From NCBI GenBank assembly GCA_009380005.1, contig WHSQ01000028.1, forward strand, positions 1-39,611: a DNA stretch of 39,611 nt, given 5' to 3'. Source of the stretch: Actinomycetota bacterium. GTDB lineage: Bacteria > Actinomycetota > CADDZG01 > WHSQ01. Position numbers and translations under genes: made by a program. This document shows, one piece after another, positions 1-39,611 of this stretch. The notes beneath the pieces were generated by a model. It was given only the letters and a program-made list of their open reading frames with translations. It searched no databases and was not told the DNA's origin. Numbering within the stretch: the stretch's first letter is position 1; each line of letters opens with the position of its first letter.

Positions 1-32
1 TTGCTAACCCAACGTTGACCCGTGGAGGCCTC

Positions 33-950
33 GTGGACGCCGACCTGGACACCCTCGCGACGGCACTGTACGTCAGGATTGACGATGCGTTGAAGAACGA
101 TCCTGGCCTGGCTCGATGGCGGCCGGAGGTGGGAATCGACACGAAGCTGTCCGACGCCGAGCTGTGCACGCTCGCGGTCTTGCAGTCCCTGCTTGGCTTC
201 GTCTCCCAGGCCCGCTGGCTGCGCCACGCCCGGCGTCATCTGGCTCACCTGTTTCCCTATCTGCCCGGCCAGTCCGGCTACAACAAGCGGCTGCGGGCGG
301 CGGTAACCCAGCTCAACGCGTTGATCCGCGTTCTCGCGGCCGACACCAGCGCGTTCTTCGACGATGTCTGGGTGATCGACTCCACCCCGGTCGAGTGCGG
401 CCGGTCTCGTCCCACCGCCAAGCGCTCCAACCTGGCCGGCTTCGCCGGCTACGGCTACTGCGCCAGCCACTCCCGCTACTTCTGGGGGCTGCGCTTGCAC
501 CTGGTCGCCACCCCCGCCGGCCTCCCGATCGCGTTCGCCCTCGCCAACCCCAAGATCGACGAACGCGAGGTCGCCCGCGACCTGTTCGAGATCGACCACG
601 CCCTGCTGGGCTCCCGCCCTGGCCAGGTCGTGCTCGCCGACAAGGGCTACGCCAGCGCGGAGTTCGAGACCTTCCTGAACGGACACGCAGCAACACTGAT
701 CCGCCCCGCCCGCAAGGGCGAGAGGCCGCGCCCCGGCGCCCGGTTCCTCAAACCTCTGCGCCAGCTCATCGAATCCGTCAACGACACCCTGAAAGGCCAG
801 CTCGACCTGGAACGCCACGGTGGCCGCACCCACCAGGGCGTCGTCGTCCGGGTCCTCCAACGCCTGCTCGCGCTCACCGCCGCCATCTGGCACAACGAGC
901 GCGCCAACCAGCCCGTCCTCCGCTCCCTGATCGCCTACGACCACGGCTGA
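33..950 (+). CDS. IS982-family transposase
   Basis: DDE transposase expected to cut and paste its own insertion sequence. The catalytic triad is visible in the IS982 arrangement: Asp in VIDSTP (about residue 116), Asp in LADKGY (about 203) and Glu in LIESVND (about 247). The 305-residue length is full for the family. I chose GTG at 33 because GGAGG lies at 24-28, four bases upstream; an in-frame TTG at 15 would add six residues without such a site. The terminal inverted repeats are not recognised, and the left end may lie outside the window. It sits in a cluster of IS remnants, so the element may be intact while its surroundings are broken. Confidence 0.88.
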   Translation: MDADLDTLATALYVRIDDALKNDPGLARWRPEVGIDTKLSDAELCTLAVLQSLLGFVSQARWLRHARRHLAHLFPYLPGQSGYNKRLRAAVTQLNALIRVLAADTSAFFDDVWVIDSTPVECGRSRPTAKRSNLAGFAGYGYCASHSRYFWGLRLHLVATPAGLPIAFALANPKIDEREVARDLFEIDHALLGSRPGQVVLADKGYASAEFETFLNGHAATLIRPARKGERPRPGARFLKPLRQLIESVNDTLKGQLDLERHGGRTHQGVVVRVLQRLLALTAAIWHNERANQPVLRSLIAYDHG

Positions 951-968
951 CCCCTTGGAATCACTCGT

Positions 969-1175
969 CTAGTGTCCTGAGTCGGAGATCCGATGACAAT
1001 ATGCGGCGAGGTTGTCGAGGATCTCGTCGGCGGTCTTGCGCCAAACGAACGGTTTGGGGTCGTCGTTCCAGTTGGTGATCCAGGTGCGGATCGAGGCGAC
1101 GAGCTGTTTGACCGAGCGGTGGGTGCCGCGGCGCAGCCACTTGGTCGTGAGTTCGGCGAACCACCGCTCGATTAA
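969..1175 (-). pseudogene. IS630-family transposase, 3' fragment
   Basis: Reading the minus strand from about 1175 gives an unbroken frame ending in TAG at 969-971. It encodes the C-terminal part of an IS630-type DDE transposase: IERWFAELTTKWLRRGTH, then a segment with NWNDDPKPFVWRKTADEIL, and the end AYCHRISDSGH. These are typical C-terminal sequences of actinobacterial IS630 elements; the Glu of IERWF is the last residue of the DDE triad. The first two-thirds of the gene is absent. The breakpoint lies near 1176, where the sequence changes to the left end of an IS3-type element. Confidence 0.8.
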
Positions 1176-1239
1176 CCGGCCCTCGGGGTGATGTGGGGCT
1201 CCCCTGGGACCGTGGAGGCATGAGCTTTAAGGAGTAGCC

Positions 1240-1308
1240 ATGCCAGAGACACGACGAAGGTTCGATCAGGAGTTCCGTGAGGGCGCGGTCCGTATCGTGC
1301 GGGAGACG
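1240..1308 (+). pseudogene. IS3-family orfA, 5' fragment
   Basis: ATG at 1240, preceded by AAGGAG at 1229-1234, opens a frame reading [20 protein letters not shown]. This is the usual beginning of the helix-turn-helix OrfA protein of IS3-family elements. The match stops after about 23 codons near 1308, where the sequence becomes dnaB. The roughly 50 bases before the ATG probably include the left end of the element. No orfB or right end follows, so only a stub remains. Confidence 0.72.
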
Positions 1309-1543
1309 CGCCCGCGCCGACAAGCGCCCGCTACTGGCCGACCTCCGCGAATCCGGCAGCATCGAGCAGGATAGTGATGTAGTCATGTTCCTTTACCGGG
1401 ATGAGGTCTACAACCCCGACACCGACGCTAGGGGAGAGGCCGAGCTCATCATCGGCAAGCACCGGAACGGGCCCACGGGCGTGGTGCGGCTAGCGTTCAT
1501 GAACCAGTACACGAAGTTCGCCTCGATCGCGAAGGGCATCTGA
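1307..1543 (+). pseudogene. dnaB: replicative DNA helicase DnaB, C-terminal fragment
   Basis: The frame ending in TGA at 1541-1543 encodes the end of the RecA-like domain of Dna[35 protein letters not shown], then a segment with [11 protein letters not shown] and [21 protein letters not shown], the YRDE box and the KHRNGPTG arginine-finger region are all DnaB hallmarks. Only about 78 codons remain of a gene normally around 450 codons long. The 5' side is replaced by an IS3 orfA stub, with no start codon of its own. Either the gene was split by IS insertion and deletion, an intact second copy exists elsewhere, or the contig was misjoined at repeated IS sequence. Confidence 0.8.
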
Positions 1544-1566
1544 TAGCCGGAGTCACCACGCGCCGG

Positions 1567-2229
1567 GTGCGTGCCGTCCAGCGACGCTTGCGGGCCGCGC
1601 AAGGCGAGTTCGTGCCGAAGCCACGTCGTCCGATCGTCGACGAGCTGATCCTCACGGTGCTCTCCCAGGCGACCTCCGACCTGAACAGCGAGCGAGCGTT
1701 CTCCACGCTGCAGGCGAGGTTCGATTCATGGGACGAGGTTCTCTCGGCGCCGGTCGCGAAGGTCGCCGACGCGATCCGCTCCGGCGGCATCGCCGACGTG
1801 AAGGCCGGCCGTATCAAGACGATCCTGCGGGAGATCGAGACACGTGAGGGCTCGGTGGACCTCGACCGCTTGAACCGGCTCTCGGACGAGGAGGTGGACG
1901 ATTACCTCCGCTCGCTGCCGGGTGTGGGTCCCAAGACGGCCGCCTGCGTGCTGGTCTTCTCGATGGGTCGCGCGGCCTTTCCCGTCGACACGCACGTCGT
2001 CCGGATCGTGCGGCGACTGGGCTGGGTCGAGCGCACGCTCTCCGCCGAGAAGGTTCAGGCCGAGTTGACGCCCCGGATCCCTCCCGACATCCGCTACGAC
2101 CTCCACCTGGCCTTCATCCGCCACGGCCGTGAGGTATGCGTCGCCCGGAGGCCGCGGTGTTCGGACTGTCCCATCTTCGATCTGTGCGAGGCCGGTCCCC
2201 AGCTCCTGGCGACCGGCGAGGCACGCTAG
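1567..2229 (+). CDS. nth: endonuclease III (DNA glycosylase/AP lyase)
   Basis: Base-excision repair enzyme that removes oxidised pyrimidines and nicks the abasic site. The helix-hairpin-helix motif LPGVGPKTAA carries the catalytic Lys at 123, and the essential Asp follows in PVDTHVVRI at 141. A [4Fe-4S] cluster motif of spacing C-x6-C-x2-C-x5-C is present at residues 191, 198, 201 and 207. The 220-residue length is normal. The start is GTG at 1567; no strong ribosome-binding site or in-frame ATG is nearby, so the start is less certain than the rest. It begins 23 bases after the dnaB fragment and may depend on readthrough from there or from the IS region. Confidence 0.9.
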   Translation: MRAVQRRLRAAQGEFVPKPRRPIVDELILTVLSQATSDLNSERAFSTLQARFDSWDEVLSAPVAKVADAIRSGGIADVKAGRIKTILREIETREGSVDLDRLNRLSDEEVDDYLRSLPGVGPKTAACVLVFSMGRAAFPVDTHVVRIVRRLGWVERTLSAEKVQAELTPRIPPDIRYDLHLAFIRHGREVCVARRPRCSDCPIFDLCEAGPQLLATGEAR

Positions 2230-2309
2230 GTCGACGTTCGTCGCATGGCGTGCCGTATGGGGAAGCCGTGCATCGAACAGGGCCCGGCCCGGAAGGCTCG
2301 GGGGCCGGA

Positions 2310-2383
2310 TGGAGCGGGTGAGGGGAATCGAACCCCCGTAGCTGGCTTGGGAAGCCAGTGCTCTGCCATTGAGCTACACCCGC
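2310..2383 (-). tRNA. tRNA-Gly (anticodon CCC)
   Basis: The minus strand folds as a standard tRNA. The 7-bp acceptor stem GCGGGTG pairs with CACCCGC, the D arm carries TAGCTC, the anticodon stem CTGGC/GCCAG holds loop TTCCCAA (anticodon CCC), and the T arm contains GGTTCGATTCC. The discriminator is T, as usual for bacterial glycine tRNAs, and the 3' CCA is encoded (2312-2310). Confidence 0.96.
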
Positions 2384-2393
2384 AAGGCCTCGG

Positions 2394-2399
2394 ATTATA
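2394..2399 (-). promoter_or_regulatory. -10 box of the tRNA-Gly promoter
   Basis: The minus strand reads TATAAT, a perfect sigma-70-type -10 element, ending 10 bases before the mature 5' end of tRNA-Gly. Transcription would start a few bases before the tRNA. No good -35 box was found at 16-18 bases upstream. Confidence 0.65.
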
Positions 2400-2485
2400 G
2401 AAGCGACCGTCTCTTGCGGCCGGGATGCCTCCGATCCCGGCGATGCCGCAACTACACTTCCGACAAGGCGAACACAGGAGCGCAG

Positions 2486-3052
2486 ATGATCCTCTCGGAC
2501 CGTGACATCCGGGCCGCCATTCGGGCCCGGCGTATCAGCCTCGATCCGTTCGACGAGGTCGACATCCAGCCCTCGTCCATCGATCTCCACGTCGACCGCT
2601 ACTTCCGCACCTTCCACAACCACCGCTACGCGCACATCGACGTGAGGGATGAGATGAGCGAGCTCACCGAGCTCGTCGATGTCAAGCCGGGCGAGCCGTT
2701 CATCCTGCACCCCGGTGAGTTCGTCCTGGGTTCGACCTTGGAGTACGTCAGGCTGCCGAACGACCTCGTTGCCCGGCTCGAGGGCAAGAGCTCGCTCGGC
2801 CGCCTCGGTCTCCTGATCCACTCCACCGCGGGCTACGTCGACCCCGGCTTCGAGGGTCACCTCACGCTCGAGCTCAGCAATGTTGCCAACCTTCCGATCA
2901 CGATCTATCCGGAGATGAAGATCGGTCAGATCAGCTTCTTCCAGCTCACCTCCGAGGCCGAGAACCCGTACGGCTCCCAGAAGATCGGCTCCAAGTACCA
3001 GGGCCAGCGCGGCCCGACCGCGTCGAGATACTTCGAGAACTTCGACCGCTAA
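2486..3052 (+). CDS. dcd: dCTP deaminase, probably bifunctional (dUMP-forming)
   Basis: Converts dCTP to dUTP and, in the bifunctional type, on to dUMP for thymidylate synthesis. The trimeric dUTPase-fold core is clear: [10 protein letters not shown] with the conserved Ser and Arg, [19 protein letters not shown] with the catalytic Glu, and the C-terminal nucleotide-closing segment [11 protein letters not shown]. The HSTAG and [11 protein letters not shown] stretches resemble the mycobacterial bifunctional Dcd-Dut, hence the subtype suggestion. ATG at 2486 is preceded by AGGAG at 2476-2480; a frame open further upstream runs into the tRNA promoter and is not used. 188 residues. It ends with a 4-base overlap against the convergent gene that ends at 3049. 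Confidence 0.95.
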
Positions 3053-3801
3053 GTCAGGTCCATCCAGCTCACGAACTCGTCGAGCTTGGTGTCGTCGCCG
3101 TGGATCTCCAACGACGGTGAATCGGTCGGGACGCGGCGCCACAGCATCAGGAGCAGATCGCTCGCCGTCCCTCGAACGGCCGCGTCGCCCTTGGCGTGCT
3201 CCTTCGAAGACGTCACCCCGTCCGGGCCGTAGCGCACGAACCATTCGCCGTCGCCGTCGGTCTGGTGCAGGTGGAGCGTGCCCGACTTCGCCGGGCCGAC
3301 CGGGCCCTCTTCGCCCCGATAACCGAGGACGAAGGTGTCGAAGAATTCGTCCACCCCGTCGGCCGCCATGTCGGGATCGATCCGACGCGGTGAATCGGAG
3401 ACGGCCGAGCGCGCATCCCAGCTGTGAACCGCGAGCTCCTGGGGCATGCGGCGCTGGATGAAACCGATGTCCTTGCGGGGCGCCCAGGTCCAGACCCGGA
3501 TCGCCGGGTCGGCGGCCCCCAACACCTGGGCCGAATGGTTCGAGACTTCGTTGAACCACGTCAAGAGCATCACTTCCTCGTCCGGAGCTCGCGCCCGTTG
3601 GACATCTTCAGGATCCTGGAGCCGGTTATCCGCGATCTCGGTCCAGAAGTGCAAGACCAGGCCGGTGTGCTGCAGCAGCTTCCGCACGTTCCAGTCGGGG
3701 CACCCGGGCACGCGCGCTTCCAGGTTCCCCGCCGCTACCTGGGCCATCTCCGCGCAGTCGCGTTGTAGTGAGCCCATGTACTCGGCCAGAGATGGCGTCA
3801 C
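3049..3801 (-). CDS. mycothiol-dependent maleylpyruvate isomerase family protein (DinB-like)
   Basis: Four-helix DinB-fold protein of the TIGR03083/MDMPI type. Visible hallmarks are [12 protein letters not shown] near residues 34-45, with a metal-ligand-type His at 45, and ELAVHSWDA around 122-130 with a second His. Characterised members are metal-dependent thiol-S-transferases that use mycothiol; many paralogues have no known substrate, and this one cannot be assigned. GTG at 3801 overlaps the stop of the upstream EtfD-like gene as GTGA, implying translational coupling. An ATG eight codons in (3777) is an alternative start. 250 residues. Confidence 0.8.
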
Positions 3802-5945
3802 GTCGTCTGCGCATCTCCCGGTCCGGCGGGCGTGCCCGTCATCTCTTCGGGCTCCTTGGTCGGTGGGTATCCGCCGCCGATCCCGTTCGTGGCCTTCGCC
3901 GCGTCCGAGTCGGGATGGAATTCGATCGACTCGAGGAGCAACTGGGCGACGTCGCGAACGGCCACGCGGTCGTCGGCCTTACGTTCCTGTATTCCATCGG
4001 AGAGCATGATGTTGCAGAACGGGCAGCCCACCGCGACGGTGTCCGAGGCCGACGCGAGAGCCTCGTCCGTGCGCTCGGTGTTCACCTTCTTCCCCATACG
4101 TTCTTCCATCCACATCCGGCCCCCGCCCGCGCCACAACAGAACGTCGAGTGGCCGTGCCGGTGCATCTCCTTGTACTCCGTGCCGGGGATCGACTCGATG
4201 ACGTTTCGAGCGCCCTGGAACACATCGTTGTGGCGCGAGTTGTAGCAGGGGTCGTGATAGGTGACGGTCTTGGCCAGCTCGCCTTGCGGCTCGAGCCGGC
4301 CCTCGGCCACCAGCTGCGCCAGGTACTCGGTGTGGTGCACGACCTCGAAGTTGCCGCCGAACTGTGGGTACTCGTTGAACATGGTGTTGAAGCAGTGGGG
4401 GCAGACGGTGACGATCTTCTTCACGTTGTAACCGTTCAGCGTCTCGATGTTCTGCTCGGCCAGCATCTGGTAGATGTATTCGGCCCCCATCCGCCGAGCG
4501 GGGTCACCGTTGCAGTTCTCCTCCCCGCCAAGGACCGCGAACTTCACGCCGGCGATCTGCATCAACCGGGCGAAGTCGTAAACGACCTTCTTGTTGCGGT
4601 CGTCGAAGGCTCCCGCGCACCCGACCCAGAACAGCACCTCGGCATCGGGCGCCTCGGAGATACGAGGGATCTTCAGCTCCTCCTGGCGTCGCCCACCCTT
4701 CATCCACTCCTCGCGTGCCGCCGGGGGCTGACCCCACGGGTTCCCCGTCGTCTCCAGGTTCTGTAGCGCGCTCTGCATCTCTCGGGGGAACCGGGACTCG
4801 GTCATCACCAGGTTGCGTCGCATGTCGATGATGGTGTCGATGTGCTCGATGTTCACCGGACACGCCTGTACGCACGCGCCGCACGTCGTGCAATCCCAGA
4901 TCACCTCGTCCTCGATGATGTCCGGGTTCATCGGCGGTAGCTGCGAGATAGCCTCCTGGAACTTCTCGTCGCTCTCGCGCTTCGCGGCCAGTAGTTGATC
5001 CCCGTACTCGAACATGTGGTCGCGCATGTCCATGATCAAGAGCTTGGGAGATAGAGGTTTGCCCGTGCTCCACGCCGGACACTGCGACTGACATCGCCCG
5101 CACTCGGTGCACGTCATCCCATCGAGCATCTGCTTCCAGGTGAGGTCCGTGAGCTTGCCGACGCCGAAGGTGTCGTCCTCCGACATGTTCTCCACGTCGA
5201 TGTGCATCGGCTTGAGCGCGCCCTTCGGGCGTTCCGACGTGAAGAGCACGTTGATCGGGGAGGTGGCGATGTGAAGGTGCTTCGAGTACGTGATGTAGAC
5301 GAGGAAGCCGAGGATGATCAGGGAGTGCCACCACAGGAAGATCGTGTCGAGCGCATCGCGAGCCGCTACCGACATCCCCGTGAACAGTTGGGCGGCGAAG
5401 TTGGATACCGGCGTCCAACGGGTGTCGTAGGGGAAGTGCCCCAGCGAGATCTCGGCCCCCCGCGTCAACAGGATCGTGATCATGATCCCGGCGATCAGAT
5501 ACAGGATGTAATCGGCTTCCTTCAGGTGCGAGCCGCGGAACCGGCCGGGCCGCTGGATCTTGCGGATCACCAAGGCGGTCGCGAGGCCGGCCAAGACCGC
5601 GACCACGAAGAAGTCCTGCATGGCTCCCAACGGTCCCCACTTGCCGATCACCGGGAGATGGAACCCCTCCTGGTAGACGGCTCCGAAGGCCTCGACGATC
5701 GTGGTGAAGAGGATGTTGAAGCCCCAGAAGATGAAGAAGTGCATGACGCCGGGAACCGTCCACTGCAGGAGCTTGCGCTGGAGCCCAACGACCACCAGCT
5801 GGTCCTTGAGTTTCCGTCCCCAGTCACGAGGTCTGCGATCTTCGCCTTGCCCCAGGCGCACGAAACCCACGAGATCGTTAACCCGCCGTGCGAACGCAGC
5901 CAGCGTGATCAGCAGCAGGATCGTCATGACGACCTTCTCGAGCAC
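3798..5945 (-). CDS. EtfD-like membrane Fe-S oxidoreductase (ETF:menaquinone oxidoreductase candidate)
   Basis: Fusion of a NarI-like cytochrome b membrane domain (roughly residues 1-225; candidate haem ligands H69, H207, H223/H225) with an HdrC/GlpC-like part. The latter has two [4Fe-4S] motifs, C279-C282-C285-C289 and C352-C355-C358-C362, and two CCG-type domains. CCG motifs include VGCAG, CPHCFNT, HDPCYNSRHN, FCCGAGGG and VGCPFC. The layout matches mycobacterial EtfD (Rv0338c), which passes electrons from electron-transfer flavoprotein to menaquinone during fatty-acid oxidation; that role is inferred from the family. GTG at 5945 has GGAGG five bases upstream. 715 residues, shorter than the mycobacterial form. 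No etfAB genes are in the window. Confidence 0.85.
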   Translation of the reverse strand: MLEKVVMTILLLITLAAFARRVNDLVGFVRLGQGEDRRPRDWGRKLKDQLVVVGLQRKLLQWTVPGVMHFFIFWGFNILFTTIVEAFGAVYQEGFHLPVIGKWGPLGAMQDFFVVAVLAGLATALVIRKIQRPGRFRGSHLKEADYILYLIAGIMITILLTRGAEISLGHFPYDTRWTPVSNFAAQLFTGMSVAARDALDTIFLWWHSLIILGFLVYITYSKHLHIATSPINVLFTSERPKGALKPMHIDVENMSEDDTFGVGKLTDLTWKQMLDGMTCTECGRCQSQCPAWSTGKPLSPKLLIMDMRDHMFEYGDQLLAAKRESDEKFQEAISQLPPMNPDIIEDEVIWDCTTCGACVQACPVNIEHIDTIIDMRRNLVMTESRFPREMQSALQNLETTGNPWGQPPAAREEWMKGGRRQEELKIPRISEAPDAEVLFWVGCAGAFDDRNKKVVYDFARLMQIAGVKFAVLGGEENCNGDPARRMGAEYIYQMLAEQNIETLNGYNVKKIVTVCPHCFNTMFNEYPQFGGNFEVVHHTEYLAQLVAEGRLEPQGELAKTVTYHDPCYNSRHNDVFQGARNVIESIPGTEYKEMHRHGHSTFCCGAGGGRMWMEERMGKKVNTERTDEALASASDTVAVGCPFCNIMLSDGIQERKADDRVAVRDVAQLLLESIEFHPDSDAAKATNGIGGGYPPTKEPEEMTGTPAGPGDAQTT

Positions 5946-6029
5946 CCTGTCCTCCCTCTAGGGTTGCCGGACCGCGCGACTTCGTGACGTTCGGGAGTAT
6001 ACGGAGCAACCTCGTCGCAAGGAGGCCAC

Positions 6030-6686
6030 ATGCACATACGCACGAGCGCCGGCGAACTGCCGGTCCGTCTCGACGGAGCGAAGCGAGCGTCGACGTTGTT
6101 GGTGCTGGGCCACGGCGCCGGTGCGGGTTCCGAGCACCAGTTCATGGAGCGTTTCGCCACCGGCCTCGCGGGTGAGTCGCTGCGCGTGTGCCGGTTCGAT
6201 TTCCCCTACTTGGCCGCGGGACGCAAGACTCCGGATCGTCAGCCGGTTCTGGAGAAGGCATTCCGGGAGGTCGCCGACGTCGCGCGCGCGGACCACGATC
6301 GTTGCATCCTCGGGGGCAAGTCGCTCGGCGGCCGTATCGCATCCCTGGTCGTCGCTTCGGGATACGACGCCGATGCCCTGGTCTTCCTCGGCTATCCCCT
6401 TCACCCGCCCGGCCGCCCCGATCGCATCCGGGACGCTCATCTCCGCGAGATATCGGCCCCCATGCTCTTCGTCGAGGGAACGAGAGACCCCTTCTGCCCG
6501 TTAGACACCTTGGAGCGCGTCCGCTCGGGCTTGGACGCCCCGACGGATGTAGCCGTGGTCGAGGACGGCGATCATTCTTTCAAGGTGCGGAAGAGTTCGG
6601 GGCGTGACACGCCCACCGCTTGGGCCGAAGCTGTTGAGGAGATCAAGAAGTGGCTGAACGCGCGGGGACTGGTAGACGGGGACTGA
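6030..6686 (+). CDS. alpha/beta-hydrolase (KANL3/Tex30-like, COG3571 type)
   Basis: Small serine hydrolase fold of the dienelactone-hydrolase-like group. The nucleophile elbow GGKSLGG places Ser at 98; the acid is Asp 153 in EGTRDPFCP and the base His 182 in EDGDHSF. The oxyanion region LGHGAGAGS near residues 26-34 is typical of the KAN/Tex30 branch. The substrate is unknown. ATG at 6030 follows AAGGAGG at 6019-6025. 218 residues, full length. The 3' end overlaps the start of the MFS gene by 37 bases, so the two are probably co-transcribed. It is divergent from the EtfD-like gene. Confidence 0.85.
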   Translation: MHIRTSAGELPVRLDGAKRASTLLVLGHGAGAGSEHQFMERFATGLAGESLRVCRFDFPYLAAGRKTPDRQPVLEKAFREVADVARADHDRCILGGKSLGGRIASLVVASGYDADALVFLGYPLHPPGRPDRIRDAHLREISAPMLFVEGTRDPFCPLDTLERVRSGLDAPTDVAVVEDGDHSFKVRKSSGRDTPTAWAEAVEEIKKWLNARGLVDGD

Positions 6687-7990
6687 TCCCGGACCTGCCG
6701 CGCCAGGCGTGGATCATCCTGGGTGGCGACGCGCTGTCGGCGGTCGGGAACGGCCTCGTACTGCCCTTCTTCATCATCTATCTCAACCGCGTCCGCGGCC
6801 TCGACATCGACACGGCGGCGTACGCCTTGGCGACGACGGCGCTGGTCGGGTTCGTCGTCGGACCGATAGGTGGATGGATGTCGGATCGCTTCGGGGCGCG
6901 ACGCATCGTGATCCTGTCGCTGGTCATCTCGGCCCTCGGATCTATCTCCATCGCGTTGGTGCGGGAGACCTGGCACGCTTTCGCCGCGGCCGGATTTTTC
7001 GGCTCGGGCATAACGCTCTTCTGGCCCAGCGTCCACGCTCTGGTGACGACGATCGTGGCCAAACACCAACGCTCGGCCGTGTTCTCGGTGCACTACGCCG
7101 CGATCAACCTCGGCATCGGGATCGGCGGTCTGCTCGGGGGTTTCATGGTCGACACGGCGGATGCTTCTACGTTCGAGCTCGTCTACTACCTCGACGCCCT
7201 CACGTTCGTTCCCTTCATCTTCATGCTCGTCTTCTTCGTCCGGAACGTGGGGGGTGCCGTTCGGCCTGACACCGTTCGGTCCGACGCGGAGCCAACGGGC
7301 ATCGTGGCGCCGTCCTACCTCTCGGTGCTCCGGGACAAGCGGTTCCTGCGCGTCCTGATGCTCATGACGTTGTTGGTCACCATCGGCTACGGACAGCTCG
7401 AGGCGTCGTTCCCTGCTTTCGCGACGCGACCCGGTGGCATCAGTACCCGAGCCCTCGGGGCCACGTTCGCGGCCAACACGTTCTTCATCGTCGTCGCCCA
7501 ACTCTTGGTGCTGCGGTGGCTGGACGGTCGCCGGCGAACGAGAGCGATCGTCGTCCTCGCGCTGTTGTGGGCGGCGTGCTGGGGCACGGTGCTGTTCGGA
7601 GGAACGTTGGGATCGGGGATGGACGCCACCGTGGTGTTCGCCTTCGCCGCGGTGCTCTTCGCGTTCGGCGAGACGATCGTTTCGCCCACGTTGTCACCGA
7701 TGGTCCAGGACCTTGCCACCGATCAGACCCGGGGCCGGTACTCGGCGGTGTTCTCCATGACCTGGATGGTCGGCTCCGTGATCGGGCCGGCGATCGCCGG
7801 GTTCTTCCTCGACATCGACAAGCCGGGTGCCCTGTTCACTCTGCTGATCGCGGCATGTATCGGGGCCGGCTGGATGGCCTACAACCTCGAGAAACACATC
7901 CCCGACGACGCCAACCTGGTCCGCCTTGCCGACGAAGAGGAGACCGAGCTCACGGCGCCGGAGGCGGCGGGGGTGGAGGTTGTGGGTTGA
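6650..7990 (+). CDS. MFS transporter
   Basis: Integral membrane carrier of the major facilitator superfamily, about 12 predicted helices over 446 residues. The signature loop between helices 2 and 3, GGWMSDRFGARRI (about residues 74-86), is clear; a long charged loop around 200-225 separates the two six-helix halves. Specificity cannot be read; drug or metabolite efflux is usual for the group. GTG at 6650 has GAGGAG eight bases upstream, inside the preceding hydrolase gene, which suggests coupling. The 3' end overlaps the convergent htpX by 41 bases. Confidence 0.85.
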   Translation: MAERAGTGRRGLIPDLPRQAWIILGGDALSAVGNGLVLPFFIIYLNRVRGLDIDTAAYALATTALVGFVVGPIGGWMSDRFGARRIVILSLVISALGSISIALVRETWHAFAAAGFFGSGITLFWPSVHALVTTIVAKHQRSAVFSVHYAAINLGIGIGGLLGGFMVDTADASTFELVYYLDALTFVPFIFMLVFFVRNVGGAVRPDTVRSDAEPTGIVAPSYLSVLRDKRFLRVLMLMTLLVTIGYGQLEASFPAFATRPGGISTRALGATFAANTFFIVVAQLLVLRWLDGRRRTRAIVVLALLWAACWGTVLFGGTLGSGMDATVVFAFAAVLFAFGETIVSPTLSPMVQDLATDQTRGRYSAVFSMTWMVGSVIGPAIAGFFLDIDKPGALFTLLIAACIGAGWMAYNLEKHIPDDANLVRLADEEETELTAPEAAGVEVVG

Positions 7991-8966
7991 CCGCATCCGG
8001 AGGCATCGCTCCGGCGGTGGAGATGGAGTCCGGAGAGCCGGCCCCCGCGCCGAACCCGACGGATCGTAGAGCGGCGATGCGCTCGTCGAGCGGGGGATGG
8101 GTCGCGAACAACCGGTTCAGCCATGCTCCCGACCTCCGGGCACCGCGCTCTCCGGCGCGTTGAGCCGTGGGTTCCTCGATCCAGAGGTGTGCCGTCGCCC
8201 GGCTCGCCGAGCGCACCACCGTCTGGTCCTCCTTCAGCTTCTCCAGCGCTCCGATTAGTCCCTGCGGGTATCGAGTGAGGAAGGCCCCGTCCATGTCGGC
8301 CAAGAACTCCCGGCGACGGGACACGGCCATCTGCATGAGCTGAGCGATGATCGGAGCGAAGATCATCAGCACCAACCCGACGATGGCCAGGATGGGCCCG
8401 GCTCCGCCGCCACGATCGCGGCCCCGACCCCCGCCCCACCACATCGCTCGCAGGAACCAGTCGGCCAGCAGGACGATCACCCCTACCAAGGTGACCGCGA
8501 TCGTCATCACGAGGGTGTCTCGGTTCTTGATGTGTGAGAGCTCGTGCGCGATGACGCCCTCGAGTTCGTCCCGCGTCAGCTTTTCCATCAATCCCGTGGT
8601 CACGGCGATCGCTGCGTGCTCTGGATTACGGCCGGTGGCGAAGGCATTCGGCGCGGTGTCCTCTACGACGTATACCCGAGGCTTAGGCATCCCGGCCGCG
8701 AGGGATAGGGATTCGACGATGTTGTGCAGCTGTTTGAAGCGCGTTTCGTCGGCAGGCTTGGCGCGCGACATCGCCAGGGCGATCTTGTCGGCTCGGAAGT
8801 AGGAACCCCACGTCATAAGGATCGCCAGCACGGAGGCACCGCCGACGCCCCAATAACCGACTCCGATGTACTCGCCGAAGACCCATCCCACCGCGACGAC
8901 CAGCAGGACGAAGCCGCCGATGAGCAACCACGTCTTGCGGACGTTGGACGCGATCCGTTCGTACAT
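7950..8966 (-). CDS. htpX: HtpX-family membrane M48 metalloprotease
   Basis: Zinc protease that degrades misfolded membrane proteins, working alongside FtsH in other bacteria. HELSH at 141-145 supplies two His ligands and the catalytic Glu; the third ligand is Glu 220 in RRREFLAD. Two N-terminal helices (about 13-30 and 38-54) and two more around 153-170 and 190-212 anchor it, with the active site facing the cytoplasm. A glycine/arginine loop (about 178-189) and a proline-rich tail of seven Pro are unusual decorations. ATG at 8966 lies 38 bases after lemA, a frequent partner, so the two form an operon. The last 41 bases overlap the convergent MFS gene. Confidence 0.93.
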   Translation of the reverse strand: MYERIASNVRKTWLLIGGFVLLVVAVGWVFGEYIGVGYWGVGGASVLAILMTWGSYFRADKIALAMSRAKPADETRFKQLHNIVESLSLAAGMPKPRVYVVEDTAPNAFATGRNPEHAAIAVTTGLMEKLTRDELEGVIAHELSHIKNRDTLVMTIAVTLVGVIVLLADWFLRAMWWGGGRGRDRGGGAGPILAIVGLVLMIFAPIIAQLMQMAVSRRREFLADMDGAFLTRYPQGLIGALEKLKEDQTVVRSASRATAHLWIEEPTAQRAGERGARRSGAWLNRLFATHPPLDERIAALRSVGFGAGAGSPDSISTAGAMPPDAVNPQPPPPPPPAP

Positions 8967-9004
8967 GTCCTACCGCCTGATGCTCGCGCCCGTATCCGTC
9001 GGTG

Positions 9005-9640
9005 TCAGGCCGTCGGCGGCGTGCCGGCCGGCGGCCTGGAGCCCGGCGTCGCCGCAGGAGGTCCACCGCCGGGCGCGTTGCCTTGGCCGAAGTCGACGCG
9101 CACCGGTTCCCGCGCCGTTTCCTCGGCCTCGAAGTACGGCTTCGGCGCAAAGTTGAAGGCGGACGCGATCAAATTGGATGGGAAGGACTCGAGCGCGTTG
9201 TCGTAGGCCAACGTTTGCTCGTTGTAGAACTGCCGCGAGAACGCTATCCGTCCTTCGGTCGCCGTCAGCTCCTCCTGCAGGGCCAGGAAGTTCTGGTTGG
9301 CCTTCAAGTCGGGATACGCCTCCGCGAGCGCGAAGACCTGGCGCAGCGCCGACGTCAGGAAGTTCTCGGCCTGGGCCTGATCCTCCACGCCCGTCGCCTG
9401 CACGGCCTGGTTTCGAGCCTGGATGACCCGCTCGAGGGTCTCTCGCTCGTGAGCGGCATATCCCTTGACCGTCTCGACCAGGTTGGGGATCAGGTCGTGA
9501 CGCCTCTTGAGCTGGACCTCGATCTGCGACCACGCGGCTTCCACGCGGTTCCGCAGCCTCACCAGCCGGTTGTAGCCGGTGATCAGCCACAAGATGAGCA
9601 AGACCACGAGGCCCAGGACGATCCAGACCATCCATTCCAT
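9005..9640 (-). CDS. lemA: LemA family protein
   Basis: One N-terminal helix (residues 4-22) followed by a helical-bundle LemA domain. Typical LemA sequences are visible: YNRLVRLRNRVEAAWSQIEV, RRHDLIPNLVETVKGYA and the end ..YNNA-like YDNALESFPSNLIA. The function of LemA is not settled; it commonly sits next to HtpX-type proteases, as here. ATG at 9640 is preceded on the minus strand by GGGAGGAAACG, so this gene is leadered. The last 25 residues form a Gly/Pro/Ala-rich tail. 211 residues. Confidence 0.93.
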   Translation of the reverse strand: MEWMVWIVLGLVVLLILWLITGYNRLVRLRNRVEAAWSQIEVQLKRRHDLIPNLVETVKGYAAHERETLERVIQARNQAVQATGVEDQAQAENFLTSALRQVFALAEAYPDLKANQNFLALQEELTATEGRIAFSRQFYNEQTLAYDNALESFPSNLIASAFNFAPKPYFEAEETAREPVRVDFGQGNAPGGGPPAATPGSRPPAGTPPTA

Positions 9641-9715
9641 CGTTTCCTCCCGATGCTTCGATACGTCGAGCGTCTAGATTGAGCCACGAACGCGCCCTAA
9701 GCAAGCGGTCCGGCC

Positions 9716-9721
9716 TAGACT
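9716..9721 (+). promoter_or_regulatory. candidate -10 box of leaderless selW-like gene
   Basis: TAGACT followed by 6 bases (CGCTGC) and the ATG at 9728. The spacing puts the transcription start at or next to the start codon. No Shine-Dalgarno sequence is present. The same arrangement recurs at other genes in the window. Confidence 0.55.
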
Positions 9722-9727
9722 CGCTGC

Positions 9728-9967
9728 ATGAAGATCTCGATCGAATATTGCGCGCAGTGAGGGTACGCGCCTAGAGCCGTCGGTCTGACGGAACGGATAT
9801 TGGAAGAGTTCGAACACAAGATCCAGGATCTGGTCCTCATCCCGTCGCGCGGCGGCGTCTTCGAGGTCGTGGTCGACGACAAGCTGGTCTATTCGAAGAA
9901 GCAGACTGGACGTCACGCGGAGCACGACGAGATACTCGAGCAGATCAGGGCGCTCGGCCTGATCTAG
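9728..9967 (+). CDS. SelW/Rdx-family selenoprotein (TGA = Sec at codon 11)
   Basis: ATG at 9728 opens MKISIEYCAQ, then an in-frame TGA at 9758-9760, then GYAPRAVGLTERILEEFE and on to TAG at 9965-9967: 79 residues if TGA is selenocysteine. The result has the redox motif C8-A-Q-U11 right after the first beta strand. It also has the family's central GGVFEVVVDDKLVYSKKQTGR segment and a C-terminal helix, matching the SelW/SelT/SelH (Rdx) thioredoxin-like fold in content and length. Most bacterial relatives have Cys at this place. A hairpin fitting a bacterial SECIS lies 16 bases beyond the TGA. An ordinary gene caller reads stop at codon 11 and misses the gene. The last four bases (CTAG) overlap the convergent aroG stop. 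Selenocysteine insertion needs selA, selB, selC and selD, none of which are in this window. Confidence 0.88.
9777..9791 (+). promoter_or_regulatory. bacterial SECIS hairpin
   Basis: CCGTC (9777-9781) pairs perfectly with GACGG (9787-9791) around the loop GGTCT. The first loop G is 22 bases after the TGA, within the known range for bacterial SECIS elements, and G is among the first two loop bases as required. As I recall it, the tip of the E. coli fdhF SECIS also reads GGUCU. The element lies inside the coding sequence, as bacterial SECIS do. Confidence 0.82.
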
Positions 9968-11307
9968 CTCTGCAGCATCTCTCCCAGGAGGAAGGCGAGA
10001 TCGACGGACTGTCGCGCGTTCAGCCGCGGATCGCACAGAGCCTGATAGCTCCTGGTGAGGTGTTCGTCCAGGATCTCGTCGCCTCCACCTAGGCATTCCG
10101 TGACGTCTTCGTGAGTGAGCTCGAGGTGCACGCCGCCCGGGACCGTGCCTTCGTTCTGATGCACGAGGAAGAAGCTCTTGATCTCCGACAGGATGTCGTC
10201 AAAGCGACGGGTCTTCAGTCCAGACTTCGTCGCGAACGTGTTGGCGTGCATGGGATCGCACGCCCACACGAGACTTCGCTCCGCGTCTCGTACGGCGCGA
10301 ACCAGGGGAGGCAATACCTCTTCGATGGCCTGGGAGCCCAGGCGCGTGATCAGCGTCAGGCGTCCGGGCTCTCGATGCGGATCCAACCTGTCGCACAGCT
10401 CGAGGACCTGGTCCGGGGTCACGGCCGGACCGAGCTTGACCGCGACCGGATTGTGGATGCCGGACAGGAACTCGACGTGGGCGTGATCGAGGTCGCGCGT
10501 GCGTTCTCCGACCCACAGCATGTGAGCCGAGCAGTCGTACCACTCGCCCGTCAGGCTGTCTTCGCGCGTCAGCGCCTCCTCGTAATTGAGCAGTAGCGCC
10601 TCGTGCGACGTGTAGAAGTCCACCTCGTGGATGGAGGAGTCCGAACCGAGATCAACGCCGCACGCCTCCATGAACCGAAGCGCTCGGTCGATCTGGCGCG
10701 CTATCGCCTCGTAGCGTTGCCCCTGGCTGCTCTGCGCCACGAACTCCTGGTTCCAAACGTGTATCCGTCGCAGGTCGGCGAAACCACCCTTGGTGAACGC
10801 TCGGATCAGGTTCAAGGTTGCGGCGCTCTGGTGATACGCCCGGACCAGACGTGTCGGATCGGCTCTCCTGGAGGTCTCGTCGAAAACGATGTCGTTAACG
10901 GCGTGTCCGCGGAACGAGGGCAACTCCACCTCTCCGACCGACTCTTGGGGGGAGGAGCGAGGCTTCGCGAACTGGCCGGCGATCCGTCCCACCTTCACGA
11001 CCGGGAGGCCGGCCCCGTAGGTCAGGACGACGGCCATCTGGAGGATGATCTTCAGCTTGTCCCGGATGGAGTCGGCCGAGAAGTCACCGAAGGCCTCCGC
11101 ACAATCGCCCGCTTGGAGGAGGAAGGCTTCCCCGCCCGCCACCCGGCCCAGCGACTTCTTGAGAGCGCGGGCCTCGCCCGCGAACACCAAGGGCGGCAGC
11201 CGGCGGATGTCCTGGAGGACGGCTTCGAGCGCGGCTGGATCCGGCCAGTCGGGCTGCTGCTCGGCCGGTCGATCTCGCCATGACGATGGCGCCCAGGTCT
11301 CGCTCAC
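9964..11307 (-). CDS. aroG: 3-deoxy-D-arabino-heptulosonate 7-phosphate synthase, class II
   Basis: First enzyme of the shikimate pathway (PEP + erythrose-4-phosphate to DAHP). It is the class II (plant/mycobacterial) type: AGDCAE with the metal-ligand Cys, the KVGRIAGQFAKPRS phosphate-binding segment, WVGERTRDLD, VKLGP, WACDPMHANT and GGVHLELTHEDVTECLGG. I start at GTG 11307 because MSETWAPSSWRDRP is the usual N-terminus for this class; a frame open to GTG 11325 would add six residues. 447 residues. The divergent ilvA start is only 29 bases away. No chorismate mutase or other aro gene is adjacent. Confidence 0.94.
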   Translation of the reverse strand: MSETWAPSSWRDRPAEQQPDWPDPAALEAVLQDIRRLPPLVFAGEARALKKSLGRVAGGEAFLLQAGDCAEAFGDFSADSIRDKLKIILQMAVVLTYGAGLPVVKVGRIAGQFAKPRSSPQESVGEVELPSFRGHAVNDIVFDETSRRADPTRLVRAYHQSAATLNLIRAFTKGGFADLRRIHVWNQEFVAQSSQGQRYEAIARQIDRALRFMEACGVDLGSDSSIHEVDFYTSHEALLLNYEEALTREDSLTGEWYDCSAHMLWVGERTRDLDHAHVEFLSGIHNPVAVKLGPAVTPDQVLELCDRLDPHREPGRLTLITRLGSQAIEEVLPPLVRAVRDAERSLVWACDPMHANTFATKSGLKTRRFDDILSEIKSFFLVHQNEGTVPGGVHLELTHEDVTECLGGGDEILDEHLTRSYQALCDPRLNARQSVDLAFLLGEMLQS

Positions 11308-11336
11308 GCTTCTAGTTTCCTGCACTTCGTGGCAGC

Positions 11337-12563
11337 ATGCAGCCGGTGAGCGAACAAGGCCTGGTGACTCTCGCCGACATCCAGGACGCGAGGAAGCGCT
11401 TGGAGGGCGTGGCGGTGGCCACTCCTCTCGACCGTTCCCGCGCCCTCTCGGACCGGATCGGGGGTCTGGCCTTCGTCAAGTGCGAGAACCTGCAACGCAC
11501 GGGCTCGTTCAAGATCCGTGGCGCTTACAACCGCATCAGCCGTCTCACCGATGACGAGAAGACGGCCGGGGTCGTCGCCGCGTCCGCCGGCAACCACGCT
11601 CAGGGCGTCGCCTTGGCGGCCAGTCTTTTGGACACGCGTTCGACCGTGTTCATGCCCGAGGCGGCTCCGCTTCCCAAGATCGAAGCCACGAAACGCTACG
11701 GAGGAAGCGTCGTGCTCACCGGTAAGGACGTGGGCGAGGCGTTCGCGGCCGCTAAGGCGTGGGCGGACGATCAGGACGCGGTTTTCGTGCACGCGTTCGA
11801 CCATCCCGACGTGATCGCGGGCCAGGGCACGATCGGCCTCGAGATCGTGGAGCAGATGGACGATGTGGGGACCGTGGTCGTACCGGTGGGCGGTGGCGGA
11901 CTGATCTCGGGGATCGCCGCCGCGATCCGGGCGTCGTACGACGGCGCCAGGATCGTTGGCGTTCAAGCGAAGGACGCGGCTGCGTTCCCACCCTCGCTCG
12001 ACAAGGGCGAACCGGTGACGCTGGATTCCATGAGCACGATCGCAGATGGGATCGCCTCGAACTTCCCCGGCGAGCTCACGTTCCGACACGTACGCGACCA
12101 GGTGGACGAGATCGTCACGGTCACGGACGAGACCATCGCCGAGGCGTTGGTCTTCTCGATCGAGCGCATGAAGCTCGTGCTCGAGCCGGCGGGAGCCGCC
12201 GGCATAGCGGCACTCCTTGCGGGCGTCACCGAGCTGAAGCCGCCGGTGGTGATCGTACTTTCCGGCGGCAACATCGATCCCCTGTTGCTGCTGCGCGTGA
12301 TCCGCTTCGGACTGAGCTCGGCGGGCCGCTATTTCGCCTTCCATACCCGCATGCCCGATCGGCCCGGCGAGCTCTACCGGTTGCTCGGGCTCATCGCCGA
12401 GCAGGGTGCCAACATCCTCGGGGTCGATCATCACCGTGTCGGCATGTCGATGTCCCTCGGGCAGGTGGAGGTTGCGCTCCAGGTCGAAACCCGCGGCCGC
12501 GACCACATCAAGGAGTTGGTGGACCGCCTGGAACGTGCGGGCTACGAGGTCGAGAGAACCTAA
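11337..12563 (+). CDS. ilvA: threonine ammonia-lyase with C-terminal ACT domain
   Basis: PLP enzyme converting threonine to 2-oxobutanoate, the precursor for isoleucine. Schiff-base Lys is K59 in TGSFKIRGAYNR; the PLP phosphate loop is PVGGGGLISG, and SAGNHAQGVALAA is the fold-type II serine/threonine dehydratase motif. A single ACT domain (about 330-408, beginning FHTRMPDRPGELYRLLGLI) makes it the short, catabolic-like form (TIGR01127 type) rather than the long two-ACT biosynthetic enzyme. The start is ATG at 11337, with no strong ribosome-binding site; TAGTTT at 11313-11318 could be the -10 box for a very short leader. 408 residues. Confidence 0.92.
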   Translation: MQPVSEQGLVTLADIQDARKRLEGVAVATPLDRSRALSDRIGGLAFVKCENLQRTGSFKIRGAYNRISRLTDDEKTAGVVAASAGNHAQGVALAASLLDTRSTVFMPEAAPLPKIEATKRYGGSVVLTGKDVGEAFAAAKAWADDQDAVFVHAFDHPDVIAGQGTIGLEIVEQMDDVGTVVVPVGGGGLISGIAAAIRASYDGARIVGVQAKDAAAFPPSLDKGEPVTLDSMSTIADGIASNFPGELTFRHVRDQVDEIVTVTDETIAEALVFSIERMKLVLEPAGAAGIAALLAGVTELKPPVVIVLSGGNIDPLLLLRVIRFGLSSAGRYFAFHTRMPDRPGELYRLLGLIAEQGANILGVDHHRVGMSMSLGQVEVALQVETRGRDHIKELVDRLERAGYEVERT

Positions 12564-12578
12564 CTCACCCCGCTCGCC

Positions 12579-12584
12579 TAACCT
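12579..12584 (+). promoter_or_regulatory. candidate -10 box of leaderless nadC
   Basis: TAACCT, six bases (AGGTGC), then the nadC ATG at 12591, just after the ilvA stop at 12561-12563. The geometry predicts a leaderless nadC-nadA transcript. Confidence 0.5.
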
Positions 12585-12590
12585 AGGTGC

Positions 12591-13421
12591 ATGGACGAGG
12601 CAGCCGCACGGTCCGAGATCCGTCGATTCCTGGCCGAAGACGTTGGTCGTGGTGATATCACCACCGAGCTCACCGTTCCCACCGGCCGCCCCGGGACGGC
12701 TCGCATCGAGGCTCGAGAAGGGTGCGTAGTCGCGGGCATCGAGGTCGCTCGGTGGTGTTTCGAGGAGCTCGAGGGGGACCTGGAGTGGCGACCCGAGGTG
12801 GTCGACGGCGACGAGCTCCGGGCTCCCGGGATCCTCACCCGGCTCTCCACCGATCTGGGCTCGATCCTGACGATCGAACGCACCGCGTTGAACCTGCTGG
12901 GACGGATGTCGGCGATCGCTACCCAGGCGCGTCGCTACGTTGCAGCCGTCGCCGCAACCCCCGCTCGGATCGTGGACACGCGCAAGACCACGCCGGGGCT
13001 TCGCATGTTCGAGAGATACGCAGTGCGCGTGGGCGGGGCGTCCAACCACCGGTTCGGTCTCGATGACGGCATCTTGATCAAGGACAATCACATCGCCGCG
13101 GCTGGAGGCGTGTCCGAAGCCGTTCGCAGAGCCCGCGCCGGAGCTCCCCACGGCCTCAAGGTCGAGGTAGAGGTTACCGACCTGGCCCAGTTGGACGAGG
13201 CCTTGTCGGCCGGTGCCGACGCCGTCTTGCTCGACAATATGGACGTACGAACCACCACCGAGGCCGTACAGCAGGCGGGGGGCAAGGTGTTGCTGGAGTC
13301 GTCGGGCGGCATCACCTTGGAAAACGTCGGCGCTTACGCCGAAACGGGCGTCGATCTGATCTCGGTCGGTGCGCTTACGCATAGCGTTAGAACCATCGAC
13401 GTCGCCTTGGAGCTCGAGTGA
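12591..13421 (+). CDS. nadC: nicotinate-nucleotide pyrophosphorylase (quinolinate phosphoribosyltransferase)
   Basis: Converts quinolinate and PRPP to nicotinate mononucleotide, third step of de novo NAD synthesis. Diagnostic segments are [16 protein letters not shown], the PRPP/substrate site [33 protein letters not shown], and the C-terminal barrel strands LLDNMDV and ESSGGI. 276 residues, full length. ATG at 12591. It is followed by nadA with overlapping stop and start codons, so the two enzymes of consecutive steps are translated together. Confidence 0.95.
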
Positions 13422-14398
13422 TGGCCGTCCGTCCGCAGGATCTACGTCAACCGCTCGACCACGACGAGTGGATGCAACGCGTTCGGGAGCTCGCCGAACA
13501 ACAGGATGCGGTGATCCTCGCCCACAACTACCAGGTGCCCTCGATCCAAGACGTGGCGCACCATGTCGGCGATTCGCTCGAGCTGTCTCGCCTTGCCGCC
13601 GAGGCGGATGAATCGACGATCGTGTTCTGCGGGGTTCACTTCATGGCCGAGTCGGCGAAGATCCTGGCGTACGACAAGCGCGTGCTGATCCCGGATCCCG
13701 AAGCCGGATGCTCGCTCGCCGCATCTATCACCGCGGAACAGTTGCGGGCGTGGAAGGCGGAGCATCCCGGTGCCGTGTCCGTCTTCTACGTGAATACGAC
13801 TGCAGAGGTGAAGGCTGAGGTCGATTATTGCTGTACCTCGGCCAACGCGGTCAAGGTCGTGCAGTCGATCCCTGAGGATAAAGAGATCCTGTTCGGTCCA
13901 GATATGTTCCTCGGCGCGCACGTCGAGAGGATGACGGGTCGCAAGATGCACGTGTGGATGGGGGAGTGTCACGTCCATGCCGGGATCGAACCGCGCCACA
14001 TCAGGTCGACGATGGAGACCTATCCCGATGCCGAGCTCCACATCCATCCTGAATGCGGATGCTCATCTGCATGCATGTATCTCGTGTCGACGGGTGATCT
14101 CCCGGAGGACCGTACCTTCGTCCTCGGTACCGGCGGCATGGTTCGCCGTGTCAACGAGACGAAGGCGGAGAGGGTCATCGTCGCAACGGAGACAGGGATG
14201 CTCCATCGCCTCAAGAAGGAAGCGCCGGCCGTGGACTTCATCCCCGCCAACGAGGGCGCGGTCTGCGGCTACATGAAGATGATCACGCCGATGAAGCTCC
14301 TTCGCACCCTGGAGACCGGCACCCACGAGGTCACCGTCCCGCCCGACATCGCCGAACGCGCCCGCCTCCCGATCGAGCGCATGATCGCCGTCGGCTAG
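13418..14398 (+). CDS. nadA: quinolinate synthase A
   Basis: Condenses iminoaspartate (from NadB) with dihydroxyacetone phosphate to quinolinate using an oxygen-sensitive [4Fe-4S] cluster. The triplicated-domain enzyme is recognised by [35 protein letters not shown] (first cluster Cys), [10 protein letters not shown] (second) and GAVCGYMKM (third). Start is GTG at 13418 (GTGA overlap with nadC) or the adjacent ATG at 13421 (TGATG); both give coupled translation and differ by one residue. 326 residues, normal. Confidence 0.95.
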
Positions 14399-14642
14399 AC
14401 CCCGCGCAGCCCCGCTCCCACCGCCGGGCGCCCCGGCCTGGCTCTCCCGCGGCGGCGGTCCTCGCCCGGTTGGACACGCCACGTGCCGCACGGCTCCGCC
14501 GTGCGGAACTTCGCTCCGTCCGGGTCGCGGCCTGCGGCGGCGCCCCTCCCGAGGTCCCCCGGACGAGCACCACCGCCGCCTGGGGGCTTGGGAGGCCGGT
14601 GGCCGCGGGAGCGGGACCGGGAGGGTTGGATGCTCTCTCTGC
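14399..14642. other. GC-rich intergenic region with inverted repeats
   Basis: No convincing gene. The stretch is very GC-rich and holds a perfect 8-bp hairpin at 14486-14506 and a looser one where CCACCG (near 14570) can pair with CGGTGG (near 14600). I found no match to the conserved parts of a ydaO (c-di-AMP) riboswitch, which often precedes actinobacterial cell-wall hydrolase genes. It probably contains the nadA transcript end and sequence upstream of the next promoter. Confidence 0.5.
14486..14506. terminator. perfect hairpin, possible terminator or dispersed repeat
   Basis: CCGCACGG (14486-14493), loop CTCCG, CCGTGCGG (14499-14506): 8 GC-rich pairs about 90 bases after nadA. There is no T-run on either strand, which is common for actinobacterial terminators but also means it could be an intergenic repeat. 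Confidence 0.4.
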
Positions 14643-14695
14643 TTGACCTCGGCCTGGAAGCTCTGTTAACTACTGTGCCTATTGTTAATCGGAGG
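14643..14695 (+). promoter_or_regulatory. promoter, TGTTAA repeats and ribosome-binding site of the LysM gene
   Basis: TTGACC at 14643-14648 is a good -35 box; 17 bases later TTAACT (14666-14671), or TAACTA one base on, can serve as -10. TGTTAA occurs twice, at 14664-14669 and 14683-14688, 19 bases apart, in an AT-rich patch that stands out here and could be an operator. GGAGG at 14691-14695 sits eight bases before the ATG at 14704. Confidence 0.5.
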
Positions 14696-14703
14696 CATGA
14701 TTG

Positions 14704-15552
14704 ATGAGCTTTGGCCGCTATAGAGGTCGGCATCTGAGGGCGCGGTCCAAGAAGCGTGGGCCCGTGGTCGTGGGCACCGCAGCCGCCGTGTTGGTCGGCA
14801 CCGGCGGCACCAGCGCAAGCGCGGGCTCGTACCGCGTGCGTGCCGGCGACACGTTGTCCTCGATCGCGTCTCGCTACAAGACCACCGTCACCCGGCTGGT
14901 GCGGATGAACAACATCAGCGATCCCAACTTGATCGTCGTGGGCCGGCGTTTGCGGGTTCCCGGAGGTGGACCGGGGACCCGCACTCACTCGGTGCGTGCC
15001 GGCGAGACGCTGTCGTCGATCGCCGGGCGCTACAAGACCTCCGTCGGGCGCATAGCCAGGATGAACAGGATCTCGAACGTCAACTTCATCTCGATCGGTC
15101 AGAAACTCAAGGTTCCCGGAGGATCCGTGGCGAACCGGGGCGCGACCGGCTCGCCCTCGGGCTCCGTTTCCAACTCGCTCACGCATCACGCTCGGTCGCA
15201 CGGATTGGACGTCTCGCTGGTCAAGGCGCTGGCGCGGTTGGAGAGCGGCTGGAATCAGAAGGCGGTTTCGAGCGCCGGCGCTCGAGGGGTCATGCAGGTC
15301 ATGCCCGGTACCGCCCGCTACATCAACCGGGTTCTCGGCGGCGGTGGACACCGACCCCTGCGCCTGCGAGACATGGACGACAACGTCCACCTCGGAGTGA
15401 TGTACCTAAGGCACATGCTGGCGATCATGCCGACGCAGAACAAGGCGCTCGCCGCGTATTACTCGGGCCCCGGCAACGTCAAGCGCAGACTCGACAGACG
15501 TCAACGCTGGTACGCGCGCACGGTCCAGGGACTTAGGTCTCGATTCCGTTAG
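14704..15552 (+). CDS. secreted LysM-domain lytic transglycosylase
   Basis: Cell-wall enzyme: a basic N-terminus and a hydrophobic stretch (about 20-40, ending SASAG) form a signal peptide. Two LysM peptidoglycan-binding repeats follow (about 42-86 and 95-138, each [13 protein letters not shown]-like and ending LKVPGG). The end is an SLT-type domain (about 160-282) with catalytic Glu 180 in [12 protein letters not shown] and the following [13 protein letters not shown] and [10 protein letters not shown] motifs. It should cleave the glycan strand to 1,6-anhydro-muropeptides. ATG at 14704 has GGAGG eight bases upstream; the TTG just before it and an out-of-frame ATG at 14697 are poorer. 282 residues. 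Its last 20 bases overlap the convergent membrane-protein gene. Confidence 0.9.
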
Positions 15553-16030
15553 TTCTCGGTCGCGGGGTCGCCGTCAGAAGACCCACGGATCCGAGTAACG
15601 AGATCACGCCTGCCGCGGCGACCATCCACAACCCGAAGGCCGGGTCGGCGTCCCCGATGATGTCCATCCGCCGCGAGATGCCCGAGGCGGTGTCCTCGAT
15701 GGCGCGCAGGTCCGCGATCGCGATGGCACCGATCAGGATCGAAGCCAGGATCGAGAACCAGACGAAGCCACGACGGCGGGTTGAGACGGAGAGCGTTGTC
15801 GTCACGGCGATCGCGACCGCAGCTGCAACTACGTACCAGCCATCGCGGGCTTCGAGCCCCGTGAACGGTTGACTCACGTTTCGGACTCCCGGGACCGCTT
15901 CCGGAGCCGGCGTGATCTTCACCCAGGGCAGCAACGCGCCGATGATAGCGGCAGCCGCGGCGGCGAGACAGAAGGACGCCGCCACACCGCGAGCGCGATC
16001 GAAGTAGTCGCCGCGTGCAGATATCGCCAT
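15533..16030 (-). CDS. four-helix membrane protein of unknown function
   Basis: 165 residues with four predicted membrane helices: about 16-36 (Ala-rich, ending LLPWV), 63-82, 88-107 and 130-152. A charged cytoplasmic-type stretch [17 protein letters not shown] lies between the third and fourth. The spacing, an extracellular-type loop and the LLPWV ending of the first helix resemble small actinobacterial membrane proteins of unknown role. I chose ATG at 16030 because a TAGGCT box ends seven bases upstream; the frame stays open further, to 16087, inside the divergent mca gene. No function is proposed. Confidence 0.65.
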
Positions 16031-16036
16031 CACGGT

Positions 16037-16043
16037 TAGCCTA
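16037..16043. promoter_or_regulatory. overlapping divergent -10 boxes (mca and membrane protein)
   Basis: The seven bases TAGCCTA give TAGCCT on the plus strand, six bases before the mca GTG at 16049. On the minus strand they give TAGGCT, seven bases before the ATG at 16030. Both boxes fit TANNNT, so one near-palindrome can start two leaderless transcripts in opposite directions. Confidence 0.55.
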
Positions 16044-16048
16044 TCGGC

Positions 16049-16915
16049 GTGACCGAACGACGTTGTGTGCTGGCCATACACGCTCATCCCGACGATGAAT
16101 CATCCAAGGGTGCCGGAACGATGGCGCGCTACGCGGATGAGGGCGTGCGCGTCGTTCTGGCATGCGCGACCGACGGAGCCGAAGGCGAGATCCTCAATCC
16201 CCACATGGACAAGCCGGGGATAACGGAACGGATGGTCGAACTTCGCAAGGCCGAGCTCGAGACGGCGTGCGACCTGCTGGGTGTAGCGAAGATCTACCAT
16301 CTCGGCTACCGGGACTCGGGGATGCCCGAGAGCGACGCCAACAAGCACCCGGATGCTTTCTGGAACGCCGATCCCGAGGAAGCCGTGGGCAAACTCGTGG
16401 AGATCATCAGGCGGGAGAGACCGCAGGTGGTCCTGTCCTACGACGAATCGCGGGGCTACGAGCACCCGGATCACGTCCGCGTTCACCAGTGGGGCCGCCA
16501 GGCGTTCGAAGCGGCCGGCGACCCGTCCCTGTACACCGACCGCGGGGAGCCTTGGGTCCCCTCGAAGCTCTATTACTTCGCCACGTTCACGAAGCGACGG
16601 ATGCAGATCCTGCATGACGCTGCCTCCGCGGAGGGGATCGAGAGTCCCTACGCCGGTTGGCTCGAGAACTGGGACGCGATGGGTTTCGAGGATCCCGAGG
16701 TCACTACCCAGGTCGACGTCGGCGGCTTCATCGAGATCCGGTCGAAGGCCCTGCTGGCCCACGCGACGCAGATCGATCCCGAAAGCTTCTGGTTCGCGAT
16801 CCCCGATGAGATCGTGCGGAAGTTCTACCCTTGGGAGGACTACACGTTGGTCTCGTTGGTCTCGTCGGTCGTCGATACCACGACGCCCGAATCCGATCTC
16901 TTCGCCGGTCTGTAG
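16049..16915 (+). CDS. mca: mycothiol S-conjugate amidase (PIG-L/LmbE family)
   Basis: Zinc amidase that splits mycothiol S-conjugates so the mercapturic acid can be exported. The zinc site is AHPDDE (His 13, Asp 16) plus the second His motif YEHPDHVRVH. The segment ATDGAEGEILNP and the 288-residue length fit Mca better than the related deacetylase MshB, and YESRGYEHPDH-like sequence is typical of Mca. GTG at 16049 has no ribosome-binding site but a -10 box six bases upstream. The 3' end overlaps the convergent FtsH-like gene by 76 bases. It indicates a mycothiol-producing host. Confidence 0.88.
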   Translation: MTERRCVLAIHAHPDDESSKGAGTMARYADEGVRVVLACATDGAEGEILNPHMDKPGITERMVELRKAELETACDLLGVAKIYHLGYRDSGMPESDANKHPDAFWNADPEEAVGKLVEIIRRERPQVVLSYDESRGYEHPDHVRVHQWGRQAFEAAGDPSLYTDRGEPWVPSKLYYFATFTKRRMQILHDAASAEGIESPYAGWLENWDAMGFEDPEVTTQVDVGGFIEIRSKALLAHATQIDPESFWFAIPDEIVRKFYPWEDYTLVSLVSSVVDTTTPESDLFAGL

Positions 16916-18765
16916 TTCCCGTTCCGGCCAACAAGCGTCTTCTCGATCACCGTGGCTATCTCGTCGCCCATGATCTCTTCGTGCGTTAGCAACTCGTCTC
17001 GAAGCGCTTCGACCAGGTCGCGGTTATCGGCCAGTAGATCCAGGACCTCCTGGTGCTGCCGCTTGAGCATCTCGTCTACCTCGCGCTTCGTCTCGTCCAT
17101 CGAGAGCACTTTCGCGACGAGGTTGGCCGCGGAATAGGCGGAATGCTGGACGGCTTCGAGGGAGATGTAAGAGTCGCCCATGCCGAACGAACCGATCATC
17201 TGACAGGCCAGCATCGTCGCGGTTCGGAGATCGGAGGAGGGACCGGTTCCCGATTCACCGAAGAAGAGCTTCTCCGCACACATGCCACCGAATGCGATCT
17301 TCAGCGTTGCTTCGAGCTCCGATTTGGTCTTCGTGAATCGTTCCTCGGCGTCGGAGTGAGCGAGCAGGCCCAACGCGTAGCGTCGCTTGATTATCGATAG
17401 GACCTCGAGCTTCCTGTGGTCCTTGGCGCACAGGTAGGCGACGACAGCGTGTCCCGCTTCATGCGTGGCGATCAGATCTCGCTCCCTCTCGGTGTAAGTC
17501 GTCGGTTGTGCGAGTCCGATCTCTTCCGACAGACGTGCACGCATGATGTCACGCCACGTCAGCTCGCGTCGGCCGTCACGCAGGGCCCAGACGAGAGCTT
17601 CGTCGATGATGTGCTCGAGCATCGCCGGGGTATACCCGAGCGTCATGGAAGCGAGTTCTTCGCGCAGGTCCTGCCGGTCCATCTCCTCGGCGTGGAGTCT
17701 CCTGACCAGGAAGTGATCGATCAGTTCCCGGCGACCCGTGCGCGTAGGTACGTCGAAGAACAGGGCGCGGTCGAAGCGTCCGGGTCGTGTCAGTGCGGGA
17801 TCGAGAACGTCCGCCCGGTTCGTCGCAGCGATCACGAGGACGTTGCTGTACGGCGGTGACTTCTTCTTCAACTGATGCTCGGCAGGGAGGAACAAGTTGA
17901 TCAGCGTCTTGAGCGAGTTCTTCAACCTGGCTCCGAACGGCTGCGTGTCGAAGGACTGCATCTGGATCAGCAGCTCGTTCACCATGGCATCGGTAGAGCC
18001 TGTCCCGAAGCGATCGACTCGCATCCCTCGCCCGACGGCCGTGGAGGTCTGCAGCGGAGCGAACCCGGTCACGCCACCGCGATCGGCCCCGATCGCATCG
18101 ATCTCTTCGATGAATCCGATCGCCCCACCCTCCTTGCGAGCGGCCTTACGCAGCTTCTTGAAGAAAGAACGGATCCGGTAGGCGGTCATCCCGAACCACA
18201 TGCTCTGGAAGGACGTTGCCGATACGAAATAGAACGGCACGCCTGCTTCGGCGGCCATCGCTTTGGCCAGGTGGGTCTTGCCGGTCCCCGGGGATCCCTC
18301 GAACAGGACGCCCCTGCGTGGCTTACCGCCGAGCTCTTCTTGGAACGACTTGTACGCCAGGAAGATCTGGAGCGTGCGTTTGACCTCGTCCAACACCGCA
18401 TCCAATCCCTTGACATCGTCGAAATGGACGTCGATCTCTTCGGGACTGAACCGAACCGCGGGAGAGCGCCCGTTGATGAGCATCGGTCCTAGCACCGCGA
18501 GAGCGATGATCAGAAGCATCGCTATCGGAAAGATCCAGATCATCGATCCGGCATCGAGGCTCGGGAGGCCGAACTCCAGGGGCCTGTCCTCGATGACTCG
18601 CCGCAGCAGGTAGGCGAAGATGAGGATGTTCAAGTAGAGGAGATAGCGTAGCCGCCTCTGACGATTCCGCTCTCTTATGAGCTTGACGTCCGCCTTGTAC
18701 GTCTCCGCGAGCGTCTTCAGCGACTCCTCCGGGGACCGCTTCGATGAGATCTCGTTCCTATCCAC
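16840..18765 (-). CDS. FtsH-like membrane AAA+ zinc protease, atypical
   Basis: Membrane-anchored ATP-dependent protease of FtsH architecture, 641 residues. Two helices (about 41-57 and 75-97) enclose only a short loop, so the periplasmic domain of FtsH is missing. Walker A is GSPGTGKT (157-164); Walker B reads IGFIEEID (216-223) with Glu where FtsH has Asp. About 20 extra residues follow Walker B and about 30 more precede the second region of homology AATNRADVLDPALTRPGRFD. The pore loop has MWFG instead of the usual MFVG. The protease site is HEAGH (435-439) with third ligand Asp about 512. GTG at 18765 follows a GAGGGGGGAA purine run; a longer frame begins at 18810. It is a paralogue rather than the housekeeping FtsH. 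Confidence 0.85.
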   Translation of the reverse strand: MDRNEISSKRSPEESLKTLAETYKADVKLIRERNRQRRLRYLLYLNILIFAYLLRRVIEDRPLEFGLPSLDAGSMIWIFPIAMLLIIALAVLGPMLINGRSPAVRFSPEEIDVHFDDVKGLDAVLDEVKRTLQIFLAYKSFQEELGGKPRRGVLFEGSPGTGKTHLAKAMAAEAGVPFYFVSATSFQSMWFGMTAYRIRSFFKKLRKAARKEGGAIGFIEEIDAIGADRGGVTGFAPLQTSTAVGRGMRVDRFGTGSTDAMVNELLIQMQSFDTQPFGARLKNSLKTLINLFLPAEHQLKKKSPPYSNVLVIAATNRADVLDPALTRPGRFDRALFFDVPTRTGRRELIDHFLVRRLHAEEMDRQDLREELASMTLGYTPAMLEHIIDEALVWALRDGRRELTWRDIMRARLSEEIGLAQPTTYTERERDLIATHEAGHAVVAYLCAKDHRKLEVLSIIKRRYALGLLAHSDAEERFTKTKSELEATLKIAFGGMCAEKLFFGESGTGPSSDLRTATMLACQMIGSFGMGDSYISLEAVQHSAYSAANLVAKVLSMDETKREVDEMLKRQHQEVLDLLADNRDLVEALRDELLTHEEIMGDEIATVIEKTLVGRNGNYRPAKRSDSGVVVSTTDETNETNV

Positions 18766-18946
18766 GTGCTTCCCCCCTCTGGCCGCGGCGCCCAACGAAC
18801 AGTGTGCCACTCGCGGTGGGGCTATTCCTACCCCCCACGTTCGACCTCGCCGGGCCGATGCCCTTAGCGCGCCGGCGGAGATCCGTGACTTCGCTCGGCG
18901 CGAGATAGGGATGAATGGGGCGTAATTGTGGCACCGAGCCCGGCTA

Positions 18947-18952
18947 TATCTT
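18947..18952 (+). promoter_or_regulatory. candidate -10 box of leaderless glycosyltransferase gene
   Basis: TATCTT followed by seven bases and ATG at 18960; TATATC at 18945-18950 overlaps it and is an alternative. No ribosome-binding site precedes the ATG. Confidence 0.45.
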
Positions 18953-18959
18953 TCGGCCC

Positions 18960-20303
18960 ATGCGCATCTTGCTCTGGCACGGCTATCTCCTGTCGGGTTC
19001 GGGTTCGAATATCTACACGCGGGCGATCGCCCATCGCTGGCGCGAGGAGGGCCATCACGTCGTGGTGATGTGCCAGGAGAGACATCCGGAAGGATTCGAC
19101 TGGATAGACGAAGAGGTCGAGTTGCGCCCCGGTCAAGAGTTCCAACCCTCCATCGGGTCGAGCGCGTGCGAGTTGGTCCGGCCCTACATCGGAGAGGTTC
19201 TCCCCGTCTACGTGTACGACGAGTACGAGACGCTCACGGCGAAGCGTTTCGTGGACGTCACCGACGGGGAGCTCGCCGAATACAACCGGTTGAACGTCGA
19301 CGCCATGAAGGCCGTGATCGGATCGTTCGATCCGGATGCAATCATCACGGGTCACGAGGTCATGGGCCCGCACATAGCGGCGAACGCCTGCGGAGACCGG
19401 AGCTATCTGGTGAAGCTCCACGGAAGCGCACTCGAATACGCGGTCAAAGAAGATCCCGGCCGGTTCCTTCCTTACGCGGTGGAGGGATTGGGCAAAGCGC
19501 GAGCGGTCGTCGGCGGTAGCGAGTACATACTGAGAGAGGCGGCGGCCGTCATCCCGGGGTGGCACGATCGCGGTCGGGTGGTGAACCCCGGCGTCGACAT
19601 TGACCTGTTCAAGCCCGCCGATCGACGACCCGGGCCCCGTCCCGTCGTCGGCTTCGTCGGCAAGCTGATCGCGAACAAGGGTGCGCACGAGCTGCTGGTT
19701 GCTCTCGGTCTCCTGGACGACCCGGTCGATCTCGTCGTCGTTGGTTTCGGGGACATGGAGGATCGGCTCCGCACGCTTGCGGCGGCCCTATCCCACGGTG
19801 ACGTTCGCGCCGCTATCGACGCCCTTCGCTCCGACGATCCGCGCGAGGCCCCGACGCGCGAGCTGTTGCAGGGTGGCGCAGGGCCTGCCATCGTGCAGCG
19901 AGCCTCCCGTTCTCGGATCCGGTTCACGGGCCGACTCGAGCACGAGCCGCTCTCCCGAGTGCTCCCGACGTTCGACGCCTTGGTGGTGCCGTCGATCCTG
20001 GGAGAAGCCTTCGGGATGGTCGCCGCTGAGGGAGCCGCATGCGGCGTCGTGCCCGTCGTGCCCGATCACTCGGGCATCGGCGAGGTCGGCCGCGTCCTCG
20101 AGGAGGCCCTTGCTCGACCGGGCGCGCTCAGCTACGACCCGCAGGAGCGAACAGCCGGGATCGCCGCTCGGCTGAACGAGCTCATGGCTCTGCCTCGGTC
20201 GGATCTGAGGGAACTGGGCCTCCGAGCGGCGAGGGTCGCCCGGGAACGCTGGTCATGGGAACACTGCGCTCGTGACCTGCTGGCGTTTGCGAGCGAGGGC
20301 TAG
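18960..20303 (+). CDS. GT4-family glycosyltransferase
   Basis: Two-domain GT-B glycosyltransferase, 447 residues. The N-terminal domain begins MRILLWHGYLLSGSGSNIYT, a nucleotide-sugar transferase start with the glycine-rich loop. The C-terminal domain has VNPGVDIDLFKP, GFVGKLIANKGAHELLVAL and the donor-sugar EX7E-like motif around PSILGEAFGMVAAEGAACG, where Glu residues bind the nucleotide-sugar. Acceptor and sugar are unknown; cell-envelope polysaccharide or glycolipid is usual for GT4. I reject the in-frame start at 18915 because the family N-terminus begins at 18960. It stands alone, followed by an unrelated gene. Confidence 0.87.
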   Translation: MRILLWHGYLLSGSGSNIYTRAIAHRWREEGHHVVVMCQERHPEGFDWIDEEVELRPGQEFQPSIGSSACELVRPYIGEVLPVYVYDEYETLTAKRFVDVTDGELAEYNRLNVDAMKAVIGSFDPDAIITGHEVMGPHIAANACGDRSYLVKLHGSALEYAVKEDPGRFLPYAVEGLGKARAVVGGSEYILREAAAVIPGWHDRGRVVNPGVDIDLFKPADRRPGPRPVVGFVGKLIANKGAHELLVALGLLDDPVDLVVVGFGDMEDRLRTLAAALSHGDVRAAIDALRSDDPREAPTRELLQGGAGPAIVQRASRSRIRFTGRLEHEPLSRVLPTFDALVVPSILGEAFGMVAAEGAACGVVPVVPDHSGIGEVGRVLEEALARPGALSYDPQERTAGIAARLNELMALPRSDLRELGLRAARVARERWSWEHCARDLLAFASEG

Positions 20304-20306
20304 TCT
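20301..20306 (+). promoter_or_regulatory. candidate -10 box of leaderless downstream gene
   Basis: TAGTCT, whose first three bases are the stop codon of the glycosyltransferase gene, then seven bases and the ATG at 20314. Confidence 0.5.
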
Positions 20307-20313
20307 GGGCGCC

Positions 20314-21333
20314 ATGTCCGTCTTCACCTCTTACGGCAACGAGAACCGCATGCGCTGGGATCGTACGAAGCGCGGGTTCATGGAGGTCTGGTTCGCGACG
20401 CTGAACCACGGGCCGACGGGCAGCGGTCTATGGCTGCGTTACACCCTCACAGCGCCCAAGAAGGCCGAGCCGTACTGCGAGCTGTGGGCGTTCTGGTTCG
20501 ATCCCACCGGCGCACGTTCCTTCGCCGGCAAGCACCGTTACTCGATCGATCATCTCGGATCCGCGAACGGCCGTGATGATGGAGCACTCGTCAGGATCGG
20601 GGACGCGTGGATGTCGGAATCGCACCTCGAGGGTGAGGTCACGTCGGGGGATCGAGCACTCGCCTGGTCGCTGGACCTGGAACCTGCGCCCGCCACGTTC
20701 CAGCACATCCCCGCCCCGCTGCGCGACCGCCTCGAGCGCAGGGTGTCGGCGTTGTGCTCGCCGAACCTCTCGGTTCCGTTCCAGGGGATGGTCAAGCTGG
20801 GGGGCGCAGCTTTCGAGTTCGAACGTGAAAGGGGCTGTCAGACCCACCGTTGGGGCGCGCGGCATCCGGTGACCTGGGCGTGGGCGCATTGCGAGTCCTT
20901 CGAAGGAACCTCAGACACGGTCTTCGAGGGGGTGGCGGCGCGCACGGACATCGTTCGCATCCCGCTACCGACGACATCTCTTCTGTATCTGCGGCACGAA
21001 GGTGAAGACATCCCTTTCAACGAGCTCCGGTGGGCTTTGTCGGCCAAGAGCCGATACGAGATGCCGACGTGGGCGTTCCATGCTCGCAACGAGTCCTGGA
21101 AGATCATCGGCGGCGCGCGCGCCACGCACGACCGCGCGGTTCAGGTCCGTTACGAGGATCCCGATGGTTCCGAACGGTTCTGCGCGAATTCCGAGATCGC
21201 CGATCTGGCTATCGAGCTCTACCGCTCGTCTCCGAGCGGGTGGCGGCACGTACGCAGCCTCATCTCGATCCGCGGTGCTCATCTCGAGTTCGGGCGACGC
21301 AGTCCCTTCGAAGGATCGCCGGTGACGCTGTGA
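20314..21333 (+). CDS. conserved hypothetical protein, possibly lipocalin/tocopherol-cyclase-like fold
   Basis: 339-residue soluble protein without signal peptide or membrane helix. It is rich in Trp, Arg and Phe and in alternating strand-like segments such as LWLRYTLTAP and CELWAFWFDP. It has the motif THRWGARHPVTWAWAHCESFEG near residues 185-206. That HRWG...W.W.H.. pattern reminds me of the tocopherol-cyclase/AttH-type beta-barrel proteins, but this is weak and no function is claimed. ATG at 20314 was chosen over the in-frame start at 20272, which lies inside the preceding gene. It appears to be transcribed from its own leaderless promoter. Confidence 0.65.
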   Translation: MSVFTSYGNENRMRWDRTKRGFMEVWFATLNHGPTGSGLWLRYTLTAPKKAEPYCELWAFWFDPTGARSFAGKHRYSIDHLGSANGRDDGALVRIGDAWMSESHLEGEVTSGDRALAWSLDLEPAPATFQHIPAPLRDRLERRVSALCSPNLSVPFQGMVKLGGAAFEFERERGCQTHRWGARHPVTWAWAHCESFEGTSDTVFEGVAARTDIVRIPLPTTSLLYLRHEGEDIPFNELRWALSAKSRYEMPTWAFHARNESWKIIGGARATHDRAVQVRYEDPDGSERFCANSEIADLAIELYRSSPSGWRHVRSLISIRGAHLEFGRRSPFEGSPVTL

Positions 21334-21364
21334 GGCCGGGGCCAGGCCCCCAGCCCGCCCGGCT

Positions 21365-21763
21365 TCAACCCAGCTTGTCGAGGAGTGCCTGCTTCTTGGT
21401 GGTGTACTCCTCTTCCGACAGGATGCCCTGATCTCTCAGTTCCGCCAGCTTGCGGATCTGGTCGAAGACATCGTCCGATCCTCGGTTTTCCGCCCGGCCG
21501 GGTTGTGCGGATCCTCCCCACGCTTCCCACGCCTGGCCCTGTTCGTTCCAGCGCAACCACGCGCCATCGGGCTGTTGCTGCCACCAAGCCCCATTGTGGT
21601 GGACGGGCTGCGCGTTCTGCGTCCGGCCCGCCTGCTGTGCGCCGGCGGTCGCGTTACCGGCCCACGGTTCCCAGACCTCCGTATCTTCGTTCCAGCGTAG
21701 CCAGCTGCCATCGGGCTGTTGCTGCCACCAAGCTCCGTTGTGCTGTACGGGCTCTGCCATCAT
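21365..21763 (-). CDS. Trp-rich repeat protein with C-terminal SHOCT domain
   Basis: 132 residues in three parts. Two copies of a 48-residue unit, each with HNGAWWQQQPDG.WLRWNE and a closing WE.W, are followed by a Gly/Ala/Gln linker. The C-terminal SHOCT helix pair (about 98-132) reads DQIRKLAELRDQGILSEEEY then KKQALLDKLG. SHOCT domains are small oligomerisation modules often found at protein ends; the W-rich unit looks like a binding module of unknown ligand. Start ATG at 21763 (or the ATG at 21760) follows GGGAGG on the minus strand. No partner genes are evident. Confidence 0.8.
   Translation of the reverse strand: MMAEPVQHNGAWWQQQPDGSWLRWNEDTEVWEPWAGNATAGAQQAGRTQNAQPVHHNGAWWQQQPDGAWLRWNEQGQAWEAWGGSAQPGRAENRGSDDVFDQIRKLAELRDQGILSEEEYTTKKQALLDKLG
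21542..21611 (-). repeat. 48-codon W-rich repeat, copy 2 (DNA level)
   Basis: This stretch is nearly identical to 21686-21755, offset 144 bases (48 codons), inside the SHOCT gene. Both contain CCATCGGGCTGTTGCTGCCA on the plus strand. The high DNA identity suggests a recent internal duplication. Confidence 0.75.
21686..21755 (-). repeat. 48-codon W-rich repeat, copy 1 (DNA level)
   Basis: Partner of 21542-21611, encoding the first HNGAWWQQQPDG unit of the SHOCT protein. The differences between the copies are mostly single bases. Confidence 0.75.
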
Positions 21764-21780
21764 CGAGCCTCCCGATCCGT

Positions 21781-22203
21781 CTACTCGTCAACGATTATGC
21801 GCCGACGCGCCTTCTTCTGCGAGCGGTGCTTCTTGCCGGCGAGGCGGGCCTCGTTCGCGGAGGCGGACCGTTTGGTCGGGATCCGGCGCTTGGTTGATCG
21901 CAGCGCACCGGCCACGATATCCGCCAGCCGCGCTTCGGCTTCCTCGCGGTTACGCAGCTGAGAACGCCGTCGGCCGCTCTGCACACGTAGCGAACCCGAG
22001 CCATCGATCCTGCCGGCAAGTTTGCGAAGGATCCGCTCGCGCTGCCGGGGGCCCAGCACGCGCGAGTTCTCAACGTTCCAGGTGAGTTCGACCCGGGTGG
22101 CCGATCTGTTCGCATGTTGACCGCCGGGACCACCGGAGGCCGAGAAGGCGAGTTCCAACTCGTCGTCGGGTATCACCAGCGACCGGTTGACCCGGATGCT
22201 CAT
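21781..22203 (-). CDS. arfB: peptidyl-tRNA hydrolase ArfB (alternative ribosome rescue)
   Basis: Releases nascent chains from ribosomes stalled without a stop codon. The catalytic GGQ loop is in [10 protein letters not shown] (Gln 29), and the basic C-terminal tail [13 protein letters not shown] that enters the empty mRNA channel is present. 140 residues, normal length. ATG at 22203 overlaps the stop of the upstream thioredoxin-domain gene as ATGA, so translation is coupled; a longer frame to 22413 is only the overlap with that gene. Confidence 0.92.
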
Positions 22204-24200
22204 CTGAGTTGAGCCAGCAACTCGGCTGCAGAGTGAACGGGGAGATCGCAGATCCCTCGCCTGCACACGTACGCGGTCGCGCGTCCGTCCACGGCGACGC
22301 GATCCGCCAGGAGTGGGATCCTCCTGGCATCCTCGGCGTCCGGTTGCTGTGCGATGACCAAGACCTTGTTCGGCAGGTAGGTGTGTCGCATCGCTTCTTT
22401 CATCTCGTGCCAATCGGCACGCGCCGGGGAACCCACGATAACCACTTCTTTGGGATCTCCCGTGTACAGATCGACCGCACCAAGCAGGTGACCGAAACCT
22501 TGCGGCGACCGCTTGGCAGCGTCGAGGATGGACCGGATCGCATCGATGGCGTGCCGCTCGTACGAAGATCCTCCGGTGAGCATGCTCAGTCGCTGCAGCT
22601 CCATAGCCATCACCGAGTTCGCGGAAGGCACCGCGTTGTCGATCAGATCCTTCGATCTCGTGATCAACCGTTCGGCATCTGCTCCGGTGGTGAAGAATCC
22701 GCCCCGGTCGGAGTCATGGAAGAGCAGTATCGCTTCGTCCGCAACCCAGCGAGCCTCGTCGACCCACTCTTGGTCGAAGGTTGCCTCGAACAGGGACAGG
22801 CTCGCTTCTAGATAGAACGCGTAGTCTTCCGCGAACCCGAGATGACGCACGCGTCCGTCGCGGTAAGCGCGCATGAGGCGTCCGTCACGGCGCATGGAAG
22901 TCATCAAGAAACGCATGGCGGCGGCGGCACTCGCTATCCAGTCCTCCCGTTCGAACGTCGCCCCCGCCTCCGCCAGGGCCGAGATGGTCAGCGCGTTCCA
23001 TGCCGTGAGGATCTTGTCGTCGGTTGCCGGCCGGACCCTTGTGGAGCGCGCTTCCAACAGCGCCTGCCGCAACTCATCGATCTTGGGATCCGCCCGCGCG
23101 TGTGCGCGCACGAGGATGTTCGCACCTTCGAAATTTCCCTGCTCCGTCATGCCGAAGGCCCCTATCGCGTCTTCGGCGCGTTCGTCGAGCGCTCGGCGCA
23201 CCTGCTCGATCGTCCAGACGTAGAACCTGCCTTCCTCGCCTTCCGAATCAGCGTCGAGCGAGGAGTAGAAGCCGCCGGCCGCGTCGCGCATCTCGCGGAA
23301 CAACCACTCGACGGTGCGCTCTACGACCTCGCGGTGGAGTTCGGACCCTGTCGACAGCCAGGAATGGGTGTACGTGCGGATCAGTTGGGCGTTGTCGTAG
23401 AGCATCTTTTCGAAGTGCGGGACGAGCCACTGACGATCGACGGAGTAGCGAGCGAATCCGCCGCCGATCTGGTCGTAGATCCCGCCTTTGGCCATCGCGT
23501 CGAGGGTCAGTCGCGCCATGGCGCCCGCCCGCGAGTATCCCCTCGCGTGCAGCCGGTGGAGCAGGTCGATGGTCATCGGCTGAGGGAACTTCGGTGCGTT
23601 GCCGAAGCCTCCGTGCTCACGATCGAAACCGCCGGCCAACGACCGGAACGCGCTGCGAAGGATGTCTTCACCGATCACGTCGCTGGACGGGAGGATCTTG
23701 GAGGCCACATCGATGTGGTCGAGCAGTCTCTTGCCCTGTTCCTGCACGTCGGAGCGTTTGGAGCGCCAAGCCTCGGCCACCCCGGTGAGCACTCGCGTGA
23801 ACGAGGGCATGCCGTGACGGTCGTCGGGGGGGAAGTAGGTACCTCCGTAGAAGGGGACGCCGTCGGGTGTGAGGAACACCGTCATCGGCCATCCGCCTTG
23901 CCCGGTCATCGCTTGAACGGCCTCCATGTAGATCGCGTCGATGTCGGGCCGTTCTTCACGGTCGACCTTCACCGAGACGAAGTTGTCGTTCATGATCCGG
24001 GCGATGTCCGGAGATTCGAAGGACTCTCGTTCCATGACGTGACACCAATGACAGGCGGCGTACCCCACCGACAGAAGGATGGGCTTGTCCTCGGCCCGCG
24101 CGCGACGCAGGGCCTCATCCCCCCAGGGGAACCAGTCGACGGGGTTGTCCTTGTGTTGGAGGAGATAGGGACTCGTCTCCGAAGCCAACCTGTTCGACAT
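22200..24200 (-). CDS. YyaL/SSP411-type thioredoxin-domain protein (DUF255)
   Basis: Large cytoplasmic protein, 666 residues. The N-terminal thioredoxin-like domain starts [20 protein letters not shown] and carries the redox motif ACHWC (Cys 50 and Cys 53). It includes [10 protein letters not shown] and [15 protein letters not shown], the standard DUF255 blocks. The rest is an (alpha/alpha)6 barrel related to N-acylglucosamine 2-epimerase. Its exact reaction is not established in bacteria. ATG at 24200 follows GGAGGT too closely to act as a normal ribosome-binding site; AATGAT six bases upstream may be a -10 box of a leaderless promoter. It is coupled to arfB. Confidence 0.9.
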
Positions 24201-24220
24201 ACCTCCATCATTACCCGCCG

Positions 24221-24226
24221 TAGGCT
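24221..24226 (+). promoter_or_regulatory. candidate -10 box of leaderless small membrane-protein gene
   Basis: TAGGCT, six bases, then ATG at 24233. The divergent YyaL-type gene has its own AATGAT box on the minus strand (forward 24207-24212), also six bases before its ATG. Confidence 0.5.
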
Positions 24227-24232
24227 GCCGCG

Positions 24233-24523
24233 ATGGCCGCTCTCGCCTACCTCGTGCCCCCGCTGACTGGGCTCTGGGCGTTCACGTGCGGGACGGACGC
24301 TCGCGCCAAGGCGCACGGGTTCCAATCGATCGTGCTGGGCACGCTCTGGCCGGTGGGGCTCTACGTGGGATCCTGGATCACGCCCGGGGCCACGCAGGCG
24401 ATCGGCGTGCTCTTTGCCGTCGCGTGGCTGACGCTGATCCTCTCGGCCGCGCTCGGAAGCGGCCTCGTGGCGACGGGGCTCGTCCGGAGGATCGAGGGTA
24501 CGGAGCCTACGGGCGAGCGGTGA
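24233..24523 (+). CDS. small membrane protein of unknown function
   Basis: 96 residues with two to three predicted helices: a first around 4-18, then about 31-49 and 55-80. The segment [15 protein letters not shown] resembles the FHA(R)Q-type segment of DUF4870-like small membrane proteins, which is a weak assignment. It starts at ATG 24233 without a ribosome-binding site. The last 17 bases overlap the convergent zinc-ribbon gene. Function unknown. Confidence 0.65.
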
Positions 24524-25097
24524 AGCACATACGGCAACTCGCGGCCGTCGATCCGTTGACGGCTCCGCACGTCGGGCACTTCCAGTGGGCGCCGCCCTCG
24601 GTCCCGGCGGCGGTCTCGTCTACGGCCGGCATCTGCGTCGTACCGCCCGCCGTGTCACCCCCGGCCGTGCCCGCGGGCTGCCACTGACCCGTCGACTCTT
24701 CGTAGACCAGGAGCTCGTCGCCCCGGCGGAACCACCACCGTCCGTCTTTCTCGAACGGCTCGTCCTGACGTTCCTCGGCGGCGACCGGGGCGGCGGACCG
24801 TGCCGCCGGTTGTGCGGCCCCCGGTTGCGCCGCAGCAGGCTGAGCTGCCCCCCCGTAGGAGGCCTCCTCCAGCGGATGGGCCGTGGCGGCCGGTCGTGCC
24901 TGAGCCGCAACCGGCGCGCTCGCCGCCATGGGCTCCTCCGCCGGGGTCGCCGGTTCACGGGGGGCGCCCGGGGCCGCCCCCGCCTCCTCCAGCCGTTTGC
25001 GGATCTTCCCCAGGCTCGAGAGGCCGACGAGGGACACGAGTAGAGCGAGCAAAAGGAGCACCAGAGTGACGATCTGGAATATGTCGGTATCGATCAC
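24507..25097 (-). CDS. membrane-anchored Trp-module and zinc-ribbon protein
   Basis: 196 residues. The N-terminus is a membrane helix (about 9-27, LVLLLLALLVSLVGL). It is followed by a basic stretch, a long Ala/Pro/Gln-rich linker, a W-rich module GRWWFRRGDELLVYEESTG.W (about 117-139), and a C-terminal zinc ribbon CPTCG...SCRMC. The W-rich module resembles the repeats of the SHOCT protein about 3 kb away. GTG at 25097 has GAGGAG seven bases upstream and gives a hydrophobic start; a longer frame to 25157 lacks support. No catalytic motif; probably an adaptor or binding protein. Confidence 0.7.
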   Translation of the reverse strand: MIDTDIFQIVTLVLLLLALLVSLVGLSSLGKIRKRLEEAGAAPGAPREPATPAEEPMAASAPVAAQARPAATAHPLEEASYGGAAQPAAAQPGAAQPAARSAAPVAAEERQDEPFEKDGRWWFRRGDELLVYEESTGQWQPAGTAGGDTAGGTTQMPAVDETAAGTEGGAHWKCPTCGAVNGSTAASCRMCFTARP

Positions 25098-25163
25098 GGC
25101 ATCGCTCCTCTGATCATGACGGTGTGGCTGATTGTCGCGGAAATCCAGCCGCGGCACACGGAG

Positions 25164-25667
25164 CTACCGAAGCACTACCGGTCCCCGGGGTGGGTAGGCC
25201 GATCCCACCCCGTGCGGATCGCTCTCCCGGACGTGGAGCCACCCTCCGTAGGCGATCCCGGCCCCCAGTGCCCATGCGACCAAGAGCATCGGCCCGCGGC
25301 TGATGTCGAAGCCCGGCAGGCTCGCATAGCCGAACTCGTTAGGACCGACGAGAGCCGTTAACAACAGCAGGGCAGCTGCGACCGCGCCACCGAGAACGTA
25401 GATGCGACCCGGAGGCCACGGCAGAGACGCGCGCACGACGACGCGGACGAGGACCGCTCCCAGGACCAGCAACACGAGAACGAGAGCCGACTTCGGCACG
25501 ACCGTGAACGCGTCGGACCAGGCGTTGGTGCGCGAGGGGCCGAAGATCCGGTCGGCACCATCGCGGTACTCATACTTGGCCCACAGTGGGAGCCACGAAG
25601 TGATCAACAACACGGCGCCGCACGCAACGATGATCTTCTCGCCGCGGGTCGGACGTTCCATGTCCAT
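25164..25667 (-). CDS. membrane protein of unknown function
   Basis: 167 residues with four predicted helices: about 13-30 (ending SWLPLW), 61-79, 88-107 and 126-147. The SWLPLWAKYEY stretch after the first helix recalls the LLPW motif of the four-helix protein at 15533-16030, so both may belong to the same loose class. ATG at 25667 is chosen because GGGAG lies five bases upstream; a GTG at 25673 is also in frame. It is read divergently from purA. Function unknown. Confidence 0.65.
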   Translation of the reverse strand: MDMERPTRGEKIIVACGAVLLITSWLPLWAKYEYRDGADRIFGPSRTNAWSDAFTVVPKSALVLVLLVLGAVLVRVVVRASLPWPPGRIYVLGGAVAAALLLLTALVGPNEFGYASLPGFDISRGPMLLVAWALGAGIAYGGWLHVRESDPHGVGSAYPPRGPVVLR

Positions 25668-25835
25668 GGTCACTCCCGGTTGATCCAGTCAGAACCCTGT
25701 GCGGCCCTAACTCTAGGAGATAAGACGGCTGCCGTCGTGCGACACCCCGATGCGGGTAGCATCGCTCCGTCGGAGCGGGCGGGAGCGGCTCCTCACGCCC
25801 CCATCGAGATCGAGACCGAACACCGAAGGATCTAG

Positions 25836-27113
25836 ATGCCCGGTATAGCGCTCGTAGGCATCCAGTGGGGTGACGAAGGCAAGGGCAAGGTCACCGATCT
25901 GCTGGCGGAGAAGACGGATCTCGTCGTTCGATATCAAGGTGGGAACAACGCCGGTCATACGATCGTCGTCGACGGCGAGCGTTACGCGCTCCATCTCGTT
26001 CCTACCGGTGTTCTCTATCCCGATTGCGTTCCGGTCATCGGCTCGGGTGTGGTCGTCGACCCGCAAGTGTTGCTGGAAGAGATGGAAACGCTCGCGGGCC
26101 GCGGGGTCGACACCAAGCGACTGTTGCTCTCCGGGAATGCCCACTTGATAATGCCGTACCACCTCGAGCTCGACCGGGTGAGCGAGAGGAGGTTGGGCAA
26201 GAACCGACTGGGCACGACCAAGCGTGGGATCGGGCCGGCGTACGCGGACAAAGCTGCACGTATCGGGCTCCGGGCCCAGGATCTGCTGGACCCCAAGATC
26301 TTCTCCGAGAAGCTCACGGTGGCGCTGAAGGAGAAGAACCTCCTCCTGACCAGGGTCTACGGTCGCCTGCCCCTGGAGCAGGCCGACATCGAGCGTGCCT
26401 ACCTGGACTACGGGGAAAGGCTCCGACCCCACATTACCGATACGAGCTCGGTGGTCCAGGCCGCCCTGGACGGCGGCAAGACCGTTCTGTTCGAGGGTGC
26501 GCAGGCAACGATGCTCGACCTCGACCACGGGACCTATCCCTTCGTCACGTCGTCGAACCCGGTCGCCGGGGGCGCCTGTGCGGGGACCGGAGTCGGTCCC
26601 CGGGACATCCAACGCATCATCGGTATCTCGAAGGCCTACTGCACGCGCGTCGGCTCGGGCCCGTTCCCCTCCGAGGCAGATCCCGCGGATGCGGAGATCC
26701 TCGTCGAGGCCGGCGCCGAGTACGGAACCACGACGGGTCGCAAGAGGAGATGTGGGTGGTTCGACGCGGTCGTGGGCCGCTACGCGGCTCGTCTGAACAC
26801 CCTCACCGAGCTGGTGATAACGAAACTCGACGTTCTCTCCGCGTTCGATCCCATCCGGATCTGCGTCGCGTACGACTACGAAGATCAGCGCTTCGACGCA
26901 TTCCCTCCGAACCAGACCATCTTCAACAAGTGCGTCCCGGTGTACGAAGAGTTGGACGGCTGGATGGAGGACATCACCGGAGCGCGTCGGATCGAGGATC
27001 TTCCGAAGGAAGCTCGTGGATATATCGAGAGGATCGAGGAACTGGTCGGAGTTCCGATCTCCTGGACCTCGGTCGGTCCGGGTCGCGAGCAGATCGTGAG
27101 GGTCACCACGTGA
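25836..27113 (+). CDS. purA: adenylosuccinate synthetase
   Basis: GTP-dependent step from IMP and aspartate to adenylosuccinate on the AMP branch. Signatures: [12 protein letters not shown] (P-loop-like GTP site), [22 protein letters not shown] and the C-terminal GPGREQIV. 425 residues, full length. ATG at 25836 has AAGGA six bases upstream, so this gene is leadered; TAGCAT at 25757-25762 is a possible -10 box, giving a leader of about 66 bases with two short hairpins. Its stop codon overlaps the purD start. Confidence 0.97.
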
Positions 27114-28396
27114 GGATCTTCGTACTCGGTTCGGGAGGGCGGGAGAGCGCGCTCGTCTGGGGACTGGCGCGGTCGTCTTCGGCGGATGAATTGATAGCGA
27201 TGCCCGGCAATCCCGGGATCGCGAGACACGCGGAGACGATCCAGGGCGATCCCGTCGACGTCGGGGCCGTGGTCACTGAGGCTCGACGGCTGAAACCCGA
27301 CCTCGTGGTCGTCGGTCCCGAGGCCCCCTTGGTCGCAGGCGTCGGCGACGCGCTGCGCGGCGAGGGGTTCTCCGTCTTCGGTCCCGATGCGGCGGCGGCC
27401 CGCATCGAAGGCTCCAAGGCCTACTGCAAAGAGCTGATGGACGATGCCTCGATCGGCACCGCGGGATGGGAAGCGTTCGAGACCGTGGATGGAGCGATCG
27501 TCAAGCTCGATGAGTTCGGGCCCCCGTACGTCGTCAAGGCCGATGGCCTGGCCGCGGGGAAAGGCGTCGTCGTCACGAGCGACCGCGACGAAGCCATCGA
27601 AGCCGTGCGCGAGCGATTGAGTGGGGAACGTTTCGGTGATGCCGGACGGACGGTGGTGATCGAAGAGTTCCTGGACGGAGAGGAAGTGTCCTTGATCGCG
27701 TTCAGCGATGGGTCGAACTTGGTGGCGTGTGAGCCGGCACAGGACTACAAGCGGGTATCCGACGGCGATCGGGGTCCGAACACCGGAGGTATGGGTTCGT
27801 ACAGTCCGGTGCCGGCCTGCCCGCCGGGACTCGCCGATGACATCGTCGAATCGGTGATCCGTCCGATGGTCCGGGCGACGGCAGGGCGAGAGGCTCCCTT
27901 CGTGGGCGCCCTCTACGCCGGGCTTGCGCTGACCAGCCGCGGGCCCCGGGTCGTGGAGTTCAATGCGCGTTTCGGTGATCCGGAGACCCAGGCTCTGATC
28001 CCGCGATTGGATTCGGATCTTGCGGAGGTCTGCGCCGCCTGCGCCGCGGGTTCCATCGAGGGCTACGAGCTGACGTGGTCCTCGGATGCTTGTGTGTCCG
28101 TCGTGCTCGCCAGCGGCGGGTATCCGGGTGCCCACGCAACCGGACGACAGATCTCCGGTCTCGACGAGGTTGAGGCCGACCCGAGGGTCCAGGTGTTCCA
28201 TGCCGGGACGGCCATAGACGGCGACCGGCTCCTGACCGCAGGCGGTCGGGTGCTCGCGGTGAGCGCTCTCGGCGAGGACTACGGTCGAGCGCGGGCTCGC
28301 GCATACGAGGCTGCGGACAGGATCCGGTTCGAAGGGAAACATCTGCGGCGGGACATCGCCCTCAAGGCACAGGACGCGAGCGAGGAGGTTGGATGA
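27110..28396 (+). CDS. purD: phosphoribosylamine-glycine ligase (GAR synthetase)
   Basis: ATP-grasp enzyme for the second step of purine synthesis. N-terminal [12 protein letters not shown], the ATP-binding segment [16 protein letters not shown], the metal/ATP site [14 protein letters not shown], and the [21 protein letters not shown] block are all present. 428 residues. The true start is GTG at 27110, which overlaps the purA stop (GTGA); a much longer frame running back into purA is an artefact. The purE ATG overlaps its stop. Confidence 0.96.
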
Positions 28397-28857
28397 CGGC
28401 TCAGGTCGGGATCGTGATGGGAAGCGACTCGGATATGGCCGTGATGGAGAAAGCCGGCGCGGTCCTGGATCGGTTCCAGATCTCTTGGGAGATAGAGGTG
28501 ATGTCGGCGCATCGCAAGCCCGAGCGCGTGACGGAGTACGCCGTCGGAGCGGTGGAGCGAGGCCTCAAGGTCATCATCGCGGGGGCGGGTCTAGCTGCTC
28601 ACTTGCCCGGCGTCATCGCCGCGCACACCATCCTGCCCGTGATCGGGGTCCCCTTGTACAACGATGCGCTGGGCGGAGCCGATGCCCTCTATTCCTGCGT
28701 CCAGATGCCCCCCGGCGTTCCCGTGGCGACGGTTGCGATCGGGGGCGCGAAGAACGCTGCGGTCCTGGCGACCCAGATCATCGGTGTGGACGATGAAGAG
28801 ATAGCGGAGCGCCTCGAGGCGTACAAGAGAGACCTGGGCGAGGGCCTCAAGCTCTAG
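28393..28857 (+). CDS. purE: N5-carboxyaminoimidazole ribonucleotide mutase
   Basis: Class I PurE: GSDSDMAVMEKA, the SAHRKPER catalytic block with the active-site His, and AGLAAHLPGV. It normally acts with PurK, whose gene is not in this window. 154 residues. ATG at 28393 overlaps the purD stop (ATGA), so purA-purD-purE are translated in series. Confidence 0.95.
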   Translation: MTAQVGIVMGSDSDMAVMEKAGAVLDRFQISWEIEVMSAHRKPERVTEYAVGAVERGLKVIIAGAGLAAHLPGVIAAHTILPVIGVPLYNDALGGADALYSCVQMPPGVPVATVAIGGAKNAAVLATQIIGVDDEEIAERLEAYKRDLGEGLKL

Positions 28858-28998
28858 GTTCCCGGCCTGAAAAGCGGTGTGGAGCGTCGTTCGGCCGGCC
28901 GTCTCCGGCGGTTGTGCGTAATCCCTCTTGTGGTTGTGCCCCTGTGGTTGTTTGAGTTCACCCGATCCGGGATCTTGTAGGCAGACGAGAGGAGCACC

Positions 28999-29589
28999 AT
29001 GACGCAACCTCCTACGCAACCCCCTCCGGCTCCGGGTGGTCCGCCGATCACGCCTCAGCCGAGCGGCCCGCCGCCCGCGTCGTACGGAGGTCCTCCGGTG
29101 GGGGGGCCGCCCTACTCCCAGTGGTGGAAGCGCGTTGTGGCCGCCATCATCGACGGCCTGATCATCACCATCCCGGGCTCGATCCTGCTGGCGTTGCTGG
29201 GGCTCGGCACGTTCGCGGGGGCCGAGATCACCTGCGACCCGAACACGGGTGTCTGCACGACCGACGCAGGACCCGGCATCTTCATCGGTTTCCTGGTGTC
29301 GATGCTTGTGTACGCGGCTATCGCCATCGGTTACCAGGTCTACTTCAACGGCGGTGAGAAGGGTCAGACCGTGGGCAAGATGGCGATGAGGATCCGGGTC
29401 CGCGACGACGGGACCGGTGGACCGATCGGATACGGCAAGGCCTTCCTGCGGTGGCTGGTCGGTTGGGCGCTGGGGACCTTCACCTGTGGGATCGGTCTGC
29501 TGATCGACCTGCTTTTCCCGCTGTGGGATCCGAAGAGGCAGACGCTGCATGACAAAGCTGCTAACAGCGTCGTGCTCGACGTCGAGTAG
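28999..29589 (+). CDS. RDD-family membrane protein (first of a tandem pair)
   Basis: 196 residues: a Pro/Gly-rich cytoplasmic N-terminus of about 40 residues, then an RDD domain. The defining Arg and first Asp are in WWKRVVAAIIDGLI, followed by GQTVGKMAMRIRV and the last Asp block DPKRQTLHDKAANSVV. Two to three helices span about 45-70, 92-113 and 146-165. RDD proteins are membrane proteins, some linked to Na+/H+ exchange, most of unknown substrate. ATG at 28999 follows GAGAGGAG, so it has a normal leader about 140 bases after purE. That leader contains three GGTTGT copies (28910, 28932, 28946). Confidence 0.82.
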   Translation: MTQPPTQPPPAPGGPPITPQPSGPPPASYGGPPVGGPPYSQWWKRVVAAIIDGLIITIPGSILLALLGLGTFAGAEITCDPNTGVCTTDAGPGIFIGFLVSMLVYAAIAIGYQVYFNGGEKGQTVGKMAMRIRVRDDGTGGPIGYGKAFLRWLVGWALGTFTCGIGLLIDLLFPLWDPKRQTLHDKAANSVVLDVE

Positions 29590-30174
29590 ATGACGAGCGG
29601 TCCTCAAGAGCCCCCCGCCGGCGGCTCTTTTCCGGGACCCCCCGGCCCGCCACCACCGCCCTACCGGGGCCCCCCGCTCACGGGCGGACCGCCGCCCAGC
29701 ACGACCGTCCCACGTGCTGCGGAGTGGTGGAAGCGGCTGGTGGCTTTCATGATCGATTCACTCATCACGGCCGTGGTCGGTTTCTTCGTCGGTTTCTTCG
29801 TAGGTATTGCCCTGTACTCGGCCACCCTCCAGCCCACCCCGGAACAGCAGTCGCAAGCCGAGACGCTCCTGTCCCTGCTCGGAGTCATCTTGAGCGTTCT
29901 CTACTTCACGCTCATGGAAGGCAGCCGAGGGCAGACGCTTGGGAAGATGGCGCTGCACATCCGCGTCGTCCACGAGAAGACGGGCGGCCCGATCGGGTTC
30001 GGAAGAGCGCTAGGCCGCAACCTGCTCCGATTCGTGTCCGCGTTGCCCTGTTTCCTCGGTTACCTCTGGGCCCTCTGGGATCCGAAGCGTCAGACGTGGC
30101 ACGACAAGATAGTCGACACGCTCGTCGTGCCTACCGACCTCGACATCGAGCGCCCGACCCCCGTGGGCTACTAG
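29590..30174 (+). CDS. RDD-family membrane protein (second of a tandem pair)
   Basis: 194 residues, paralogous to the preceding gene: Pro-rich N-terminus, WWKRLVAFMIDSLI, GQTLGKMALHIRV, DPKRQTWHDKIVDTLVV. Its ATG (29590-29592) directly follows the stop of the first RDD gene with no spacer. The pair lies between purE and purB, read in the same direction. A role in purine transport is possible but nothing in the sequence shows it. Confidence 0.82.
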   Translation: MTSGPQEPPAGGSFPGPPGPPPPPYRGPPLTGGPPPSTTVPRAAEWWKRLVAFMIDSLITAVVGFFVGFFVGIALYSATLQPTPEQQSQAETLLSLLGVILSVLYFTLMEGSRGQTLGKMALHIRVVHEKTGGPIGFGRALGRNLLRFVSALPCFLGYLWALWDPKRQTWHDKIVDTLVVPTDLDIERPTPVGY

Positions 30175-30209
30175 GTATGCCCGGCGGGTGACCGTGCCGC
30201 GCGTTACCC

Positions 30210-30290
30210 ATGGATGTCGACCAGCAGTTCACTCCGCCCGAGGGCTATGACGTCACCTCGGTGAAGGCCGCCGATAGGATGGTTGGGTGA
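30210..30290 (+). CDS. possible 26-codon ORF overlapping purB
   Basis: ATG at 30210 encodes MDVDQQFTPPEGYDVTSVK then AADRMVG and stops at TGA 30288-30290, overlapping the purB GTG as GTGA. The codon choices are plausible for this genome and the overlap would couple it to purB. There is no ribosome-binding site, and the same bases hold a -10-like box, so it may be just the promoter region. Confidence 0.25.
   Translation: MDVDQQFTPPEGYDVTSVKAADRMVG
30275..30280 (+). promoter_or_regulatory. candidate -10 box of leaderless purB
   Basis: TAGGAT, six bases (GGTTGG), then the purB GTG at 30287. It would start the purB-to-purF transcript at its first codon. Confidence 0.5.
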
Positions 30291-31585
30291 TCCCCCGATA
30301 CAGCCGTGAGGAGATGTCGTCCATCTTCTCCGACCGAGCGAAGTTCTCGCGCTGGCTGGAGATCGAGATCCTCGCCCTGGAAGCGCGGGTCCGTATGGGT
30401 GATGTTGCCGTCGAGGACCTTTCCGAGATCAGGGAGCGTGCGGCGTTCGATGTCGACCGGATCGCCGAGATCGAGTCGGTACGTCACCACGATGTTGTCG
30501 CGTTCGTGGAGAACCTGCGCGAGAACGTGGGTGAAGCGGGGCGCCACCTCCACTACGGCCTCACTTCCTCGGATGTCGTCGATACCGCCAACGGTCTCGC
30601 GTTACGCGACGCGGGAGATCTGCTCGTTGAAGAGGTGGGTCGACTCACGGAGACCGTCCGGCGACGAGCTCTGGAACATCGGGACACCCTGATGGCCGGT
30701 CGGACGCACGGCGTGCACGCGGAACCTACGACGTTCGGGATGAAGCTGGCCGGCTGGGTTTTCGAGCTCTCCCGGGACCGCGACCGCCTGCGGGCGGCCC
30801 GCGACGGCGTCTCGGTGGGCAAGCTGTCGGGTGCGGTGGGGACCTACTCTCAGCTGTCGCCCGAGGTCGAGAGCTACGTGTGCGATCGTCTCGGCCTGGC
30901 CATCGAGGAAGCCTCCACCCAGGTCGTATCGCGCGATAGGTACGCGGAGTTCCTGGCGGCGATAGCGACGACGGGTGCGTCGCTCGAGCGCTTCGCTCAG
31001 GAGATACGGCACCTGCAGAGGACCGAGGTGCGGGAGGTCCAGGAGCCCTTCGCCGAGGGCCAGAAGGGTTCGTCGGCGATGCCGCACAAGCGCAACCCGA
31101 TCATCTGCGAACGCATCTGTGGTCTCGCTCGACTGCTCCGAGGATACGCGCAGACCGGATTCGAGAACGTCGCCCTGTGGCACGAGCGTGACATCTCACA
31201 CTCGTCGGTCGAGCGGGTCTCGCTCGCAGACGCCTGCGCCTTGCTCGATTACATGCTGGACAAGATGCGCTGGGTGGTCGACGGGATGATCGTGGATGAG
31301 GACCGCATGACGTACAACCTCGAGAGCTCGATGGGGCTCGTCCATTCGCAGACCGTCCTCACCGCCCTGTTATCCAGGTCAACGCTTCAGCGAGAACAGG
31401 CCTACGAGCTGATACAGCGCCATGCGATGCGGGCCTGGGATGAAGGGATCCACCTGAAGGAACTGCTGCTGGGCGATCCCGAGGTCACGTCTCATCTGGC
31501 GGCGGACGAGATCGAATCATGCTTCGATCCGGCCCGATACCTCGAGAACGTGAAGATCGTCTTCGAACGCTTGGAGGAGCTGTAG
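30287..31585 (+). CDS. purB: adenylosuccinate lyase
   Basis: Acts twice in purine synthesis: SAICAR to AICAR and adenylosuccinate to AMP. Member of the fumarase/aspartase superfamily; the signature loop GSSAMPHKRNP with catalytic Ser is clear, plus GRTHGVHAEPTTFG and LTSSDVVDTAN. 432 residues. GTG at 30287 lacks a ribosome-binding site. The stop (31583-31585) shares one base with the purC GTG. Confidence 0.96.
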   Translation: MIPRYSREEMSSIFSDRAKFSRWLEIEILALEARVRMGDVAVEDLSEIRERAAFDVDRIAEIESVRHHDVVAFVENLRENVGEAGRHLHYGLTSSDVVDTANGLALRDAGDLLVEEVGRLTETVRRRALEHRDTLMAGRTHGVHAEPTTFGMKLAGWVFELSRDRDRLRAARDGVSVGKLSGAVGTYSQLSPEVESYVCDRLGLAIEEASTQVVSRDRYAEFLAAIATTGASLERFAQEIRHLQRTEVREVQEPFAEGQKGSSAMPHKRNPIICERICGLARLLRGYAQTGFENVALWHERDISHSSVERVSLADACALLDYMLDKMRWVVDGMIVDEDRMTYNLESSMGLVHSQTVLTALLSRSTLQREQAYELIQRHAMRAWDEGIHLKELLLGDPEVTSHLAADEIESCFDPARYLENVKIVFERLEEL

Positions 31586-32466
31586 TGAGTCAACCGCAAC
31601 ACATCGGATCGGGAAAGGTGCGTGAACTGTTCCAGGTCGGCGACGATCGATTGCTGCTGGTGGCGTCGAACCGGATCAGTGCTTACGACGTCGTCCTGCC
31701 GCAGGAGATCCCGGACAAGGGAAGGGTCCTCACGGGACTGTCGCACTACTGGTTCGAGATCACCGGTTCCTTCTGTCCGAACCACTTGATCTCGGTTCGA
31801 GAGGAAGATCTTCCCGATGTCGGTCTATCGGATCTACCCGGACGCGCGATGTTGTGCAGGCGCGCCGATCCGATCGCTATCGAGTTCGTCGTTCGGGGAT
31901 ACCTGTCGGGCTCCGGATGGAAGGAATACGTGGCCTCGGGCGAGGTGTGTGGTCACAAGCTGCCGGAGGGTCTCGTGGAATCCTCGCAGTTGCCACATCC
32001 GATCCTCACTCCGGCGACGAAGGCCACGTCGGGACACGACGAGAACATCACCGAAGAGCAGGCCGCGAAGATCGCGGGCGAGGACGTTTACGCGAAGGCT
32101 CGAGAGTATGCGCTGAAGATCTACGCCAAGGGGGCCGAACTTGCGCGTGAACGGGGCGTGATCATCGCGGACACGAAGTTCGAATTTGGCCTGATAGACG
32201 GAGACGTCGTTCTCATCGATGAGGTACTGACGCCGGATTCGAGCCGGTTCTGGCCGGAGGACCGCTATTCGCCGGGCGGCCCCCAGCCTTCCTTCGACAA
32301 GCAGTACGTCCGCGACTGGCTCGATCAGAGCGGCTGGGACCACAACCCGCCGCCTCCGGAGCTCCCGGCCGAGGTAGTGGCGGCAACGCGCGACCGCTAC
32401 GTCGAGGCGTACGAACGGGTGTCGGGCCGCCCCTTCGAGGCCTGGAAGAAGGAAGTGTCTGGTTGA
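31585..32466 (+). CDS. purC: phosphoribosylaminoimidazole-succinocarboxamide synthase (SAICAR synthetase)
   Basis: Condenses CAIR with aspartate using ATP. Hallmarks: GSGKVRELF, SAYDVVLPQEIPDKG, the IEFVVRGYLSGSGW block, ADTKFEFG and DEVLTPDSSRFW. 293 residues, the longer bacterial/eukaryotic-like form. The true start is GTG at 31585, overlapping the purB stop by one base with GGAGGAG five bases upstream. An in-frame start further up lies inside purB and is rejected. The stop overlaps the next gene's TTG. Confidence 0.95.
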   Translation: MSQPQHIGSGKVRELFQVGDDRLLLVASNRISAYDVVLPQEIPDKGRVLTGLSHYWFEITGSFCPNHLISVREEDLPDVGLSDLPGRAMLCRRADPIAIEFVVRGYLSGSGWKEYVASGEVCGHKLPEGLVESSQLPHPILTPATKATSGHDENITEEQAAKIAGEDVYAKAREYALKIYAKGAELARERGVIIADTKFEFGLIDGDVVLIDEVLTPDSSRFWPEDRYSPGGPQPSFDKQYVRDWLDQSGWDHNPPPPELPAEVVAATRDRYVEAYERVSGRPFEAWKKEVSG

Positions 32467-33197
32467 GCCGGGAAGCCACTGCTTCCTTGATGGACGCTCA
32501 ACGTGGTCGCAGGTCGAACCGTTCCGCACATCTCGGCTCCACCCTTCGAGCCGTGATGCTCCGTCCCCGCGATGGGTTCGCTCAGGTGCTCGGCGTCACC
32601 GAGGAGCGGCGCGACCAGGGTTACCGGACGCCGGAGGGTGCGGCACCGTCCGTGCTGGCCGCGCTCGGTGGAGCCGCTCTTATGTCGGTGTGGCTCAAGC
32701 TCGGTGGGCTCTTGGGGGTGCGGACGTTCGCCTCCGCCGATTTCCGCTGGGCGTACCTGCTCGCGTCCCTTCTGATCGGTGCGGTGGTGGGCGTCCTGGC
32801 GCAGCTGATGTGGTCCGTGCTTGCCGGCCTCGTGGCGCGCAGGTTGGGACGCAGGGTGGATCAAGCCGAGTTGCGCACGGTCTGGGGAGCAGCGTCGTTC
32901 CCACTGACGTTCGCGCTGTTCCCGCTGCTCTTGCTGGACGTGGCGCTGGTCGGCCCCGCTTCGTTCACGACCGAACGCCTCGGAGATCCGCTGTCGACCG
33001 GCTGGGCTGCGATATCAATAGCTATGGGTGCAGCTCTCGTGATCTGGTGGATGTATCTACTGACGCGAGGGTTCTCGGCCACTACCGCTTTCAGCTTCGG
33101 GCGCTCTCTTCCGTCGTTGCTCGTCGCTCTGCTGAGTACGCTCGGCCTCGTGATGGCTCTACGAGGCCTGGGCTTCGTGTTGGGAACCGGACCGTGA
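32463..33197 (+). CDS. Yip1-like membrane protein inside the purine operon
   Basis: 244 residues, soluble N-terminus of about 30-60 residues (HLGSTLRAVMLRPRDGFAQV is a typical Yip1-domain entry) followed by about five predicted helices. These fall roughly at 65-85, 95-125, 140-160, 175-195 and 212-238. Yip1-family bacterial proteins are multispan membrane proteins without known activity. Start TTG at 32463 overlaps the purC stop (TTGA) and its own stop overlaps purS (GTGA). It is therefore translated in chain with purine enzymes on both sides, which argues for a shared job or at least stable co-expression. Confidence 0.75.
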   Translation: MSREATASLMDAQRGRRSNRSAHLGSTLRAVMLRPRDGFAQVLGVTEERRDQGYRTPEGAAPSVLAALGGAALMSVWLKLGGLLGVRTFASADFRWAYLLASLLIGAVVGVLAQLMWSVLAGLVARRLGRRVDQAELRTVWGAASFPLTFALFPLLLLDVALVGPASFTTERLGDPLSTGWAAISIAMGAALVIWWMYLLTRGFSATTAFSFGRSLPSLLVALLSTLGLVMALRGLGFVLGTGP

Positions 33198-33439
33198 GGT
33201 ACGCGGCGGTCGTCGACGTCATGCCCAAGGAGGGCATCGCCGACCCCCAGGGCCAGACGATCGAGAAGGCGTTGCCTGCGCTTGGTTACGGTGGGGTCGC
33301 CGAGATCAGGGTCGGCAAGCGCATCGAGCTCCAGCTCGAAGCTGCCGGCCCCGATGAGGCACGTGAACGCGTCCTGGAGATGTGCGAGCGACTGCTGGCC
33401 AATCCCGTCATCGAGGTGTACGAGGTGACCATCCGATGA
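33194..33439 (+). CDS. purS: FGAM synthetase subunit PurS
   Basis: 81-residue small subunit that links PurQ and PurL in the three-part FGAM synthetase. It has the usual PurS elements: VVDVMPKEGIADPQGQTIEK, LGYGGVAEIRVGKRIEL and a C-terminal ANPVIEVYEVTI. GTG at 33194 overlaps the Yip1-like stop; its own stop overlaps purQ (ATGA). Confidence 0.95.
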   Translation: MRYAAVVDVMPKEGIADPQGQTIEKALPALGYGGVAEIRVGKRIELQLEAAGPDEARERVLEMCERLLANPVIEVYEVTIR

Positions 33440-34122
33440 GCGCGCGCGTCGGGGTGATCCTTTTCCCGGGTAGCAACTGCGAGCTCGATTGCCGGCGGTC
33501 CTTCGATGCCCTGGGCGCTGAGGTCGAGATGATCTGGCACGGCGATGTAGCGCTGCCGGATGTCGATCTCGTGGTCCTGCCGGGCGGGTTCGCTCACGGT
33601 GACTATCTGCGCACCGGAGCGCTGGCACGTTTCTCTCCCATCATGGACGCGGTAGCGGCTCACGCGGCAGGTGGGGGCCTGGTCCTCGGGATCTGCAACG
33701 GCTTCCAGATCCTCTGCGAGGCCGGGCTGCTACCGGGTGCTTTGAAGAAGAACGTGGGTCTCAAGTTCCTCTGCAAATGGACGGAGCTCCGCGTCGACAA
33801 CGCCGATACGCCCTTCACGAACCGCGCCCACGCCGGCCGACGTCTCCGCATCCCCATCAACCACTTCGAGGGCAATTGGTACGTCGATGACGAGACCTTG
33901 CGCTCGATGAAGGAGAACGGCCAGATCGTGCTGCGCTACACGTCCAACCCGAACGGTTCGCTCGACGACGCGGCCGGTATCTCCAACGCGACCTTCAACG
34001 TGTTCGGCCTCATGCCTCACCCCGAGCGAGCGTGCGACCTGCTACTCGGATCGGAGGATGGGGCTTTGATCCTCGGCTCGACCCTCGATCACGTGGCATC
34101 GGACGCACGCGCCGCCGTATGA
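33436..34122 (+). CDS. purQ: FGAM synthetase glutamine amidotransferase subunit PurQ
   Basis: Class I glutaminase that supplies ammonia to PurL. Triad: Cys in LGICNGFQIL, His and Glu in LMPHPERA. It also has FPGSNCELD and PGGFAHGDYLRTGA. 228 residues. ATG at 33436; stop overlaps the purL ATG (ATGA). Confidence 0.96.
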   Translation: MSARVGVILFPGSNCELDCRRSFDALGAEVEMIWHGDVALPDVDLVVLPGGFAHGDYLRTGALARFSPIMDAVAAHAAGGGLVLGICNGFQILCEAGLLPGALKKNVGLKFLCKWTELRVDNADTPFTNRAHAGRRLRIPINHFEGNWYVDDETLRSMKENGQIVLRYTSNPNGSLDDAAGISNATFNVFGLMPHPERACDLLLGSEDGALILGSTLDHVASDARAAV

Positions 34123-36317
34123 CCCGGACCGACCCCGCCCCGTACCGCGCGCTCGGTCTCACCGAAGAGGAGTTCGAGGCCATCGAGCATCGTCTCGGGC
34201 GCGAACCGACACACACCGAGCTGGCGATGTTCTCGGTCATGTGGAGCGAGCATTGCTCCTACAAGTCGAGCCGGGTCCATCTCCGGAACCTGCCGACCGA
34301 CGGCCCGGAGATCCTGGTAGGTCCCGGCGAGGGAGCGGGCGTGATCGAAGTAGCGCCCGGCATCGCGGTGGCGTGGAAGATCGAATCGCACAACCATCCC
34401 TCCTTCGTCGAACCCTTCAACGGTGCCGCGACCGGGATCGGTGGCATCGTCCGCGACATCCTTTCGATGGGAGCGCGTCCCATCGCCCTGCTTGACCCCC
34501 TGCGCTTCGGCCCCCTCGACGACGCCCGCACCCGGTACATCGTCGAGGAGGTGGTCCACGGGATCTCCGCCTACGGGAACTCGATCGGCGTACCGACCGT
34601 GGGCGGAGAGGCCGTCTTCGAGGAGTGCTATGCGGAGAACCCCCTCGTCAACGTGGCATGTCTCGGCGTCATCGAGGATCGCCTGATGCACGGACGCGCC
34701 GAAGGCCCGGGCAACGCCGGCGTGCTCTTCGGTTCCTCGACCGGCCGGGACGGCATCGGCGGCGCCAGCGTCCTGGCTTCTGCGGAGTTCGACGAGACCT
34801 CGCTCGAGAAGCGGCCCTCCGTCCAGGTGGGCGACCCGTTCTCGGAGAAGCTCCTGATCGAGGCCTCCCTCGAGCTCGTCCGCCGTGGCCTGGTCGTCGG
34901 CTTCCAGGATCTCGGCGCCGGCGGCATCTCCTGCCCCGCATCGGAGATGACGTCCAAGGCGGGCACCGGGATGAAGGTGTGGCTCGACCGTATCCACCTG
35001 CGTGAGGCCGATATGGAGCCGTTCGAGGTCATGATCTCGGAGTCGCAGGAGCGGATGCTTGCCGTGGTCGAGCCCGACGATGTCGAGGCGGTCCTCGACG
35101 TGTGCGCCAAGTGGGGCCTCGAAGCTCGCGTCGTCTCCGAAGTCACCAAGAGCGGCCGTCTCGAGGTGCTGAAGGGGGACGAGCTCATAGCCGACGTGCC
35201 GGCCGAGGCGCTCGCCGAGGAGGGACCGGTCTACGAGCGGCGCTTCGAAAGGCCATCGTGGATCGATGAGCTCCAGGTTGCGACCTCCGGCGATGATCCT
35301 CCCGAGGACCTGGCCGGTGCCTTCCTGTCGGTGCTGAGGTCGCCGAACGTCTCGTCGAAACGCTGGATCTGGGAACAGTACGACCACATGCTGTTCCTCG
35401 GCACGGTTCAGGGGCCGGGCGCCGACGCCGCCGTGATCCGCCTGCCGAAGGGTGATGTCGCGGTCGCCCTGACCACGGACGGCAACGGCCGCTACTGCTA
35501 TCTGGATCCCTATGAGGGCGCGCGCCTGGCCGTTGCGGAAGCGGCTCGTAACGTCGCCTGTACCGGTGCCCGCCCCGTCGCGATCACGAACTGCCTGAAC
35601 TTCGGCAATCCCGAGAAGAGCGACGTGATGTGGCAGTTCGTCGAGGCGGTACGTGGCATCGGCGACGCATGTTCGGCACTGGGTACCCCCGTAACCGGCG
35701 GGAACGTGAGCTTCTACAACGAAACGAAAGGCCGGGCGATCTATCCAACGCCGATCATCGGGATGTTGGGGATCCTCGAACGACCGTCGGCGTCGGTAGG
35801 GCTGGGCTTCCGGTCGGAGGGCGACGTGATCATGACCGCGGGTGCGACGTCGCCGGACGATCTCGGCGGCAGCGAGTACGCGAAGGTCGTGAACGGCGTG
35901 GTCGCGGGCAAGCCCCCGGGGCTCGATCTGGATGCCGAGCGAGCCCTGATCGGCTTCCTCCAGGAGGGGGCGGCTTCGGGGCTGCTGCACTCCGCCCACG
36001 ACCCGAGTCTCGGAGGGCTGGTCATCGCCATCGCCGAGAGTGGCCTCGCTTCCGACCTCGGCTTCGAGCTCGAAGCGTCCTTCGACCACCGCATCCTGTT
36101 CTCCGAGAGCCCCTCTCGGGCCGTCGTGACGTGCGCTCCCGAGCGGGAGGTCGAGCTGGAGGGACTCGCGGAGCGGCACGGCGTCCCCCTCGCTCGAACC
36201 GGCCTGGTGGGTGGGGACCGGTTCGACTTCGGCTCCTTCTCGGTCGCCAAGACCGAGGCGACGGATGTGTTCGAGAACGCCCTTCCGGAACGTCTAGCCG
36301 CTAGCATGAGCCTGTGA
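34119..36317 (+). CDS. purL: FGAM synthetase large subunit PurL (small type)
   Basis: ATP-dependent amidation of FGAR to FGAM, with PurS and PurQ. The two AIRS-like halves are visible: MWSEHCSYKSSR, KIESHNHPSFVEPFNGAATGIGG, GFQDLGAGG and the C-terminal HSAHDPSLGGL. 732 residues is right for the small PurL that lacks its own glutaminase. ATG at 34119 is the true start; an in-frame opening at 34032 lies in purQ. Its stop overlaps the purF GTG. Confidence 0.96.
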   Translation: MTRTDPAPYRALGLTEEEFEAIEHRLGREPTHTELAMFSVMWSEHCSYKSSRVHLRNLPTDGPEILVGPGEGAGVIEVAPGIAVAWKIESHNHPSFVEPFNGAATGIGGIVRDILSMGARPIALLDPLRFGPLDDARTRYIVEEVVHGISAYGNSIGVPTVGGEAVFEECYAENPLVNVACLGVIEDRLMHGRAEGPGNAGVLFGSSTGRDGIGGASVLASAEFDETSLEKRPSVQVGDPFSEKLLIEASLELVRRGLVVGFQDLGAGGISCPASEMTSKAGTGMKVWLDRIHLREADMEPFEVMISESQERMLAVVEPDDVEAVLDVCAKWGLEARVVSEVTKSGRLEVLKGDELIADVPAEALAEEGPVYERRFERPSWIDELQVATSGDDPPEDLAGAFLSVLRSPNVSSKRWIWEQYDHMLFLGTVQGPGADAAVIRLPKGDVAVALTTDGNGRYCYLDPYEGARLAVAEAARNVACTGARPVAITNCLNFGNPEKSDVMWQFVEAVRGIGDACSALGTPVTGGNVSFYNETKGRAIYPTPIIGMLGILERPSASVGLGFRSEGDVIMTAGATSPDDLGGSEYAKVVNGVVAGKPPGLDLDAERALIGFLQEGAASGLLHSAHDPSLGGLVIAIAESGLASDLGFELEASFDHRILFSESPSRAVVTCAPEREVELEGLAERHGVPLARTGLVGGDRFDFGSFSVAKTEATDVFENALPERLAASMSL
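36302..36307 (+). promoter_or_regulatory. candidate internal -10 box before purF
   Basis: TAGCAT within the last codons of purL, six bases before the purF GTG. It fits the leaderless pattern but could be chance, because purF also overlaps purL and may simply be coupled. Confidence 0.35.
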
Positions 36318-37762
36318 GCGGGGAAGCTCGAGACGCCTGCGGCGTCGTTGGGATCTATGCGCCCGGTGAGGACGTAGCCAGGCTCACCTATTACGCGCTG
36401 TATGCACTGCAACACCGCGGCCAAGAGTCGGCGGGGATCGCTTCGTCCGACGGCCAGACCATGGTTGTGTACAAGGAACTCGGCTTGGTGGCCCAGGTCT
36501 TCGACGAGACCGTCCTCAACTCTCTAAAGGGTCACCTGGCTATCGGTCACACCCGCTACTCGACGACGGGATCGACGTCGTGGGAGAACGCTCAGCCTTC
36601 CTACAAGAGCTCGCCGGTGGGACAGATCGCGCTGGCACACAACGGCAATCTGGTCAACGCGCCGCACCTAAAGGCTTCGCTCGAGCGTTCTGGAGGCGAT
36701 CCCACGCCGAGGATGGGCCAACTTCCATCCACTTCGGATACCGATATCGTCGCCGGGCTCATCGCACGCGCGAACACGGGAGAGATGCGAGAAGCGATCG
36801 CCCAGGTCCTACCGCAACTCTCGGGCGCCTTCTCCTTCACGATCATGGACGAGAAGCGCGTGTTCGGCGCGAGGGATCCCAACGGTTTCAGGCCGCTCTC
36901 GCTCGGCCGCCTGGAGGGGGGCGGTTGGGTCCTTGCGTCCGAGACCTGCGCGCTGGACCTGCTGGGGGCGCGTTTCATCCGAGACATCGAGCCCGGTGAG
37001 CTCGTGACCATCGACGAGAACGGGATCAGTAGCGAACGTTTCGCCGAGGCGCGGTACTCCACGTGTGTCTTCGAACACGTCTATTTCGCAAGACCCGACT
37101 CGACGCTGATGGGTCAGAACGTCTATGCAACGCGCTACCGGATGGGTCAGCGTCTCGCTGCCGAAGCACCGGTGCCGAACGCGGATCTCATCATCCCCGT
37201 TCCCGACAGTGGTGTTCCCGCCGCTCAGGGTTTCGCGGAGGGCTCGGGCGTCCCGTACGGCGAGGGCTTCGTGAAGAACCGTTACGTCGGACGCACCTTC
37301 ATCCAACCCACGCAGTCGATGCGTCAGCAGGGGATCAGATTGAAGTTGAACCCGCTCCGAGAGGTGATCGAGGGCCGGCGGGTCGTGGTGATCGACGATT
37401 CCATAGTGCGTGGCAACACCACGCGACAGATAGTGGCGATGCTGAAGGAAGCCGGCGCCCGTGAGGTGCACCTCCGGATCTCGTCGCCGCCTATCAAATG
37501 GCCGTGCTTCTACGGGATCGACATGCCCGACCAGGACGAGCTGATCGCCGCTACCGATGGCGTCCCGGCCGTCGAGAAGCATGTGAACGCCGACTCGTTG
37601 GCGTACCTGAGCGTGGAGGGCATGCTCGACAGCACGCAGATACCGAGCGACGCCTTCTGTACGGCGTGTTTCACCTCGAACTATCCGATCCCCATCCCTG
37701 CCGAGGAGCTACGCAGCAAGCACGTTCTCGAGGAGACCCTGCCCGACTCAGTCATCGAGTAG
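36314..37762 (+). CDS. purF: amidophosphoribosyltransferase
   Basis: Commits PRPP to purine synthesis by replacing pyrophosphate with glutamine-derived ammonia. The N-terminal Ntn glutaminase begins after a short propeptide at Cys 9 (DACGVVGIY), with LQHRGQESAGI and HTRYSTTG. The PRPP loop is VVVIDDSIVRGNTTR. Cys residues in CFYGIDM and the C-terminal CTACFTSNYP fit the [4Fe-4S]-containing Bacillus-type enzyme. 482 residues. GTG at 36314 overlaps purL. Confidence 0.96.
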   Translation: MSGEARDACGVVGIYAPGEDVARLTYYALYALQHRGQESAGIASSDGQTMVVYKELGLVAQVFDETVLNSLKGHLAIGHTRYSTTGSTSWENAQPSYKSSPVGQIALAHNGNLVNAPHLKASLERSGGDPTPRMGQLPSTSDTDIVAGLIARANTGEMREAIAQVLPQLSGAFSFTIMDEKRVFGARDPNGFRPLSLGRLEGGGWVLASETCALDLLGARFIRDIEPGELVTIDENGISSERFAEARYSTCVFEHVYFARPDSTLMGQNVYATRYRMGQRLAAEAPVPNADLIIPVPDSGVPAAQGFAEGSGVPYGEGFVKNRYVGRTFIQPTQSMRQQGIRLKLNPLREVIEGRRVVVIDDSIVRGNTTRQIVAMLKEAGAREVHLRISSPPIKWPCFYGIDMPDQDELIAATDGVPAVEKHVNADSLAYLSVEGMLDSTQIPSDAFCTACFTSNYPIPIPAEELRSKHVLEETLPDSVIE

Positions 37763-37774
37763 AGGGCTTACCGG

Positions 37775-37780
37775 TACGCT
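37775..37780 (+). promoter_or_regulatory. candidate -10 box of leaderless enoyl-CoA hydratase gene
   Basis: TACGCT, six bases (TCCCGC), then ATG at 37787. The box lies just after the purF stop. Confidence 0.5.
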
Positions 37781-37786
37781 TCCCGC

Positions 37787-38572
37787 ATGCCGGTAGACAG
37801 CTCGCTCGTTGACGGCGTCGCCGTCATCACCCTGGATCGCCAGGAGAGTCTCAACTCGTTCGACGATGAGCTCGGCACCGAGTTCCTGGAACTCATCGAA
37901 GCCGCGTCGGCGGACGTTGCGGTCCGCTGCATCGTGATCACGGGAGCCGGGCGAGCGTTCTCCGCCGGAGAGGATCTGAGCGCGCTGCAGTCGACGTATG
38001 AGAGGGGTGAAGCCCCTCCCTTGGGAGACACGCTGGTCAGGCGCTACAACCCGACCATCCAAGCCATCACGAGTGCCCCCAAGCCCGTGATCGCCGCGGT
38101 CAACGGGGTCGCCGCCGGCGCCGGTGCGAGCATCGCTCTCGCGTGCGATCACAGGGTCGCTTCAGAGAAGGCGAGACTCGTGCTCGCGTTCATCGAGGCC
38201 GGACTGGTTGCCGACTCCGGCGCGATCTGGTTCCTGGCAAGGATGATCGGAACGGCACGAGCGCTCCATTACGCGACGACGGCAGAATCGATCGATGCCG
38301 AGACCGGCAGGAGCCTGGGACTCTTCGACGAGGTAGTGGCCGTCGAGGGATTCGAACGGGCCTGGCGCGACGCCGCGAGTCGTCTGGCTGCAGGACCTAC
38401 GGCCGCCTACGCGATCGCGAAGGAACTCGTTTACTCCGCCCTCGACCGTTCCCTTGCCGAGCAACTGGAGATCGAGGTCGACGCCCAGACCAGAGCCGGT
38501 CGGACCGCCGACCATCTCGAAGGCGTTCGAGCGTTCCTCGAGAAGCGACGTCCGGAGTTCCGGGGCCGATGA
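37787..38572 (+). CDS. enoyl-CoA hydratase/isomerase family protein
   Basis: Crotonase-fold enzyme, 261 residues. CoA/oxyanion segments are GRAFSAGEDLSAL and NGVAAGAGASIALACD. At the second catalytic position FIEAGLVADSGAIWFL carries Asp rather than the usual Glu. That Asp and the VADSG.IWFL context are like PaaG-type 2-(oxepinyl)acetyl-CoA/epoxyphenylacetyl-CoA isomerases, so isomerase activity is possible; the substrate is not known. ATG at 37787. Its stop overlaps the nadB start (ATGA). Confidence 0.88.
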   Translation: MPVDSSLVDGVAVITLDRQESLNSFDDELGTEFLELIEAASADVAVRCIVITGAGRAFSAGEDLSALQSTYERGEAPPLGDTLVRRYNPTIQAITSAPKPVIAAVNGVAAGAGASIALACDHRVASEKARLVLAFIEAGLVADSGAIWFLARMIGTARALHYATTAESIDAETGRSLGLFDEVVAVEGFERAWRDAASRLAAGPTAAYAIAKELVYSALDRSLAEQLEIEVDAQTRAGRTADHLEGVRAFLEKRRPEFRGR

Positions 38573-39611
38573 CCTCGCGACTCGAAACCGACGTCCTCAT
38601 CGTCGGTGCCGGCGCGGCGGGGCTATCGGCCGCCCTCCATCTTCCGCCGGGCACGGGGATCCTGGTCGTCGACAAGGGCCGGATGGGCCAGGGCTCGTCA
38701 CCGTGGGCCCAGGGTGGCGTGGCCGCCGCCCTCGGCCCGGGCGACTCCGCCGAGCTCCACGCGCAGGACACGGCCCGGGTGGCGGCGGGTCACGGCGATC
38801 CTTCGGCCATCGCCGTCCTCGCCTCCGAGGCGGTGGAGTGTGTCCTCGAACTCGCCGAGCTGGGCTGTGCATTCGATCGGAACCCCGACGGTTCCCTGCA
38901 TCTGAGTCGTGAGGGAGGCCAGTCCGTCCCTCGGAACGCGCACGCGGGAGATGCGACGGGGTCGGCGATCATGAAGACCCTGCGCGAACACGCGATCGAA
39001 AGGGTCCGCAGGATCGAGGGGGTCTGCCTCAGCCTGGCCGTGGCGGAAGGACGGTGCCACGGGGCCTGGGTCGTGGCGGGGGGCGATCTGCTGGAGATCC
39101 GAGCCCGCTCCACGGTTCTGGCCACGGGCGGCGTGGGAGCGCTGTACGCGTCGACCACCAACCCGGCCGGCGCGACCGGAGACGGTCTCGCGCTCGCGTG
39201 GGAGGCGGGGGCCGCGCTCGCGGATCTGGAGTTCGTCCAGTTCCATCCCACCGCTCTCGCGGTGGGATCCTCGCACCAGCGGCTCTTGCTGACCGAAGCG
39301 CTCCGTGGAGCGGGAGCCCACGTGATCGACGCGGAGGGCCGCCGGTTCCTGTTCGAACACCATTCGGATGGGGAGCTCGCGCCGCGAGACGTCGTCGCCC
39401 GAGCGGTCGCGTCGCGCCACTCGTGGCTGGACTGCCGGCACCTCGGCAAGGACCTTCTGGAGAAGGAATTCCCGACCGTGGTCGCCGGGTGCCGCCGCCA
39501 CGGTCTCGATCCGTCGACCGACCTCCTACCGATCACCTTCGCGGCGCACTACGCCGTCGGAGGCGTCACGACCGATCTCGACGGGAGGACTTCCATACCT
39601 CGGCTCTATGC
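38569..39611 (+). CDS. nadB: L-aspartate oxidase, partial (runs off the window)
   Basis: FAD enzyme oxidising aspartate to iminoaspartate, the substrate of NadA. The N-terminal FAD fold DVLIVGAGAAGLSAALHL is followed by SSPWAQGGVAAA, HAGDATGSAIM, VLATGGVGALY, LEFVQFHPTAL and TEALRGAGAHV. ITFAAHYAVGGV marks the substrate loop near the window end. At least 347 codons with no stop; the full enzyme is usually 500-550. ATG at 38569 overlaps the hydratase stop. nadA and nadC are about 24 kb upstream. Confidence 0.94.
   Translation, partial: MTSRLETDVLIVGAGAAGLSAALHLPPGTGILVVDKGRMGQGSSPWAQGGVAAALGPGDSAELHAQDTARVAAGHGDPSAIAVLASEAVECVLELAELGCAFDRNPDGSLHLSREGGQSVPRNAHAGDATGSAIMKTLREHAIERVRRIEGVCLSLAVAEGRCHGAWVVAGGDLLEIRARSTVLATGGVGALYASTTNPAGATGDGLALAWEAGAALADLEFVQFHPTALAVGSSHQRLLLTEALRGAGAHVIDAEGRRFLFEHHSDGELAPRDVVARAVASRHSWLDCRHLGKDLLEKEFPTVVAGCRRHGLDPSTDLLPITFAAHYAVGGVTTDLDGRTSIPRLY

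Follow-up and report, generated by a model that had tools for sequence, protein, structure and literature searches.

Seven bases, TAGCCTA, lying between mca (which encodes mycothiol conjugate amidase) and a divergently oriented gene for a small predicted membrane protein very probably act as a bidirectional −10 element of the published symmetric kind, from which both genes would be transcribed as leaderless messages. The interest of the site lies in its economy, its conservation throughout the family of the host genome and its recurrence at two other loci; the family itself is little studied.

Geometry of the junction

The site belongs to a window of 39,611 nt (the whole stretch of DNA analysed), which comes from the genome called G000 here. 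Two start codons face away from each other across a spacer of 18 bases (16031–16048): the ATG of the membrane-protein gene, seen as CAT on the forward strand, at 16028–16030, and the forward-strand GTG of mca at 16049–16051 (Table 1). Within the spacer, TAGCCTA forms an interrupted, imperfect palindrome (TAG-C-CTA) that reads as TAGCCT on the forward strand and as TAGGCT on the reverse strand. The −7 T of each hexamer is paired with the −11 A of the other, which is the sequence feature of a symmetric −10 element. On the mca side and on the membrane-gene side alike, a TANNNT stands about 12 bp upstream of the start with no room for a ribosome-binding site, as in leaderless genes. The earlier note had placed the heptamer, and both hexamers relative to their start codons, exactly. 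The start-to-start distance, counted from the start codons as six plus the two hexamer-to-start gaps, is 19 bp in G000 and 18–22 bp in its relatives.

Table 1 Features of the mca/membrane-gene junction (window coordinates)
Feature	Position	Strand	Remarks
Putative shared symmetric −10 heptamer, TAGCCTA / TAGGCTA	16037..16043	.	TAGCCT in 13/13 and TAGCCTA in 12/13 family junctions
Putative −10 hexamer toward mca, TAGCCT	16037..16042	+	6 nt from GTG, the gap at which the family leaderless profile peaks
Putative −10 hexamer toward membrane gene, TAGGCT	16038..16043	-	Ends 7 nt before ATG
mca, mycothiol conjugate amidase	16049..16915	+	GTG start, also the predicted transcription start; TIGR03446
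Small predicted membrane protein gene, 165 aa	15533..16030	-	ATG start; predicted transcription start 16030 or 16031

The mca product scores 336.2 bits against the TIGR03446 equivalog model, above its cutoff of 277.15, and because an in-frame TAG stop occupies 16037–16039, the GTG at 16049 is the first start codon of mca in G000. The 165-aa protein, labelled a membrane protein from hydrophobic stretches judged by eye, matched no Pfam or NCBIfam family in profile searches, and the Pfam matches of its orthologues were scattered and all below threshold. In 12 further genomes of the family, an orthologue is likewise arranged head to head with mca. At their 3′ ends, mca overlaps a convergent FtsH-like gene (AAA + Peptidase_M41) by 76 nt (16840–16915), and the membrane gene overlaps a convergent LysM-transglycosylase gene by 20 nt (15533–15552).

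Conservation of the heptamer and of its seventh base

We searched 100 genomes (G000 and relatives), of which 68 had mca or a related gene and 14 had the membrane gene. The family of G000, represented by 16 genomes in a class of 24, provided 13 genomes (G000 counted) in which the two genes are head to head with a readable junction; the junction set excludes one genome with no match to the membrane gene (G001), one with an mca fragment at a contig end (G009) and one with no close mca (G010). When the junctions were anchored on the hexamer, TAGCCT was present in all 13 and was followed by A in 12, the exception being T in G004. The conservation check suggested in the earlier note thus found TAGCCTA verbatim, and readable both ways, in nearly every junction, in keeping with the single shared symmetric −10 proposed there. 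Column information is 1.7–2.4 bits inside the heptamer and mostly 0.1–0.4 bits outside it, with weaker conservation at −2 (G in 11/13), −1 (T or G), +7 (C or T in 12/13) and some mca coding columns. Across the 13 junctions, no consistent −35 element was found on either side of the heptamer. The four-fold sites of mca are saturated, with a median identity of 0.38 compared with 0.36 expected from composition (66 pairs, 12 of the 13 genomes). Given that only the G011/G015 pair exceeds 0.6 in four-fold identity, the heptamer has been retained beyond what mere recent ancestry would explain.

The start codons have kept their positions along with the heptamer. In all but one of the 13 genomes, an in-frame start lies 6–10 nt from the hexamer on each side, in agreement with the leaderless spacing that the earlier note had ascribed to both. 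Among the 12 genomes with the full heptamer, five have an mca-side gap of 6, another five a gap of 7, and one each a gap of 8 and of 10 (G006, with a gap of 7, has an alternative ATG at gap 4); on the membrane side, three have a gap of 6, five a gap of 7, and two each a gap of 8 and of 9. An in-frame stop, the TAG of TAGCCTA, precedes mca in five genomes and makes upstream mca starts impossible there. Similarly, the membrane-gene frame is closed in or just after the heptamer in six of the 13 genomes (by TAG in G002, G006, G007, G013 and G014 and by TAA in G015), so that the membrane gene cannot start further upstream in those genomes. A membrane-gene start inside mca, which the earlier note had named as the finding that would overturn its proposal, is therefore excluded in these six but could still apply in G000, in which the frame is open back to −65 with an ATG at −50; the caveat is answered by the relatives and not by the G000 sequence. 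In G004, in which the symmetry is broken (TAGCCTT), the membrane-gene start lies 18 nt from the hexamer and is preceded by AAGGGAG, which resembles a ribosome-binding site; judging by these bases, it is as if the gene had moved to a leadered message.

Hexamers at leaderless spacing are common throughout the family. We applied a codon-model gene finder, which picked starts without promoter information, to 1,744,866 bases of four family genomes (G000, G003, G005 and G006). TANNNT occurred 111 times at a gap of 6, 36 times at 7, 38 times at 8 and 22 times at 9, and about 4 times per position at gaps 10–24; at gaps 6–9, it was present at 206 of 1,684 starts, compared with 45 for the control ATNNNA. 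The same stretches also showed a further, broader excess of TANNNT at 28–36 nt upstream of starts, where leadered genes would be expected to have it. TAGGCT, the hexamer that faces the membrane gene, is the commonest of those at leaderless positions (16/207). These hexamers favour G as the third base (46%), G or C as the fourth (75%) and C as the fifth (46%), and the base preferences give TAGSCT, so that the preferred hexamer is one A short of self-complementarity. Yet that A follows only 17 of the 207 hexamers. Among 79 outgroup mca loci, mostly from other actinobacterial groups, 42 have TANNNT at the leaderless position, of which four have A as the next base, in each case with no opposing start close by. 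As a one-way control, a response-regulator gene keeps TATCAT at the leaderless position in 10 of 11 orthologues, with A as the next base in none of the ten (scored by eye). Measured against the family and outgroup frequencies, the A at 12 of the 13 mca junctions points to selective retention of the seventh base, which favours a promoter that is read both ways.

The strongest alternative is that TAGCCT serves mca alone, with the membrane gene expressed as a leadered message from a separate promoter or translated from a start inside mca, and with the seventh base kept for the sake of mca. TAGCCT is indeed found widely ahead of mca outside the family, at loci with no partner start close by, and three of the seven outgroup TAGCCT hexamers carry the A without an opposing start; together with the open upstream frame in G000, the displaced start in G004 and the lack of a consistent −35 element, this weakens the two-way reading. 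We nonetheless consider a one-way promoter unlikely, given the rarity of A after leaderless hexamers in general, the six genomes in which an upstream membrane-gene start is impossible, the membrane-side in-frame starts at leaderless spacing in 12 of 13 genomes and the retention of the heptamer at two other divergent pairs (see below). A regulatory protein might instead be the reason for conservation, TAGCCTA being the half-site or core of an operator that overlaps one or both promoters. The invariant middle bases GCC and the weak flanking preferences at −2, −1 and +7 would suit an operator, but the symmetric element is just 7 bp long and, in 12 genomes, its distance from each start is exactly that of a −10. 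Moreover, the one-way TATCAT of the response-regulator gene is also invariant in mid-hexamer, so middle-base invariance is not special to two-way promoters and calls for no operator, and we regard this explanation as very improbable.

Recurrence at other divergent gene pairs

We scanned 2,144,866 bases of four family genomes for divergent pairs in which both starts lie 5–10 nt from a TANNNTA. Six of 245 pairs qualified (three of them being mca loci from different genomes and one an implausible overlap), as did 1 of 61 further pairs, giving 7 of 306. Seven symmetric control motifs gave 0–2 matches each, together three in the 245 pairs and two in the 61. In the stretches used for the leaderless profile, the control ATNNNAT matched twice, once at G006 C20:296337; at the other match, the inner TATCAT was kept among orthologues and the control heptamer mostly was not. 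A candidate at G005 C18:172899 was set aside because its predicted genes overlap by 158 nt. Chance, in the form of a common hexamer that happens to stand beside an A between two close starts, is hardly contradicted by a single genome, with seven TANNNTA pairs compared with 0–2 per control motif and three of the seven being the mca locus, but on the present sequences it is ruled out by verbatim conservation in 12 of 13 genomes with saturated four-fold sites and, provided that junction orthology is right, it retains a negligible probability.

Two of the other pairs have the same layout and keep their heptamer among relatives (counts for these pairs leave out lower-scoring matches taken as paralogues, as well as a birA fragment in G007). 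At the biotin carboxylase/biotin ligase pair (named from Pfam), TATCCTA precedes birA in 10 of 13 orthologues; in 8 of 13, in-frame starts lie at 6–10 nt on both sides. The two genes, which are functionally linked, are divergent with TATCCTA between close starts in most family genomes (for example, at G003 C4:308412), apparently sharing a promoter. At the pair formed by polyprenyl synthase and a small lipoprotein, TACCCTA is present in five of the six genomes that have the divergent pair, and G000 has CACCCTA. The heptamer is found in none of the five polyprenyl-synthase orthologues that lack the lipoprotein neighbour and, similarly, G001, which has mca without the membrane gene, carries TAGTTTG. 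This absence where the partner is missing, and the shared layout of the two pairs, are further points in favour of two-way use. At the lipoprotein locus of G003, TACCCTA is kept although the polyprenyl synthase is elsewhere, and an opposite-strand frame, open for 159 codons, starts 9 nt away.

A fourth candidate pair, which we take from its sequence to be hydrogenase maturation protease/TPR protein, was not conserved, with the heptamer in none of three relatives, and this weakens the case. Pooled over loci with the discovery genomes left out, 23 of the 26 relatives with a partner gene keep the heptamer, or 23 of 29 when the failed fourth pair is counted; as relatives are not independent, the p-value of a Fisher test of 23/26 against 17/207 overstates the difference.

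Proposed mechanism and relation to known systems

We propose that the housekeeping sigma factor would recognise either TAGCCT on the forward strand or TAGGCT on the reverse strand, the −11 A of one reading being base-paired with the −7 T of the other. These two bases are the ones that RNA polymerase flips out and holds, and they are reciprocally paired at a start separation of 18 bp, as described in a passage of PMC10268837; according to a passage of PMC12825309, 18 bp is the commonest separation and opposing polymerases cannot bind together. A polymerase loaded one way would start at the G of the mca GTG, and one loaded the opposite way at the first base of the membrane-gene ATG or at the base just upstream of it. 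Each message would then have its own start codon at its 5′ end and be read by leaderless translation. From the published mechanism, two polymerases would sterically exclude each other, with an effect on expression that is probably small unless one direction is activated. The earlier note went further in stating that the two genes would compete, which is unsupported in that form: at the five E. coli bidirectional promoters tested in PMC12825309, basal activity is described as too low for competition, which was seen only upon activation.

More tentatively, and with slightly less than even confidence, we suggest that this family makes repeated, selected use of bidirectional promoters with two leaderless products. 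In such a promoter, a single TANCCTA would set the transcription start and the translation start of both genes, link their expression and hold the start codons about 18–22 bp from each other while the genes remain neighbours. If so, biotin carboxylase would be coupled, through its promoter, to the ligase by which it is activated. Seven bases would suffice to fix where two genes begin to be transcribed and translated, without leaders, which approaches the minimum size for a divergent promoter. The retained seventh base would, in turn, be a sequence signature by which such promoters could be found in genomes without RNA data, making it directly testable whether symmetric promoters are selected or merely tolerated.

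The site resembles the symmetric promoters of E. coli (PMC12825309) and Salmonella (PMC10268837), as the relevant passages present them, in having one near-symmetric −10 that reads on both strands and the −7 T/−11 A pairing; the start separation predicted from the codons, 19 bp here and 18–22 bp in relatives, is near their 18 bp or so. It differs from them in that TAGCCT and TAGGCT are not near TATAAT, in that the predicted transcription starts fall at the start codons and in that a single heptamer has been retained in ten or more genera; the word 'leaderless' has no occurrence in either paper. In Actinobacteria, leaderless genes whose start codon has a TANNNT some 12 bp before it are well described (PMC3160421), and for M. 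tuberculosis 505 leaderless genes, and TANNNT without a −35 motif, are reported (PMC3898074). The mca/membrane-gene site shares the leaderless spacing and the lack of a clear −35, but the relevant passages of those works treat genes singly, whereas one element here would make two leaderless transcripts. The earlier note had singled out this double leaderlessness, which is unusual and yet has a precedent in the divergent M. tuberculosis pair prpD (Rv1130)/Rv1129c, in which both genes are leaderless (PMC3898074). That pair was mapped and ours is predicted from sequence; the passage on prpD/Rv1129c describes no shared −10, and the likeness drawn here is one of description. Among the papers listed by literature searches, with the original 2021 Nature Microbiology report outside their scope, none was seen to describe two leaderless transcripts arising from one −10. 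Such a double use would be a natural consequence of combining two published features, the symmetric −10 and the leaderless TANNNT.
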